Source: Pseudoclavibacter endophyticus
Lineage (GTDB): Bacteria; Actinomycetota; Actinomycetes; Actinomycetales; Microbacteriaceae
Direction of reading: 5' to 3'
DNA: 64,000 nucleotides
NCBI RefSeq assembly: GCF_008831085.1
Contig: NZ_WBJY01000004.1
Span: forward strand, 1-64,000
In this document: positions 1 to 64,000 of the stretch, one piece after another
Position numbering within the stretch: the first letter of the stretch is position 1
Layout: each line of letters begins with the position of its first letter
Made by a program: the position numbers and the translations under genes
The notes under the pieces: model-generated
What the model saw: the letters and a program-made list of their open reading frames with translations, nothing else
Told to the model about the DNA's origin: nothing
Databases searched by the model: none

Positions 1-71
1 CGGAAGCTAAGACACTCAGCGCCGATGGTACTGCAGGGGGGACCCTGTGGGAGAGTAGGACACCGCCGGAC
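1..71 (+). rRNA. rrf: 5S ribosomal RNA, 3' part only
   Basis: The first 71 bases match the 3' half of a bacterial 5S rRNA: GGAAGCTAAG, then GCGCCGATGGTACTGC, then GGGAGAGTAGGAC, ending in the GCCGGAC that pairs with the molecule's 5' end. The 5' portion is outside the window, so the 16S-23S genes of this operon should lie just upstream. A strong terminator follows directly. Confidence 0.93.
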
Positions 72-79
72 TTCTTTCA

Positions 80-118
80 CGAAACGCCCGCCCCACGCTT
101 GTGGGAGCGGGCGTTTCG
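80..118 (+). terminator. Terminator of the rRNA operon
   Basis: A long hairpin starts 9 bases after the 5S end. CGAAACGCCCGC at 80-91 pairs with GCGGGCGTTTCG at 107-118, an inner CCCAC/GTGGG pair extends the stem, and the loop is GCTT with one bulged A. There is no long T run, which is common in high-GC actinobacteria. Confidence 0.85.
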
Positions 119-165
119 CCGTTAACGGTGCGGATCCCCGCAGACGGCTGCGCGACGGGACTTCG

Positions 166-193
166 TGCACTTGTGCAAAGGTGCACTAGTGCA
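166..193. promoter_or_regulatory. Twin palindromic operator upstream of tetR-MFS
   Basis: Two 12-bp palindromes lie 16 bp apart. TGCACTAGTGCA at 182-193 is perfect, and TGCACTTGTGCA at 166-177 differs from symmetry only at its centre. The downstream one ends immediately before the TetR ATG. TetR proteins commonly repress their own gene and an adjacent pump, so this is the likely autoregulatory operator. Confidence 0.6.
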
Positions 194-194
194 T

Positions 195-833
195 ATGATT
201 AGGCAAGTGCAGCCTTCGACATCTCTCCGTGAACGCAACCGCCTGGCGACGTGGCAACTCATCCACGACACCGCGGCGGAGCTTGTGCTCAAGCACGGTA
301 TCGCCGCTGCCACGGTGGAGGCGATCGCCGAGCGGGCCGGTTGCTCGCGGCGCACCTTCTTCAACTACTTCGCGACGAAGGAAGACGCGATCCTCGGCAT
401 GAGGGAGCTTCGGCTCGACCCCGACGACGTGCGCGCAATCGCCGCGGCGGAGCCGGCAGCCGCTCCCTTCGACCGCACGATGCGCATCCTGATCACGATC
501 CTCAGCGAGATCTATCCGGTGCCTGGCCGCTACGACCGGCGGCGCGCCCTGCTCGAGAAGGTTCCCGAGCTGAAGTCGAGGTTCATTGAGAACATCTCGA
601 GCGCCGAGGGGCTCGTGCTCGAGTATCTGCGGCACGACGCTGAGCTCGGTGACGCGCATGAGGGACTCGGCCCCGACATCGATGCCGACGAGGCGCGCGT
701 GCTGCTCACGCTCGCGGCCGCCATCATCCGGTATGCGGCGACCCACGACGCCGACAACATGCTGGTCGATCGGGATGCCGCGCTCCGCCGCGCCACGAAA
801 CGCTTCCGAGAGGTGATCGAGCACACGCTATGA
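195..833 (+). CDS. TetR-family transcriptional regulator
   Basis: A 212-residue TetR-family repressor. The N-terminal helix-turn-helix is around residues 37-60 (TVEAIAERAGCSRRTFFNYF, with the usual ATKEDA after it); the C-terminal half is the variable ligand-binding and dimer domain. I chose ATG 195 with an AAAGG about 13 bases upstream. A GTG at 165 is in frame, but those extra codons only translate the operator palindromes. The stop overlaps the start of the efflux gene (ATGA), so the two are translationally coupled. By analogy with other TetR/MFS pairs it probably represses that pump; its ligand is not predictable. Confidence 0.88.
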   Translation: MIRQVQPSTSLRERNRLATWQLIHDTAAELVLKHGIAAATVEAIAERAGCSRRTFFNYFATKEDAILGMRELRLDPDDVRAIAAAEPAAAPFDRTMRILITILSEIYPVPGRYDRRRALLEKVPELKSRFIENISSAEGLVLEYLRHDAELGDAHEGLGPDIDADEARVLLTLAAAIIRYAATHDADNMLVDRDAALRRATKRFREVIEHTL

Positions 834-2641
834 GCACGTCCAGCAGCACTTCGCACGAGGGTCGGTCGAAGCCGGGGAGCCGGTCGAACCCGGGCAGCCG
901 GTCGAACCCGGGCAGCGGTGCGGCCGATCCCGCGCCGACCTCCAGCGAGCGTGCGGCAGTATCTCGCGAGCGTCGGCCGAGAATCCTGTTCGTCTTCATC
1001 GCCCTGATGCTGTCGATGCTGTTGGCATCCCTGAACAACACCATCATCTCTGCGGCGACGCCGACCATCGTCGGCGAGTTGCATGGCGCCGAGCACATCA
1101 GCTGGGTCGTGACGTCGTTCATCCTGTCGTCGACGATCATGATGCCCGTGTTCGGCAACCTCTCCGACACCCTTGGACGCAAGCCCCTGCTCATCGTCGC
1201 GATCGTGCTCTTCATGCTCGGTTCGGTCGGGTGCGCGATGGCGTGGAACATCGAGTCCCTCATCGCCTCGCGCATCGTGCAGGGCCTCGGGGGCGGCGGG
1301 CTCATGATCCTGTCTCAGGCCACGATCGCCGATGTGGTGCCGGCCCGTGAGCGCGGCCAGTACATGGGGGTCATGGGCAGCGTCTTCGCGTTCTCGTCGG
1401 TGGTGGGTCCCCTGCTCGGGGGGTGGCTCACCGACGGGCCCGGCTGGCGCTGGGCGTTCTGGCTCAACGTCCCGCTCGGCGTGCTCGCGCTCATCGGCAC
1501 CATCGTGTTCCTGCGGTTGCCGAAGCGCCCGCGCCGGCGCGCGCATGTCGACGTGTGGGGCATGGTGCTGCTCGCCATCGGCACGTCGTGCATTGTGCTC
1601 GTGAGCGTCTGGGGCGGCTCGACCTACCCGTGGACCTCGCCCGTCATCCTCGGGCTCATCGCGGCTGCCGTGCTCGCGGTCGTCGGCTTCATCCTCGTCG
1701 AGCGCAAGGCGGCTCAGCCGGTCATCCCGCTCGGGATGTTCCGCCACCGCAACTTCGCCCTCACGACGGTCGCCTCCCTCGCGGTGGGGGTGGCGATGTT
1801 CGGCACACTCGGCTATATGCCGACCTATCTGCAGGTGTCAACCGGCCTCGGCGCGTCGATCTCCGGGCTCCTCATGGTGCCCATGATGGGCACGATGCTC
1901 ATCTCCGGCATCGTCGTTGGCCGGATGGTCACCCGCACCGGCAACTACAAATGGGCGCCGATCACCGGCTCACTCTTCATCGCCCTCGCACTCGTGCTGA
2001 TGGGTACGGTCACGGCCGAGATGCCCGTGTGGGTGATCTGCATCTACATCGGCATCTTGGGGCTCGGCATCGGCGTCGGCATGCAGATTCTCACCCTTAT
2101 CGTGCAGAACGAGTTCCCCAACGCGATGGTCGGCACCGCGACGGCGGCGAACAACTACTTCCGACAGGTGGGCGCGACGCTCGGTTCCGCGATCGTCGGG
2201 GCGGTTTTCGCCGCGCGGCTCACGGGCATCCTGTCCGAGACGGTCCCCGCCAGGTTGCTGCCCGCTGGCGGTGCATCGTCGCTGACGCCCGCCATCGTGT
2301 GGGAACTCCCGGGTCGACTGCGCGACACCGTCATCGGGGTCTACAACGACGCGCTCATGCCGATCTACCTGTGGCTGGCTCCGCTCATGGTGTTCGGCTT
2401 CATCGCCACGCTGCTGCTGCGCGAGAAGCCGCTCGCGACGACGGTCGAGCGCGATCTTCCGGCGGAGGCCCTCGCGACGGGGCAGGTGCGCGTGGTGGTG
2501 CCCGATTCGGAGCGCGCGCCTTCGACGCCTTCGACGCCCTCGACGCCCTCGACGCCCTCGACGATCGTGGATGCTGGCGCTGGCGCTGGCGCTGGCGCCC
2601 GCACTCGGCGCGGTCGGGCGAAGCGGTCCCGTACCACGTAG
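830..2641 (+). CDS. MFS drug efflux transporter, DHA2 (EmrB/QacA-like) family
   Basis: A 603-residue membrane transporter with about 14 predicted helices, the layout of proton-driven DHA2 drug exporters. The family motif after the second helix is visible (GNLSDTLGRKP, about residues 109-119). It is longer than usual because both ends are low complexity. The N-terminus carries SRSNPG-type repeats from 18-bp tandem DNA repeats at 862-915, and the C-terminus has STP repeats (9-bp units, about 2522-2562) followed by an Ala-Gly run. Both tails should be cytosolic. It overlaps tetR by four bases and is probably induced through it. The substrate cannot be read from sequence. Confidence 0.9.
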   Translation: MSTSSSTSHEGRSKPGSRSNPGSRSNPGSGAADPAPTSSERAAVSRERRPRILFVFIALMLSMLLASLNNTIISAATPTIVGELHGAEHISWVVTSFILSSTIMMPVFGNLSDTLGRKPLLIVAIVLFMLGSVGCAMAWNIESLIASRIVQGLGGGGLMILSQATIADVVPARERGQYMGVMGSVFAFSSVVGPLLGGWLTDGPGWRWAFWLNVPLGVLALIGTIVFLRLPKRPRRRAHVDVWGMVLLAIGTSCIVLVSVWGGSTYPWTSPVILGLIAAAVLAVVGFILVERKAAQPVIPLGMFRHRNFALTTVASLAVGVAMFGTLGYMPTYLQVSTGLGASISGLLMVPMMGTMLISGIVVGRMVTRTGNYKWAPITGSLFIALALVLMGTVTAEMPVWVICIYIGILGLGIGVGMQILTLIVQNEFPNAMVGTATAANNYFRQVGATLGSAIVGAVFAARLTGILSETVPARLLPAGGASSLTPAIVWELPGRLRDTVIGVYNDALMPIYLWLAPLMVFGFIATLLLREKPLATTVERDLPAEALATGQVRVVVPDSERAPSTPSTPSTPSTPSTIVDAGAGAGAGARTRRGRAKRSRTT

Positions 2642-2644
2642 ACT
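2639..2644 (+). promoter_or_regulatory. Candidate -10 box for a leaderless mnmA transcript
   Basis: TAGACT fits the actinobacterial TANNNT -10 pattern and sits exactly 6 bases before the GTG start of mnmA, where no Shine-Dalgarno is visible. No convincing -35 is seen. Confidence 0.35.
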
Positions 2645-2650
2645 GACTCG

Positions 2651-3864
2651 GTGAGAATTCTCGCCGCGATGAGCGGTGGCGTCGACTCGGCGGTCGCCGC
2701 CGCAAGGGCAGTCGAAGCCGGGCACGACGTCGTCGGGGTGCACCTGGCGCTCGCGCGCCAGCGGGGCACACTCCGCACGGGCAGCCGCGGCTGCTGCACG
2801 GTCGAGGACGCCATGGATGCTCGCCGGGCGGCGGACCGCCTTGGCATCCCGTTCTACGTCTGGGATTTCTCGGAGCGGTTCAAAGAGGACGTCGTCGACG
2901 ACTTCATCGCCGAGTACGCCGCGGGTCGCACCCCGAACCCGTGTCTGCGGTGCAACGAGAAGATCAAGTTCGCCGCACTGCTCGACCGGGCGATCGAGCT
3001 CGGCTTCGACGCCGTCGCGACGGGGCACTATGCGACCCTCATCGACGACGGGCGGGGCGGGCGCGAGTTGCACCGGGCATCCGCCTGGGCGAAAGACCAG
3101 TCGTACGTGCTCGGCGTGCTCACGGCCGAACAGCTACGGCACTGCTACTTTCCTCTCGGCGATACGCCGTCGAAGGAGCTCGTTCGCGAGGAGGCTGACC
3201 GCCGGGGCCTGACCGTGGCGCAGAAGCCCGACTCGCACGACATCTGCTTCATTCCCGACGGTGACACCCGCGGGTGGCTTGCCGAGCACGTCGACCTCCA
3301 GCCGGGCGAGATCGTGGATCGGGAGGGTGCGCGCCTCGGTACCCACCAGGGTGCGCAGGCGTACACGGTCGGCCAGCGCAAGGGCCTCGCGCTCGGCGTG
3401 CCGGCACCCGACGGCCGCCCCCGTTTCGTCCTCGAAGTGCGCCCCACCCGCAACGAGGTCGTGGTCGGGCCGCGCGATGCCCTCGCGGTGCGCGAGCTCG
3501 CGGGCGGGCGCTGCAGCTGGGCCGGTGAGCCGCTCGCGGCCGACGACGTCCACGTCGCCTGCCACGTGCAGATCCGCGCGCATGGTGACCCGGTGCCCGC
3601 GACGGCGCGCATCCGTCCCGTGCCCGCCGAAATCGTCGAGCGCGATGATCCGACGCGGCCCGGCTTCGAGGTGCACGTCGAGCTCGACGAGCCCCTGCTC
3701 GGCGTCGCACCTGGCCAGTCGGCCGTGCTGTACGTGGGGACCCGAGTCGTCGGGCAGTTTACGGTCGACCGCACGGTGAGTGCCGTACCCGCCGATTCCC
3801 CCGCCGCCGCTTCCGCCGGCTCCCCGGGCGCCCCCGGGCGCGCCCCCGCCGAACGGGGTGCCGC

Positions 3865-3868
<4 letters not shown>
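2651..3868 (+). CDS. mnmA: tRNA-specific 2-thiouridylase MnmA
   Basis: A 405-residue enzyme that puts sulfur on C2 of the wobble uridine of Lys, Glu and Gln tRNAs, using ATP and a persulfide relay. The N-type ATP pyrophosphatase P-loop SGGVDS is at residues 8-13. The two expected catalytic cysteines are present: one in the [12 protein letters not shown] segment (near residue 101) and one in HDICF (residue 199). The family length is about 360-380, the excess being a C-terminal Ala-Pro-Gly tail. The start is GTG with no clear ribosome-binding site, and a TAGACT box 6 bases upstream suggests a leaderless message. It overlaps the next gene by GTGA. Confidence 0.95.
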
Positions 3869-6911
<3,043 letters not shown>

Positions 6912-6927
6912 TCCGAGCTCGTCGCGT

Positions 6928-6943
6928 GTTCCTCGGAAGGAAC
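6928..6943 (+). terminator. Possible weak terminator after ligA
   Basis: GTTCCT pairs with AGGAAC around a CGGA loop, in the short gap between convergent ligA and the membrane protein gene. There is no T tract, so this is only a candidate. Confidence 0.3.
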
Positions 6944-6972
6944 GACGTGCGTGCTCCGCGCCGGGCCGCCGG

Positions 6973-7467
6973 TCAGCGCAGCGCGATGAGGCCGAGGTTG
7001 CCGATCACGGCGAACAGGATGCCCCACAGAATGATCGAGATGATCTGCCAGACGATGACCGCGTTGCGGCTGGCGCCAAACGAGACCATGAGGCCGGATG
7101 AGAGCTGGCTCGGCAGTACCCACTGACCGAGCAGGCTGACACCCGGGACGCCGAAGCGGTCGAACATTCGCTTGAAGCGCTGTTGGCGGGGTGACAGCTC
7201 GGGCTCGAGCGTGCTGTCGCCGCCCTTCGCTCGCCGTTCCAGCGCCTTCTTGCGGGCGCCGGCGCCGAGGAACACGAAGGCAAGCATGGAGATCACGTTG
7301 CCGACGACTGCCGCGGCGACCGCGAGCGGCGTTGGTACGCCGGCGACGATGCCGATCAGGGTTCCGAGGTAGGACTCGACGAATGGGATGGCCGAGATCA
7401 GCATGACGCCTGCCCACTGCAGCCAGACGGGGAGTGATTCGGTGAAGGCGATGAGTGCGTCGTGCAT
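6973..7467 (-). CDS. Small multidrug export protein-like membrane protein
   Basis: A 164-residue integral membrane protein resembling the Sm_multidrug_ex family. Hydrophobic segments flank a basic loop, with the family-like stretch RFGVPGVSLLGQWVLPSQ in the second half followed by two more helices. The name reflects family annotation; the activity is poorly established. I chose ATG 7467 because GAGG lies 6-9 bases upstream; an upstream extension would run into the operators. It is divergent from the Xre regulator, and three operator-like palindromes lie between them, so it is probably controlled by that regulator. Confidence 0.72.
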   Translation of the reverse strand: MHDALIAFTESLPVWLQWAGVMLISAIPFVESYLGTLIGIVAGVPTPLAVAAAVVGNVISMLAFVFLGAGARKKALERRAKGGDSTLEPELSPRQQRFKRMFDRFGVPGVSLLGQWVLPSQLSSGLMVSFGASRNAVIVWQIISIILWGILFAVIGNLGLIALR

Positions 7468-7482
7468 GGAACCTCGCAAACC

Positions 7483-7500
7483 TGTAAAGTGGCCTTGACA
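7483..7500. promoter_or_regulatory. Operator 1 between export gene and Xre regulator
   Basis: TGTAAAGTGGCCTTGACA is an 18-bp imperfect palindrome of the form TGTmAAG-N4-CTTkACA. It is the first of three related sites and lies 16 bases upstream of the leftward ATG. Confidence 0.6.
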
Positions 7501-7518
7501 TGACAAGCTTGCTTGACA
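7501..7518. promoter_or_regulatory. Operator 2 between export gene and Xre regulator
   Basis: TGACAAGCTTGCTTGACA is immediately adjacent to the first site, with start-to-start spacing of 18 bp, and has the same AAG...CTT core. Confidence 0.6.
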
Positions 7519-7528
7519 TGACGGCGGG

Positions 7529-7546
7529 TGTCAAGCTCGCTTTACA
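7529..7546. promoter_or_regulatory. Operator 3 between export gene and Xre regulator
   Basis: TGTCAAGCTCGCTTTACA mirrors operator 1: its right half CTTTACA is the reverse complement of the left half of operator 1. It lies 29 bases upstream of the proposed regulator start. Confidence 0.6.
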
Positions 7547-7575
7547 TATTTCGGGTGTTCCCTTACCGTGAGAGC

Positions 7576-7773
7576 GTGCGCAGTAGGGTCAGGGAGCTCC
7601 GAACCGGGCGCGGGCTCTCGCAGCAGGCACTCGGGGACGCGCTCGGTGTGTCGCGACAGACGATCAACGCGATTGAGACGGGGCGCTACGACCCGTCGCT
7701 CACACTGGCGGTGCACCTCGCCAGGTTCTTCGGCGCCACGGTTGAGGAGGTCTTCGATGTCGACGCGCAATGA
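7576..7773 (+). CDS. Small Xre-family helix-turn-helix regulator
   Basis: A 65-residue DNA-binding protein consisting almost only of an HTH_3 domain: VRELRTGRGLSQQALGDALGVSRQTINAIETGRYDPSLTLAVHLARFFG. It belongs to the compact YgzD-like group that usually sits beside a small membrane protein, as here. GTG 7576 begins the canonical N-terminus; an in-frame GTG at 7528 would translate part of operator 3. The downstream membrane gene starts inside it (17-bp overlap). It probably binds the three palindromes upstream and controls both directions. Confidence 0.85.
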   Translation: MRSRVRELRTGRGLSQQALGDALGVSRQTINAIETGRYDPSLTLAVHLARFFGATVEEVFDVDAQ

Positions 7774-8251
7774 GGACGGGCCCGGCGATGGGGCGGAGGA
7801 TGCGGTCGACCCGCACGAAGCGAGCGCCGGGGACGCGGCCTCGGGGCGCGCCACGCGCTCGCGTCGACGTTGGCCGATCTCAACGCTCAATACGGTGCTC
7901 CTGGGGGTCGGCCTGGTCGGGGCCGTCGTCTTCTTCATTATCGATAGTCCGTTCAGCGGCGCGGTGATGCTCATCGCCACGGTCGCGGTGGCGGTCGGCG
8001 CACTGCTGGCGAGACGCCGGGGGTCCAGCGACCTCGAGCGCATCAACGCCCTGGAGTACGCCGACGAGCGCGATCGCGCGGCGGCCGTGAAGGGGCTCGC
8101 CGCCGTCGGCGTGGCGTCCCTCGTCCTGCTCGTCGTGCAGATCATCGTGGCCGTGGCGCTCGGGGAGGGCGTGTTTCTGGCGGCCTCGACCTTGCTGGTG
8201 CTGTCGATCGTGTGGCTCATCGCGAACTGGTATTTCGTGCGCCGCGGCTAG
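7757..8251 (+). CDS. Membrane protein paired with the Xre regulator (DUF2178-like)
   Basis: A 164-residue protein with an acidic, disordered N-terminal 35 residues and four hydrophobic segments arranged as two pairs, separated by a charged loop (DLERINALEYADERDRAAAVKG). This loop and layout recall DUF2178-type proteins found next to small Xre regulators. The role is unknown. ATG 7757 has GAGGAGG 7 bases upstream and lies inside the end of the regulator gene, so the two are co-translated. Confidence 0.72.
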   Translation: MSTRNEDGPGDGAEDAVDPHEASAGDAASGRATRSRRRWPISTLNTVLLGVGLVGAVVFFIIDSPFSGAVMLIATVAVAVGALLARRRGSSDLERINALEYADERDRAAAVKGLAAVGVASLVLLVVQIIVAVALGEGVFLAASTLLVLSIVWLIANWYFVRRG

Positions 8252-8304
8252 GGAGCGAAGCCAGAGGCCCGGGAGCGCGGTCGCGCGGGAGTGCCGCGTG
8301 CCGC

Positions 8305-9669
8305 TCACCGCTCCAACGTATGCTCCTGCGCGTCCTCGCTGGCTGGGCCGCTGGAAGTCTTCGTCTTCCCTCTTCGGGCGAGTCGCAAAATGACGTAGGT
8401 AATGACGCCGACCAGCACGATGATGCCGCCCCGCAGCCACACTTCGCCGCTCTGCTGCGTCAGCAGCACGAGGCAGGTGATGACGGCGAGCACGGGCAGC
8501 GCGGTCCAGGTGCGGAAGTGCTCGTGCTTGACGCGGTCTCGGCGCAGGACGAGGACGGCGATGTTGGTGCTCAGGAAGACCACGAGCAGCAGAATCACGA
8601 CCGTCTCCGCCAGGACCTCGACGGTGCCCGTGAGCGCGAGAAGGATCGCGGCTCCGGTCGTGACCAGGATCGCCACCCACGGCGTTCGGCGGCGGGGGAG
8701 CACGCGGCCGAGTGCGCGAGGCAGCAGTCCCTGGTTCGACATGCCGTACGTGAGCCGGCTGGCCATGATCATTGTGAGGAGGGCCCCGTTCGCGACCGCG
8801 ATCAGCGCGATCGCGCTGAAGAGCCAGGCTGGGACGGGGACCTCGGTCGCCTCGATCACGGTGAGGAGCGGGCCGCTCGACGCCGCGAGTTCGTCGGCCG
8901 GCACCGCGATGGACGCCGCCGTGCCCACGAGCACGTACAGGATGCCGGCGGCCAGGAGCGACGCGAACAGGGCGCGTGGGTAGGTGCGGGAGGGGTCGCG
9001 GAGCTCCTCGACCATGTTTGCGGAGGTCTCGAACCCGACATACGAATAGAAGGCGAGCAACGCCGCGCCCAGAACCGCGCTCCACGGCTCGACCCCGGGC
9101 GCGAACGAGACGGCTCGGGCGACGTCGCCGCCACCATTGCCGAGGAGAATCGCCACGAGCACCACGATGAGCAGGAGGCCGGAGAGCTCGATGCAGGTCA
9201 TGACGAGGTTCGAACGGAGGGACTCCTTGACGCCTCGCAGGTTGATGGCGGCGATCAGCACGAGCAGGATGATGGCGCCGACGATGGGCGGCAGATCGAT
9301 GAAGGTCGCCAGGTAGTCGCCGCTGAAGGCGAGCGCGAGGGCGGCGGCGCTCACGACGCCCGCGGCCAGCATGCAGAACCCGACCATGTACGAAACGAAG
9401 TCGGAGCGGAACGCCCGCTGCGCGAATACGGCCGACCCGCCCGCCCGCGGATACTTGGTGACGAGTTCCGCGTACGAGGCGGCGGTGAGTAGCGCCATGC
9501 CGAGCGCGACGAGCAGCGGCACCCAGGTCACACCACCGACCTCCCCGGCGATGCTGCCGACGAGGGCATACACCCCGGCGCCCAGCACATCGCCGAGGAT
9601 GAACATAAACAGCAGCAGACCCGTGACGTCTCGTTTGAGCGTCGACGCTTCCGCGACGTCATCTCCCAT
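8305..9669 (-). CDS. APC-superfamily amino acid permease
   Basis: A 454-residue inner-membrane transporter with about 12 helices. The start of helix 1 carries the unwound glycine-rich stretch GDVLGAGVYALVG typical of the family, and helix 6 has FYSYVGFETSANMVEELRDPSRTYPRA, the conserved APC signature. It probably imports or exchanges amino acids or amines; the substrate is not predictable. I chose ATG 9669 (MGDDVAEAST) because GCGAGGA lies 6-7 bases before it; an upstream ATG at 9687 is in frame but lacks a ribosome-binding site. It stands alone, convergent with the preceding gene. Confidence 0.88.
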   Translation of the reverse strand: MGDDVAEASTLKRDVTGLLLFMFILGDVLGAGVYALVGSIAGEVGGVTWVPLLVALGMALLTAASYAELVTKYPRAGGSAVFAQRAFRSDFVSYMVGFCMLAAGVVSAAALALAFSGDYLATFIDLPPIVGAIILLVLIAAINLRGVKESLRSNLVMTCIELSGLLLIVVLVAILLGNGGGDVARAVSFAPGVEPWSAVLGAALLAFYSYVGFETSANMVEELRDPSRTYPRALFASLLAAGILYVLVGTAASIAVPADELAASSGPLLTVIEATEVPVPAWLFSAIALIAVANGALLTMIMASRLTYGMSNQGLLPRALGRVLPRRRTPWVAILVTTGAAILLALTGTVEVLAETVVILLLVVFLSTNIAVLVLRRDRVKHEHFRTWTALPVLAVITCLVLLTQQSGEVWLRGGIIVLVGVITYVILRLARRGKTKTSSGPASEDAQEHTLER

Positions 9670-9802
9670 GTCGATTCCTCGCTTCATCGTCGAGAGCACT
9701 CCAGGCTGCGGATACTGCTCCGTGCCCCGTGAACGTGCCGATGATGCCACGCTTCGCCGGGCATCGTGGCACATTCAGGGGTTCACCAGGCTTCGTGGCC
9801 GG

Positions 9803-9910
9803 CGATGACGGGGCTTCGCGCTGCTTGATCGCGGGGCTCCGCGCCGCGTGGTCGCGGGATTCCGCGCCGCGTGATCGCGGGGCTCCGCGCCATCTGATCG
9901 CGGGGCGTCC
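9803..9910. repeat. 23-bp tandem repeat, about 4.7 copies
   Basis: The consensus TGATCGCGGGGCTCCGCGCCG plus two bases repeats every 23 bp at 9803, 9826, 9849, 9872 and (partial) 9895. Units at 9826 and 9872 are nearly identical and the outer copies diverge. It is non-coding, lying upstream of the APC permease and downstream of the DUF222 protein. Each unit contains a GCGGGGCTCCGCGC self-complementary core, so the RNA would form serial small hairpins. Confidence 0.8.
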
Positions 9911-9923
9911 TGATCGGTGTATG

Positions 9924-11627
9924 TCAAAAGGGTGGCGGCTGATCATCGAGCGGCATCGGGCGGCCGCTTGAGTGCGCCGTCCGGGCGACGTGCGCGTCTC
10001 GGGCGACGTGCGCGTCTCGGGTGCCGTCCTGGCTCCCGGCGTCGAGCCGACGCGCGCGTTGACGGAGCCGATCCGCGCCCGCGCGAGTGAATGATGGACC
10101 CGGCGGTACCGGGCTGTCTGTCACTCGCCGGCCGGTCGGCGACGTCCATTCGAGTTTGCCGCGCTCCAACTGCCGCACGGTCCACGCGGAGACGTGCTTG
10201 CGCCGATGGTGTCGGGGGCACAAGCAGGCGAGGTTGCAGACGTCGGTTGTGCCGCCGTTCGCCCAGTCTTGCGTGTGATCGGTGTCGCAGCGCCTCGCCG
10301 GCCTTCGGCAGCCTGGGAACCGGCAATGCTGATCGCGAATGCTCAGGAACGCGCGCTGCTCGGCGCTCGGCCGGTAGGTGTCGACGGCCAGCGGGGAACC
10401 CGTCATCGGGCACGTGAGAACTCGGGTCCACGAGCGTGCATTCGCCGCGAGGAGCGCCGCATCGGCGAGTGAGATGGGAATCATGCCGTCGAGGGTGGCC
10501 GGCTCATCGTCGACACCGAGCAGGGAGAGCACAGGGACGACGATCATGACGCGTGCGTCGACCTGTCCAGGAACGAGCACGGAACCTTCTCCCGGCCGTG
10601 GTGGTCGAGCCACGGCGGGCGCTACGCCGGTAACGGGGGCATCCTTGCGGCGGGACTCGCCCCGGGCATCGTCGTGCCCGGGCGATACAGCAGCGAGGCT
10701 TTCCGTCCGGCGCGACGAGGCCACGTCGTGTTCACCACCACAGCCGATGTCGGGTAGTCGGGTCGTGAGCACGAGCGCGGCGAGCGTATCGGCGCGCAAC
10801 TCGTCGAAGCACCGGGGCTCATCGGCATCCGTGAGCAGCTTGGCGGCCTGCGTGAGTCGATCGAACATACCGGCTGCCTGCACGCTCGGGAGAACGGCGA
10901 TGAGCTCGCTCATGCCGTCGACCTGCTCGACGACGACGACGCTGCGGCGCTTCGCGGCACGACTGTGGCGTTCAGCTTGGGTCGACGCCATCGCGCGTTC
11001 CGCCATGCGCCGCGCTCGCGGGCGCAGCCTGGACGGCGTCATGACCTCGTCGGTGGCCAGCTCGAGCGCCTGTCGTTCGTAGGTGGCGCGTGACTCGGGG
11101 TCGTCGATGGCGGCGCCCGCCTCGCACACCGTCTTCGCGAGCGACAGCGTCGTGCGGCCGGCCGCCAACGCTTCGTAGACCGCGGGAAACGCTTCGACCA
11201 GCAACCTGGCCTCCTCGACGCGGCGCTCGCCCGTCACAGGAGCGACCCTCGCGACCAGGGACCATTCGGCGCCGACGTCGCTGCGCGCGTGGTCTTCGGC
11301 GACTCGCAGGTCTTCGCGCGTGAGGTCATCACGGGGACCGCCTTCGGCCGCGGCGCGCTCCAGCCGGACGGCGACCTCGAGATGACGGAGCGTCGCGAGC
11401 GCACGCGTCTCGGTCGCGTCGAGCTGCGATCGCAGCTCGTGCATGCGCGCAAGCTCGTCGTAGAGCGCGCGCCGAAGCGGGAGCAGCGTCGCAGGCGAGG
11501 CGCCCGGGGCAACGGCGGCGCCCGGGGCAACGGCGGCGCCCGGCCCGCCGGGGCCATGGTCGTCGGCGCGGGGGCTATCGGCGTCACCGGCGCGTTCACC
11601 GCCCGGCGTCGACTCGTTCTCGCTCAT
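9924..11627 (-). CDS. DUF222 domain HNH endonuclease-like protein
   Basis: A 567-residue protein of the actinobacterial DUF222-HNH (13E12-repeat-like) type. A helical DUF222 region covers roughly residues 40-250. The HNH domain near the C-terminus is intact: HCRFPGC, then DTDHTQDWANGG, NLACLCPRHHRRKH, giving the Asp-His, Asn and His metal and base ligands. These are probably nucleases, mobile or domesticated, with unknown target. The N-terminal GAAVAP repeats and C-terminal DAHVAR repeats come from 18-bp tandem DNA repeats at 11499-11534 and 9983-10018. ATG 11627 (MSENESTPGG) is preferred over upstream starts. Confidence 0.85.
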   Translation of the reverse strand: MSENESTPGGERAGDADSPRADDHGPGGPGAAVAPGAAVAPGASPATLLPLRRALYDELARMHELRSQLDATETRALATLRHLEVAVRLERAAAEGGPRDDLTREDLRVAEDHARSDVGAEWSLVARVAPVTGERRVEEARLLVEAFPAVYEALAAGRTTLSLAKTVCEAGAAIDDPESRATYERQALELATDEVMTPSRLRPRARRMAERAMASTQAERHSRAAKRRSVVVVEQVDGMSELIAVLPSVQAAGMFDRLTQAAKLLTDADEPRCFDELRADTLAALVLTTRLPDIGCGGEHDVASSRRTESLAAVSPGHDDARGESRRKDAPVTGVAPAVARPPRPGEGSVLVPGQVDARVMIVVPVLSLLGVDDEPATLDGMIPISLADAALLAANARSWTRVLTCPMTGSPLAVDTYRPSAEQRAFLSIRDQHCRFPGCRRPARRCDTDHTQDWANGGTTDVCNLACLCPRHHRRKHVSAWTVRQLERGKLEWTSPTGRRVTDSPVPPGPSFTRAGADRLRQRARRLDAGSQDGTRDAHVARDAHVARTAHSSGRPMPLDDQPPPF

Positions 11628-11899
11628 GCACCAACCACACCACCACCCTCCGACACTGCCGGCGGCGGCACGGGGCGGAATGCCGGCATTCTCCACAGCC
11701 ACCTGGTCCACAGCCGCGGTGACGCCACGGTGCGCGGGTTGGGCGTGATTCCGGGGTGGCGCCTGGTCCGATCGGATGAGCCCCACCTCACTCTGCGGTG
11801 CCGTGACGCCCCGTGACTCGGGGGCTACGCTCGACGCGTATCAGGCTGGCGCTCCATCGGGCACGACCGCCCGGCCGCGCCTGGAGGTGATCGGACGCC

Positions 11900-13354
11900 G
11901 TGACGAACGTGCAAGCACTCGTCGACGACGCCGCGTTCCTGCACGCCGACGCAACCCTCGCGCTGCATGAGGCCGTCGGCGCGGCCGAGCCCGGCGTCGA
12001 CCTCGCGAACGGGCGCGCCACCTACGCGACCGTCCCCGGAACCCCGATGTTCGGCATCCAGGTACTCGGGGCCGAGCGCCCCGCGCACGAGGGCGTCGGA
12101 GCCGACGGCTTTGCCGCCATGTTCGGCGTCGACCCGAGTGGCGTCTGGGAGTGGGCGTGGGCCGTGCCGTCGCTCGCGCCCGCCGAGCTGCTTCGGCTCT
12201 CGGCCTTCGTCCGCGACATCGGCATGCAGCGGGGGATACGCGAGCTCGCCGAGCCACGGGTCGAGCTCGGCGCCTACTCCGCCGCACACCTCGTGATGGC
12301 GGCGAAGACGATCCTCGGCCGGGCCGCGTCGGCGGTCGTCGCCGGTCCCGAGGGCACGCGCGTCCACCTCATCCTCGACATGCCCCCGCCGGTCCCGGGT
12401 GCACGGCGGGCGGCAGCCGCGATCAGGACCTCACTCGAGCAGGGCCTCGTCCTCGATCATCGCCGAGCTCTGCGGTCGTATACCGCGATCACCGGGCTTG
12501 TCCTTGAGCAGCACGGACCTGGCATCGTGACGATCTCCGCGCCGGACGGCAGGCTGGAGCTCGCGTTCGACGCGAATGACCGCATCGAGCGCATCACCAC
12601 CCTCCCGGTCGGCGACCAGGGCACGGGCGACTCGCCTCCACCGTGGGTGATGGGAGCCGACGTGCCGCAGGAGGCACCGCAAACCATCGCGTCGCCGAAG
12701 CACGATACCTCGACGGCGCCAGGTGTGCCGGGGCCGGGTGCGGATGCCACCAGGGGTTCTGCGGCGGATCCTCGCCGAGTGTCGTGGGGCCCGGATGGGA
12801 GCGGGGACGGTGGCGGTGCCGTGTTCCCCGGAGCGACCCCGGCGATCGCCCACACGACCGCGATCTCGCCGGACGGCGACACGCCACCCGTCGTCATCCC
12901 CGCGTCCACGGATCCGCCGACCCCGCCGGCACCGACCGCAGCGCCGCAGGCGCCGATCGCGGCTCCGATGATGCCGAGCCCAGCTCCGGCGGTGCAGGCG
13001 TCGCCTTGGGCGCGACAGGAGCCCGCCGGGGCCGGAGCCACCTCGGAGGGCATGCGGCCGGTGCGGATGACCGACGGCCGGATCGACGTTCCGCCGTGGC
13101 TGATCGAGTCGGGCCACGCTCGGTCCGAGAACGCTCCCGCGGCCCCGGCAGTCGTGCCGGCCTCTCCCACCGACGGGGCCACCACGGCAGCCCCGACGGC
13201 GGAACGCCCCGCGCCGGAAGCCCAGGCGCCGGTAGCCCCGGCACCGCCTCCCGCGACCCACGGAGAGCCCGCGCCGCGAGCGGCAGAGATCAGGCTCGGA
13301 TCCATGCCTCGGCTCGCCGCTCTACCGCCCGAGCCGCCAAACTCGGGCGGTTAG
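11900..13354 (+). CDS. Unknown protein with DUF6882-like N-terminus and Pro/Ala-rich tail
   Basis: A 484-residue protein. The first 240 residues are folded and contain MFGIQVLG and GVWEWAWAVPS, patterns that recall DUF6882-type proteins; that family call is tentative. From about residue 245 the chain is almost wholly Pro, Ala, Gly and Thr with no predicted fold, ending near SMPRLAALPPEPP. There is no signal peptide or membrane segment. The start is GTG 11900, with GGAGG a somewhat long 12 bases upstream; a TACGCT -10-like box lies about 70 bases before it. It is divergent from the DUF222 gene and upstream of gatC in the same direction. Confidence 0.6.
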   Translation: MTNVQALVDDAAFLHADATLALHEAVGAAEPGVDLANGRATYATVPGTPMFGIQVLGAERPAHEGVGADGFAAMFGVDPSGVWEWAWAVPSLAPAELLRLSAFVRDIGMQRGIRELAEPRVELGAYSAAHLVMAAKTILGRAASAVVAGPEGTRVHLILDMPPPVPGARRAAAAIRTSLEQGLVLDHRRALRSYTAITGLVLEQHGPGIVTISAPDGRLELAFDANDRIERITTLPVGDQGTGDSPPPWVMGADVPQEAPQTIASPKHDTSTAPGVPGPGADATRGSAADPRRVSWGPDGSGDGGGAVFPGATPAIAHTTAISPDGDTPPVVIPASTDPPTPPAPTAAPQAPIAAPMMPSPAPAVQASPWARQEPAGAGATSEGMRPVRMTDGRIDVPPWLIESGHARSENAPAAPAVVPASPTDGATTAAPTAERPAPEAQAPVAPAPPPATHGEPAPRAAEIRLGSMPRLAALPPEPPNSGG

Positions 13355-13462
13355 CTTCACCACCCAGGCCGCGTGCGCCGGCTTTGCCGCCCTCGTCGCC
13401 ATTTGCGCCGCCGGCGCCGGACGCTCCTGCTGGGGCACGACCGGCACGAGTGAGCCGCTTCG

Positions 13463-13468
13463 CCTCAG
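13463..13468 (+). promoter_or_regulatory. Candidate -10 box for gatCAB
   Basis: TAGACT fits TANNNT about 36 bases before the gatC ATG, leaving a short leader that contains GGAG. A -35 is not convincing. Confidence 0.35.
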
Positions 13469-13504
13469 TAGACTTGTGCGGTCCACCCACAATCACGGAG
13501 TCGC

Positions 13505-13804
13505 ATGGCTGACATCACCGCCGCCGAGGTCGAGCACCTCGCCGAGCTCGCACGAATCGACCTGACGCCCGCCGAGGTCGACGACATGACCACTCAGCTC
13601 GTCGAGATCCAGCACCTCATCGCGCGGGTGCAGCAGGTCGCCACCCCGTCGGTGCCGACCACGAGCCATCCGGTGGTGATGCATAACGTCATGCGTCCCG
13701 ACGTCGCCGAGCCCCCGCTCGACCGCGAGGCCGCGCTCGCCGGCGCGCCCGACAGCGACGGCGGTCAGTTCCGCGTCACCTCGATCCTGGGGGAGGAACA
13801 GTGA
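13505..13804 (+). CDS. gatC: Asp-tRNA(Asn)/Glu-tRNA(Gln) amidotransferase subunit C
   Basis: A 99-residue GatC, the small belt-like subunit that wraps around GatA and GatB and stabilises the amidotransferase. The N-terminal pattern [29 protein letters not shown] and the C-terminal [20 protein letters not shown] are characteristic. A GGAG precedes the ATG by 4-5 bases. Its TGA overlaps the gatA start, placing it first in the gatC-gatA-gatB operon. Confidence 0.95.
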
Positions 13805-15378
13805 TGGCCGGCGACACGACCAACACCGACCTCACCCGCCTGAGCGCCGCAGACCTCGCCGATCAACTCGCCACCGGCGCCATCACCTCGGTCGAGGCGA
13901 CCCGGGCGCACCTGGACCGTATCGCCGCAGTCGATGGCGACCTCCACGCGTTCCTCGACGTGGACGCCGACGCCGTCCTCGCGACCGCGGCGGACGTCGA
14001 CCGTCGCCGCGCGGCGGGCGAACGGCTCGGCGCCCTCGCCGGTGTCCCCATCGCCGTCAAGGACAACATCGCGACGAAGGGGCAGGTCACGACGGCCGGC
14101 TCGCGCATCCTGGAAGGCTGGGTGCCGCCGTACGACGCGACCGTGGTGGAGCGTCTCCGCGCCGCCGACCTCGTCATACTGGGCAAGACGAACCTCGACG
14201 AGTTCGCCATGGGCTCATCGACCGAGCACTCGGCCTACGGCCCGACGCGGAACCCGTGGGACCTCGACCGCGTGCCCGGCGGCTCAGGAGGCGGTTCCGC
14301 GGCCGCCGTCGCCGCCTACGAGGCGCCCTTCGCGCTCGGCACCGACACCGGTGGCTCGATCCGCCAGCCCGCGGCGCTCACCGGCACCGTCGGCGTCAAG
14401 CCGACCTACGGCGGCGTGAGCCGATACGGCGCCCTGGCGCTCGCCTCGTCGCTCGACCAGATCGGTCCCGCCGCTCGCACCGTGCTCGACGCGGCCCTAC
14501 TGCACGACGTCATCGGCGGTCACGACCCCCGCGACGCGACGTCGATCGTCGGCGAGTGGCCGTCGTTCGCGGATGCTGCGCGTTCCGGTCGCGAGGACGG
14601 CGCCGTCGACGGGCTTCGCATCGGCGTCCCCCGCGAGATCACCGAGGGCTCCGGCTTCGAGGCCGGCGTGCTCGAGCGCTTCAACGAGTCGATCGAGCTG
14701 CTCACCCAGCGCGGTGCCGTCGTCGTGCCCATCGACACGCCACACTTCGAATACGCGGTCGCGGCCTACTACCTGATCATGCCCGCCGAGGCGTCGAGCA
14801 ACCTCGCCCGCTACGACTCGGTGCGCTACGGCCTGCGCGTCGAGGCCGGCGGCAACGTCGAGCGCGTCATGGCGGCCACGCGCGCACAGGGGTTCGGCGA
14901 CGAAGCGAAGCGCCGCATCCTGCTCGGCACCTACGCATTGAGCACCGGCTACTACGACGCCTACTACGGTTCCGCGCAGAAGGTGCGCACCCTGGTGCAG
15001 CGGGACTTCGGCGATGCGCTCGGGAAGGTCGACGTGTTGGCGGCGCCAACGTCGCCGACCGTCGCATTCCGGATCGGCGAACGCACCGACGACCCCACCT
15101 CGATGTACGTCGCCGACATCACGACGATTCCCGCGAACCTCGCGGGCGTGCCCGGCATCTCGGTGCCCGCCGGCCTCTCGGACGGTCTGCCCGTCGGCAT
15201 GCAGTTCATGGCCGGGGTGCGCGAGGACGCCCGGCTGTACACCGTGGCGGCAGCACTCGAAGGCGCGCTCGAGGCGACCTGGGGCGGCCCGTTCCACGCG
15301 CAGGCGCCCGAGCTCCGTGCCGACGCTGCCGCGGCAGGGCATCTCTCGACCGAGCAGCAGACGGAGGCTTCGGCATGA
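13804..15378 (+). CDS. gatA: Asp-tRNA(Asn)/Glu-tRNA(Gln) amidotransferase subunit A
   Basis: A 524-residue amidase subunit that releases ammonia from glutamine to convert Glu-tRNA(Gln) or Asp-tRNA(Asn) to the amide. The Ser-cisSer-Lys triad is present: Lys in [10 protein letters not shown] and the amidase signature serines in [13 protein letters not shown] and [15 protein letters not shown] 13804 overlaps the gatC stop (TGATG) and has GGAGG 7 bases upstream; an adjacent GTG at 13801 would be too close. The stop overlaps gatB in turn. Confidence 0.95.
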
Positions 15379-16886
15379 GCAAGGCAGACCTGATGGACTT
15401 CGATGAGGCCCTCGAACGGTACGAGCCCGTCATCGGCCTCGAGGTGCACGTCGAACTCTCGACCCAGACCAAGATGTTCTCGCCGGCCCCGAACATGTCG
15501 GGCAACCTCGAGGGCGAAGCGCCCAACACGGCCATCGGTCCCGTCGACCTCGGCCTGCCGGGCACGCTGCCCGTCGTCAATGAACAGGCCGTGCTGTACT
15601 CGATCTCGCTCGGCCTCGCCCTCGGCTGCGAGATCGCCGAGGTCTCGGGCTTCGCGCGCAAGAACTACTTCTACCCCGACAACCCGAAGAACTACCAGAT
15701 CTCGCAGTATGACGACCCCATCGCCCACGACGGCCGGGTCGAGGTCCAGCTCGAGGACGGCACGGTCTTCAATGTCGAGATCGAGCGGGCGCACATGGAG
15801 GAGGACGCCGGCAAACTGACGCACGTCGGCGGCTCGACCGGTCGCATCCAGGGTGCCGACGCTTCGCTCGTCGACTACAACCGCGCGGGCGTGCCCCTCG
15901 TTGAGATCGTCACACGTCCCATCTTCGGCGGTGAGGCGCGCACGCCCGAGCTCGCGGCCGCCTACGTCGCGACGATCCGCGACATCGTGCGCTCGCTCGG
16001 CATCTCGTATGCCCGGATGGAGCGCGGCAATCTCCGCTGTGACGCGAACGTCTCGCTTCGGCCGCGCGGCGAGCAGAAGCTCGGCACGCGGACGGAGACC
16101 AAGAACGTCAACTCGTTCCGCTCGATCGAGCGCGCCGTTCGCTACGAGATCCAGCGACAGGCCGCGCTCTTGGCGGCGGGCGGGACGATCACGCAGGAGA
16201 CGCGCCACTGGCACGAGGACACTGGCCGCACCTCGGCCGGCCGCGTCAAGTCCGATGCCGACGACTACCGGTACTTCCCGGAGCCCGACCTCATGCCGCT
16301 GCGGCCCGACCGGGCGCTCGTCGAGCGACTGCGCGCCGAGCTGCCCGAGGCGCCGGTCGAGAAGCGTCGCCGCCTGCGCGAGGAATGGGGCTTCGGCCCC
16401 CAGGAGTTCCAGGACATCGTGAACTCCGACCTGCTCGAGGTCGTGGCCGAGACGATCGCGGCCGGGGCCCCGGCCGCCGGCGCGCGGAAATGGTGGATGG
16501 GCGAGCTGTCCCGTATCGCGAACGAGCGCCAGGTGGCCCTCACGTCGCTCGCGACCCCGCAGCAGGTCGCCGACCTCGAGGCGCTCATCGCCGCGGGCAC
16601 CGTCAACGACCGCCTCGCCCGCCAGGTGCTCGAGGGGGTCATCGCGGGTGAGGGCACGCCGGCCGAGGTCGTGGATGCCCGTGGTCTCGCTGTCGTGTCC
16701 GACGACGGCGCGCTCGTCGCCGCCATCGACGAGGCCCTCGCCGCCCAGCCCGACGTGCTCGCCAAGATCAAGGACGGCAAGGTGCAGGCCGCCGGCGCCA
16801 TCATCGGCGCCGTCATGAAGGCGATGAAGGGGCAGGCCGACGCGGCGCGCGTGCGCGAGCTCATCCTGGAGCGGGCCGCGCAGTAG
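15375..16886 (+). CDS. gatB: Asp-tRNA(Asn)/Glu-tRNA(Gln) amidotransferase subunit B
   Basis: A 503-residue subunit that phosphorylates the tRNA-bound Glu or Asp side chain and receives ammonia from GatA. The N-terminal catalytic core shows [15 protein letters not shown] and [20 protein letters not shown], then [12 protein letters not shown], and the C-terminal helical YqeY-like tail ends in [21 protein letters not shown] 15375 overlaps the gatA stop (ATGA). The presence of GatCAB implies that this organism makes Gln-tRNA and/or Asn-tRNA indirectly. Confidence 0.95.
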
Positions 16887-17061
16887 CCGGCGCGCAACCA
16901 GCGGCGGCCCCGGTCGTCCGCGCGCGCGGTCTCGAGGGACAGGACGCTCACGCACCGTCGTCAGCGACCGTGCCCGCTCGTATGGTCCCTCGGGAGGGTC
17001 GGCCCCCGGGGTGTTGCGTGCGACAGCCCGCTGAGGCGAGCCGGGGCCCGGGCTCCCGCGG

Positions 17062-17067
17062 TAGCCT
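17062..17067 (+). promoter_or_regulatory. Candidate -10 box for a leaderless iclR-family gene
   Basis: TAGCCT fits TANNNT and lies exactly 6 bases before the ATG of the IclR regulator, which has no Shine-Dalgarno. Confidence 0.35.
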
Positions 17068-17073
17068 GCTCGG

Positions 17074-17862
17074 ATGCTCGATGATTCCCCCGACGTCGAC
17101 GCGCATCGAGGCGTGCCCGGTGTGTTGCTGCGGGCCGTCCAGTTGCTGCGCTGTTTCGACGCCGACACCGACACGCTGACCGCGAGGCAGCTCGTCGAGC
17201 GTTCTGAGCTGCCGCGCTCGACCGTCCACCGCATGACGGCCGATCTCGTGAATCTGGGTCTGCTGACACGATCGGGGAACGGGCGCTACGCGATCGGCTC
17301 GCTCGTGTGGGAGCTCGGGCACGTCTCGCACATCCACCTCCGCTTGCGGCAGGCCGCCCAGGTGCATTTGACGCGCCTCTACGACGCCTGTGGCGAGAAC
17401 GTGTTCCTCACGGTCATGTCGACCGATGCGCCCGAGCTGGCCGAGGCGCTCACCGTCGGCCAGTTGCGCGGCCCGCGTTCGGTGCCTGTCGACGAACGCG
17501 AGGGCAAGCGCTCTCCGCTCTCCTCGACCTCCCTCGGCCACGCGCTTGTCTCGGTGCAGTCGGACGAATGGCTCGAGCGGTATATCGCCCGCGCGACCCG
17601 CGGGATCGGCGCCGGCCGCGACGAGTCGGCGGCCGACCTGCGCCGCCAGATCGCCGCCGCGCGCAACCTCGGCCATGCGACCATGCTCGACGACGAGCGC
17701 GCCGCCGTCGCGGTGCCGATCCCTTCGGGCGACGCCTTCCCCGATTCGTCGATGGGCATCGTCGCGGCCCGCGAACGATGGGACGAGCACCGGCTCGTTC
17801 CCCTGCTGAAGATGACGGCCCTCGCGATCGCGAAGGACCTCGCGCGTCCCCTCTCCCGGTGA
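17074..17862 (+). CDS. IclR-family transcriptional regulator
   Basis: A 262-residue regulator. An N-terminal winged helix (residues about 12-75: LLRAVQLLRCFDAD, TARQLVERSELPRSTVHRMTADLVNLGLL) is followed by the IclR effector-binding GAF-like domain (SSTSLGHALVS and AARNLGHATMLDDERAAVAVPI are recognisable). It is encoded just upstream of a sugar-type ABC importer and two dehydrogenases on the same strand, so local control of that locus is the natural guess. The transcript looks leaderless. Confidence 0.88.
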   Translation: MLDDSPDVDAHRGVPGVLLRAVQLLRCFDADTDTLTARQLVERSELPRSTVHRMTADLVNLGLLTRSGNGRYAIGSLVWELGHVSHIHLRLRQAAQVHLTRLYDACGENVFLTVMSTDAPELAEALTVGQLRGPRSVPVDEREGKRSPLSSTSLGHALVSVQSDEWLERYIARATRGIGAGRDESAADLRRQIAAARNLGHATMLDDERAAVAVPIPSGDAFPDSSMGIVAARERWDEHRLVPLLKMTALAIAKDLARPLSR

Positions 17863-18217
17863 GCTGGTGATGCCCCGACATTCGGGCACGCGCCCGTCCG
17901 GCGCATCCACCGTGCCGGCCCGCGCCGTCTGCGCAGGCGGCTGACCACACCGCGATACCCACCTGGTCGCCACGCGAACGGTGGTTGACCGCATCCGCAC
18001 GCGCACCGGGATGGTACCGACGGCGCGGAGGCCGGTGACTAGCTTGGCCTGCGACGGACCCCAGCCGCGGCAACTTCGGAACGAAGCCGAAGTGCCGCGG
18101 CGCCGCCGCCGAGCCGAAGACGATCGTCAGGCCCCTGACCTGCCGGCTCAGCGCGCGCCGCGAGTCCGTCGTCGACGCACGCCGCAGATGACGTGCGCTG
18201 AGAGAACGGACCATTCA
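17863..18217. other. 355-bp leader without a gene, upstream of importer operon
   Basis: No coding sequence is supportable here. It contains a strong inverted repeat at 18065-18100 and a TAGCTT -10-like hexamer about 30 bases before it. This is where the importer promoter and IclR or other operators should be. The ribosome-binding site for the lipoprotein gene is weak. Confidence 0.5.
18065..18100 (+). promoter_or_regulatory. Strong hairpin in the leader of the ABC importer operon
   Basis: CCGCGGC-A-ACTTCGG at 18065-18079 pairs with CCGAAGTGCCGCGG at 18087-18100 (14 base pairs, one bulged A, 7-base loop). It ends 117 bases before the binding-protein ATG. No T run follows. It could terminate iclR transcription, attenuate the importer or serve as an operator. 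Confidence 0.5.
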
Positions 18218-19507
18218 ATGACCGAGAACACTGTCGTTCCGACGCCGGGCCGCTGGCGCACGAGGTTCCTCCCGCTTGTCGCCCTGCCCGCCCTCCTCGT
18301 GCTCTCCGCCTGCGGCGGCGGCGGCACCTCGAGCGCCGGCGGCGGCGCGAATGCCGATGCGCCCACCCTCGAGGGTCAGTGCGGCGACGTGCCGCAGCTT
18401 GCCCCGAACGACCCCGATGGGCTCATCGACGGCCTGTCCGACGACATCAAGACCGCGTTCAACGGGTGGCCCGACCTCGTCGAGGCCAGCGCGTGGTCCG
18501 ACCTCGAATCGAAGGTCGCGGAAGGCCCCATCACTGTCGGCTACCTGCAGCAGGACAGCGGCAGCCCCGTCGCCGCGGCACTCGCGGCCGAGCTGAACGC
18601 GAAGTTCGCCGAGTCGCAGGCCGAGGGCGAGGTCGATGCGCTCATCGTCGAGACGCCCGGCGGCACGGGCGGCGAGGTCACCGCCGCCGATCAGGTGCGC
18701 GCCTTCGAGCAGCTCGTCAACAAGGGGGCCGACATCATCATCGCCCAGCCCCTCTCGGGTGAGGCGCTCGTGGGCGCCGTCAATTCGGCGGGCGAACAGG
18801 GTATCCCGACCGTCACCTTCACCGGCTACGTCGCCTCGCCGTACGCCATCAACATCACCCCGAACGCTTTCGACGGCGTCGCGCAGGCCGTCGCAAAGGG
18901 CGCCGAGATGATCGGCGAATCGGGCAACGCGGTCATCGTGCAGGGCACCGAGGGCATGTCGGTGAGCGTCGCCTCGGTCGAGGCCGCCGAGCAGACCCTC
19001 TCGCTGTGCGAGGACATCGACATCGTCGGCACTCCCGCCGGGAACTTCAACGATCCCGGCGCGAAGTCCGCCATGGTCAGCTTCCTCGCCTCGCACCCCG
19101 AGCAGATCGACCTCGTTTACCAGGTCGCCTCGATGGGTGCCGGCGTGTTCGCCGGCTTCGAGGACGCCGGCCGTGACGACATGCCCCTCATCGTCGACAA
19201 CCTGCCGACCGCCGCCTCGCTCGCATGGTGGGACCAGAAGCGCGACGAGGGCTACGAGGGCCTCGCCGTCGTGGGGACCGGCGCCCAGTTCGCCGACGCA
19301 CTGTGGGAGGTCGCGCTGCGCACGATGAAGGGCGAGCAGCCTGCCGTCAACCAGATCGCGCTGCAGGTGCAGTTCATCACGGAGGAGAACGTGGACGAGT
19401 ACATCGTTCCCGGCGAGACCACGACGAGCAGCGCCGAGACACAGACCGTCGGCACCCTGTTGCCCGACGAGTACCTCGACGGCTACTTCGCCAACTCGGG
19501 GCAGTAG
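18218..19507 (+). CDS. Sugar ABC transporter substrate-binding lipoprotein (RbsB-like)
   Basis: A 429-residue exported lipoprotein: a basic N-terminus, hydrophobic core LPLVALPALLVL, and lipobox LSAC, then a Gly/Ser linker. The mature part looks like a periplasmic-binding-protein-like I (ribose/galactose type) fold with NKGADIIIAQPLSGEALVGAVNSAGEQGIPTVTF-style segments (only partly quoted here). It captures a solute outside the membrane for the ATPase and permeases encoded next. ATG 18218 starts the signal peptide. The solute is unknown, but ribose-type binding proteins usually take sugars, polyols or related small hydroxylated compounds. Confidence 0.85.
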   Translation: MTENTVVPTPGRWRTRFLPLVALPALLVLSACGGGGTSSAGGGANADAPTLEGQCGDVPQLAPNDPDGLIDGLSDDIKTAFNGWPDLVEASAWSDLESKVAEGPITVGYLQQDSGSPVAAALAAELNAKFAESQAEGEVDALIVETPGGTGGEVTAADQVRAFEQLVNKGADIIIAQPLSGEALVGAVNSAGEQGIPTVTFTGYVASPYAINITPNAFDGVAQAVAKGAEMIGESGNAVIVQGTEGMSVSVASVEAAEQTLSLCEDIDIVGTPAGNFNDPGAKSAMVSFLASHPEQIDLVYQVASMGAGVFAGFEDAGRDDMPLIVDNLPTAASLAWWDQKRDEGYEGLAVVGTGAQFADALWEVALRTMKGEQPAVNQIALQVQFITEENVDEYIVPGETTTSSAETQTVGTLLPDEYLDGYFANSGQ

Positions 19508-19509
19508 GC

Positions 19510-21102
19510 ATGGCGACCGTCACGACACCGGCCGGCAGGTCCACAGCATCCGGCACCGGCGGCAGCGAGGACGACGGGGTGGTGCTGCGCGTCGAGGGCC
19601 TTGGAAAACGCTTCGGCCCGACCGTCGCGCTCCGCGACGCATCGATCGAGATCCGCGCCGGCGAGATCCACGCCCTCGTGGGCGAGAACGGCTCCGGCAA
19701 GTCGACGCTCGTGAAGATCCTCAGCGGGGTGCACACGCCGAACGAGGGCGCGATCACGATCGGCGGCGAGACGCACCAGCGCTTCGCCACGCCGCGCGTA
19801 TCGCAGTCGGCCGGTATCGTGACGGTCTTCCAGGAGGTGCTGAGCGTCGGCTCGCGCACCGTGCTCGAGAACCTCTGGCTCGGGTCGGACGGTCTCTTCA
19901 CCGCCAAGGTGCCGCGCAGCGAGAAGATCGACCGTGCCTCAGAGGTGCTCGCCGAACTGCTCGAGACGCCGCCCGCGCTCGACGCCCTGGTCGAAGACCT
20001 CTCGCTCAGCGACCGCCAGGTGTGCAGCATCGCTCGCGCTCTGCTCCGGAACCCGCGCATCCTAATCCTCGACGAGGCCACCTCCGCCCTCGACTTCGAC
20101 AGCCGCACGAGGCTGTTCAACACGGTGCGGCGGATTCGGAGGGAAGGCGTCGGCATCGTGCTCATCACGCATCGCATGGACGAAATCGAAGAGATCGGCG
20201 ACCGCATCACGGTGCTGCGATCGGGCGTCACCGTCGGCACAGTCGACGGCGACGACTGGACGACGCAACAGCTCGTCGAGCTCATGACGGGCGCCGGCCA
20301 GCTCGCGCCCACCTCGTCCCATGCCGAGCAACGGGAGCGGGCGGTTGACGCACCCGTCCTACTGCGCATCGACGGCGTCGTGCTGGCACCCGGCCGCGCC
20401 CCGATCGACCTCGAGATCCAGGCCGGCGAACTCGTCGGTCTGGCGGGGCTCGAGGGGCAGGGCCAGGACGCCTTCATCAAGGCGCTCGCGGGGTTCCCGG
20501 CTGCCTCCGGGCGCGTCGTGCGCGTCGACGGTGAGCGCGAGACCGTCATCTCGAGCCACGACGCCGCCCACGCGCAGCGCATCGCCTACGTGCCGCGCGA
20601 GCGGCGCGGCGAGTCGCTCTTCGAGTGGATGTCGATTCTCGACAACTTCGTCGTCCCAACCATCGGCAGGGATGCTCCGGGCGGCTTCATCCGCCCCGAG
20701 CGCACGGCGAAGCGGTTCGCGCACTACATCGACGCGCTGCGCATCAAGCTCGGCCGCACGTCCGACGCGATATCGACGCTCAGCGGCGGCAACCAGCAGA
20801 AGGTGATCATCGCACGCTGGCTCGCGACCGAGCCGCGCGTGCTGCTCCTGAACGATCCCACCCGGGGCATCGACATCAACGCGAAACGGGACCTGTACCG
20901 CCTGCTCGCCGAGCTGACCGCCGAGGGCCTCGCCGTGGTCATGCTCTCGACCGAGGTCGACGAGCACATCGAGCTCATGGATCGGGTGCTCGTGTTCAGC
21001 GAGTTCGAGTGCTCGAGCGAACTGCACCGCGATGAGCTCACGCGCGAGGCCCTCGTGTCGAGCTTCTTCCGAAAGGAGGCCGACCATGACGCGGCTGAAT
21101 AA
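19510..21102 (+). CDS. Sugar ABC transporter ATP-binding protein (RbsA-like, two ABC domains)
   Basis: A 530-residue ATPase with two fused nucleotide-binding domains. The first has Walker A GENGSGKST, a divergent signature LSLSDRQ, Walker B ILILDEATSALD. The second has a degenerate Walker A (GLEGQGQDAFIKAL, no GK[ST]) but a good signature LSGGNQQK and a Walker B in which Asn replaces the final acid pair (VLLLNDPTRGID). This asymmetry is normal for RbsA-like proteins. It begins 2 bases after the lipoprotein stop and overlaps the next permease by 17 bp. Confidence 0.92.
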   Translation: MATVTTPAGRSTASGTGGSEDDGVVLRVEGLGKRFGPTVALRDASIEIRAGEIHALVGENGSGKSTLVKILSGVHTPNEGAITIGGETHQRFATPRVSQSAGIVTVFQEVLSVGSRTVLENLWLGSDGLFTAKVPRSEKIDRASEVLAELLETPPALDALVEDLSLSDRQVCSIARALLRNPRILILDEATSALDFDSRTRLFNTVRRIRREGVGIVLITHRMDEIEEIGDRITVLRSGVTVGTVDGDDWTTQQLVELMTGAGQLAPTSSHAEQRERAVDAPVLLRIDGVVLAPGRAPIDLEIQAGELVGLAGLEGQGQDAFIKALAGFPAASGRVVRVDGERETVISSHDAAHAQRIAYVPRERRGESLFEWMSILDNFVVPTIGRDAPGGFIRPERTAKRFAHYIDALRIKLGRTSDAISTLSGGNQQKVIIARWLATEPRVLLLNDPTRGIDINAKRDLYRLLAELTAEGLAVVMLSTEVDEHIELMDRVLVFSEFECSSELHRDELTREALVSSFFRKEADHDAAE

Positions 21103-22111
21103 TGCGAGCGCTCCAGCAGCATCCGCCACGGCCGTGCTCGCGGCCCCATCGCCCGCGTCCCTGCCGCCCGCGACCCGTCTGCGCGCGTGGCTTCGCCGCT
21201 ATCCGGCGGCGTTCGCGATCGCGCTCGCCGTGGTGATGCTCGCGATCAGCTTCATCATGCAGCCGAACTTGAGCCCCATATCGCAGCTCGCTTCGTTCGC
21301 GCCGCTCGCGCTCGCCGCGATGGCGACCGCCGCATCCGTCATCGGCGGCGGCATCGACCTCTCCATCAGCGCGCAAATGACGCTCACGTCGATCCTCTTC
21401 GTCGGCTACCTCACACCGGCGGGCCTCGGCGGCTACGAGGCGATCGTGATTCTCGCCGTGCTCGGCGGCATCGTCGGCGGCCTCAACGGGGTCATCGTCG
21501 TGCTGCTTCGGCTGCCGGCGATCGTGGTGACCCTCGCGACGATGTTCATCATCACCGGCATCAACCTGCGCCTCGCCCCGCGACCGGTCATCCTCTTCGA
21601 TGGCTGGGCCATGGACCTCGCGTCGTCGGTGTGGATCATTCCCGGTGGCCTGCTGACGATCGGCCTGCCGCTCCTACTGTGGCTGCTGCTCATGCGCACC
21701 GCGTTCGGCCGGAACCTCTACGCCGTCGGAGGCAGTGACGCCACGTCCTTCTCGGCCGGGATCAATGTGCCGATCATGCGCATCCTGTCGTACGTGGTCG
21801 GCGGCATCATCGCGTCGATCGGCGGCCTCGCCCTCACGGCGCTCGTGAGCTCCGTCGACGCGAGCGCGTCGAGCTCATACATCATCGGCGCCATCACGGC
21901 GATTGCGCTCGGCGGCATCACGCTCGCGGGCGGTCGCGGCGGCATGATCGGGGCCATCGCCGGTGCCGCCGTCATCTACCTCGTGCAGAACATGCTCACC
22001 ATCTTCGGCGTCTCGCAGGTGTGGCTGAATCTCGTCTTCGGTGCCCTGCTGCTCTTCGCCGTCATCAGCAGCGCCATCATCAGCGCGCCCGTGAAGGAGA
22101 AGCAGGCATGA
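21086..22111 (+). CDS. Sugar ABC transporter permease (RbsC-like), first
   Basis: A 341-residue membrane protein of the BPD_transp_2 (RbsC) family with 8-10 helices. Diagnostic stretches are VIGGGIDLSISAQMTL and GRNLYAVGGSDATSFSAGI, the latter containing the EAA-like cytosolic loop, and ALGGITLAGGRGGMIG. ATG 21086 lies inside the end of the ATPase gene, with GAAAGGAGG upstream. It is followed by a second, non-identical permease overlapping by ATGA, so the membrane pore is probably a heterodimer. Confidence 0.9.
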   Translation: MTRLNNASAPAASATAVLAAPSPASLPPATRLRAWLRRYPAAFAIALAVVMLAISFIMQPNLSPISQLASFAPLALAAMATAASVIGGGIDLSISAQMTLTSILFVGYLTPAGLGGYEAIVILAVLGGIVGGLNGVIVVLLRLPAIVVTLATMFIITGINLRLAPRPVILFDGWAMDLASSVWIIPGGLLTIGLPLLLWLLLMRTAFGRNLYAVGGSDATSFSAGINVPIMRILSYVVGGIIASIGGLALTALVSSVDASASSSYIIGAITAIALGGITLAGGRGGMIGAIAGAAVIYLVQNMLTIFGVSQVWLNLVFGALLLFAVISSAIISAPVKEKQA

Positions 22112-23157
22112 CGACCACGGCATCCGCCCCCGGTACCTCGCCCGGAATCGAGACGGGCACCGCCCCGACCGCACCAGGCGACCGCGACGGCCTGCTCTCG
22201 CGGCTCGGTCGGCTGCAGTCGAGGTTCCCCGTCGCACAGCTGTTCATCACGATCGCCGCCTTCGTGTTCGGGGCCGCCACGCTCAACGGCTTCGCGTCGC
22301 CGAACAGCGTCAAGACCGTCCTGATCCTCTCGGCGCTCGTCGCGCTCGCGGGGCTCGGGCAGACGCTCGTGATCCTGGTCGGCGGCATCGACATGTCGGT
22401 CGCCAACTTCCTCGTGGTCGGCGCCGTCGTCGTGACCCAGCTCACGGTGACGTTCAACATGCCGTTCGGCGTCGCGGTGCTCGTGCTCATCCCCACGACC
22501 CTCATCCTCGGCGGACTCGTCGGGTGGGTCTGCCACCGGTTCGAGGTCGAGCCCCTCGTCGTCACCCTCGCGATGGGCACGTTCGCGCTCGGGCTCGTGC
22601 AGGTGCAGACCGAGGGGATGATCGCGGGCGGCGCCCCCGAGTGGCTCATGGCGCTGACCTCGCTGCAGTCGACGACCTTCGGCCTGCCGATCCCGCCAAT
22701 CCTCGTGATCTGGGCACTCGCGATCGTCGTGATGGCCGTGTTCATCCACCGAACGACCGCCGGCCGGCGGCTGCTCGTGACGGGCGCCAACGCCCGCGCC
22801 GCCCAGTACTCGCTCGTAAAGGTGCGACGCATCTGGGTCGTCGTCTTCGCGCTCAGCGCCATGCTCGCGGCGCTCGCGGGCATCGCGCTCGCGGCCTTCT
22901 CCGGCACGGTCAATACGTCGATCGGCGGCCCGTATCTCTTTCAGAGCCTCGCGGCCGTCATCATCGGAGGCACGGCGCTCGGCGGTCCAGGCGACTACAC
23001 GCGAACTGTCATCGGCGCCGTCATGCTCACCGTCATCACGACCGTCCTCATCGGCCACGGGCTCGGGGAGGGCGACCAGCAGATCCTCTCGGGCCTCATC
23101 ATCCTCGTCGCGATGGTCATCTACGGCAGGGGACGAAAGCTCAGCGACCGCGTCTAG
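22108..23157 (+). CDS. Sugar ABC transporter permease (RbsC-like), second
   Basis: A 349-residue RbsC-family permease. The equivalents of the first permease's motifs are VGGIDMSVANFLVVGAVV, TTAGRRLLVTGANARAAQYS and IIGGTALGGPGDYTR. It is clearly paralogous to its neighbour but diverged. The N-terminal 35 residues are polar and cytosolic. Its start overlaps the previous stop (ATGA). Together with the lipoprotein and double ATPase it completes a four-gene importer. Confidence 0.9.
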   Translation: MTTTASAPGTSPGIETGTAPTAPGDRDGLLSRLGRLQSRFPVAQLFITIAAFVFGAATLNGFASPNSVKTVLILSALVALAGLGQTLVILVGGIDMSVANFLVVGAVVVTQLTVTFNMPFGVAVLVLIPTTLILGGLVGWVCHRFEVEPLVVTLAMGTFALGLVQVQTEGMIAGGAPEWLMALTSLQSTTFGLPIPPILVIWALAIVVMAVFIHRTTAGRRLLVTGANARAAQYSLVKVRRIWVVVFALSAMLAALAGIALAAFSGTVNTSIGGPYLFQSLAAVIIGGTALGGPGDYTRTVIGAVMLTVITTVLIGHGLGEGDQQILSGLIILVAMVIYGRGRKLSDRV

Positions 23158-23222
23158 GCGCCGCGTCGAAGACCCGGGCGGCGCAACGAACGCGCCGCTG
23201 CTCCAACACGAAAGGAATCACC

Positions 23223-23783
23223 ATGCCCAGCATCGACCCCATCGAGAACTGGCAGGTCTCGCACCTCGCCGCAATGACGCCGGAGGCGCTCCTCGAGCTC
23301 TTCGGCGAGCTCCAGCCCCCCGAGCCCGGCGAACTCGTCGGCGAGTACGCCGGTGTCGACTACCTGGGCCGCACGGAGGCGTCGTTCGCCGCGGCGCTCG
23401 GGCGCGTGCTGGGCGGCGGCGGCTGGTTCTGGCTCGGCAAGGCGTTCCCCGGCACCGAAGGCGATGGAGCATCCGGCTACAACCGCGTCGTCAACGACGA
23501 CCGCGAGGTGGCTCGCCGCGACCGCTACGGCATCGCCTTCGGCGACTCACCCTTCGACGGCAAGCCGTCGCTGCTGCTGAAGTACAGCGACTTCGACAAC
23601 GCCGCGGGTTCGATCGGGTTCCTCGACGAGGTCCGCAAGGTCAACGACCGTCTGTTCCTCTGCACCGGCCGCGCCGACGAGGGCAAGGGCGAGGTCGGCT
23701 TCTTCTTCCTCGTGGGTCCGGCGACACCGTTCGTCGGCGTCGACGACCCGAACAGCGAGTTGCTCGTCGGGAGCCCGGCGTAA
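23223..23783 (+). CDS. Unknown protein, possibly GXWXG/DUF4334-like
   Basis: A 186-residue soluble protein. It begins with MTPEALLELFGELQPPEPGELVGEYAG (shown in part), then GGGGWFWLGKAFPG, and ends with FLDEVRKVNDRLFLCTG and FFFLVGPATPF. The L-x-G-x-Y-x-G opening, the W-x-x-GK segment and the late D-E-V-R-x-V pattern recall GXWXG/DUF4334 proteins, a beta-rich lipocalin-like group. I am not sure of this. AAAGGAA lies 5 bases before the ATG. Its TAA overlaps the dehydrogenase ATG (TAATG), so it is co-expressed with that enzyme and may bind or process the imported compound. Confidence 0.5.
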   Translation: MPSIDPIENWQVSHLAAMTPEALLELFGELQPPEPGELVGEYAGVDYLGRTEASFAAALGRVLGGGGWFWLGKAFPGTEGDGASGYNRVVNDDREVARRDRYGIAFGDSPFDGKPSLLLKYSDFDNAAGSIGFLDEVRKVNDRLFLCTGRADEGKGEVGFFFLVGPATPFVGVDDPNSELLVGSPA

Positions 23784-24874
23784 TGCGCGCCGCCGTCGTC
23801 AGTACCCCGGGTGGCGGCTTCCACCTCGAGGACGTCGAACTCGCCGCTCCCGCTGGGCGGGAGATCGTCGTCGAGGTCAAGGCCAGCGGCCTGTGCCACA
23901 GCGACATCTCTGTCGCCGAGGCGGGCATGGGGTTTCCCATGCCCGTGCTGCTCGGTCATGAGGTCGCCGGCATCGTGGCCGAGGTCGGGCCGGATGCTCA
24001 CACCGTCAAGGTCGGTGACCGCATCGTCGTCTGCATGGTGTCTGGATGCGCGTCGTGCGTACAGTGCCGCAGCGGGAAGCCGTATCGGTGCCTGCAGGCC
24101 GAACCGCTGGAGCGCGGCGTCGATGACGCTCCCCGCGTCGCACGCGACGGCGAGGCGATCTCGCAGTTCATGGGCGTCGGGGGCTTCGCCGAGCGGGTGC
24201 TCATCCACGAGAGCCTCGCGGTGCCGATCGGCGAGGACATCCCGTTCGACGTGGCGTGCCTCCTCGGCTGCGGCGTCGTGACCGGGGCGGGAGCCGCCAT
24301 CAACACGGCCGGCATCAGGCCGGGCGACACGGTCGCGGTGATCGGCTGCGGCGGCGTCGGCCTCAACACCATCCAGGGCGCGAGACTCGCGGGGGCGACC
24401 CGCGTGATCGCCGTCGACCTGCAGCCGGCCAAGCTCGAGATGGCGCGCAGCTTCGGCGCGACAGACGTCGTGGCCGCAGGCGAGGGCGACCCCGTCGAGG
24501 CCGTGCGCGCGCTGACCGGCGGGGGCGTCGACTACTCCTTCGAGGTCATCGGCCTGCAGCCCACCGCCGAGCAGGCGGTTCGCATGCTGAAGGTCGGCGG
24601 CACGGCACTCCTCATCGGGGTGCAGAAACCCGGGACCGTGCTCGACCTCGACATCTTCGCGGACGTCATCCTGCCGCAGCGCCACATCCTCGGTGTCTCG
24701 ATGGGGTCGACGAACCCGCTCGTCGACATTCCCATGTACGCCGACCTGTACCGGCAGGGTCGGTTCGAGCTCGACGCGCTGGTGTCGGAGCGTATCTCGC
24801 TCGACGAGATCGGCGACGCTTACGCGCGCCTCGCGGGCGGGTCGGTCGCGCGCGCGGTCGTCACCTCGTTCTGA
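23783..24874 (+). CDS. Zinc-dependent alcohol dehydrogenase, MDR superfamily (first)
   Basis: A 363-residue medium-chain dehydrogenase that should oxidise an alcohol with NAD(P). Catalytic zinc ligands are Cys38, His59-Glu60 and a Cys in ACLLGCGVVTGAG. The structural-zinc lobe is complete with Cys89, 92, 95 and 103. The cofactor site is GCGGVGLNTIQGA followed by VIAVDL, where the acidic residue after the second strand favours NAD. It lies between the importer and an AraC regulator and resembles the dehydrogenase at 26128 over its whole length. Confidence 0.88.
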   Translation: MRAAVVSTPGGGFHLEDVELAAPAGREIVVEVKASGLCHSDISVAEAGMGFPMPVLLGHEVAGIVAEVGPDAHTVKVGDRIVVCMVSGCASCVQCRSGKPYRCLQAEPLERGVDDAPRVARDGEAISQFMGVGGFAERVLIHESLAVPIGEDIPFDVACLLGCGVVTGAGAAINTAGIRPGDTVAVIGCGGVGLNTIQGARLAGATRVIAVDLQPAKLEMARSFGATDVVAAGEGDPVEAVRALTGGGVDYSFEVIGLQPTAEQAVRMLKVGGTALLIGVQKPGTVLDLDIFADVILPQRHILGVSMGSTNPLVDIPMYADLYRQGRFELDALVSERISLDEIGDAYARLAGGSVARAVVTSF

Positions 24875-25020
24875 GCGCGGAGGAGTGATCGTGGCGGGTC
24901 TTTCGGGCGCGGGAGCGGTTCCCGCCGTCTCGGGGATCGTTGCGCAGCCGCGGGGTCGGTCTCACGGGATGGGATTCGCGCGAGCGGAGGCTATTCGGGG
25001 CGCCTACCTTCTTCATGACC

Positions 25021-25045
25021 GCTTTCGCAGGCAATGTTGCGAAGC
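25021..25045 (+). promoter_or_regulatory. Inverted repeat in the araC-family leader
   Basis: GCTTTCGCA at 25021-25029 pairs with TTGCGAAGC at 25037-25045. It lies 25 bases upstream of the GTG start and just downstream of a TACCTT -10-like box. It may be an operator for the AraC protein or a leader hairpin. Confidence 0.35.
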
Positions 25046-25070
25046 CGAGAGTGGAGAAACCGAGGACACA

Positions 25071-26033
25071 GTGTGCGTGCATGAGATCGGCTCGACGCCG
25101 ATAAGGGAATACGAGTTCGGGAGCCTCGAAGAATACAATCGGGTGATGGCGGACGCATTCGTCCCGCTCGTCGTATTCTCGCGGCAACCAACATTCCGTT
25201 GCCGTTTTCGAGCCGCCGGCCACGCCGATGTGTGGTGTTTCGACATCGCCGCGTCCGATCATGTCGTGCAGCGCACCGACGCGCACATCCAGGCCTCGCC
25301 CACCGGCGAGTACTACAAGGTCTGTGTCATGCTCCACGGCATCTGCACCGTGCTGCAGGACGGTCGCGAAGCCGTGCTGCGCGGCGGCGACCTCGCCGTC
25401 TGCGACACGACGCGCCCGTACACGCTCGTCATGTCCGAGGGTGCGCGCACCGCCGTGCTCATGTTCCCGCGTGCGCTCGTCACGATCCCGCCTTCGACCG
25501 CCAGTGAGGTGACGGCGACGCGCTTCGGCGGCGACCACGGTGTGGCTCCAATCGTCTCGGCGTTCCTGGCGTCGCTCGTCGACAACCTCGAGAGCTTCAC
25601 CGGGGCTGCCGGGCATCGGCTGGGGCAGCACGTCGTCGACCTCGTCGCGACGATGCTGTTCGACGGCCTCGAGCTCGATGAGCCCGCTGCCAGGCGCAGC
25701 CCGCTCATGGCGCGGGTCTGCGAGTTCATCGACGAGCGGTTGCACGATCCCGAGCTCTCGCTCGGCACCATCGCCGCCGCCCACTTCGTGTCGACGAGGC
25801 ATTTGCAGGCGCTGTTTCAGCGGGAGCGGACCACGGTCACGGCGTGGATCCGGGAACGGCGCCTTGAAATGTGCCGGCGGGACCTCGGCGACCCATATCT
25901 CGCGGGCGAATCGGTGGCATCCATCGCGACGAAATGGGGATTCGTCGAGCCGTCGCATTTCAGCCGTGCATTCAAGGCGCAGTACGGCCGGAGCCCGCGG
26001 GCGTTCCGCGATCAGCTCGAGGCCGCGGCCTAG
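25071..26033 (+). CDS. AraC-family transcriptional regulator
   Basis: A 320-residue regulator. The N-terminal half is an AraC_binding_2-like cupin sensor (begins EIGSTPIREYEFGSLEEYNR, includes VLRGGDLAVCDTTRPYTL). The C-terminal 100 residues form the double helix-turn-helix HTH_18 domain: LSLGTIAAAHFVSTRHLQALF, then SVASIATKWGFVEPSHFSRAF and the closing YGRSPRAFRD. GTG 25071 is chosen for its GAGG 5 bases upstream and for matching the usual N-terminus; the frame is open further upstream but those residues are not family-like. Flanked by two dehydrogenases, it is probably their activator. Confidence 0.88.
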   Translation: MCVHEIGSTPIREYEFGSLEEYNRVMADAFVPLVVFSRQPTFRCRFRAAGHADVWCFDIAASDHVVQRTDAHIQASPTGEYYKVCVMLHGICTVLQDGREAVLRGGDLAVCDTTRPYTLVMSEGARTAVLMFPRALVTIPPSTASEVTATRFGGDHGVAPIVSAFLASLVDNLESFTGAAGHRLGQHVVDLVATMLFDGLELDEPAARRSPLMARVCEFIDERLHDPELSLGTIAAAHFVSTRHLQALFQRERTTVTAWIRERRLEMCRRDLGDPYLAGESVASIATKWGFVEPSHFSRAFKAQYGRSPRAFRDQLEAAA

Positions 26034-26127
26034 ACACGATTCGCGCCGCAGCATCTTTGTCGTGCTGCCCGCATTCTCGATTCGAACAACGATCGGGCCA
26101 CGTATGCCCGAAGAAGAGGACGAACCC

Positions 26128-27213
26128 ATGGTGAAAGCGCTGCTGCTCGAAGAAGTCGGCGGACCGTTCCACGTCGCCGAGATCCAGGTGGACGACCCGA
26201 TCGGCCGCGAAGTGCTCGTCGACGTCAAGGCGAGCGGTCTGTGCCAGAGCGACCGCACCGCGAGCGACCTCGGAGGATTCCCGCTGCCGGCGATCCTCGG
26301 CCACGAGGTCTCGGGCGTCGTCGCGGCCGTCGGGCCCGACACATCCGGCTTCTCGGTCGGCGATCACGTCGTCGCCTCCCTGCAATCCCACTGCGGCTCG
26401 TGCGGGCCGTGCCTGCGGGATGACATCAACATGTGCGAGCGCCCCGAATTCGTCCGCAGGGCCGAGGGTGAGGCACCGCGCGTCACCCGCGACGGGGCAC
26501 CCGTCACGCCGGTCGTCGAGCTCGGCGGCTTCGCCGAGCGCATGCTCGTGCACGAGAACAACCTTGTGCGCATCGAACAGCCCATCGACCACGAGATCGC
26601 ATGCATTCTCGGCTGCGGCATCCTCGCGGGCGCCGGCGCCGTGCTCAACGCGTCCAAGGTGCCTGAAGGCGCGACCGTCGCGGTGTTCGGCTGCGGCGGG
26701 CTGGGGCTCGCCGCCGTGCAGGCCGCGGTCATCGCCGGTGCGAGCCGCATCGTCGCCGTCGACGTCACGACCGACAAGCTCGCTTCGGCCGTCGAGCTCG
26801 GGGCGACCGACACCGTGAACTCGGCCGAGACCGACCCGGTCGCCGCGATCCGGGACCTCCTCGGCGGCGCCGATTACGTATTCGACTTCGTCGGCCGCCC
26901 CGAGGTCACCAAGCAGGCCTACGAATCGGTCGGGCGCGCCGGTGAGCTCGGAATCGTCGGTCTCACGAAGCCGGGCGCGACCCTCGAGATCGGAATCGAT
27001 GCGCCGGCCGTGTGGAATCAGGTGCGAATTCGGCCGATCTTCAACGGTTCGGCGAACTTCCTGCGCGACATTCCGTACTTCGTCGATCTCTACCGGCAGG
27101 GCCGATTCCGGCTCGACAAATTCGTCTCGCGCACGATCCGGCTCGACGAGGTCAACGACGCCTACGCGACGATGCGCGACCACACGGGCCGCACCGTCGT
27201 CACGTTCCCCTAG
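26128..27213 (+). CDS. Zinc-dependent alcohol dehydrogenase, MDR superfamily (second)
   Basis: A 361-residue paralogue of the dehydrogenase at 23783. Catalytic zinc ligands are Cys39 and His59-Glu60 plus the Cys in ACILGCGILAGAG; structural cysteines are at 89, 92, 95 and 103. The cofactor motif is GCGGLGLAAVQAA, with Asp in VAVDVTT. After the first zinc Cys it has Gln-Ser-Asp where the first enzyme has His-Ser-Asp, so the active sites differ. ATG 26128 has AAGAAGAGGA 7 bases upstream; an ATG at 26104 would add eight acidic residues. It could act on the next alcohol in the pathway or on a related substrate. Confidence 0.87.
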   Translation: MVKALLLEEVGGPFHVAEIQVDDPIGREVLVDVKASGLCQSDRTASDLGGFPLPAILGHEVSGVVAAVGPDTSGFSVGDHVVASLQSHCGSCGPCLRDDINMCERPEFVRRAEGEAPRVTRDGAPVTPVVELGGFAERMLVHENNLVRIEQPIDHEIACILGCGILAGAGAVLNASKVPEGATVAVFGCGGLGLAAVQAAVIAGASRIVAVDVTTDKLASAVELGATDTVNSAETDPVAAIRDLLGGADYVFDFVGRPEVTKQAYESVGRAGELGIVGLTKPGATLEIGIDAPAVWNQVRIRPIFNGSANFLRDIPYFVDLYRQGRFRLDKFVSRTIRLDEVNDAYATMRDHTGRTVVTFP

Positions 27214-27335
27214 GGGCAGCGGAGGCCGGGCGGAGCGCGGCCAGGCCTTCGTACGCCCGGCTGTCGGCGACCCGTGTGGCGTGCCGGCGCGCCGGGCGGC
27301 GGCAACTAAGCTCGCCGCGACGAAAGGGGCCGCTC

Positions 27336-28505
27336 GTGGGCAAGAAGCGTGACAAGGCCGCGCCGACCGACGGTGCGGTGGCGACCAGGACGTCGATGCG
27401 AAAAGCCGCTCGCGACGCGGCGCGCGAGGCCATCGCCGCCGAGAGTCGGGCGATCATCGACCTCGTCGAGGCGCAGGCGCTCGAGGCCGCAGCGGCGGCC
27501 GGCGGAGACGCAGACGCGAAGGCGCCGGGGAAGGGCAAGGGCGGAACGGACGATTCGCCCGAGAAGCCCGCCAAGGCGAAAGGGAAGGCCGGCAAGAAGG
27601 GCAAGGGCCGGAAGAAGGACAAGGACACGAAAGACGCGGCGTCGGAGGCGGACAGTGAGCATCCGGCCGCGACGAGCGGCCGTGCCGATGCGGCGCACGA
27701 TCACGATCGCGTCGACGATGACGACGGCACCGTCGACTTCCGCCGGCTGACGACCGAGATCGAGGGGCTCGTGCGGCTGGTGGAGCGCCACCGACCCGAG
27801 GTCCGCCGTGCGGTGTTCGACTCGTACGTGACGGCCGTCATCGAGTTCGGCGCAACGGCGAAGGACCTCGGCCTCATCGATGTGCACGACCGGATGCTCG
27901 GGGCCGAAGACGTCGACGCAGACGGAGGCGAGAGTGGCGCGGAGGCGGGCGACGGCGACCTCGTCCGCGACATCGTCACCGGCCCTCGCAGGCGCTCGTT
28001 CGAGACCCCGGCCGCAGCCGCATCGCGAGGGCCAGTGCGCGAGGCGGACGGCCTCGACCGCTCGGCCGCGGCACCGAAGCGGGCGCGTGCGAGCGTGCAC
28101 CGCGGGCGCTCCGGGGTGTCCCCGGTGCACGCCGTCGCCGATTCGTCCTCGGCGGACGGCCCGACGGCGGACGGCCCGTCGGCGGATGTCCCCGCTGCCG
28201 ACGACGCGCGCCGGGACGCCGGGGCGCCGTCGAGCATCCGTCGCCGTCGCGGTCGCACCACTGGCGCGCCCACCCTTGGCGACCTCGCGGCGGCAGATCC
28301 GCCCCGCAACAACGACCAGCGCAACCTCGTCATCGTGCAGTCGCACGAGCTCGCGGGAACGTCCGCGACGCTCGACGCCGTCCGGGCGGACTACGAGCGC
28401 ATGGGGTGGCGAGTGCCGGCCAACCTGCGGGCATCGCTGCGACAGTCGATCCGCAAGGGGCTGCTGCTGCTCGGCGACGACGGCGACTCGTACCGGCCGG
28501 CGTGA
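27336..28505 (+). CDS. Lysine-rich unknown protein with conserved-looking C-terminus
   Basis: A 389-residue protein I do not recognise. It starts GKKRDKAAPTDG, has an Ala-rich helix at about residues 25-55, then a Lys/Gly tract (KGKAGKKGKGRKKDKDTK), an Asp/His acidic patch, a compact helical segment (FRRLTTEIEGLVRLVERHRP), a long Ala-Asp-Ser disordered linker, and a folded last 70 residues (NNDQRNLVIVQSHELAGTS ... ERMGWRVPANLRASLRQSIRKGLLLL) that could be a winged-helix-like module. GTG 27336 has GAAAGGGG upstream. The basic tract suggests nucleic-acid contact, which is speculative. Confidence 0.55.
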   Translation: MGKKRDKAAPTDGAVATRTSMRKAARDAAREAIAAESRAIIDLVEAQALEAAAAAGGDADAKAPGKGKGGTDDSPEKPAKAKGKAGKKGKGRKKDKDTKDAASEADSEHPAATSGRADAAHDHDRVDDDDGTVDFRRLTTEIEGLVRLVERHRPEVRRAVFDSYVTAVIEFGATAKDLGLIDVHDRMLGAEDVDADGGESGAEAGDGDLVRDIVTGPRRRSFETPAAAASRGPVREADGLDRSAAAPKRARASVHRGRSGVSPVHAVADSSSADGPTADGPSADVPAADDARRDAGAPSSIRRRRGRTTGAPTLGDLAAADPPRNNDQRNLVIVQSHELAGTSATLDAVRADYERMGWRVPANLRASLRQSIRKGLLLLGDDGDSYRPA

Positions 28506-28535
28506 GGGCGGAGGCGGTCGCCGACCACCATCGCC

Positions 28536-30257
28536 TTACGTGGAGGACGGCTCGGGCGCGCTCGTCGCCTTGGGATCGGCCTGCAGGGCGTCGCGCACCT
28601 TCTTGCGCAGCACCTTGCCGATGAGCGACTTCGGCAGCGCGTCCCACACGAGATAGGCGCGGGGGACCTTGTACTCGGCGAGGTGCTCTCGGGCGTGTTC
28701 GCGAGCCGTCCGCTCGTCGAACGTGGCGCCGTCGTCGAGCACGATCACCGCCGTGACGACCTCGGCCCCGCCGCCGCGCTTGATGCCGACGACCGCGACC
28801 TCGGCGACGCCGGGAACCTCGGCGACGACCCGCTCGACCTCGCTCGGCGAGACGTTGAGCCCGCCGGTGATGATGAGTTCCTTCTTCCGGTCGACCACCG
28901 TCACGAAGCCGTCCTCGTCCTGCTGCACGAGGTCGCCCGTACGCAACCAGCCGCCCGCAAGCAGGGTCTGCGCGGTCTCGTCGGGACGGTTCCAATACCC
29001 CGAGAAGACCTGCGGCCCGCGGATCAACAGCTCGCCCGTCTCGCCAAGCTCGACGTCACGGTCGGGCTCGTTCGAGTCGACGACCCTGATGTCGGTCGAG
29101 GGGAACGGAATGCCGATCGTGCCGGTCTTCCGCTGGGGCGTGAACGGGTTGCCGAGCGCGACGGGGCTGCACTCGGTGAGGCCGAAGCCCTCGACGAGTC
29201 GGCCTCCCGCGACGGTCTCCCACCGGTCGACGACGGCGTCGTTCAGCGTCATCGCGCCCGAGATGGCGTACGTCACGGTCGTGAGATCGAGCCGCCCGTC
29301 GCGTGCGACGCGCGCGAGGCGGTCGTACATGGGCGGGACCGCAGGAATGAACGTCGCCGGATGCCGTTTGGCGGCATCCACCACGAGGTCCGGGTCGAAG
29401 GTTGGGAAGAGCACGGTACGGGCCCCGACCGAGAGCGAGTAGATGACGCTGAGCAGCACGCCGAAGGCGTGAAACATCGGCAGCACGCCGTAGATCGTCT
29501 CTTCGCCGCGACGGAAGTCGGGCATCCACGCGGCGCCCTGTCGCGCGTTCGACCACAGGTTGCGGTGCGTGATCATGGCGCCCTTCGGGGTGCCCGTCGT
29601 GCCGGATGTGTACTGCAGGCAGGCGATGTCGTCGGCGTCGGGGCCGGGCGTGCGCTCGTCGAGGGTGCCGGCGGTAAGCAGTGAGCGGAAGGGGGTCGTG
29701 CCCGGTGCCTCGGCCGAGAGCTTGGCCCGCGACTCGCGCGCCTTCTCGATGGGCAGTCGCAGCGCGAGTCGCAGCTTGAGCGGCATCGCGGTGGTGACAT
29801 CGACCGAGATCACTTCGCGGATGCCGACCTCGCTGGCGATGGACTGCACGGTCGGGGCGGCCTTGTCCCAGGCGATGACGACCTCGGCGCGGTGGTCCTG
29901 GAACTGCGCGCGCAGCTCGTCACGCGTGTAGAGCGGGTTGTGCTCGACGACGATGGCACCGAGGCGGAGCACCGCGTAGAAGGCGATGACATGCTGCGGG
30001 GCGTTCGGCATGACGAGGGCGACACGGTCGCCCTTCCGGATGCCGCGCGCGCGAAGCCCGGCCGCGGCGCGCATGACCTGCTCCCGCAGTTTCCCGTACG
30101 ACGTCACGGCGCCGAAGAACACGAGCGCGTCACGAGCGCGGTACGCCGCGGCCGCCTCATCGAGCAGGTCGGCGAGCGAGCCGTTCGGGACGTCGATGTC
30201 CTTCGGGGTGCCGGGGGCGTAGAACCGATTCCAGGCGCGCGACTCGTTCAGTTGCAT
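28536..30257 (-). CDS. Long-chain-fatty-acid--CoA ligase / AMP-binding enzyme (FadD-like)
   Basis: A 573-residue adenylate-forming enzyme activating a carboxylic acid to its CoA thioester via an acyl-AMP. The P-loop-like A3 motif is YTSGTTGTPKGAMITH, A5 is EGFGLTECSP, A8 is GWLRTGDLVQQDEDGF with VDRKKELIITGGLNVSP, and the catalytic A10 lysine lies in LPKSLIGKVLRKKV. The short C-terminal tail is Ala/Ser-rich. The length and order fit the fatty-acyl class. It stands alone, convergent with the lysine-rich protein and 49 bp downstream of the UDP-glucose dehydrogenase-like gene. Confidence 0.9.
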   Translation of the reverse strand: MQLNESRAWNRFYAPGTPKDIDVPNGSLADLLDEAAAAYRARDALVFFGAVTSYGKLREQVMRAAAGLRARGIRKGDRVALVMPNAPQHVIAFYAVLRLGAIVVEHNPLYTRDELRAQFQDHRAEVVIAWDKAAPTVQSIASEVGIREVISVDVTTAMPLKLRLALRLPIEKARESRAKLSAEAPGTTPFRSLLTAGTLDERTPGPDADDIACLQYTSGTTGTPKGAMITHRNLWSNARQGAAWMPDFRRGEETIYGVLPMFHAFGVLLSVIYSLSVGARTVLFPTFDPDLVVDAAKRHPATFIPAVPPMYDRLARVARDGRLDLTTVTYAISGAMTLNDAVVDRWETVAGGRLVEGFGLTECSPVALGNPFTPQRKTGTIGIPFPSTDIRVVDSNEPDRDVELGETGELLIRGPQVFSGYWNRPDETAQTLLAGGWLRTGDLVQQDEDGFVTVVDRKKELIITGGLNVSPSEVERVVAEVPGVAEVAVVGIKRGGGAEVVTAVIVLDDGATFDERTAREHAREHLAEYKVPRAYLVWDALPKSLIGKVLRKKVRDALQADPKATSAPEPSST

Positions 30258-30306
30258 GCGCAGCAGTCTACGGGCGCGGTGGTGTGGCGGGCGGGGTGCG
30301 CGGCGG

Positions 30307-31653
30307 TCAGGTGGTGCCTCGGCCGAGGGCGCGGAGTGTCCAGCCGGCCGCGCGCCAGGCGGTGGCGTCGAGGCAGTTGCGGGCGTCGATGATGCGGGCG
30401 GATGCGACGGTATCGCGGAGTTCGGGGGATGCGGGGTCGAGGTCGCGGAATTCTTGCCATTCGGTTGCCACGATCGCGATGTCGGCTCCGCGCAGCGCCT
30501 CGGCGGGGGAGTCGGTGAGGGCGAGTTCTGGTACGACGCGGGCGGCGTTCGCTGACGCTTCGGGGTCGTAGCCGCGCACGGTCGCGCCGAGGTCGAGCAG
30601 TTGTCGCGCGACGTCGAGGGCGGGGGAGTCGCGCGTGTCGTCGCTGTTGGGTTTGAACGCGAGCCCGAGCACGCCGACCGTGATGCCGTCGAGGCGTTCG
30701 TGGCCGCCGGTGAGCTCTCGGGTGAGCTCGACGACGCGTGCGCGGCGGCGTTGGTTGACGCCGTCGACCTCGCGGAGGAAGTGGAGCGATTCGCCGACGC
30801 CCAGTTCGTTCGCGCGTGCCTGGAATGCGCGGATGTCTTTGGGGAGGCAGCCGCCGCCGAAGCCGAGCCCGGAGTTGAGGAAGCGGCGTCCGATGCGTGG
30901 GTCGAGGCCGATCGCGTCGGCGAGCATGGTCACGTCGGCGCCGGTCTGCTCGCAGATTTCGGCCATCGCGTTGATGAACGAGATCTTGGTGGCGAGGAAG
31001 GCGTTGGCGCTCACCTTCACGAGCTCGGCGGTCGCGAGGTCGGTCAGGAGGCGAGGGGTGTCGGCTTCGAGCAGGTCGGCGTAGACCTCGTCGAGCAGGG
31101 CCGCGTCGCGTTCGCCGGCCTCGCGCTCGGCGTCATCGCCTCCGCGCACGCCGTACACGAGCCGGTCGGGCCGCAGCGTGTCGGTGACGGCGAAGCCCTC
31201 GCGCAGGAATTCGGGGTTCCAGGCGAGCGACGCGTCGGGCTGGGCGTCGAGGATGCACTCGAGCAGCCGGCTCGCGGTGCCCACGGGGACCGTCGACTTG
31301 CCGACGACGACTTCGCCCGGCCCGACGATGCGAGCGAGCCCCGCGATCGCGGCGTCGACGTACGTCAGGTCGGCGGCATCCGAGTCGCGCTGCTGCGGCG
31401 TGCCAACGCCCAGGAAGTGCACCCGCGCCCCGCGCGCGAGCTCGAGATCGGTCGAGAACCGCAGCCGGCCCGAGTCGACCTGCTCGCGCAGCAGCTCCGG
31501 CAGGCCCGGCTCAAAGAACGGGGCCTCGCCGCGCGTGAGCGCCTCGACCTTGCGGGCGTCGATGTCGATTCCGATGACGTCGTGGCCGAGGGAGGCCATG
31601 CCGGCCGCGTGAACGGCTCCGAGATACCCGCAGCCGATGACCGAAATCCGCAT
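30307..31653 (-). CDS. UDP-glucose/GDP-mannose 6-dehydrogenase family protein
   Basis: A 448-residue NAD-dependent sugar-nucleotide dehydrogenase that oxidises a C6 alcohol to the acid in two steps. The N-terminal Rossmann motif is GCGYLGAVHAAGMA, the catalytic cysteine lies in GFGGGCLPKDIRAF, and the C-terminal domain carries LGLAFKPNSDDTRDSPA. UDP-glucose is the most common substrate, which would give UDP-glucuronate for envelope polysaccharide; GDP-mannose is possible. ATG 31653 has GAGGAGC upstream. It is divergent from dinB. Confidence 0.9.
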   Translation of the reverse strand: MRISVIGCGYLGAVHAAGMASLGHDVIGIDIDARKVEALTRGEAPFFEPGLPELLREQVDSGRLRFSTDLELARGARVHFLGVGTPQQRDSDAADLTYVDAAIAGLARIVGPGEVVVGKSTVPVGTASRLLECILDAQPDASLAWNPEFLREGFAVTDTLRPDRLVYGVRGGDDAEREAGERDAALLDEVYADLLEADTPRLLTDLATAELVKVSANAFLATKISFINAMAEICEQTGADVTMLADAIGLDPRIGRRFLNSGLGFGGGCLPKDIRAFQARANELGVGESLHFLREVDGVNQRRRARVVELTRELTGGHERLDGITVGVLGLAFKPNSDDTRDSPALDVARQLLDLGATVRGYDPEASANAARVVPELALTDSPAEALRGADIAIVATEWQEFRDLDPASPELRDTVASARIIDARNCLDATAWRAAGWTLRALGRGTT

Positions 31654-31791
31654 GTGTTGATGCTCCTCGCTCCGGCCATGACTCGTAACCGGACTCCCCA
31701 GTGTTCCACCGCACAGTGAACCACTCCTTGCGCACACACGCGCACCCGCAACACCGGGTCGTGGGTCGCAGCAGAGTGGAGGCCGCGCGCG

Positions 31792-31815
31792 ATTGTCGGC
31801 GGCGTCGCCGACAAT
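31792..31815. promoter_or_regulatory. 24-bp palindrome just upstream of dinB
   Basis: ATTGTCGGCG (31792-31801) and CGCCGACAAT (31806-31815) are perfect inverted arms around GCGT, ending 7 bases before the dinB ATG. It is not the actinobacterial LexA box. It is probably an operator, or a hairpin masking the start if transcribed. Confidence 0.55.
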
Positions 31816-31822
31816 TGGGGTC

Positions 31823-33109
31823 ATGACGCGCAAAGACTTCGGCGAGCGCCGCACCGGCATGACGCCGGCGGGGCTCGACGACGCGTCCGCGATGATCCTG
31901 CACGTCGACATGGACGCGTTCTTCGTGGCGGTCGAGTTGCTCGAGCGGCCGGAGCTGCTCGGCACGCCCGTCATCGTCGGCGGCGCTTCGGGACGGGGTG
32001 TCGTGTCGAGCGCGAGCTACGAGGCGCGGCGCTACGGCGTGCGCAGCGCCATGCCGATGGCGCGTGCACTGCAGCTCTGCCCGTCCGCGGTGGTGCTCGA
32101 GGGACACATGCACAAGTATCGCGAGGCCTCCGAGCGGATCATGCGCGTCTTCGGCGAGATCACGCCCCTCGTCGAGCCGCTCTCGATCGATGAGGCCTTC
32201 CTCGATGTATCGGGGGCGGGGCGGATGTTCGGCTCGCCGACCGAGATCGCGAGACTCATCCGCCGGCGGGTGAAGCACGAGACCGGATTGACGTGCTCGG
32301 TCGGCGCTGCATCGACGAAGTTCGTGGCGAAGCTCGCCTCAAGCACGTGCAAGCCCGACGGTTTGCTCGTGATCCCCGCCGAGGAGACGGTGCCGTACCT
32401 GCACACGCTGCCCGTCGGCGCGCTGTGGGGCGTTGGGCAGGCGACGGGCGACGCGCTGAAGCGACGCGGCATCGACACCGTCTTCGAGCTCGCCCACACC
32501 CCCGTCGAAACGCTCGTGCGCATTCTGGGGCGGGCGTCCGGCGAACGCCTGCACGAGCTCGCGTGGGGCCGCGACGACCGGCGGGTGGTTACCGAGCGCC
32601 GCGAGAAGTCGGTGAGCCACGAGCAGACGTTCGCGCACGACGAGCCGAGCCACGCGGCGCTCGAGCGCGAGGTGCGGGCGCAGGCGGATGCCGTTGCCCA
32701 GCGCCTGCGGAGGGCCGGACTCGTGGCCCGCACCGTTTCGATCAAGCTCCGGTGGGCCGACTTCACGACGCTGCAGCGCTCTCGCACGCTCAGCGACGCG
32801 AGCGACACGGGGCGCACCATTTTCCGGGTCGCGCGCGAACTGCTCGACGAGGCGCACGAGGACGGCCGGCCAGTGCGGCTCATCGGGGTGCGCGCGAGCG
32901 ATCTCGTCGAGACGGGAACGGCGACGAGCGCGACCCTGTGGGACGAACACCACGACGACGAGTGGGAGGCCGCGGAACGCGCCGTCGACCGGGCTACCGA
33001 GCGCTTCGGCCGCGAAGCCGTGCGCCCGGCGTCGCTGCTGGGCCGGCGCGAGCGGCGCGACGGCCGCCAGGGACTCACCGAGCGGCCGAACGCGCCGGAC
33101 CGAGGGTGA
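31823..33109 (+). CDS. dinB: DNA polymerase IV (Y-family)
   Basis: A 428-residue translesion polymerase. Metal-binding residues are visible in ILHVDMDAFFVAVE and LSIDEAFLDVSG; the helix-hairpin-helix region is LPVGALWGVGQATGDALKRRGI, and the little-finger domain follows (KSVSHEQTFAHD). No beta-clamp motif is obvious at the C-terminus, which ends in a charged RRERRDGRQGL segment. ATG 31823 is preceded by the palindrome at 31792-31815 rather than by a good ribosome-binding site, so the transcript may be leaderless. Confidence 0.93.
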   Translation: MTRKDFGERRTGMTPAGLDDASAMILHVDMDAFFVAVELLERPELLGTPVIVGGASGRGVVSSASYEARRYGVRSAMPMARALQLCPSAVVLEGHMHKYREASERIMRVFGEITPLVEPLSIDEAFLDVSGAGRMFGSPTEIARLIRRRVKHETGLTCSVGAASTKFVAKLASSTCKPDGLLVIPAEETVPYLHTLPVGALWGVGQATGDALKRRGIDTVFELAHTPVETLVRILGRASGERLHELAWGRDDRRVVTERREKSVSHEQTFAHDEPSHAALEREVRAQADAVAQRLRRAGLVARTVSIKLRWADFTTLQRSRTLSDASDTGRTIFRVARELLDEAHEDGRPVRLIGVRASDLVETGTATSATLWDEHHDDEWEAAERAVDRATERFGREAVRPASLLGRRERRDGRQGLTERPNAPDRG

Positions 33110-33158
33110 GCGCCCGTGGGCGCGCGTCTGGCACGGCTGACGGATACGGTAGGCGACC

Positions 33159-33293
33159 GTGACGGAAGCTGTCTGGATCGCGCAGCACGACGACTCGCCC
33201 CACAACACGATCCTCGGCGTGTTTGCAAGCCCGCGCGAAGCGGACGACTTCGCGGAGTCGATCCCAGGCCCCTCTCCCGCTCGCTGCACGTGA
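33159..33293 (+). CDS. Short unknown protein, possibly a truncated gene
   Basis: A 44-codon reading frame from GTG, reading TEAVWIAQHDDSPHNTILGV then FASPREADDFAE, before an abrupt proline-rich end. Codon use is high-GC like the chromosome, and the sequence looks like the start of a small folded protein rather than noise. It stops just before the lower-GC GyrI patch, so the original gene may have been cut there. No family is recognised. Confidence 0.35.
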   Translation: MTEAVWIAQHDDSPHNTILGVFASPREADDFAESIPGPSPARCT

Positions 33294-33364
33294 AGTGTTC
33301 TCATACTCGCTGAGCATCTTGGGGGCAGAAAGGTCGTGGCTCGCTACCCGAGTCCAGGTATCCG

Positions 33365-34033
33365 ATGACTGACAAGATCGACTTCAAGAAGGCTCTCGAC
33401 AGCTACCGAGCCCCGCGCGATAAGTTCCGCATCGTTGATGTTCCCGACATGCAGTACCTCATGATCGATGGGCACGGCGACCCCAACACCTCCCCGACCT
33501 ACGCTGAAGCCCTCGCCTCGCTGTACCCCGTCGCCTACAAGCTCAAGTTCATCAGCAAGCGAGAGCTTGAGCGCGACTACGTCGTTCCACCGCTGGAGGG
33601 ACTGTGGTGGGCGGAGGACATGGACGCCTTCACCGTCTCGCGCGACAAATCCCAGTGGGACTGGACGATGATGCTCATGGTTCCTGACTGGATTGGCCGC
33701 GCTTCGTTTCTAAGCGCGGTTGATCGAGCCGGAGCGAAGAACAGCCCCATGCGCTTGGATGATGTTCGCCTTGAAACGCTATCGGAGGGACGTTGCGTGC
33801 AGACGCTCCACCTCGGTTCGTTCGATGACGAGGGGCCTGTGCTGGACCGCATGCACCGCGAGTTCATCCCGCAGAACGGCCTGCGCGTGGACGGCAAGCA
33901 CCACGAGGTCTACTTCAGCGACTTCCGCAAGGTGACCCCCGACAAGCTACGCACGATACTCCGCCAACCCGTTCTGGCCTCCTCGGCAACTGAGATCCCT
34001 CACTGTCGACGTTCCCACTCGCTCCAAGCCTGA
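33365..34033 (+). CDS. GyrI-like small-molecule-binding domain protein
   Basis: A 222-residue protein of the GyrI-like (SOUL/ligand-binding) superfamily: KFRIVDVPDMQYLMIDGHGDPN near the N-terminus, EGLWWAEDMDAFTVSRDKSQWDWTM (in part) in the middle, and VLDRMHREFIPQNGL, HHEVYFSDFRKVTPDKLRTILRQPV at the end. Homologues bind small amphipathic ligands or are stand-alone relatives of effector domains. The family normally stops soon after TILRQPV; the last 19 residues here look like read-through into foreign sequence. GC content is lower than its neighbours, suggesting acquisition. Confidence 0.8.
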   Translation: MTDKIDFKKALDSYRAPRDKFRIVDVPDMQYLMIDGHGDPNTSPTYAEALASLYPVAYKLKFISKRELERDYVVPPLEGLWWAEDMDAFTVSRDKSQWDWTMMLMVPDWIGRASFLSAVDRAGAKNSPMRLDDVRLETLSEGRCVQTLHLGSFDDEGPVLDRMHREFIPQNGLRVDGKHHEVYFSDFRKVTPDKLRTILRQPVLASSATEIPHCRRSHSLQA

Positions 34034-34317
34034 CGTTCCTCGTTTTTCCTGAACGGACGTGGACGTAGATGGGCCGTGTCACAGGCGGCGTGTTGGCCCA
34101 TCGCGGCCCAGATCAGGACGGTGAACCCGCCGTGCAGCTTCGCGTCAATCAGACCTTTCACGTCCCTGGGGTCACGTACCGCCCGGCTCGATCCAGGTCA
34201 TACGCGATCATCACCTGCGCGTGCCCGTCGCCGCTCCCTGTTCTTGATCGTTGTGGCCCACGCTCCGGCCTCACCTTCTTGCTCGTGCGAGAGGTAGGTG
34301 CGTTTACAGAACCTCGG
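34034..34317. other. 284-bp gap, probably decayed sequence
   Basis: No gene is supportable. On the minus strand broken stretches such as GLIDAKLHGGFTVLIWAAMG and CKRTYLSHEQEGEAGAW lie in different frames, as expected for a frameshifted remnant, but I cannot assign them to a family. Confidence 0.35.
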
Positions 34318-36165
34318 CTACGCCGTGACGACCGCCGCCGACCACGCCGGCAGCGCGAGCGTGCGCGCGGCGGGGCCCCGCGCATCCCGCCCATCCGCGC
34401 CGGTGATCCGCACCGCGCCCGTGCTTTGCCAGGCGAGTGACAGGCCGCTGGGCCCGTCGGCGTCGCCGGGCCCATCGGCGCCGTCAGCACCGCCGGCCTC
34501 CAGCGCGACCTCCCGCGGCTCGTCGCTCAGGTTGAACGCCGCCCGCACCTGGCCGGCCGCCAGCACGAGCGTGCGGGCCTGCTCGTCGACGACCGCGCGC
34601 CGGGCGGAGAGGCGCGGATCGACGAGGTCTGGCAGCTCCCGCCGCAGCCGGATGAGATCTCGGTAGGCGTGCAGCACGCGGGCGCCGCGGGCGGTCGACC
34701 GCTCCGACCAGTCGAGCCTGGCGCTCTCGAAGGTCGCGCGGGCCTGCGGGTCGGGCACGGCGTCGTGGTCCCAGCCCATGCGCTCGAACTCGCGCGCGCG
34801 GCCCGCTGAGACCGCCTCGCCGAGCTCGGGCTCCGGATGCGACGAGAAGAACGGGAACGGCGTCGCTGCTCCCCACTCTTCACCCATGAACAGCATGGGC
34901 GTGAACGGGGCCGTGAGCAGCAGCGCGGCTGCGACGATGAGCTGGTCATCACTGAGCGTCTGCCCGAAGCGATCACCCGCCGCCCGATTGCCGACCTGGT
35001 CGTGGTTCTGGATGCACGTGACCAGTCGCCAGGTCGCGGTCGCGTCGGGGAGCGGCCGCCCGTGGTGGCGCTCGCGGAAGGTGGAGAGGGTGCCGTCGTG
35101 GAAGAACCCGCGCTCGAGCACCTTCGCGACCGAGGCCAAGCCGTGCTCGGCGAAGTCCTCGTAGTAGCCGCTGCGCTCGCCCGTAATGGCGGCGTGCACG
35201 GCATGGTGGAAGTCGTCGGCCCACTGGGCGTCAATGCCGAGGCCGCCGGCCGTCACGGGCGTGATCATGCGCGGGTCGTTGAGATCCGACTCGGCGATGA
35301 GCGAGAGCGGGCGGCCGAGCCCGACCGAGCGCACCTCGGTCTCGCGCGCGAGCTCTTCGAGCACGTGCGTCGCGCGCGTGTCGCGGAGCGCGTGGACGGC
35401 GTCGAGCCGAAGCGCGTCGACGTGATAGTCGTCGAACCACATCGCGGCGTTGTCGAGGATGTAGCGGCGCACCTCGTCGGAATCGGGCCCGTCGAGATTG
35501 ACGAGCTCACCCCACCCCGTCGACGTGCCCGACTGCAGGTAGGGCCCGAACTGGCCGAGATAGTTGCCCGACGGACCCAAGTGGTTATAGACGACGTCTT
35601 GCACGACGCCGAGCCCGCGCTCGTGGCACGCGTTCACGAAGCGCTGGTAGGCGCGCGGCCCGCCGTAGGCCTCGTGCACGGCATACCAGGCGACGCCGTC
35701 ATAGCCCCAGCCCTCAGCACCGTTGAAGGCGTTCACGGGCATCAGCTCGACGAAGTCGACACCGAGGTCGACGAGCTCGCCGAGCCGCTGCGCCGCCGCG
35801 TCGAGGGTGCCCTCCTGCGTGAACGTTCCGATGTGCAGCTCGTAGATCACGCCGCCCGCGAGCCGGCGTCCCCGCCAGTCGCGGTCGGTCCACTCGAACG
35901 ACGTCGCATCGAAGGTGCGGGATGGGCCGTGCACCCCGTGCGGGAGCCGGCGCGACGTCGGCGACGGGACCAGGGCATCCGACCCGTCGATGCGGTAGCC
36001 GAAGTCGAGCTCGGGCTCGTCGAGCGCCGCGTGCCGCTCGGGCGAGAACCAGCCACCGCCCGCGGCACGCATCGGAACGACGATGTTTCGGTCCCCGGGG
36101 TCGAGCACGAGCTCGACGCTCGAGGCACGCGGTGCCCAGACGTCGAACGGGATCTCGCGCCGCAT
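34318..36165 (-). CDS. treZ: Malto-oligosyltrehalose trehalohydrolase
   Basis: A 615-residue GH13 enzyme that cuts free trehalose from the maltooligosyl-trehalose made by TreY. It has an N-terminal beta domain (FDVWAPRASSVELVLDPGDRN), catalytic barrel with DVVYNHLGPSGNYL, the nucleophile Asp in VDALRLDAVHALRD, the acid Glu in LIAESDLNDPR, and the conserved IQNHDQVGNR. The ATG overlaps the treY stop (ATGA read on the minus strand), so it is translated after treY. A Gly-Ala-Asp linker precedes the last 35 residues. It acts in the cytosol. Confidence 0.94.
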   Translation of the reverse strand: MRREIPFDVWAPRASSVELVLDPGDRNIVVPMRAAGGGWFSPERHAALDEPELDFGYRIDGSDALVPSPTSRRLPHGVHGPSRTFDATSFEWTDRDWRGRRLAGGVIYELHIGTFTQEGTLDAAAQRLGELVDLGVDFVELMPVNAFNGAEGWGYDGVAWYAVHEAYGGPRAYQRFVNACHERGLGVVQDVVYNHLGPSGNYLGQFGPYLQSGTSTGWGELVNLDGPDSDEVRRYILDNAAMWFDDYHVDALRLDAVHALRDTRATHVLEELARETEVRSVGLGRPLSLIAESDLNDPRMITPVTAGGLGIDAQWADDFHHAVHAAITGERSGYYEDFAEHGLASVAKVLERGFFHDGTLSTFRERHHGRPLPDATATWRLVTCIQNHDQVGNRAAGDRFGQTLSDDQLIVAAALLLTAPFTPMLFMGEEWGAATPFPFFSSHPEPELGEAVSAGRAREFERMGWDHDAVPDPQARATFESARLDWSERSTARGARVLHAYRDLIRLRRELPDLVDPRLSARRAVVDEQARTLVLAAGQVRAAFNLSDEPREVALEAGGADGADGPGDADGPSGLSLAWQSTGAVRITGADGRDARGPAARTLALPAWSAAVVTA

Positions 36166-38543
36166 CACTCGGCCCTCGCGAGGAGCGCCACGGGGTACGT
36201 GCCGAGCAGCGCCGCGATCGACACCGGGGAGCCGCCGCGATAGGGGCGCGCCGTCAGCTGGTCGATCCATTCACCTTCAGGCAGGTGCAGCATCGTGTCG
36301 CCCCAGCCCCCTCCATCGTCGAGTGTGAGCGGCAGCCTCGTGGCGACCGTGATGGCGCCGCCGCGGCTGAACGCGACGGCGTGCTGCGCCGCCGGCCCGG
36401 TCGCGACGACGGGTTCGTACGAGTCGAACAGCTGCGGACGATCGCGCCGCAGCAGGAGGGCGGCGGCGGTCACCAGCAGCTTCACCGCGCCCGTGTGATC
36501 GATCGGTGGCAGGACTCCGGAGAGGATGCCCTGCAGTGCCGATGCGCGCGCCCCGTAGTCGACGGGTCGCCGGTTGTCGGGGTCGACGAGCGTGTTCCGC
36601 CACAGCTCCGACCCCTGGTACACGTCGGGCACGCCGGGCATCGTCAACTGAATCAGCTTGGCCGTCAGCGCGTTCGAGTTGCGGGCCTCGCGAATCTGCT
36701 CGGCAAAGTTCTGCACGAGCGAGGCGACGACCGCATCGTCGAACACGGCGTCGACCGCGGCGCGCAGCTCGCCTTCGAACCCGTCATCCGGCATCGTCCA
36801 ACTCGTTCGGTCTCCGGCCTCGCGCGCCGCCTTCAGCGCGTAGTCCTTGAGGCGCTGACGCGTGGCCGGCCAAGCGCCGACCACTGCCTGCCAGAGCAGG
36901 TTCGCGAAGCCGGGATGCGAGATGGGCGCCGCCTCCATCAGCTGCACGAGCGTGTCCTCCCACAGCTCCGGCACCTCGCTCAGCACCGTGATCGCGGCGC
37001 GGACGTCTTCGCCGCGTTTCGTGTCGTGCGTTGACAGCGTCGTCATCGTGAGGGGACACGTCGCTTGCCGCTCGCGCTGCAGCTCGTGGAACTGTTCGAG
37101 CGAGATCGAGAAGACCGACGGGTCGCCGCCGACCTCGTTGAGCGAGGTGAGGCGGGAGTACCGGTAGAACGCGCGGTCTTCGACGGCCTTGGCCATGACC
37201 ATTCCGCTCGTCATCTGCAGGCGCTGGGCGGCGGGATGCTCCGGGTCTCGCAGGGCGGGCAGGACCGCGTCGATCGCCTCGTCGAGGTCGGGACGGGCGG
37301 CGCGCGCCCCTCGCACGGCCTCGTCGAGGTGCTCGCCGCCATCGGGCAGGTAGGTGCGGTAAACGGGGAACCAGGCGAGCAGCTCGCTGACAGCGTCGAC
37401 GATGTCCGGGTGGTCGACGCCGGCGCTCGTGAGCTCGCGCGTGATCCGGTTCACCTCTGCGTGCAAGGGTCCGTCAGTCATGTCGCGCTTCATCTCGTGC
37501 ACGAGAGCGTGCCAGTCGCGCGGGTCGCTGCCAGTCCGGGCGCTCGTCAGTTCGTCGAGGGCACCCTCGCTTTCGGGGTCGGTGAGGATGCGGTCGATCT
37601 CGCCGAGCGCGTCGTAGCCGGTCGTGCCGGTCGTCGCCCACGAGGCCTCGAGGCGCTCGCCCGGCTCGAGGATCTTCTCGACCACGACGTAGACGCCGCC
37701 CGTGCGTTCGGCGAGTCGTTCGAGGTAGCCGGCGGGATCGCGTAACCCGTCTGGGTGGTCGACGCGCAGGCCGTCGACGAGCCCCTCCCGCACCCAGCGC
37801 AGGATCTCGGCGTGCGTCGCCTCGAACACGTCCGGGTCTTCGACGCGCACCCCTGCGAGGCCCGTGACCGTGAAGAAACGCCGGTAGTTGAGCGTGAAGT
37901 CGCCCTGGCGCCAGTGGATGAGCCGGTAGTGCTGCATGGCGTGCACGCGCATGGCCGCATCGCCCGTCAGGAGCTGCTCGGCCGCGGCATCCGGCGCGTC
38001 GCTCGGCGGCTCGCCCTCCGCGCTGCCTGGCGCGAGCGGGAACTCGTTGTCGTGGTACCGGAGGACGCCCGCCGCGGGGTCGACGACGAGGTTGCCGATC
38101 GGCGCACCCGGGACGGTCGGCATGTCGTCATCGCCGATGACCGGCAGCAGCACGCGACCGTCGCCCGCGGCCCAGTCGATGTCGAAGACGCGCGCGTGCT
38201 CCGAGGCCTCGCCGTGACGCAGCACGTCCCACCACCACGCATTCTCGCGCGGCACCTGCACGCCGAGGTGGTTCGGCACGATGTCGACGAGCACGCCCAT
38301 GCCCGCCTCGTGGGCCGCGTCGGTGAGCGCGCGGAACCGCTCCGGCCCGCCGAGGGCGTCGCTCACGCGCGTCGGGTCGACCACGTCGTAGCCGTGGGTC
38401 GAACCGGATGCGGCCTGCAGGACAGGGGAGAGGTAGATCCAGTCGGCGCCGATCCCGCGAAGGTACGGCAAGACGGCGCGGGCCTTGTCGAAACCGAACT
38501 CAGGCGTCAGTTGCAGGCGGTAGGTGCTCGTCGGGGTGTCCAT
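36165..38543 (-). CDS. treY: Malto-oligosyltrehalose synthase
   Basis: A 792-residue GH13 enzyme that isomerises the reducing-end alpha-1,4 bond of a maltodextrin to the alpha,alpha-1,1 bond of trehalose. Recognisable are STYRLQLTPEFGFDKARAVLPYL at the start (in part), VDIVPNHLGV, the nucleophile in GLRVDHPDGLRDP, the acid in VVVEKILEPGE, and TLSTHDTKRGEDVRA. The length is typical. It is the middle gene of glgX-treY-treZ. Confidence 0.95.
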   Translation of the reverse strand: MDTPTSTYRLQLTPEFGFDKARAVLPYLRGIGADWIYLSPVLQAASGSTHGYDVVDPTRVSDALGGPERFRALTDAAHEAGMGVLVDIVPNHLGVQVPRENAWWWDVLRHGEASEHARVFDIDWAAGDGRVLLPVIGDDDMPTVPGAPIGNLVVDPAAGVLRYHDNEFPLAPGSAEGEPPSDAPDAAAEQLLTGDAAMRVHAMQHYRLIHWRQGDFTLNYRRFFTVTGLAGVRVEDPDVFEATHAEILRWVREGLVDGLRVDHPDGLRDPAGYLERLAERTGGVYVVVEKILEPGERLEASWATTGTTGYDALGEIDRILTDPESEGALDELTSARTGSDPRDWHALVHEMKRDMTDGPLHAEVNRITRELTSAGVDHPDIVDAVSELLAWFPVYRTYLPDGGEHLDEAVRGARAARPDLDEAIDAVLPALRDPEHPAAQRLQMTSGMVMAKAVEDRAFYRYSRLTSLNEVGGDPSVFSISLEQFHELQRERQATCPLTMTTLSTHDTKRGEDVRAAITVLSEVPELWEDTLVQLMEAAPISHPGFANLLWQAVVGAWPATRQRLKDYALKAAREAGDRTSWTMPDDGFEGELRAAVDAVFDDAVVASLVQNFAEQIREARNSNALTAKLIQLTMPGVPDVYQGSELWRNTLVDPDNRRPVDYGARASALQGILSGVLPPIDHTGAVKLLVTAAALLLRRDRPQLFDSYEPVVATGPAAQHAVAFSRGGAITVATRLPLTLDDGGGWGDTMLHLPEGEWIDQLTARPYRGGSPVSIAALLGTYPVALLARAE

Positions 38544-38669
38544 TGCGCTTCCTGATTGCCGTCATTGCCGGTGGCGGTGCCGGATGCTGCCGTGCGCTCG
38601 CGCCCGGCACGTCGACCCCGTGCATCCATCATCGTGCAGACGCCGTCATTCCGCAGCGACGCGCGGGCG

Positions 38670-40859
<2,190 letters not shown>

Positions 40860-41007
40860 GAAACCTCCAGTGATTGGGATGCGGTGGTGGGGCGACCGAC
40901 GCACTAAAGCTACCCGACGGGTTGCCGCCGGGGCGCAGCGGGCCCGCAAGACGCGAAACGGGCGCGCATGGGCCGTAGATGCACAGGCACCGTTCGCGCC
41001 ACCTGCC

Positions 41008-41013
41008 TAGCAT
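41008..41013 (+). promoter_or_regulatory. Candidate -10 box for a leaderless GerW-like gene
   Basis: TAGCAT fits TANNNT and ends 7 bases before the ATG at 41021; no Shine-Dalgarno is present. Confidence 0.35.
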
Positions 41014-41020
41014 GGTGCCC

Positions 41021-41425
41021 ATGGCAGGCATCAACGAGCAGCTTCTCGACAATCTCAAGCGCATGGGCGTGCCCATGGCCTACGGCGACAAGGTTCAACT
41101 CGGCAGCGCCGAGGTCATTCCGGTCGCGATGGCCACTCTCGGCTTCGGCGGCGGCGAAGGTCAGGGCGACTTCGGCGGCAAGTCCGGCGGCTCGGGCGGC
41201 AGTGGCCAGGGTGCCGACGACTCGGGCAGCGACGCGTCCCACCGGGGCGGCAACGGTGCCGGGATGGGCGGCGGTGGTATGAGCGTGCCGATCGGCGCGT
41301 ACATCAACGACGAGTTCGGCACCCGCTTCCAGCCGAATGTGATCGCCCTGCTCGTCGCGGTGTTGCCACTTGCGCTGGTCGCAGGCTGCACGCTGCCGCG
41401 GCTCGTCAAGGCGCTGAAGAAGTAG
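41021..41425 (+). CDS. GerW/YtfJ-family protein
   Basis: A 134-residue protein. The segment YGDKVQLGSAEVIPVAMATLGFGGG matches the pattern of GerW_YtfJ proteins (V-I-P-V, then F-G-F-G-G-G), followed by a Gly/Ser-rich loop and a return segment (GGGGMSVPIGAYINDEFG). It ends in one hydrophobic helix and a basic tail (ALLVAVLPLALVAGC, RLVKALKK), so it is probably membrane-anchored. In spore formers relatives act in germination; sporulation is not expected here, so the role is open. It is divergent from glgX. Confidence 0.72.
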   Translation: MAGINEQLLDNLKRMGVPMAYGDKVQLGSAEVIPVAMATLGFGGGEGQGDFGGKSGGSGGSGQGADDSGSDASHRGGNGAGMGGGGMSVPIGAYINDEFGTRFQPNVIALLVAVLPLALVAGCTLPRLVKALKK

Positions 41426-41463
41426 CACCGTCAGGCGGGCCGTCGCGACGACGCGGAGTCGGC

Positions 41464-41469
41464 TAGCAT
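41464..41469 (+). promoter_or_regulatory. Candidate -10 box for the TPP riboswitch transcript
   Basis: TAGCAT fits TANNNT; transcription from about 8 bases downstream would start at the 5' edge of the riboswitch. Confidence 0.4.
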
Positions 41470-41476
41470 TGCGGCA

Positions 41477-41563
41477 ACACGGGAGTCCGGCGTACCGGGC
41501 TGAGAGGAAGGCTGCGGCCTTCGACCGTCGAACCTGATCCGGGTCATGCCGGCGCAGGGAGGC
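41477..41563 (+). promoter_or_regulatory. TPP riboswitch (THI element)
   Basis: The conserved thi-box elements appear in order: ACGGGAGTC, then GGGCTGAGAGGAAG, then GACCGTCGAACCTGATC, CGGGTCATGCCGGCGCAGGGA. This is the thiamine pyrophosphate aptamer. It lies 62 bases upstream of ykoE, so intracellular TPP should shut off the transporter operon, by sequestration of the start region or by termination. Confidence 0.93.
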
Positions 41564-41625
41564 ACTTCTCCGGGCTTCGCGCCGCGAGGCTCGACCCGTG
41601 CACTTTCACAGAGAAAGAGCACGCC

Positions 41626-42321
41626 ATGCGCACCGATGACTCATCGACGAATCCGTCCAACCACGGCGACGCGACCGCATCCGCCGCCGCGCCATCCGCA
41701 TCTCCGGGCCCCCGGCCAGGCGCGGGCACCGCGCACGCCGCTGCCCCGCGTCGGCGGTGGCGCACCGTTGACATCGTCGTCGCGGCGGTGCTCGCGGTCG
41801 CGTGCGGCCTCCTGTTCTGGCTTTGGGGCCAGCTGTATCGCGGTGTCGGCGCACCCGTCGAGGCGATCCTGCCCGGCTTCCAGGGCATTCTCGGCGGGCC
41901 GTGGTTCATCGGCGGCGTCCTCGCGGGCCTCATCATCCGCAAGCCGGGCGCGGCCTTCTTCGTCGAGGTGGTCGCCGCGTCGGTCAGCGCCCTCGTCGGC
42001 ACCGAGTGGGGCGCGCTGACACTGGTCAGCGGTATCGTGCAGGGTCTCGGCGCGGAGCTGGCATTCGCCGCCTTCCGGTACCGCCGCTTCACGCTGCCCG
42101 TCGCCATGCTCGCCGGTGCGGGCGCAGGCGTGGCCGCCGCGATCACCGACAACATCGTCTGGTACGTGGGCGCCGGTCCCGCGTTCATGGCGATCTACTC
42201 GGTCTCCGTCATCACGTCCGGTGCTCTGCTCGCGGGCATCGTCAGCTGGCTGCTGTTCAGGGCCATCGCCGCGACGGGGGCGCTCAGGCGTTTCGCCTCC
42301 GGTCGTGAGGGTCGCTCCTGA
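41626..42321 (+). CDS. ykoE: Thiamine-precursor ECF transporter substrate-specific component
   Basis: A 231-residue membrane protein, the S component that binds a thiamine precursor, usually hydroxymethylpyrimidine. After a polar N-terminus (about 40 residues) come 5-6 helices with WRTVDIVVAAVLAVACGLLF, LWGQLYRGVGAPVEAILPG, GGPWFIGGVLAGLIIRKPG and ALVGTEWGALTLVSG (parts of the YkoE signature). It is first in ykoE-ykoD-ykoC behind a TPP riboswitch. Its TGA overlaps the proposed CTG start of ykoD. Confidence 0.92.
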   Translation: MRTDDSSTNPSNHGDATASAAAPSASPGPRPGAGTAHAAAPRRRWRTVDIVVAAVLAVACGLLFWLWGQLYRGVGAPVEAILPGFQGILGGPWFIGGVLAGLIIRKPGAAFFVEVVAASVSALVGTEWGALTLVSGIVQGLGAELAFAAFRYRRFTLPVAMLAGAGAGVAAAITDNIVWYVGAGPAFMAIYSVSVITSGALLAGIVSWLLFRAIAATGALRRFASGREGRS

Positions 42322-43841
42322 CCGGCGCGCGCATCCGTGCCGTTGATTGGGGCTGGCGGCATGCCGGTGGGGATGCACCGGCGGTCGCCGGCCTCAGCCT
42401 GACGATCGAGCCGGGCGAGCGCGTACTTGTCGTCGGCGCCTCCGGTGCCGGCAAGTCGACACTGCTCGCCGGGATCGCCGGCGTGCTCGGCGACGACGAG
42501 GACGGCGACGAGACCGGCATGCTCACGATCGACGATGTTCCGGCCCGCGAGGCTCGCGGCGCGTGCGGGCTCGTGCTGCAAGATCCCGACTCGCAGGTGA
42601 TGCTCGCCCGCGTCGGCGACGACATCGCCTTCGGCTGCGAGAACCTCGCCGTCCCCCGAGACGAGATCTGGCAGCGGGTCGCCGTGGCGAAAGCCGCCGT
42701 GGGGCTCGATGTGCCGGACGAGCATCCGACGAACGCCCTGTCGGGCGGGCAGCAGCAGCGACTCGCGCTCGCGGGAGTGCTCGCGATGCGGCCCGGGGCG
42801 CTGCTGCTCGACGAACCGACCGCGAACCTCGACCCGTCAGGCACCCGCGACGTCGTGGCTTCCGTCCGGCGCATCGCCGACGACGGCGGGCTCACGGTCG
42901 TCGTCGTCGAGCACCGTGTCGACGTGTGGGCGCCCCACGTCGACCGGCTCGTCGTGGTCGGACCAAGCGGCATCGTGCACGACGGCCCCCTCGAGCGCGT
43001 GGTCGCCGAGCACGGCGACGAGCTGGTTGCCGCCGGCGTGTGGCTGCCCGGGCGGCCCGTCGAGATCGCGCCTCGGGCCCGCGCGGAATCGCGGGCCCAG
43101 GGTACGGACGGCCAGGCGCCGGAGACCCCGTCGTCTCCGGGCGAAGCCCTGCTCGAGGCGCGTGATCTCGAGATCGGCTGGCGCGGCGCGGCCCCGTTGC
43201 AGCGCGACCTTAACGTGACGGTCAGGTCGGGGCACCTGCTCGCGATCGTGGGCCCGAACGGCTCTGGCAAGTCGACGCTCGCGATGACGCTCGGCGGGCT
43301 TCACCCACCCCTCGCCGGCGAGGTGCTCGCCACGCCCGCGCTCGCCGAAGGTCTCGGTGCCGACGTGCGGTCGTGGCGGTCGAAGCACCTCATCACGCGA
43401 ATCGGAACCGTGTTCCAGCAGCCGGAGCACCAGTTCGTCGCCCGCACGGTGCGCGACGAGATCGCCGTCGGGCTCCGAGCTCTGCGCCGCGACCGCGATG
43501 ATGTCGACGCGCGCGTCGACGACATGCTGCGCGGCCTCGGGTTGGTGGAGCTGGCCGACGCCAGCCCATTCGAGCTGTCGGGCGGTCAGCAGCGTCGGCT
43601 GAGCGTCGCCACCGTGCTCGCAACGCGGCCGCGGGTCATCGTGCTCGACGAGCCCACCTTCGGGCAGGACCGGCGCACCTGGCGCCACATGGTCGACCGG
43701 TGCGCGGCGTTGCTCGACGACGGGTGTGCGATCGTGGCGGTCTCGCACGACTCGCGGTTCGTCGCGGCCCTCGCGAGCGAGACACTCGAGCTGGCACGCA
43801 TCATGGATGCAGGGGGCCAGGCGGCCCTGAGTGTCGCGTGA
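42318..43841 (+). CDS. ykoD: ECF transporter double ATPase YkoD, apparent CTG start
   Basis: A 507-residue energising subunit with two ABC domains. Domain 1: Walker A GASGAGKST, signature LSGGQQQR, Walker B LLLDEPTANLD. Domain 2: GPNGSGKST, LSGGQQRR, VIVLDEPTFGQD. The N-terminus needed for domain 1 (TGARIRAVDWGWRHAG...) has no ATG, GTG or TTG start: the frame is open only from 42309, and the first GTG at 42483 lies beyond the Walker A. CTG 42318 overlaps the ykoE stop as CTGA, with GAGGG 7-8 bases upstream, so it is the best start. The stop overlaps ykoC. Confidence 0.85.
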   Translation: MTGARIRAVDWGWRHAGGDAPAVAGLSLTIEPGERVLVVGASGAGKSTLLAGIAGVLGDDEDGDETGMLTIDDVPAREARGACGLVLQDPDSQVMLARVGDDIAFGCENLAVPRDEIWQRVAVAKAAVGLDVPDEHPTNALSGGQQQRLALAGVLAMRPGALLLDEPTANLDPSGTRDVVASVRRIADDGGLTVVVVEHRVDVWAPHVDRLVVVGPSGIVHDGPLERVVAEHGDELVAAGVWLPGRPVEIAPRARAESRAQGTDGQAPETPSSPGEALLEARDLEIGWRGAAPLQRDLNVTVRSGHLLAIVGPNGSGKSTLAMTLGGLHPPLAGEVLATPALAEGLGADVRSWRSKHLITRIGTVFQQPEHQFVARTVRDEIAVGLRALRRDRDDVDARVDDMLRGLGLVELADASPFELSGGQQRRLSVATVLATRPRVIVLDEPTFGQDRRTWRHMVDRCAALLDDGCAIVAVSHDSRFVAALASETLELARIMDAGGQAALSVA

Positions 43842-44728
43842 CCGGGCCTGCTCACGCGCGCTCCCCTGAGCCGGCGCCGGCGCCGGTGCCCCGGACCGGG
43901 GATGACCAGGGTGACACGGACGCGAGCTCGCACGTCGTCCCGCCCCGCGCATCCGGCATCGGCGGTGCGAACCCCGTCGCGAAGCTGGGCGCGGCGCTGT
44001 TCCTCGCGGCCGTCCTCCTGCTGTCGATCGACTGGGTTTCGGCGACGATCGCGCTCGCACTCGAGCTCGTGCTGTTCTGCTTCGCAGGGCTCACGCTGCG
44101 GCGGTTCTTCCTGCGCACGTGGCCCGTGCTCGTCGCGGCGCCGCTCACGGGCGTCACGACGCTGCTCTACGGTCGGGCGTCGGGCGAGATGCATCTGCAG
44201 TGGGGGCTCGTGCAGATCTCCGACGGGTCGATCGATCTCGCGATCGCCACGTGCATCCGCGTGCTCGCGATCGCGCTGCCGGCCGTCGTGCTCTTCATCA
44301 CGATCGATCCGACCGATCTCGCCGACGGGCTCGCTCAGGTGGTCCGCCTCCCGCACCGATTCGTGATCGGCGCGCTCGCGGCGTTCCGGCTCGTCGGTCT
44401 CTTCGTCGACGACTGGCGAGCCATGTCGCTCGCGAGGCGCGCGAGAGGGCTCGGCGACCAGCACGTGCTGCGTCGGTTCCTCGGAATGGGCTTCGCCATG
44501 CTCGTGCTGTCGATCCGTCGTGGAACCAAGCTCGCGACCGCGATGGAGGCGCGCGGCTTCGGGGCCCTTCCGCACCGCACCTGGGCGCGCGAATCGCGCT
44601 TCGGTCGGCGCGACGCGGCGCTGGTCGTGGCGGTGTGCCTCATCGCCATCGCCGCCATCGTGACCTCGGTCGCGACCGGCAACTGGAACTTCATCATCGG
44701 TGGCGGACGCGAAAGCGTGACGGCATGA
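43838..44728 (+). CDS. ykoC: ECF transporter transmembrane component (EcfT-like)
   Basis: A 296-residue CbiQ/EcfT-family membrane protein that couples the ATPases to the substrate component. A polar, Pro-rich N-terminus of about 45 residues is followed by helices beginning PVAKLGAALFLAAVLLLSI; the cytosolic coupling helices carry ARRARGLG and MEARGFGALPHRTW, matching the conserved A-R-x-x-G motifs. GTG 43838 overlaps the ykoD stop (GTGA). Its own stop overlaps the downstream kinase start. Confidence 0.92.
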   Translation: MTGPAHARSPEPAPAPVPRTGDDQGDTDASSHVVPPRASGIGGANPVAKLGAALFLAAVLLLSIDWVSATIALALELVLFCFAGLTLRRFFLRTWPVLVAAPLTGVTTLLYGRASGEMHLQWGLVQISDGSIDLAIATCIRVLAIALPAVVLFITIDPTDLADGLAQVVRLPHRFVIGALAAFRLVGLFVDDWRAMSLARRARGLGDQHVLRRFLGMGFAMLVLSIRRGTKLATAMEARGFGALPHRTWARESRFGRRDAALVVAVCLIAIAAIVTSVATGNWNFIIGGGRESVTA

Positions 44729-45222
44729 GCGACGCGCGGGCGCACACGCGCATCCTGCTGATCGACGGGCGCTCGGGCTCGGGCAAGACGACCCTCGCCG
44801 ACCGCATCGCGCCACTGCTCGGGGCAACGGTCGTGCACCTCGACGACCTGTACCCGGGGTGGGGCGGTCTCGAGGCCGGCAGCGAGGCCTCGACCCGCGA
44901 CGTGCTCGAGCCGCTCGCGCGGGGACGAGACGCGATCTATCGCCGCTGGGACTGGTTCGCCGACCGCTACGGCGACGAGGCGCTGATCGAGCCAGGAGGA
45001 GCCGTCATCGTCGAGGGATGCGGCGCCCTCTCGCGTGCCAACCGAGCGCTGGCCGACGTCTCGATCTGGATCGAGCTCGATGAAACGAAGCGTCGCCAGC
45101 GCGCCTTGACGCGCGGCGGCGACGACTGGTGGTGGGGCCTCTGGAGCGATCAAGAGCGCGCCTTCTACGCGCGCGAGCGGTCGCCCGAACTCGCCCACCT
45201 CGTGTGGTGCCAGGCCGACTGA
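44725..45222 (+). CDS. P-loop kinase-like protein coupled to the thiamine-precursor transporter
   Basis: A 165-residue uridine-kinase-like NTPase. Walker A is GRSGSGKTT, followed by VVHLDDLYPGWGGL (the DD motif of the nucleoside and pantothenate kinase group), AVIVEGCGALS as the Walker B-like strand, and a lid region ETKRRQRALTRGGDDWWWGLW. Its ATG overlaps the ykoC stop (ATGA), so it is the last gene of the TPP-riboswitch operon. General annotation would be (d)NMP or uridine kinase; the operon suggests instead that it might phosphorylate an imported thiamine precursor, which is inference. Confidence 0.75.
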   Translation: MSDARAHTRILLIDGRSGSGKTTLADRIAPLLGATVVHLDDLYPGWGGLEAGSEASTRDVLEPLARGRDAIYRRWDWFADRYGDEALIEPGGAVIVEGCGALSRANRALADVSIWIELDETKRRQRALTRGGDDWWWGLWSDQERAFYARERSPELAHLVWCQAD

Positions 45223-45229
45223 CGCGGTG

Positions 45230-45580
45230 TCACGCCCACCCGAGGCGATGGAGCTCGGCATCATCGATGCCATAGAAGTGGGCGATCTCGTGCACGAGCG
45301 TCGTGTGCACCTCGTCGCGGAGTTCGTCCTCGTCGTCGCAGATGGAAAGCAGCGGCTCGCGGAACAACACGATGCGGTCGGGTAGCTCACCGAAGCCGTA
45401 CTGGCCGCGCTCCGTGAGGGCGAACCCCTCGTAGACGCCGAGGATCAGCGAGCCGTCTGCCGGCCGGTCCTCGACCTGGAACACGACATTCTCGAGCCCG
45501 TCGACCATCTCGTCGGGCAGTTCGTCGAGCTCGTCGACCACGAGCCGCTCGAACTCGTCGGCGTCCATCTGCATCGGCAT
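45230..45580 (-). CDS. Metallopeptidase family protein (minimal zincin)
   Basis: A 116-residue protein whose C-terminal half holds HTTLVHEIAHFYGIDDAELHRLGW: HExxH with a downstream Asp/Glu as a likely third ligand. This is the short actinobacterial metallopeptidase/zincin-like family. The N-terminus is acidic (DADEFERLVVDELDELPDEM). Three in-frame ATGs lie at 45580, 45574 and 45568; none has a strong ribosome-binding site, and I give the longest. It is convergent with the P-loop kinase, 7 bp away. Confidence 0.85.
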   Translation of the reverse strand: MPMQMDADEFERLVVDELDELPDEMVDGLENVVFQVEDRPADGSLILGVYEGFALTERGQYGFGELPDRIVLFREPLLSICDDEDELRDEVHTTLVHEIAHFYGIDDAELHRLGWA

Positions 45581-45632
45581 GGGGGCAATTGTCGCGCATG
45601 CGAGCGCGCCTCTCGGCTCCGTCGGCGCCGCC

Positions 45633-46355
45633 CTATTCGGCTTCGCCGACGTAGAAGGCCGTCGTGCGGTCCCGCGCGGCGCGCGCGTCGGACGGTTCCG
45701 TGCCCGCCGCGATCGACGCGTCGGCCCAGCGACCGCTGCTCGCCGCGACGAACGCGAGCCCCTCATCGCTCGTCGCCCACTCGGTGGTCTCGGGCGGAGC
45801 ATCCGCACCGGTCGTCAGGTGCTGGCGAAGCCCGAAGAACGCCAGGTCCCAGCCGACGCCCGTCGCGCCGGGACCGAACTCCCGCCAGAAGTCCTCGGGC
45901 ACCTCGCCGTCGTGCTCGAGCGTGAGCCGCGTGCCGCCCTCGCTCTCGGCGATGCCGACAGTCACGATCGACGCGCCGTCGCCGAACTCCCACGTCACCG
46001 CGAAGCCCTCGAGCGGCGTGCACGTTTCGATGCTTCCGCCCGCGTTCCCCTCGACCTGGAAGTGGCCGCCGAGGCGAAGCTCGCCCGAAACGGGGGCGAA
46101 CCACTGCGCGAGGCGATCCGCCCGCGTCAGCGCGTCCCAGAGCTCGGTCACCTGCACGGGGAAGCGGTGCGTCAGTCGCACCGCGACGTTCGGGCCGGTG
46201 GCGCCGGGGCGTGCCGCCGTGACGAACACGCGCCGCTCGATCGAGTCGCACTCGCCGAGAGGATCTGGGGTGCCGGGTGCATCCGTCGCCTCGACTGGAC
46301 CGGTCTCGGTCTCGGCGGCATCCTGTCGGGTGTCGTTGCTCCCTGGCACGGTCAT
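45633..46355 (-). CDS. SRPBCC (AHSA1/START-like) domain protein
   Basis: A 240-residue protein. A polar N-terminal 50 residues is followed by the AHSA1-like fold: LTHRFPVQVTELWDALTRADRLAQWFAPVSGELRLGGHF (part), then VTWEFGDGASIVTVGI and TRLTLEHDGEVPEDFWREFGPGATGVGWDLAF. Such proteins bind hydrophobic small molecules or act as co-chaperone-like domains; many environmental family members have no known ligand. No operon partner is evident. Confidence 0.85.
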   Translation of the reverse strand: MTVPGSNDTRQDAAETETGPVEATDAPGTPDPLGECDSIERRVFVTAARPGATGPNVAVRLTHRFPVQVTELWDALTRADRLAQWFAPVSGELRLGGHFQVEGNAGGSIETCTPLEGFAVTWEFGDGASIVTVGIAESEGGTRLTLEHDGEVPEDFWREFGPGATGVGWDLAFFGLRQHLTTGADAPPETTEWATSDEGLAFVAASSGRWADASIAAGTEPSDARAARDRTTAFYVGEAE

Positions 46356-46480
46356 GGCGACTCCTCACTGGCGAAAGGGCGTGGCCATCCTCCGACACCA
46401 ACCCGAGCGATGCCCGACGAATCGTCACAATTCGAGATGCGAGAAGCCCGGCGGGCGGCGGGGATCGGCGCCCTCTGCGC

Positions 46481-47275
46481 TCATGCTGGGTGAGGAGTGC
46501 CGTGCCTCGCCACGTCGTCGCGCAGGATCGTCGGCCAGCGCAGGACGTCTTCCCGGGTCGCGGCGACGTGCAACTCTGCGTCAGGGAGCAGTTCCGCGAG
46601 CAATTCCGCGGTCGACACCGGATGCGCCGGATCGTCGACCCATGCCAGGATCGTGGCGCGTGCGGTCACGTCTCGCAGCGCGTCAGGTTTCGGATAGTCG
46701 CTCATGGCGGCGCCGCGAAGCAACGACGGCAGGATGCGCTCGGCCACGTCAGGAACGGTATGCGGCGTTCCGACCGTGGCCGGAGGCGGCGGGGCTCCCT
46801 CGCCCGCCTCGACGAAGGCGGCGAAGCCCTCGCGCTCGATGAGGTCGGCGTCGCTTCGGTAGGCCTCCGCCTTGGGCCCGCGCGTCACCCACGCCGTCGA
46901 CGGGCACAGCAGCGTCAGCCCGTCGAATCGCTCGGGGTCGCGCACGGCGGCGTGCAGGAGTGTCGCGGTACCCATGGACGGCCCGACCCCGTGCACCTGT
47001 TCGCCGGGGAACCAGGCGTCGAGCAGCCGCAGTAAGTCGTCGGCGAGCACCTGCCACCGGTAGTCGCTCGGCTCCGCGCGGCCTGTCGAGCGGCCGTGCC
47101 CGCGGGCGTCGTATCGCAGGAGGCGCGTGCCGCTGAGCCCCCGCCCGAGGTCAAGGTCGAGCACGCGGTCGCGGCGACGGCTCGACGTCAGGCCATGGAG
47201 CTGGACGACGGGGTGGCCGCCCTCGTCGCTCAGTTCGACGTCGAGCACGGCACCTGGAACAACAAAGGTCGTCAT
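46481..47275 (-). CDS. Alpha/beta hydrolase
   Basis: A 264-residue alpha/beta-hydrolase-fold enzyme. The oxyanion region is VVQLHGLTSSRRRD, with RLLRYDARGHGRS after it. The nucleophile elbow is GVGPSMGTATLL (G-x-S-x-G with Ser), the acid is probably the Asp in ATILAWVDDPAHPVS and the base the His in DDVARHGTPHPA, at the very C-terminus. ATG 47275 has GGAG 5-6 bases upstream. Substrate unknown. It is divergent from the condensation-GNAT gene with only 42 bp between starts. Confidence 0.87.
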   Translation of the reverse strand: MTTFVVPGAVLDVELSDEGGHPVVQLHGLTSSRRRDRVLDLDLGRGLSGTRLLRYDARGHGRSTGRAEPSDYRWQVLADDLLRLLDAWFPGEQVHGVGPSMGTATLLHAAVRDPERFDGLTLLCPSTAWVTRGPKAEAYRSDADLIEREGFAAFVEAGEGAPPPPATVGTPHTVPDVAERILPSLLRGAAMSDYPKPDALRDVTARATILAWVDDPAHPVSTAELLAELLPDAELHVAATREDVLRWPTILRDDVARHGTPHPA

Positions 47276-47305
47276 GGTGGCTCCGTGCGCGAAGATGGGG
47301 TGCCT

Positions 47306-47311
47306 TAGAGT
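47306..47311 (+). promoter_or_regulatory. Candidate -10 box for the condensation-GNAT gene
   Basis: TAGAGT fits TANNNT exactly 6 bases before the ATG at 47318, implying a leaderless transcript. Confidence 0.35.
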
Positions 47312-47317
47312 ACCGCC

Positions 47318-49084
47318 ATGCGGCTCACCAACGTGGCGCATCTTCGGCTCCCCTTCGGCCGCCTCGTGGGCTACAACGTGACGGTGACGCCGACCGACCG
47401 GATGCTGCCCATCTCGTTCGACCAGCACCGACACGTCAGCGTTGGCGACCGTGCGGGCTCGTGGATGGCCGTTTCACTGCGCCTGCCCAAGCCGGTTCCT
47501 CGCGCGGCCCTCGCGGCGGCGTGGCTCGCGGTGGTGCGCCGGCACGGGACCCTGCGGTCGGTGTTCGAGCGCGGCGACGACGGCGGGCTCGTACTGCGGG
47601 AGGTTGAGATCGGCGAGGGGGAGTGGGCGCCGCACGAGATCGCGCCGGGGCAGACGGTGAGCGACGCCCTGCGTGAGGTCATCGACGCCACGTGCACGCC
47701 GTTCAGCCGACCATCGCACCGGCTGTGCGTGCTCGAGACGGCCGATGGGCCGACGATCGTGATCGCGGCCGACCACTCGCACGTCGACATGTGGTCGATG
47801 CTGGTCCTCGGCCGCGACCTGCTCGCCGCACTCGCGGCCGCGGGCGAGGGGCGGCACCCCGAGTTGGACCCGGCGCCCGCGTTCGCCGAGCACACGCGCG
47901 CACTCGAAGACCGGCCGACCGCCCCCGAGGACGTGCGCCGGCGCTGGGCCGAGGTGCTCGCCGCGAGCGGAGACGCCATGCCGAGGTTCCCGCTGTCTCT
48001 CGGTGAACCGAGCCCGCAGCGGGAGCGGGTCGAGGTGCGCGATGTGCTCGGGGTCGATGACGTCGCCGCGTTCTCGGCGCAGGCGCGCGACTACGGCGTC
48101 TCGACGCTCGCGCTCGTCGTGTCGGCCATGACGCACGTGACCCACGAGCTTGCCGGCAGCCCGCTGCGCGCCGTCTTCCCGGTGCACAGCCGCTATGACG
48201 CGACGTGGCTCGACTCGGTCGGCTGGTTCATCACCAACTCGGTCATTGAGTCCGTCGATCCCGACCCGGTCGCATGCGCCGCCGCCGTGAAAGAGGCCGT
48301 GCAACTCGGCGCCTGGCCGCTCGCCGACGTGCTCCAACCCTGGGGCGGCATGCCCGAGGCGCCCCGCATGTTCGCCATCTCGTGGCTCGACCTGCGCCGG
48401 CTGCCCGTTCGCATCGACTCCCTCGGCCTCGAGGCCCAGTACGTCGGCGCCACGATCCTCACCGACGGCGTCATGCTCTGGTTCATCCTCGACGCCCAGG
48501 GGCTGCACCTGCGATGCCGATACCCCGACACGGCCCAGGGCCGCGAGCACGTCGGCGCGTGGCTGGACGCCCTCGTGACGCATCTGCGTTCGGAGGCGCG
48601 AGCATCCGTCGGGGGTCTCCTCACGCTCGGCAATCGGCACTTCCGCGTGCAGCGCGCAGCGCGCGGTGACGTGCCCGCCATCGTGGGGCTCCTGGCCGAC
48701 GACGAGCTCGGCCGCGACCGCGAGGTGGCGGAGCTCGCGCACTACGAGGCCGCGTTCGATGCGATCGCCCACGACTCGTCGCACTACCTCGTCGCCGTGC
48801 GCGACGAGGGCGACCGCATCGTCGGAACGATGCAGCTCACGGTCATCCCCGGCCTCTCGCGGGCCGGTGCCACGCGTCTGCAGATCGAGGGCGTGCGCGT
48901 CGCCGCCCACGAACGCTCGCGCGGGCTCGGCACCGCCATGCTCGAGTGGGCGCACGGCCATGGGCGAGCCAGGGGGGCGACCGTCGCGCAGCTCACGACC
49001 GACCTGTCGCGCTCGCGCGCGCACGACTTCTTCCGAGCGCTCGGCTACGCGTCCACACAGGCCGGGCTGACCCGTGATCTCTGA
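47318..49084 (+). CDS. Condensation-domain acyltransferase fused to a GNAT acetyltransferase
   Basis: A 588-residue two-domain protein. Residues 1-435 form an NRPS condensation/PapA-like acyltransferase fold: PISFDQHRHVSVGDRAGSWMAV, the catalytic H-x-x-x-D as His153 and Asp157 in ADHSHVDMWS (first His of the classic HH pair is Asp), GWFITNSVIESVDP as the G-x-F-x-N latch motif. Residues about 445-588 are a GNAT domain with VRVAAHERSRGLGTAMLEW, the acetyl-CoA pyrophosphate loop, and HDFFRALGYASTQAG at the end. No NRPS carrier or adenylation domain is nearby. It probably makes an ester or amide on a small acceptor; the substrate is unknown. Confidence 0.82.
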   Translation: MRLTNVAHLRLPFGRLVGYNVTVTPTDRMLPISFDQHRHVSVGDRAGSWMAVSLRLPKPVPRAALAAAWLAVVRRHGTLRSVFERGDDGGLVLREVEIGEGEWAPHEIAPGQTVSDALREVIDATCTPFSRPSHRLCVLETADGPTIVIAADHSHVDMWSMLVLGRDLLAALAAAGEGRHPELDPAPAFAEHTRALEDRPTAPEDVRRRWAEVLAASGDAMPRFPLSLGEPSPQRERVEVRDVLGVDDVAAFSAQARDYGVSTLALVVSAMTHVTHELAGSPLRAVFPVHSRYDATWLDSVGWFITNSVIESVDPDPVACAAAVKEAVQLGAWPLADVLQPWGGMPEAPRMFAISWLDLRRLPVRIDSLGLEAQYVGATILTDGVMLWFILDAQGLHLRCRYPDTAQGREHVGAWLDALVTHLRSEARASVGGLLTLGNRHFRVQRAARGDVPAIVGLLADDELGRDREVAELAHYEAAFDAIAHDSSHYLVAVRDEGDRIVGTMQLTVIPGLSRAGATRLQIEGVRVAAHERSRGLGTAMLEWAHGHGRARGATVAQLTTDLSRSRAHDFFRALGYASTQAGLTRDL

Positions 49085-49290
49085 GGAGCGAGACGGGGAG
49101 GAACGGTCGCACCGGCGGCCCGCGTCACCTGCCTCGCAAAAGTGAGAAGGGGATGAGTTATGCCCCCGCCGCCAGCCGGTCGGCGTTGACGGCATCGTCG
49201 CCCGCACATCGTTTACCGAATGATGATGCAGTGACCGAGGGCGGTGCGAGCGGGATTCCAGCGGCAACGCCGACCGGGGGAGGGAAGGGC

Positions 49291-49743
49291 ATGTACCAGC
49301 GATTCGTCAGAGCGAAGGTGCGATCGACGTTCGAGAAGATCAACAGCGGCGACTACATGGCGATGGTCGACGGGCTGGCCCCGTCCTTTGAGTACCGCTT
49401 TCATGGTGACCATGCGCTCGGAGGCCGACGGACGAGTCGAGACGCGATGATCCGTTGGTGGCAGCGCGTGATGAAGCTCCTGCCGGGAGTCCGGTTCGAC
49501 GTCCACGACGTTCTGGTCTCCGGCGGCCCGTGGCGGACGATGGTCGCGGTACGGTCCTCCGTCTCCGGCGACCTGCCGGGCGGCATCCGCTACGAGAACA
49601 CGGTCTTTCAGCTCATGACGCTGGTCTGGGGCAAGGTCACGTCGGTCGAAACCATCGAAGACCTCCAGATCCTCGAACGGGCGTTGCGCGCCGTCGCCGA
49701 GACCGGAGAGGCCGAGGCGGTCGCGGGCCCCATCGACGGGTGA
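49291..49743 (+). CDS. SnoaL/NTF2-like protein
   Basis: A 150-residue protein with the SnoaL-type cone fold: YQRFVRAKVRSTFEKINSGDY as the first helices (in part), FEYRFHGDHALGGRR, RDAMIRWWQRVMKLLP, then beta strands RFDVHDVLVSGGPWRTMVAVR and ENTVFQLMTLVWGKVTSVETIED. Family members are isomerases, dehydratases or of unknown function. ATG 49291 follows GGGGGAGGGAAGGG; in-frame starts at 49231 and 49153 only add a disordered Gly/Ala segment. Confidence 0.78.
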   Translation: MYQRFVRAKVRSTFEKINSGDYMAMVDGLAPSFEYRFHGDHALGGRRTSRDAMIRWWQRVMKLLPGVRFDVHDVLVSGGPWRTMVAVRSSVSGDLPGGIRYENTVFQLMTLVWGKVTSVETIEDLQILERALRAVAETGEAEAVAGPIDG

Positions 49744-49835
49744 ATCTCTCGCCACGCGGTGGTGCGGTTCGTGGCTTCGGTGAGCAGATCGTGCGGAATG
49801 TCAGCCGATAATCATCGTTTCTGGCGTGAGACCGC

Positions 49836-49859
49836 GCGGCAGCCTGAGGCGGCTGCCGC
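49836..49859 (+). terminator. Hairpin downstream of the SnoaL-like gene
   Basis: GCGGCAGCC at 49836-49844 pairs perfectly with GGCTGCCGC at 49851-49859 around a 6-base loop, in the convergent gap. It has no T tract but a second hairpin follows at once. Confidence 0.55.
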
Positions 49860-49868
49860 TAACGTGAA

Positions 49869-49888
49869 CCCCTTTCGGCGGGGGCTTT
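49869..49888 (+). terminator. Second hairpin with short T run
   Basis: CCCC (49869-49872), loop TTTCGGC, GGGG (49880-49883), then GCTTTC. It resembles actinobacterial terminators and, with the preceding hairpin, separates the SnoaL-like gene from the HNH gene. Confidence 0.5.
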
Positions 49889-49900
49889 CGGCCTACGTGT

Positions 49901-50290
49901 TCATGCGTCGTTCTGGTCTTCTGCAGAGCGGAGTTCGTTCAAGATCGTTGCGTGGCGAACGAGGAAGGTTCGCTCGTCCAGCTTCTTTCGACGAAGCCAC
50001 GCAGTGACCTCGCCAGTGTGTTTGCTCGCGTTGCACGACGCACAAGCCGGGACCACGTTCTCCAGGGTGTACCGGCCACCGCGAGAAATCGGCATGATGC
50101 AATCGCGCTGCATGGCAACATCCGTTACTTGGCAGTAAGCGCAGCCGCCCCACGCATCGCGGATGCCGGCCCATTGCTCGGGTGTGAGGTCGTTATCCAC
50201 GCGTGCCAGCCGCTGCTTTCTCCGTTTGGCATACCTTGCGTGAGCCGCAACTGACCTCGAAGCAGGGGGGAACTTGCGACCGGGAGGCAC
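49901..50290 (-). CDS. HNH endonuclease-like protein with altered catalytic His
   Basis: A 129-residue HNH-fold protein with a basic N-terminus (AHARYAKRRKQRLAR). A four-Cys zinc knuckle is visible (Cys50, Cys53, Cys83, Cys86) as is the HNH core RDCIMPISRGGRYTLENVVP, CASCNASKHTG. The general-base position that should be Asp-His is Asp-Cys (residues 63-64; the codon is TGC), while the Asn in LEN and the final His91 are kept. It may be inactive, use Cys differently, or just bind DNA. Start is GTG 50290 with a weak ribosome-binding site. GC is lower than its surroundings, suggesting mobile origin. Confidence 0.8.
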   Translation of the reverse strand: MPPGRKFPPASRSVAAHARYAKRRKQRLARVDNDLTPEQWAGIRDAWGGCAYCQVTDVAMQRDCIMPISRGGRYTLENVVPACASCNASKHTGEVTAWLRRKKLDERTFLVRHATILNELRSAEDQNDA

Positions 50291-50457
50291 GTGTTCACCG
50301 TACTCTCAACACCGCTCCTGTCGTGATCGATGCTGCCGGGTGGCGGGTCCTCGTCATACGCGTTCCAGGCATCGGCCTTGCGCGGGTTTGAGAACCACTC
50401 AGCAAGGTGCACCTGACTCCGCTCGAGTGCGCGAGCACGCGCCGTCGTCGCACGCGA

Positions 50458-51366
50458 TCAGTCCCCCGCGAGCGCCGTTCGTATGGTGTCGAGGAACCAG
50501 GCGTGGGCCGCGGATGCGGCGGTGTCGCGGTGCGAGATCAGGTGCACGCCCGTGCGCGGCGACTCGAACGGCAACTCGAGCAGCTTCGTCCCCTCCAGCC
50601 CCGGGATCAGCCGAGTGAACGCATCGACCGGCACGATCGCGAAGAAGCCGCACAGTGCCACGATGCGGGGCAACGACGTGAAGCGGTTCACTTCCACGTG
50701 CGGGGTATCCGAGAGGATGCCTGCGCCGAGCGTCGCGACGGCCTCCGTGATCTTGCGGTGCCCCGCCGACGGACCCACCCGCACCTCGGGCAGGCGGCGG
50801 AGATCGTCCACGGTGACGACACCGTCGGGAGCATCGAGGTCCTCGGGCACCAGACACCCGTAGCGGTCGTGGAACAGGATCTCCTGGTTGACAGGCCCCG
50901 GCACGGCGGAGCTGCCGATCGCGGCGTCGACGTCGCTGGAGAGCACGTACTGCGCGACCGTCTCGATGTCGAGCGGCACGGTCTCGATCTGGATGCCCGA
51001 TCCGGCGCTGCCCGTCGCTTCGAGAATGCGCGGCAGCAGCCCGGCCTCGCCGAGATCGGTCAGCGCGAGCCGGAACCGACGCGTCGACGTGGCGGGATCA
51101 AAGCGCCTGCCCTCACGCGTGCTCACCATGAGCTGCGAGACCGCGCCGTTGACGTCGGCGTAGATGGTGGCGGCCAGCCGCGTGGGTGTCACTCCCGCGC
51201 GGGTGCGGACGAATAGCGGATCGTCGAAGTGCTCTCGCAGGCGCCGGATCGCGTGGCTCACGGCCGGTTGCGACAGGTGAAGTGTCTCGGCGGCGCGCGT
51301 GATGTTGCGCGCGCGGTACACGACGACGAACGTGCGCAACAGGTTGAGATCGACGGTGGTCTCCAT
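50458..51366 (-). CDS. LysR-family transcriptional regulator
   Basis: A 302-residue LTTR. The N-terminal winged helix reads DLNLLRTFVVVYRARNITRAA and LHLSQPAVSHAIRRLREHFDDPLFVRTRAG (in parts), followed by the co-inducer-binding domain. It is divergent from the ThDP-enzyme gene across 147 bp, the standard layout for a LysR regulator and its target operon. GCACGTGC at 51379-51386 lies 13 bases before its start and may be part of its binding site. Inducer unknown, probably the imported compound or a product of it. Confidence 0.9.
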   Translation of the reverse strand: METTVDLNLLRTFVVVYRARNITRAAETLHLSQPAVSHAIRRLREHFDDPLFVRTRAGVTPTRLAATIYADVNGAVSQLMVSTREGRRFDPATSTRRFRLALTDLGEAGLLPRILEATGSAGSGIQIETVPLDIETVAQYVLSSDVDAAIGSSAVPGPVNQEILFHDRYGCLVPEDLDAPDGVVTVDDLRRLPEVRVGPSAGHRKITEAVATLGAGILSDTPHVEVNRFTSLPRIVALCGFFAIVPVDAFTRLIPGLEGTKLLELPFESPRTGVHLISHRDTAASAAHAWFLDTIRTALAGD

Positions 51367-51378
51367 CCAAGATATTTA

Positions 51379-51439
51379 GCACGTGCATGACGGGGATGCC
51401 GACTATCTATTGGACGCACCTGACGCGCGGGCTTAGCGT
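51379..51439. promoter_or_regulatory. Divergent LysR/ThDP-enzyme control region
   Basis: The 147-bp intergenic region has an 8-bp palindrome GCACGTGC (51379-51386) flanked by GATA and TATC at 51371 and 51404. A possible rightward promoter is TTGGAC (51410-51415), 18 bp, TAGCGT (51434-51439). Sites are by eye only. Confidence 0.35.
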
Positions 51440-51513
51440 GACAGGACCGGTCGACGAGGACCGGCGGTGACGGAGACCGGTCGAGGACGCCCGGTGGAGG
51501 GTGCGAAGACGCG

Positions 51514-53190
51514 ATGGCGACAGTTTCTGGACCGGGCGCGATGAGCGTGGCGGACGCGGTGGGGCAGGTACTCGCTGAGCTGGGCATGGCCCAGGTCTTC
51601 GGGGTCGTGGGGAGCGGCAACTTCCGGGTGACGAATGCGCTGCTGCGCGGCGGAGCGCGGTTCACGGCGGCCAGGCACGAGATGGGTGCGGCCGCGATGG
51701 CGGATGCGTACGCCCGCGTCACCGGCGACGTCGCCGGAGTCTCGCTGCACCAGGGCTGCGGCTTGACGAACGCCCTGACCGGCATCGCCGAGGCAGCCAA
51801 GTGTCACACGCCCGTGCTCGTGCTCGCCGCCGACACCGCGCAGGGCGACGTCACCTCGAACTTCCACATCGACCAGGACGCCGCCGTCGCGGCCGTCGGC
51901 GCGACGCCCATGCGTCTCCACAGCGCCCGATCCGCCATCGCGGACGCGGCGCGGGCCTACCGCGCGGCACAGCTCGAGCGGAAGACCGTCGTCCTTTCGA
52001 TGCCCCTCGACATCCAGGCCGAGCTGATCGCCTACCCGGCCGCCCGCCCCGCCACGGAGCTGACCGCGCCCCCGGTCGCCATCGACCCCGCCGAGGTTGC
52101 GTCCCTCGCGGAGCTGCTGGCCAGCGCCGAGCGACCCGTCATCATCGGCGGGCGCGGCTCGCGCGCCGCGAAGCACGACATCCGCGCGCTCGCCGAGGCC
52201 GCGGGCGCTCTCCTGATCGCCTCGGGCGGCGCGCGGGGGGTCTTCGAGGGTGACCCGTGGGCGCTCGACGTCATGGGCGGGTTCGCCACCGACGGCGCGG
52301 CCGCCCTCGTGCGCGAGGCCGACCTCATCGTGGCGTTCGGCGCCGCCCTGAACACGTGGACCACCCGAGCCGGATCGCTCACCGACGGCACCCGGCTCGT
52401 GCAGGTCGACGACCGCGCCGAGGCGATCGGCCTCCACCGGCTCGTCGATCTCGGCCTCGTCGGCGACGCCGGCGCGGTGGCGCGTGCCGCCCGCGACGCG
52501 CTCCTCGCCTCCGCGCCCAGCCGCACGGGGTACCGCACCCCCGACGTCCGCGAGCGGGTCGACGCGTCGCGCTACTGGAAAGACCAACCCGTCGAGCGCA
52601 TCGACGAGCCGGGCTACGTGGACCCCGCCGAGCTGACGAACGCGATCGACGCGCTGGCGCCGATCGAACGGACGGTCGTGGTCGACGGCGGCAACGTCAA
52701 CTGCTACCCGGGCGCCCACCTCCGCGTGCCCGACGACGCGGGGTTCGTTCTACCGCTGTCGTTCCAGGCGATCGGCATGGGGCTCGCCAGCGCCGTGGGG
52801 GCCGCGATCGCGCGACCGGACCGCCTGACCATCCTGGGTGTGGGCGACGGATCGCTGCTCATGGCGGCCGCCGAGCTGGAGACGGCTGCGCGACTCGGGC
52901 TCGGCATGCTCATCCTCGTCTACAACGACGGCGCGTACGGCGCGGAGGTGCACCTCTTCCCCGACTCCACCGCGCAGGAGCAGGAGATCGTGCGCTTTCC
53001 CGACACCGACATCACGGCGATCGCGCGCGGGTATGGCTGCGACGGCGTCACGGTGCGTTCGATGGACGACCTCGGCCCCGTGCGCGCCTGGCTCGAGTCC
53101 CCGCGCGAGCGCCCCCTGCTCGTCGACGCCAAGATCACCGGCCGCCCCTCCTGGCTGATGGCCGCCGGCCACGGCCCCGATCACACCTAG
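51514..53190 (+). CDS. Thiamine pyrophosphate-dependent enzyme, acetolactate synthase-like
   Basis: A 558-residue ThDP enzyme with the usual three-domain order. The N-terminal pyrimidine domain includes the catalytic Glu in ARHEMGAAAMADAYARVTG; the central domain has a Rossmann-like segment (PVIIGGRGSRAAKHDIRALAEAAG, in part); the C-terminal ThDP/Mg domain has GDGSLLMAAAELETA...LVYND, the G-D-G-x25-N motif. It fits 2-oxo acid decarboxylases or C-C-bond-forming enzymes; no motif decides the substrate. It is the first gene of an operon with an ABC importer, 49 bp before the lipoprotein gene. ATG 51541 is an alternative start. Confidence 0.85.
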   Translation: MATVSGPGAMSVADAVGQVLAELGMAQVFGVVGSGNFRVTNALLRGGARFTAARHEMGAAAMADAYARVTGDVAGVSLHQGCGLTNALTGIAEAAKCHTPVLVLAADTAQGDVTSNFHIDQDAAVAAVGATPMRLHSARSAIADAARAYRAAQLERKTVVLSMPLDIQAELIAYPAARPATELTAPPVAIDPAEVASLAELLASAERPVIIGGRGSRAAKHDIRALAEAAGALLIASGGARGVFEGDPWALDVMGGFATDGAAALVREADLIVAFGAALNTWTTRAGSLTDGTRLVQVDDRAEAIGLHRLVDLGLVGDAGAVARAARDALLASAPSRTGYRTPDVRERVDASRYWKDQPVERIDEPGYVDPAELTNAIDALAPIERTVVVDGGNVNCYPGAHLRVPDDAGFVLPLSFQAIGMGLASAVGAAIARPDRLTILGVGDGSLLMAAAELETAARLGLGMLILVYNDGAYGAEVHLFPDSTAQEQEIVRFPDTDITAIARGYGCDGVTVRSMDDLGPVRAWLESPRERPLLVDAKITGRPSWLMAAGHGPDHT

Positions 53191-53239
53191 GTCCCGCCCA
53201 CTGGGACGACCACCCCCGCAGAAACGAAGGAGTTTCCGC

Positions 53240-54322
53240 ATGAACAGCACAGCATCCCGTTCACCGGTCTCGCGCACCTCTCGGCCGCGACGCCTGGCGC
53301 TCACCGCCCTCGCCGCGGCCGCCACCCTGGTTCTCGCCGGGTGCGTCCAGGGCGACGGCCTCGGCGACGGCGCCCCGCCGGAAGGCGACGGCGACGGGGG
53401 CGGCGGCACGATCCGCATCGCCTACCTGGCGACCGGCTCGTCCCTTCCCCTGTTCCTCATGGCCGAGAAGTACGCGGACGAGGTCGGCATCGACGTCGAG
53501 ATGCTGGAGGTCAGCAGCGGTAACGACTCGATCACCGGAGTGGCGACCGGGCAGTATGAGGCAGGTTTCGCCGGCATCGGCTCCGCCTCGTACAACGCAT
53601 TCGCCGAGGGTCTGCCCGTGCGATACGTGGCCCCCATGCACATGGGGTACGTCGAGGACTACTTCATCCTGTCGTCACAGGTCGCGGGATCCTTCGAGGA
53701 GGCCGCCACGGTCGCGGAGGACTTGTCGGACTACGCGGGCGAGACGTTCGCTGTGAACGGCCCCGGCGTCGTCACGGAGGCGGTGCTGGCCTTCGCGCTG
53801 GAGCGCGGCGGCCTCTCGATCGACGATGTCAACGTCGAGCACATTCCGTTCCCCGACCAGGTGCCGGCGCTCGCGAACGGAGGGATCGTGGGCGGTGTGC
53901 TCTCGGAGCCGTTCCCGACGCAGGCCGAGAACAACGGCGCCGGCTACCGTCCCTGGGAGACGCCCGACACCCCGCCGATTCCGTTCACCGGCATCCTGTT
54001 CAACACGGACTGGGCCGATGACAACCCGGAGCTGGCGACCGACTTCATGCGCGCCTACGCCATGGCGGCCGAGGAGCTCGACACGGGAGGCTGGGACACT
54101 CCGGAGATGCTCGAGCTGATCGAGGAGTACACGGGAGCCGACCCCGAGATCGTCGCGCAGACCCGGCAGCACCACATCCACGCTGACCTCTCCATCGACC
54201 TCGAGCAGGTGCTGGAGCTGCAGAACTTCTACATGGAGCGAGGCTCGCTGAACTATGACGAGATCATCCCCGAAGAGGACATCTGGGACTTCACCTGGCG
54301 CGACGCCGCGCTCGGAAGTTGA
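53240..54322 (+). CDS. NitT/TauT-type ABC substrate-binding lipoprotein
   Basis: A 360-residue lipoprotein: basic start (SRPRRLALTALAAAATLVLAGC, shown in part) with lipobox LAGC at about residue 35. The mature part is an NMT1/SsuA-like type II binding fold: TIRIAYLATGSSLPLFLM, ATGQYEAGFAGIGSASYNAF, then FPDQVPALANGGIVGGVLSEPF. This family delivers sulfonates, nitrate, aromatic acids or pyrimidines to the SsuBC-like partners encoded next. AAGGAG precedes the ATG. Confidence 0.87.
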   Translation: MNSTASRSPVSRTSRPRRLALTALAAAATLVLAGCVQGDGLGDGAPPEGDGDGGGGTIRIAYLATGSSLPLFLMAEKYADEVGIDVEMLEVSSGNDSITGVATGQYEAGFAGIGSASYNAFAEGLPVRYVAPMHMGYVEDYFILSSQVAGSFEEAATVAEDLSDYAGETFAVNGPGVVTEAVLAFALERGGLSIDDVNVEHIPFPDQVPALANGGIVGGVLSEPFPTQAENNGAGYRPWETPDTPPIPFTGILFNTDWADDNPELATDFMRAYAMAAEELDTGGWDTPEMLELIEEYTGADPEIVAQTRQHHIHADLSIDLEQVLELQNFYMERGSLNYDEIIPEEDIWDFTWRDAALGS

Positions 54323-54361
54323 CCGGCCGCGAATGCGGACGACGAGCGGGGGGTCTCACGG

Positions 54362-55144
54362 ATGAACGATGCCAAGGTGCGGCTGAGCGGGGTCACCAAG
54401 CGCTTCGCCGGCGCACAGGACGTGACAGCGCTCGAGGACATCTCGCTGGAGATCGCCGAGTCGGAGTTCGTCGCGATCGTCGGGCCCTCGGGATGCGGGA
54501 AGTCGACCCTCCTGCGGCTGGTCGCCGGCCTGCAGGACCCGACCTCCGGATCGGTGGAGATCCAGGCGTCGAGACCGGGTCGGCCCAAGACGGCCATGGT
54601 GTTCCAGGAGCACGCGCTGTTCCCCTGGCTGTCGGTGCGCGACAACGTCGCCTTCGGCCCGCGCAACCGTGAGGTGCCGCGGAAGGAGGCAGCGCAGATC
54701 GCCGATGAGCAGCTCGCTCGGCTCGGGCTCGGGCGCTTCGGCGACTTCTACCCGCATCAACTGTCCGGCGGGATGAAGCAGCGCGTCGGCATCGCTCGGG
54801 CCCTTGCGCAGGACGCCGAGATCCTCCTGATGGACGAACCGCTCGGGGCACTGGACGCGCAGACCCGTACGTTGCTGCAGGAGCAGATCTTGGAGCTGCG
54901 ACAGGAGTCCCGCCCGACGGTGATGTACGTCACGCACGCGATTGACGAGGCCGTCTTCCTCTCGGATCGCGTGGTGCTGATGTCGGCGCGGCCCGGGCGG
55001 GTGCGAGACATCGTCGAGCTCGACTTCCCCGTCGACCGCGGTCCCGATTTGAGGGGAACGGAGGAGTTCGCGAAGGTGTCGCAGGGCATCTGGAACCACC
55101 TCCGCGACGAGGTGCAGGCGGCCATGACCGGCGGGGAGCAATGA
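54362..55144 (+). CDS. NitT/TauT-type ABC ATP-binding protein
   Basis: A 260-residue ATPase with Walker A GPSGCGKST, Q-loop VFQEHALFPWLSV, signature LSGGMKQR, Walker B ILLMDEPLGALD and H-loop MYVTHAIDEAVFLSDRV. This matches SsuB/TauB-type subunits. Its stop overlaps the following permease (ATGA). It energises the two permeases downstream. Confidence 0.93.
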   Translation: MNDAKVRLSGVTKRFAGAQDVTALEDISLEIAESEFVAIVGPSGCGKSTLLRLVAGLQDPTSGSVEIQASRPGRPKTAMVFQEHALFPWLSVRDNVAFGPRNREVPRKEAAQIADEQLARLGLGRFGDFYPHQLSGGMKQRVGIARALAQDAEILLMDEPLGALDAQTRTLLQEQILELRQESRPTVMYVTHAIDEAVFLSDRVVLMSARPGRVRDIVELDFPVDRGPDLRGTEEFAKVSQGIWNHLRDEVQAAMTGGEQ

Positions 55145-55926
55145 ACGCACTCGCGCGTTTCCTCCGGGAGCGCTGGGCGCTCGCCGTCGGCCCGCTCGTC
55201 CTGCTCGGGCTGTGGGAGGCGCTGTCGCGGATCGGAGCGATCCCGATGACGTTCTTCCCGCCGCCGACGCGGATCATTGCGAACGCGGGCATCATCCTCG
55301 ATCTCGAGACGGGATTGGGTGGCGACATCCTCGCGACCATCGGGCGCCTCGTCGGCACCGTGGCCCTCGCCGTGCTGATCGGCGTGGGCCTGGGGATCGC
55401 GATCACGGCCTCACAGTGGACGGAGCGGGGCGTGGGCACGCTGCTGTCGTTCGTCTACCCGATCCCCGGCGTGCTGTTCTTCCCTTTCCTCACGTTCGTG
55501 CTCGGCCGCAGCGAGACAGCCGTGCTGCTGACGGCCCTCGTGACGCCGCTGATCGTGATGATCCTGTACACCGTGGCAGGCGTGCACAGCATCAACCGGA
55601 CGCTGATCGAGGTGGCCGACAATTACGACTGCCGCGGCGCGCGACGGTTCTTCCGGGTGTTCCTGCCCGGCGCGCTGCCGTCGATCGTGACGGGCATCCG
55701 GATCTCACTGGGCTTCGGGCTCATCGCCGTCATCGCGATCGAGATGGTCGGGGCGCCCTCCGGGCTCGGCAACTTCCTGTGGGAGAACTGGCAGACCCTG
55801 CGCGTGACCGACATGTACGTGGCGCTGCTGTGCATCGCGGTGCTCGGTCTGCTCACGACCGTCGGGTTCGATGCGCTCGCCGATCGGCTCCTGCCCTGGC
55901 GTGCGGATGCGAGGAAGACATCATGA
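55141..55926 (+). CDS. NitT/TauT-type ABC permease, first
   Basis: A 261-residue BPD_transp_1 permease with about six helices. The EAA loop is YDCRGARRFFRVFLPGALPSIVTGIRIS (in part), with a Gly at the expected position. N-terminal WALAVGPLVLLGLWEALSRIG and the VLFFPFLTFVLGRSETAV helix resemble SsuC/TauC. It is coupled by ATGA overlap to the genes on both sides. Confidence 0.92.
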   Translation: MNALARFLRERWALAVGPLVLLGLWEALSRIGAIPMTFFPPPTRIIANAGIILDLETGLGGDILATIGRLVGTVALAVLIGVGLGIAITASQWTERGVGTLLSFVYPIPGVLFFPFLTFVLGRSETAVLLTALVTPLIVMILYTVAGVHSINRTLIEVADNYDCRGARRFFRVFLPGALPSIVTGIRISLGFGLIAVIAIEMVGAPSGLGNFLWENWQTLRVTDMYVALLCIAVLGLLTTVGFDALADRLLPWRADARKTS

Positions 55927-56720
55927 CCCCGGCCATGAGACGAGCGCTGCAGACCTGGTGCATCCCGGTCGTCGTCATCCTCCTGTGGGAGGTCGCGACC
56001 CGCGCGGGTGTGCTGGATCGGCGCTTCTTCGTACCGCTGAGCGACGTCGTCGTGACGATCGTGGAGCAGTTCGCGACCGGGCGGCTGGGCGGCGACATGG
56101 CGATCACCGTCCAGCGCCTCGTGATCTCGTTCGCGGTCGCCGCGGTCCTGGGCGTCGCGATCGGCGTCGCCTCGGGGGTCTGGCGCACCGTGGAGCTCAT
56201 GATCCGGCCGGTTACTGACACGCTCTACCCGCTGCCGAAGATCGCGCTGCTGCCGTTGTTCATCATCATCGTGGGGCGCGGAGAGATCGCCTACATCCTC
56301 ACGGCGTTCGCGACCGCCTTCTTCCAGATCGTCATCAGCACCCGCGGCAGTGTGCGGGACATCGACAGCGAGGTCATCGAGGCCGGGCGCAACTTCGGCG
56401 CGACGGGCTGGCGCTACGTGACGCGACTGCTGTTCCCGGCAATCTCGGGCCCGCTATTCGACGGGCTGCGATTGGGCATGGCGACGTGCCTGATCACCCT
56501 GATCGCAGCGGAGTTCGTCGGCGCCGAGACCGGGGTGGGTGCGATGATCCGCAGGGCGGGCCAGCAGTTCGCCGTGGAACAGATGTACGCGGGCCTCGTG
56601 TTGGTCGGCGTGCTCGGCCTGCTGATCGACCTCGTGTTCCGGGTGCTCCGGCCGGCGTTGCTTCCGTGGGAGCGCGGAACGCGCCGTCGGGGCGCGCGCA
56701 CGGTCGCCGCAGGAGGATGA
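55923..56720 (+). CDS. NitT/TauT-type ABC permease, second
   Basis: A 265-residue SsuC/TauC-like permease, related to but distinct from its neighbour: VVVILLWEVATRAGVLDRRFF at the start, then LYPLPKIALLPLFIIIVGRGE, and the EAA loop IEAGRNFGATGWRYVTRLLFPA. Two different permeases suggest a heterodimeric pore, which is less usual for this class, where one gene commonly suffices. The last 20 residues are basic and disordered. It ends the operon. Confidence 0.92.
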   Translation: MTPAMRRALQTWCIPVVVILLWEVATRAGVLDRRFFVPLSDVVVTIVEQFATGRLGGDMAITVQRLVISFAVAAVLGVAIGVASGVWRTVELMIRPVTDTLYPLPKIALLPLFIIIVGRGEIAYILTAFATAFFQIVISTRGSVRDIDSEVIEAGRNFGATGWRYVTRLLFPAISGPLFDGLRLGMATCLITLIAAEFVGAETGVGAMIRRAGQQFAVEQMYAGLVLVGVLGLLIDLVFRVLRPALLPWERGTRRRGARTVAAGG

Positions 56721-56818
56721 CGGCCGCACCTGCGTTGCGCTCCACGGCACGAGACGCGACGATCGAGGCGCTGCGACTCATAGTGATCGAGACAATCCAC
56801 ATCTTCTCGGCCAGAGGC

Positions 56819-57382
56819 TCATGCCAGACATGACCGCACCACCGCGTCAAGATCTCGCTCGACTCCGGCGACGTCGCCGAAGACGAGTCCTTGGAGGATC
56901 GCTCCGTCGACGTAGGCCAAAACTCGCTGTGCCGCTTCGAAAGGTCTCGACACACCCAATAACTCGAGGATCTGTGCCGCCGAGGTGTGGACACGGTCAC
57001 GGGCCTGCTCCAGCGGCCCTCGAATCTCGGGGTCATGGAAGGCTTCGGTGAAGAACACCAGTCGAGCGGCGGCCAGTGTGCGGCCGGGCCCGGTGGCCTC
57101 GCGCACGAATCCTGTGAGGGCTTTCACCAGTTCCTCGACTGTCTGTGGTTGGACACCACCGGCGAAGGTCACAAGCTCCGTCGTCGCCAGATGGTCGACG
57201 ACGCCGTGCAACAGGGAAGCACGCGTACGAAAGTAATTGGATGTTGAACCGCGGGGCAGCTCGGCGAAGACATCGACACGACTGTGCGTGAGCCCGCGGA
57301 TACCTTGGGTGCCGACGATCATCAGAGCCGCGCGAAGCGCGCGAGCTCGATTGGTATCAGCAGCAGTGGCAATCTCATTCAT
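56819..57382 (-). CDS. TetR-family transcriptional regulator
   Basis: A 187-residue TetR-family protein. The HTH is residues about 26-52 (GIRGLTHSRVDVFAELPRGSTSNYFRTR, in part), with a C-terminal domain containing FVREATGPGRTLAAARLVFFTEAF. It is 33 bp downstream of the monooxygenase gene on the same strand, so the two are probably one transcript; it is the obvious candidate to bind the repeats upstream of that gene. GCAGG precedes the ATG. GC content here is below the chromosomal average of the window. Confidence 0.88.
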   Translation of the reverse strand: MNEIATAADTNRARALRAALMIVGTQGIRGLTHSRVDVFAELPRGSTSNYFRTRASLLHGVVDHLATTELVTFAGGVQPQTVEELVKALTGFVREATGPGRTLAAARLVFFTEAFHDPEIRGPLEQARDRVHTSAAQILELLGVSRPFEAAQRVLAYVDGAILQGLVFGDVAGVERDLDAVVRSCLA

Positions 57383-57415
57383 GTTCCTGCCTTCTTGCGT
57401 CGGGATCGTATACGT

Positions 57416-58450
57416 TCATATCAAGCGCGCAACGGCACCCATCGCAACGTTCCGGGCTCGCGTGAAACGGCGGGCGGTGGAGAGTCGGTTCATCTGTCGC
57501 GACATACGAACGACGCGCTGGGCAGCCAGTCGTCGTCTGGCGTCAAAGTCGCGCAACCCCTCGGCTACGGAGTCCGCCGACCCCAAGGAGTTCGCGAGTT
57601 CGACGGCGTCGACTAATGCTTCGCAGGCTCCACGTCCAGCACTGGGTGCCATGGCATGGGCGGCATCTCCGAGGACGACAGTACGGTCGCGAACGAAGGA
57701 TCGCAGGGGCGCCAAGTCGTACAGGGGCCGCCTATCCACCTGGTCGGGATCCACTTTTGCGAGGACGTTGGTCACGGCCGGATGCCAACCTCCGTAGAGT
57801 CGTTCTAGAAGGTTGCGGATGTCTATCTTGAGATCGTGTTCGGCCAATACGTCGTCGCGGACGCAGGCGAACCAGTTGGTTGTCCCCGAGTCTTGCGGCG
57901 TGATGCCGAAGAGCAGCCCGCTTCCCCATGTTTCAGTTACGGACCTAACGGATCCGGGAACGGTGCCCCGGTAGGCCACCGTGCCGAGTGGCCGAGGTGG
58001 GGAGAATCGACGTGCCACGAAGTGACGAACTTGACTATTTATCCCGTCAGCACCCACAACCAGATCTGCGGCGGGAAGTGTATCGAGGTCAACCACTGGC
58101 GAGTTCCAGGCGACAGCACTCTCGAGAGTGCCATCGTGCAGCAGCTCGTGCAGCGCGGGGCGGGAGATCAGGTAAGCGGCCTCTTGTGGCGTGACCCGGG
58201 CAAACGTTCGTCCGTCGGGGCGCAGGAACTCCGCTCCACGTTGGAGCACGGCGCGGCGCCGCACCTGCTCACCTAAGCCCAGAGCGTCGAGCGCGGCGAT
58301 GGCCTCCGGCCACATTCCAAGCGCTGTGCCAGTGCGAGGCAGCCCTTCTGCGCGCTCGAGAATGTCGACCTGCCAGCCGACTGCACGCAAAGCCCGCCCG
58401 GCGGCCAGACCACCGATGCCTGCTCCAACAATTACTGCTGATCCCTTCAC
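57416..58450 (-). CDS. FAD-dependent monooxygenase
   Basis: A 344-residue group A flavin monooxygenase-like protein. It has the FAD Rossmann motif VIVGAGIGGLAAGRALRAVGW, ADLVVGADGINSQVR (the DG motif), and VLGDAAHAMAPSAGRGACEALVDAVELA (GD motif, in part). Size and motifs match hydroxylases of aromatic or polyketide substrates such as salicylate hydroxylase or tetracycline-inactivating relatives. I place the start at GTG 58450, directly before KGSAVIVGAG, with a leaderless-type -10 upstream; an ATG at 58495 would translate the operator repeats. Cotranscribed with the TetR gene. Confidence 0.85.
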   Translation of the reverse strand: MKGSAVIVGAGIGGLAAGRALRAVGWQVDILERAEGLPRTGTALGMWPEAIAALDALGLGEQVRRRAVLQRGAEFLRPDGRTFARVTPQEAAYLISRPALHELLHDGTLESAVAWNSPVVDLDTLPAADLVVGADGINSQVRHFVARRFSPPRPLGTVAYRGTVPGSVRSVTETWGSGLLFGITPQDSGTTNWFACVRDDVLAEHDLKIDIRNLLERLYGGWHPAVTNVLAKVDPDQVDRRPLYDLAPLRSFVRDRTVVLGDAAHAMAPSAGRGACEALVDAVELANSLGSADSVAEGLRDFDARRRLAAQRVVRMSRQMNRLSTARRFTRARNVAMGAVARLI

Positions 58451-58457
58451 GAGATGT

Positions 58458-58491
58458 ATCGTACTACAGTTACCGCATGAAAACACTACAG
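58458..58491 (-). promoter_or_regulatory. Promoter and direct-repeat operator of the monooxygenase gene
   Basis: On the minus strand TACGAT (58463-58458) fits TANNNT and lies 7 bases before the GTG. CTGTAGT occurs twice in the same orientation (58491-58485 and 58469-58463), 22 bp or about two helical turns apart, one abutting the -10 and the other near the -35. This is probably the TetR or another repressor's site. Confidence 0.45.
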
Positions 58492-58495
58492 GCAT

Positions 58496-58986
58496 AGTGT
58501 CCCTGCATCGGTCGCGCTAGTGGTGCAGGGGCCGGGTCGACCACCATGAGTAATCAGGCGAGTGTCACATCGAGCCCTCCCCAAGATGCCGATGCGAGCT
58601 CTCACTGTCACGCCGACTATGAGGGTCGGTGTCGGTCCCGACCCTCAGAGAGTGGCTGGAAGCCGGCGGAGATGTAGGTGGCGACGGCGCCGACGTTGTG
58701 CTCGGGGTGTAGACGATGGCGCTCGAGGCGCACAAGGTCAGGGCCATGGTCATCGACAACGGCGTGGGGCCGTCGAGCAGCCCGACGGCAAGGATTCGCC
58801 CGTCACAGCTCCAGGTCCTGACCGCCGCCTCTTCGCCGAATCTCTAGAACCAATCCGGGTCGCTCGAGTAAAGCTGCCATGGTGCTCCGTCGGACTGCCA
58901 CTCCCGCAGCGCGCCCACAACCTCGCCTAGCCCGCAAACTGTCGGCGTGCTCATCAGAAGTGCCGCCACGGTGACCAGGTCGCACC
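58496..58986. other. 491-bp gap without a supportable gene
   Basis: I see no convincing gene. CCCTGCATC (58501-58509) pairs with GGTGCAGGG (58522-58530) around a 12-base loop. A 43-codon frame at 58716-58847 (MALEAHKVRAMVIDNGVG...) lacks a ribosome-binding site and recognisable homology. Composition suggests decayed or foreign sequence. Confidence 0.4.
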
Positions 58987-59631
58987 TCAGTCGATGAAGC
59001 CGATTGGGAGCTCGTGCGCGCTTGCCTCTCGGGCGACCGCAGCGGCGGAGACGCCGAGCCCTGCGTAGAGCTCGACGATGCCCGCGCCTCGAGAATGCGC
59101 TTCGCGAACCCGCTCCCTGAGATCATTCTCGTTCGCGACGCCTGCGACGAGAACGTCGTCGTGTTTGGTCAGTGGAGTTGATTGCGCAGCGGAGTAGAAG
59201 AATGCCGCATCACCCGCTCCGCCAGTGGCATAGGCCGCCTTGTAGGCGGCTACCTGTTCGAGCGACTCGAAGCCATAACGGTTCACCCGCACTTCGACAT
59301 CGGCGCGGATGGCCTCACGGACCTTAGCGGCAACGTCGACCGGCATGGCGCCGCACAGCTCAATCCGATCGGCCGACGCTGCGGCGCGGACAGCAGCGTG
59401 CACGACATTATCCAGGTCGGCGCCCTCGATGACGACGCCATCGCTTCGTACGATCACGCCCGGCACACCCTCGAACAGCACATGTATCTCCATGCCCAGT
59501 GAAACTCCGTAGGCGTCCAACTCATTCCCCCAGCGAACTCTGATCGCGATCCTCAGGCGCTCGGTCCAGGAGTGTGCGAGGTCTATCTGGGCACTCGTCG
59601 CGTCGAGAACTGAATCCGCAATCGCACACAT
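58987..59631 (-). CDS. DUF6506-like protein with two internal repeats
   Basis: A 214-residue protein. The pattern DGVVIEGADLDNVVHAAVRAA, ADRIELCGAMPVDVAAKVREAI, NRYGFESLEQVAAYKAAY recalls DUF6506 (I-E-L-C-G and V-x-x-Y-G-x-E-S). A second copy follows: DDVLVAGVANENDLRERVREA, GIVELYAGLGVSAAAVAREAS, ELPIGFID. So the protein is two related alpha/beta units in tandem. Family function is unknown; the fold hints at part of a TIM-barrel-like arrangement. It starts at ATG 59631 with GAAG upstream. No partner gene is evident. Confidence 0.5.
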   Translation of the reverse strand: MCAIADSVLDATSAQIDLAHSWTERLRIAIRVRWGNELDAYGVSLGMEIHVLFEGVPGVIVRSDGVVIEGADLDNVVHAAVRAAASADRIELCGAMPVDVAAKVREAIRADVEVRVNRYGFESLEQVAAYKAAYATGGAGDAAFFYSAAQSTPLTKHDDVLVAGVANENDLRERVREAHSRGAGIVELYAGLGVSAAAVAREASAHELPIGFID

Positions 59632-59875
59632 GGTTCTTCACGCCGCGATCCTCGTCGAAAATGCATGAATGAGCGAGCCGGGGCCGGGGGACGAGGTTCC
59701 TGTCCGAAATGGAGGACGAGCTTGGAGCCCGATGCTCTGAGACCACCATCACCAAGGGGGCCATTTTGAGTCGACGTTGAGAGGGTTTTGGTGACCCACG
59801 TCTTTTTCACCACCAACAACAACTGAGCAACCGTCCTTGCCTTTCACTGCCGTGGCGGCCGAGTACGTCCAGTGC
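59632..59875. other. 244-bp gap, no gene seen
   Basis: Short frames occur on both strands but none has a start, codon bias or family pattern. The sequence contains T-rich and CAA-rich stretches unlike the rest of the window and may be a scar of an inserted element; no inverted repeats that would prove it are visible. Confidence 0.3.
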
Positions 59876-60571
59876 CTAGAAGCGGTCATCCAGAACCGCC
59901 GGCATGATGATTTCACTGACGAACGATGACGGCGACAAGCCTAGGATCATTCGCACCACACTGACGACGTCGTGCACGGGTATCAGTCGGCCGTCGCCTC
60001 TGACTGTGGCCTGGTCGATCGGCACGTGGAGGTCGTCGTCGGTGTTGAGGTAGCCGAGTTGTAGCGTTGTCACGGCCAGTCTCCGATCGCGGTATCCCTC
60101 GCGCAAGGCGGCGGCAATGCCGTTTAATGCGAATTTCGACGCTCCGAACGCCACCTCAGGGCGACCGGAGCGAGCCAATCCTGAGGTGGATCCCGTGAGA
60201 ATCACTCGTGGCTGAGCGTTGTTGAGAATCACTGGAATGAGGCGGCGCAGTACGAGTATCGCCGCGGTGGTGTTGACGGAAATCAGCGATTCGATCTCGT
60301 CCTCGTCGCTGACCGCGAAGTCATATGCGGAGGAGAAAGCAGTTTGCTCCCACGCTCCTACGTTGTAGATCACGGTACTCAGGCCACTGGGCGCGCCCTC
60401 GGCAATGAGCTCGGCCGCTTCTCGAGGGCGGGAAAGGTCTGCCTGGATCCAGTGCCGCGACGCGTCCGGCGCTGTCCGCGCAACGCCCACCACGTTGCGG
60501 CCGTCCTGTTCGAGCCCGCGGAGCAGGGCTCTTCCCAGTCCGCGGCTCGCGCCAATCACCATGACAGCCAC
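59876..60571 (-). CDS. Short-chain dehydrogenase/reductase lacking the catalytic Tyr
   Basis: A 231-residue SDR-fold protein. The cofactor motif is VIGASRGLGRAL, the NAG-like motif is YNVGAW, and the helix-4 Asn is in SVNTTAAI. The active-site serine region is ILTGSTSGLA, but the Y-x-x-x-K is Phe142-Gly-Ala-Ser-Lys146; the codon is TTC, so the Tyr that donates the proton is replaced by Phe. It may be a redox sensor, a structural NAD(P)-binding protein or a reductase with altered chemistry. GTG start with AAGGAGG 8 bases upstream. Confidence 0.82.
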   Translation of the reverse strand: MAVMVIGASRGLGRALLRGLEQDGRNVVGVARTAPDASRHWIQADLSRPREAAELIAEGAPSGLSTVIYNVGAWEQTAFSSAYDFAVSDEDEIESLISVNTTAAILVLRRLIPVILNNAQPRVILTGSTSGLARSGRPEVAFGASKFALNGIAAALREGYRDRRLAVTTLQLGYLNTDDDLHVPIDQATVRGDGRLIPVHDVVSVVRMILGLSPSSFVSEIIMPAVLDDRF

Positions 60572-60670
60572 GGTGTCATCCTCCTTCGTAGTACGGCACC
60601 GCCGACCGGTCCGAGCCGATGTCCTGTCATGGCTCGATCGGCTCGTCGGCGATGGCGATTGCTCAGCCCG

Positions 60671-62269
60671 CTAACGAGACAGGTCGCGGCGTCGCAGGCC
60701 GAGTATTCCGAGCACAGTCGTGAGCGCCGCGATCGCGAGCAGCACCATCCAGGAGTAGGCCGTGGTGTAGTAGGGATTGACGTGGCCGATCGGTGATGTG
60801 GCGAGGTAGACGATATCGGGGAGTCCGGTCTTGACGAGGATTTCGCCGGCTATCCCGGCTCCGAGGGCGATCCAGGCGAGCGCCACCGCCGCACGGGGAA
60901 CGAGCCCGATGGCCAAAACGACGATCCCGACGAATACCCACACCGCTGGGATAAGGGAGAACGTCAGAGTGAATAGGCCGCCCACGCCGGGGGAGCTCAC
61001 GGTGAGAGCGAGGCCGAAGATCACCACGAGCGCGGCCGAGCCCAGCAGCGTGGTGAGTATGGTCGCAGTCGCCCAGCGGCTGCGGGTCAAGGGAGCGGAG
61101 AGCAGCAACTCGGCGTTGCCGGAGGTCTCGTCCGAGCGCAGCCGAAGAACGTTGAGGGTCGCGTAGGCGGTAATGGGGAACACGAACACGAACACCGTAT
61201 AGACGAAGAATGCCTGTCCGGGGTCCTCGATCCTCATCGCGGCCGCATATTCGAGCATCCAGGTGGTATCCCCGTACTCAGCCGCGGCCTCCGTGCCGAC
61301 GCTGCCGAATGCCACGCCGATCAGCGCGATGGCCACGGCCCAAGTGAGGAACGAGGCGGCGTTCTGACGCAACGAGAGACCGAACACGTCCCGCAGATAG
61401 GGCGCACCGGAAGCGCGCCCGTGGCGTGTGGCGATGAGCCCTTCCCCGAGGTCGCGCCGGGAGGAGATCGCGAGTGAAGTCAGGAGCAGCAGTGCGACAA
61501 CCCCAGCGACGGGCAAGAGCATCCACCAGCGGTCACCGGCGTAGGGCTGTACACCCTCTAGCCAGCCGGCGGGAGAGAGCATCGTGATCCACTCCAGCCT
61601 GCCGTCGGCGAGATGACCGAGCCCGCGGACGTAGTGCAGCAGCATGACGAGCACGAAGCCGGCGACAGCTGCCGCGCGAGCGTTCTCGGTGACCTGAGCA
61701 AGGAGCGCGCCGAGTGCTACGCCGATCCACGTTGCCCCGGTGGCGACCAGCCCGAACAGCAGCGATCCGGGCATCGAGAAGCCGAGCCCGAGGAGACCGG
61801 CAGCGCCGACGAGTCCAATAACGAGTCCGGTTGCCATGACGGTGAGCACGGAGGCCACCAGCTGCGCGTTGCGACCGATCGCGGTGGAGCCGAGTAGTTC
61901 GCGTCGCCCGTGCTGTTCCTCGGTCCGGGTGTGCCGGACTACGAGCAGTAGGGCACCGATGGCGGAGAACAGTGTCGTGGCGCCAAAGGCTTGCTGGGTC
62001 GCCAGCGCGGCCAGGCTGTCGTCGAACGCGGCGCTCTGGAACAGCAGGAAGATCGGCAGTTCCTGCAGTTGCTGAAACCGTTCCATCCGCGATTGTGCCG
62101 TGGGATAGGTGCTCTCGGCCCCAGCAACGGCGCCGAGGAGTACTGCCACGGTGAGCAAACCCCATATGGGCAGCAGGATACGGTCGCGGCGCAGCAGGAA
62201 CGGCACGACCCGAAATGTGCCAGTGCCTGCACCTTCCCGTGCTGGGGGAGCGATGGTGGCGGCGGTCAT
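60671..62269 (-). CDS. ABC-2-type exporter permease
   Basis: A 532-residue membrane protein with about 12 hydrophobic segments in two similar halves, as in tetronasin/polyketide exporter permeases. Indicative are [25 protein letters not shown] in the first cytosolic loop and [25 protein letters not shown] in the second (each in part): the R-x-D/E-E-x-x-G-x-x-E-L-L pattern repeats. Its ATG overlaps the ATPase stop (ATGA). It completes a TetR-ATPase-permease exporter operon. Confidence 0.87.
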
Positions 62270-63177
62270 CGCGTTTCTCCGGTGCCCGCCACGTTTCGGG
62301 CGTGGTAGTGGCGCATGAACAGCTCTTCCAGCGTCGGAGGCTGAGCGACGAGGCCGGCGAGGCCGGCCGCGCCAAGTGCTGTGACGACGCCGCCGAGCTG
62401 GTCAGGATCGACGTTCATCCGCACTCGGGTGCCGTCCACGTTCACGTCATGCACGCCGTTCCACCCCGCGATGTCCGACGGAATCGACGCCATCTCCGCG
62501 GTCAGCGACGTGCGGGTCAGCGATCGCAGCGACGCCAGATTTCCGGACTCCACGGTGCGGCCGGACCGGACAATCGTGACGTGATCGCACAACTCCTCGA
62601 CCTCGGAGAGGATGTGGCTGGATAGCAGCACCGTACGCCCGGATTCCGTGGCCTCTCGTACGCATGCCTTGAACACGGCCTCCATGAGCGGGTCGAGGCC
62701 CGAGGTGGGTTCGTCCAGGATCAGCAGCTCGACATCGCTGGCGAACGCGGCAACGAGAGCGACTTTCTGACGGTTTCCTGTGGAGTAGGTACGTGCCCTT
62801 TTTCGGGGGTCGAGCTCGAACCGGTCGATCAGCTCGGCACGGCGCGCGGGATCGGCCTTCCCGCGCATCCGGGTCAGCAGGTCGATGATCTCGCCGCCGC
62901 TGAGGTTCGGCCACAGCGTCACATCACCGGGGACGTACGCGAGCCGCTTGTGTAGTGCCGCCGGTGTCGCCCACGGGTCGCCGTCCAGCAGTCGAACGGT
63001 CCCCGCGGTGGCTCTCATCAACCCGAGTACGATCCGGATCGTCGTGGACTTTCCCGCCCCATTCGGCCCCAGGAACCCATGCACCTGCCCCGACTCGACG
63101 GTGAGATCGAGTCCGTCCAGCGCACGATTACGGCCGAATGTCTTCACCAGGCTGGTGACCTCTATCGCGATGGTCAC
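62266..63177 (-). CDS. ABC exporter ATP-binding protein
   Basis: A 303-residue ATPase of the DrrA/CcmA type: Walker [11 protein letters not shown]-loop-like [15 protein letters not shown], signature YSTGNRQK (divergent, S-T-G-N-R-Q), Walker [14 protein letters not shown]-loop [19 protein letters not shown]-terminal regulatory-like domain ([16 protein letters not shown]...) follows. GTG start overlaps the tetR stop. With the neighbouring permease it should export a hydrophobic antibiotic or lipid-like compound. Confidence 0.9.
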
Positions 63178-63875
63178 TCGTTCTCCTTCGTTCTCATGTC
63201 TGTCGTCGTCTCCTGCTCCGCGGCTGTTTCCTCGCGGAGGGTTTGCATCGCTGCTTGGATGCCTTCACCTGTTGCGGACGCTGTGAACTGGCCCATCACG
63301 CCGTAGAGGTTCATGACGGCCGCGCCAATCCGCATGGAGTCCTGAGCTGTTGCCGTGTCGACGCCCATCCGATGAGCGATCGGACCCAGCAGGATCGCGA
63401 TCCCGCTATGCATCGCAGTCATAACCGCAGCCGTATCGCGCGTCTGTTCGGCGTCGGGCGGGAACCGATCAGGCCATGTCGAGGAAAGAAACTCCTCCGC
63501 ACCTTCGGCGAGAAGTGCGAACACGTCCCGAGCCGCATCGGAATCATCCACCGCCGAACGCGCCAGATACCGCAGCAACAGCGGCGCCTGAACGGCCAGG
63601 TCGGCGAGCGCATTCGGGTTCGCCAACTGCCCTTTGTCGTTCAGGACGAGCAAGCGATGACGGAACACTTCAATCACGAACTCATCGCATGCGGCGCGCA
63701 GCCCGTCCTTGGAGCCGAAGTGATGCTGCACCAGCCCCAGCGAGACCTCCGCCGCGTCGCCGATTGCGCGCATAGTGGCGGACGCGAAGCCGTGCTCGGC
63801 AAACTGCTCCAGCGCGGTGTCCCGGATGCGGGCACGCGCCGTCAGGTCACGAGGTTCGTAGGTGTGAGAAGGCAC
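63174..63875 (-). CDS. TetR-family transcriptional regulator of the exporter operon
   Basis: A 233-residue TetR-family protein: HTH at about residues 31-55 ([34 protein letters not shown], in part). It is first in the operon with the exporter, overlapping the ATPase gene by GTGA, so it most likely represses the whole operon. Start is GTG 63875; no Shine-Dalgarno, but a TATAGT -10 lies 7 bases upstream, implying a leaderless message. Confidence 0.88.
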
Positions 63876-63882
63876 GCAAGCG

Positions 63883-63911
63883 ACTATACCTGTGACTGGT
63901 TTACAAGTCGA
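63883..63911 (-). promoter_or_regulatory. Promoter with embedded palindromic operator for the exporter operon
   Basis: On the minus strand, TCGACT (63911-63906), a 17-bp spacer and TATAGT (63888-63883) form a sigma-70-like promoter 7 bases before the GTG. GACTTGTAAACCAGTC (63894-63909), symmetric at 12 of 16 positions, lies over the -35 and spacer, ideally placed for TetR autorepression. Confidence 0.55.
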
Positions 63912-64000
63912 ACGTATTGCCGCGACTTGGTGGGTGTCTGTGAGTTGCTCGGCGGTCGGTGCTCATCGAACCTGCCGTCGGGATGCTCTGGCCACGGATG

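Follow-up and report, generated by a model that had tools for sequence, protein, structure and literature searches.

A PapA2-type acyltransferase, often fused to a GNAT domain, and its constant divergent hydrolase partner in actinobacteria: a possible two-gene acylation cassette

Introduction

PapA enzymes have been described from lipid biosynthesis in mycobacteria. The PapA1-4 group, which includes the trehalose-2-sulfate acyltransferase PapA2, is marked by a cluster of PKS, FadD or MmpL genes. For PapA2, and for PapA2 only, the acceptor positions P171, T307, T324 and S384 were named by docking (PMC6996325). In the mycobacterial acyltrehalose pathways, enzymes of the PapA kind work together with a hydrolase-like acyltransferase, namely PapA3 with Chp2 and PapA1/PapA2 with Chp1. 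PapA3 is reported to acylate trehalose and Chp2, a membrane-anchored protein with a canonical Ser-Asp-His triad, to transesterify the product (PMC4183827).

Here we describe a locus of Pseudoclavibacter endophyticus in which a PapA2-type acyltransferase is fused to a GNAT domain and lies back-to-back with an alpha/beta hydrolase. The window, i.e. the whole stretch of DNA that was analysed, comprises positions 1-64,000 (64,000 nucleotides) of contig NZ_WBJY01000004.1 from assembly GCF_008831085.1. Our searches of the open-access PMC literature gave no description of the fusion or of the pair.

Results and discussion

Overall architecture of the PapA-GNAT protein

The ORF at 47318-49084 on the forward strand encodes 588 amino acids plus the stop codon, and its position, length and two motif sets were verified as an earlier sequence-only reading had given them. 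That reading had also placed a condensation and a GNAT domain in one chain, and Pfam detected both above their cut-offs: Condensation (PF00668) scores 45.4 bits against a cut-off of 30.6 and spans residues 48-306, and Acetyltransf_1 (PF00583) scores 49.4 bits against a cut-off of 20.7 and spans residues 475-577. The start codon is likely to be the ATG at 47318, because residues 2-4 (RLT) are conserved in 70, 70 and 68 of 73 rows, respectively. The AlphaFold2 model of the whole chain has a mean pLDDT of 90.7 and a pTM of 0.86. The acyltransferase half comprises residues 1-432 (47318..48613, forward strand), and the GNAT half comprises residues 437-588 (48626..49081, forward strand).

Structural kinship of the acyltransferase half to PapA2

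When the model was compared with solved structures, the nearest by far was PapA2 (PDB 6aef). Residues 1-429 superposed on it over 424 residues with an rmsd of 2.4 Å, both having the two-lobe Condensation/CAT fold, at about 21% identity, and the predicted structural match of the first half to a condensation or PapA fold was thus confirmed. The earlier reading had left open whether this half is NRPS-type or PapA-like; the PapA-like description held, while the NRPS condensation domains (TomBC, LgrA and CmnI) were 11 Z units more distant than PapA2. PapA5 was absent among the 50 structural matches listed, which is no argument against kinship to PapA5.

The HxxxD catalytic motif, His153-Asp157 (47774..47788, forward strand), is aligned with H166 and D170 of PapA2. 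Retention of these two residues in close homologues had been named beforehand as decisive, and each is conserved in 72 of 73 loci, the sole exception being L073, in which the gene is broken. The GWFITN motif at residues 302-307 (48221..48238, forward strand) is conserved position by position in 69-73 of 73 rows, with Gly302, Trp303 and Asn307 in all 73, Phe304 in 71 and Thr306 in 72. The surroundings of the active site differ from those of PapA2: the motif reads H-S-H-V-D-M here and H-x-x-x-D-P in PapA2. Among the docking positions, which are known for PapA2 only, S384 corresponds to Ser355, present in 73/73 rows, whereas P171 and T307 are replaced by Met158 and Pro288, and T324 falls in a gap. 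Because of these changes, trehalose-2-sulfate itself is an unlikely acceptor.

Unlike the PapA2/PapA1-4 group, the enzyme is fused to GNAT in many members and has a constant hydrolase partner, and the PKS, FadD or MmpL cluster of that group is absent. Since the linkage to a lipid or polyketide synthase gene cluster is missing, the enzyme is PapA-like with a constant partner, rather than a PapA of the lipid-pathway kind. Names given by the sources to members among the best 120 of 950 homologues include GNAT family N-acetyltransferase, peptide synthetase and papA3.

The absence of an NRPS nearby, noted from the sequence before, extends to the whole genome, where our profile search found PF00668 in this ORF only, PF00550 once and PF00501 11 times. 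NRPS condensation domains have carrier and adenylation partners, whereas the acyltransferase described here has neither, and with one carrier match in the whole genome it is unlikely to use NRPS substrates bound to a carrier. With its catalytic residues and GNAT loop intact, the protein agrees with the former proposal of an acyltransferase outside a megasynthase. The accompanying statement that the window lacks an adenylation domain needs a correction: an AMP-binding domain, the only one reported in the window, lies at 28992-30161, although it sits inside a long-chain fatty-acid CoA ligase and does not belong to an NRPS. The ligase gene (28536-30257, reverse strand) scores above the curated PRK05605 cut-off and is located 17 kb from the PapA-GNAT gene.

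The GNAT half is an accessory part

The GNAT half matches the Bacillus halodurans GNAT 1z4e with 81.8 bits; the two have the acetyl-CoA loop in common, although 1z4e is free-standing. The RSRGLGTA loop recognized earlier (residues 533-540; 48914..48937, forward strand) is present and conserved, with Arg533 in 47, Gly536 in 48 and Gly538 in 47 of the 51 fused rows. A chain longer than 500 residues, i.e. the fused form, occurs in 51 of 73 loci, and 114 of the best 120 of 950 homologues exceed that length. An intact short form, ending after the acyltransferase half, is found in 20 loci, and the remaining two are the truncated L048 and the broken L073. When we searched the flanks of 28 short-form loci (the 22 loci above that lack the fused form plus L114-L119) with the GNAT half as a query, using flanks of up to 8 kb for L041-L062 and of 1.5 kb for every other locus, no separate GNAT matched below an E-value of 0.8, and the sole match at E up to 1 was 27 residues long. 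The fusion had been read as one compact enzyme, which describes 51 of the 73 loci; it is not central to the system, since 20 loci are intact without GNAT and have no separate copy in the flanks searched. The GNAT is thus an accessory, optional part. In L056 and L119 the matches extend past the short form to residues 515 and 518, but a search with the GNAT half gave no match in either locus at E up to 1.

In the GNAT tree, all 51 fused copies lie on one side of a branch and 16 free-standing GNATs together with 1z4e lie on the other (SH-aLRT 93), a grouping that fits a single fusion event. On the acyltransferase tree the fused/short label changes four times, and the short forms L043 (Gordonia) and L053 (Leucobacter) sit within a mainly fused clade, which suggests that GNAT was lost in these two lineages. 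This tree was rooted at the midpoint and has long branches for L057 and L072, so that it does not fix the direction of GNAT gain or loss.

A divergent hydrolase is the constant partner

The gene on the other side of the acyltransferase start encodes an alpha/beta hydrolase of 264 amino acids (46481..47275, reverse strand), and the 42 bp given earlier as the distance between the two genes is the spacing of their start codons. In a survey of its co-occurrence, which the sequence-only reading had called for, the hydrolase was a constant neighbour, lying divergently back-to-back with the acyltransferase in 80 of 81 places including a few near-copies (L037/L067 and L049/L058). These places are the window, 60 of the 61 loci L002-L062, all 11 of L063-L073, all seven of L113-L119, which are further genomes of the own family, and one Tsukamurella plasmid. 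The sole miss is L048, which contains acyltransferase residues 141-430 only and lies near a contig end; in L023 the hydrolase match is in two pieces. The main loci were found by exact 8-residue patterns of the PapA-GNAT protein, by which close relatives are over-represented, and since they were chosen by the acyltransferase alone, the pairing is not built into the locus set. In L073 the acyltransferase frame is disrupted while the hydrolase is intact.

In a survey of the class, orthologues of the two genes occurred in exactly the same 12 of 296 genomes, when acyltransferase orthologues were called at E below 1e-80 (best condensation-type match elsewhere 8.6e-41) and hydrolase orthologues at E below 1e-70 (next match 8.8e-59). 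The pairwise distances of the two proteins, calculated without L023, L048 and L073, were correlated with r of 0.895, a value reached in 0 of 1000 permutations, and such a correlation is expected for any two co-inherited genes. Second-tier hydrolases in six other genomes had no common partner; in one of them (L123) the crude gene call had missed the hydrolase.

The unit does not extend beyond the pair in the data covered here. Nine of ten other window genes had no match in the 61 other loci, and the tenth, the acyl-CoA ligase, had two distant matches of 27-29% identity. Clustering of neighbours in 62 loci, based on crude gene calls, gave the acyltransferase in 60, the hydrolase in 43 (tblastn placed it in 61 of the 62), an SDR family in 11 and an apparent shadow frame of the hydrolase in nine. 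The SDR family, which is a common one, was considered as a conserved third gene and taken as background. Neither this clustering nor the search with the ten window genes revealed a recurring gene for acyl-CoA supply, export, regulation or a polyketide synthase/lipid cluster. A co-oriented SnoaL-like gene (49153-49743, forward strand) begins 69 bp downstream of the PapA-GNAT stop codon and has no match in the 61 other loci.

Active site of the hydrolase

The AlphaFold2 model of the hydrolase has a mean pLDDT of 90.0 and a pTM of 0.89. It contains the nucleophile elbow serine, Ser100 in GPSMG (46976..46978, reverse strand), and the acid after strand 7, Asp215, which we take to be the catalytic acid and which is aligned with an Asp of 3om8. 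Asp215 belongs to an Asp215-Pro-Ala-His218 motif (46622..46633, reverse strand), and Ser100 of the GxSxG motif, Asp215 and His218 are invariant in 66/66 rows. Near-copies, L023, L048 and L073 were left out of the alignments, which have 66 rows (A1) and 62 rows (A2).

The catalytic His of alpha/beta hydrolases normally follows strand 8. However, no conserved His was found after residue 218 in the 66 rows, the commonest positions being 258 (31/66), 254 (13) and 239 (10), of which position 239 is closest to the canonical place. The closest known alpha/beta hydrolases, the 3-oxoadipate enol-lactonase/esterase group (2xua, 5h3h and 3om8), differ in both respects: the hydrolase here lacks a conserved His after strand 8 and has an invariant His three residues past the acid. 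Eight more distant hydrolases (L104-L111), with 42-50% identity and from genomes without an acyltransferase orthologue, retain D-P-x-H-P in 8/8, and the stretch after strand 8 lacks His in seven of them, L110 having two. Absence of the canonical His, judged from these relatives, is a trait of a larger hydrolase subfamily. The hydrolase homologues listed were the best 120 of 2509. Since no conserved His follows strand 8, the hydrolase may be inactive, and the earlier suggestion that it is the hydrolytic counterpart of the acyltransferase is conjectural. If it is active, its active site, lacking the canonical His, would be arranged unusually for one of the largest enzyme folds. A relocated catalytic His was not found in the open-access PMC literature.

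The control region between the two genes

In 70 loci, the two start codons are separated by a median of 51.5 bp. All 64 loci counted have a TANNNT element whose end lies 6-10 nt upstream of the acyltransferase start (6-8 nt in 63), the count being based on 64 non-redundant of 71 loci after L048 and L073 were dropped, as they were from the acyltransferase tree. Shuffles gave an expectation of 2.3, and the same element preceded 75 of 338 other ATG-called genes in the loci, a control that rests on crude gene calls. The symmetric form TANNNTA, which in the window is TAGAGTA at 47306..47312, is present in 56 of the 64 loci, compared with 0.41 per shuffled set and 5/338 other genes. Of the 64 loci, 55 have a Shine-Dalgarno-like word ahead of the hydrolase (GGAG at 47281..47284, reverse strand, in the window) and 18 have one ahead of the acyltransferase. 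Symmetric -10 elements are reported to direct divergent transcription in E. coli, and the genes so transcribed are often linked (Warman and Grainger, PMC12825309). The occurrence of a -10-like element at every one of the 64 loci, with the symmetric form at 56 of them, suggests a bidirectional promoter common to both genes, and based on the -10-to-start spacing we infer that the acyltransferase is translated leaderless.

Spread and mobility

The pair occurs in 20 named genera of actinobacteria, the most distant carrier being a Solirubrobacteraceae MAG. Its distribution is patchy, with the pair in 12/296 class genomes and the acyltransferase in 8/150 family genomes, and two other listed genomes of the same genus are both without the acyltransferase. 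Among the best 120 of 950 homologues, the closest are from Rhodococcus, with 77% identity over residues 1-435. Within the own family, seven other genomes have a match, at 48-70%, and comparable values are seen in named members of other families. Because identities within the own family are no higher than those of other families, and a copy lies on a plasmid, the distribution fits horizontal movement of the pair, without proving it. The plasmid copy (L112, NZ_LR134454.1, Tsukamurella tyrosinosolvens) is located on a 289-kb plasmid, where it adjoins an SDR gene and lies near genes for Ku and an ATP-dependent DNA ligase. A phage or a defence origin was also considered and rejected, since there was no match in 50,697 phage records and no PADLOC match for the acyltransferase or the hydrolase.

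Proposed function and alternative explanations

Based on these observations, we propose a self-contained two-gene cassette for acyl transfer and deacylation on a small polar acceptor. His153 would serve as the general base in a tunnel between the two CAT-like lobes, and an acyl group, which we infer to come most likely from CoA, would pass to a hydroxyl group, or else an amine, on a small, polar and diffusible acceptor. In many lineages the GNAT domain on the same chain would acetylate the same or a related molecule. The substrate of the hydrolase would be the acylated product or a precursor of it, from which the enzyme would remove the acyl group or transfer it once more; in this way the two enzymes together would set the level of the acylated compound, and a single symmetric -10 element would probably fire both genes. 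In our judgement, which is not a computed value, acyl transfer by the PapA half is very probable, an acceptor that is small rather than carrier-bound is likely, and action of the hydrolase on the same compound is somewhat favoured; a sugar-like acceptor has a little less than an even chance, and the statement as a whole has an even one. A bolder form, in which the pair is a make-and-break switch for an acylated small molecule common to many actinobacteria, with the His of the breaking enzyme relocated behind the strand-7 acid and both genes fired by the symmetric promoter, seems doubtful.

The nearest alternative by precedent is a glycolipid cassette of the PapA3/Chp2 kind, in which the acyltransferase would acylate trehalose or a similar sugar, for the hydrolase to transesterify the product to a more acylated lipid. 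PapA2 as the nearest structure agrees with this, as do the PapA3/Chp2 precedent (PMC4183827) and the treZ, treY and glgX genes 6-13 kb away in the window. However, Chp2 is reported to be membrane-anchored with a canonical triad, whereas the 264-residue partner lacks the canonical His, its model begins at strand 1 without a leading hydrophobic segment, and it has a promoter region in common with its acyltransferase, a further difference from the PapA3/Chp2 system. Of the four PapA2 docking positions, moreover, two differ and one is in a gap. Mycolic-acid or trehalose-lipid envelopes are not known from several of the genera with the pair, which also counts against this explanation, and we consider it unlikely. 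The trehalose genes themselves (treZ, treY and glgX/treX at 34318-40949, reverse strand) form a trehalose-from-glycogen cluster 6 kb from the PapA-like gene; the flanks retrieved for 61 other loci contain no match to them, so their proximity is probably due to chance and the linkage was discarded.

A resistance or detoxification cassette, in which the acyltransferase, with or without GNAT, would inactivate a foreign compound that is an alcohol or amine, for instance an antibiotic, while the hydrolase would cleave an ester or lactone in it, would account for the patchy spread, the plasmid copy and the self-contained unit; the hydrolase profile matches macrolide esterases in the PDB, and the GNAT has a weak similarity, far below the cut-off, to aminoglycoside and streptothricin acetyltransferases. 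We regard it as quite unlikely, since the -10-like element in 64/64 loci resembles steady housekeeping expression, residues are highly conserved across families as with a fixed substrate, and no export or regulator gene recurs in the loci. A similarly low probability is given to the hydrolase-fold partner being no enzyme at all and serving instead as a regulator that binds a ligand or as a partner in the assembly of the acyltransferase: the missing canonical His, the constant pairing with a common promoter region and the presence of the strigolactone/karrikin receptors D14 and KAI2 among the structural matches point that way, whereas the invariance of Ser100, Asp215 and His218 in 66 rows fits a retained active site. 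The idea of an orphan NRPS condensation domain, a remnant of a megasynthase, is barely credible and was set aside; the PF00668 match and the name peptide synthetase that some sources give to relatives speak for it, but the genome has one Condensation and one carrier match, the fold is much closer to PapA2 than to any NRPS condensation domain listed, and the two-gene unit is conserved.

A PapA2-type enzyme outside any pathway cluster and almost always with the same partner across 20 genera points to one conserved acylation chemistry. As the module consists of no more than two genes, this chemistry is open to direct tests. Besides the pair, two genomes of one family (G118 and G266) carry, at L078, L080 and further places, tandem runs of at least three PapA-like ORFs with 27-34% identity.
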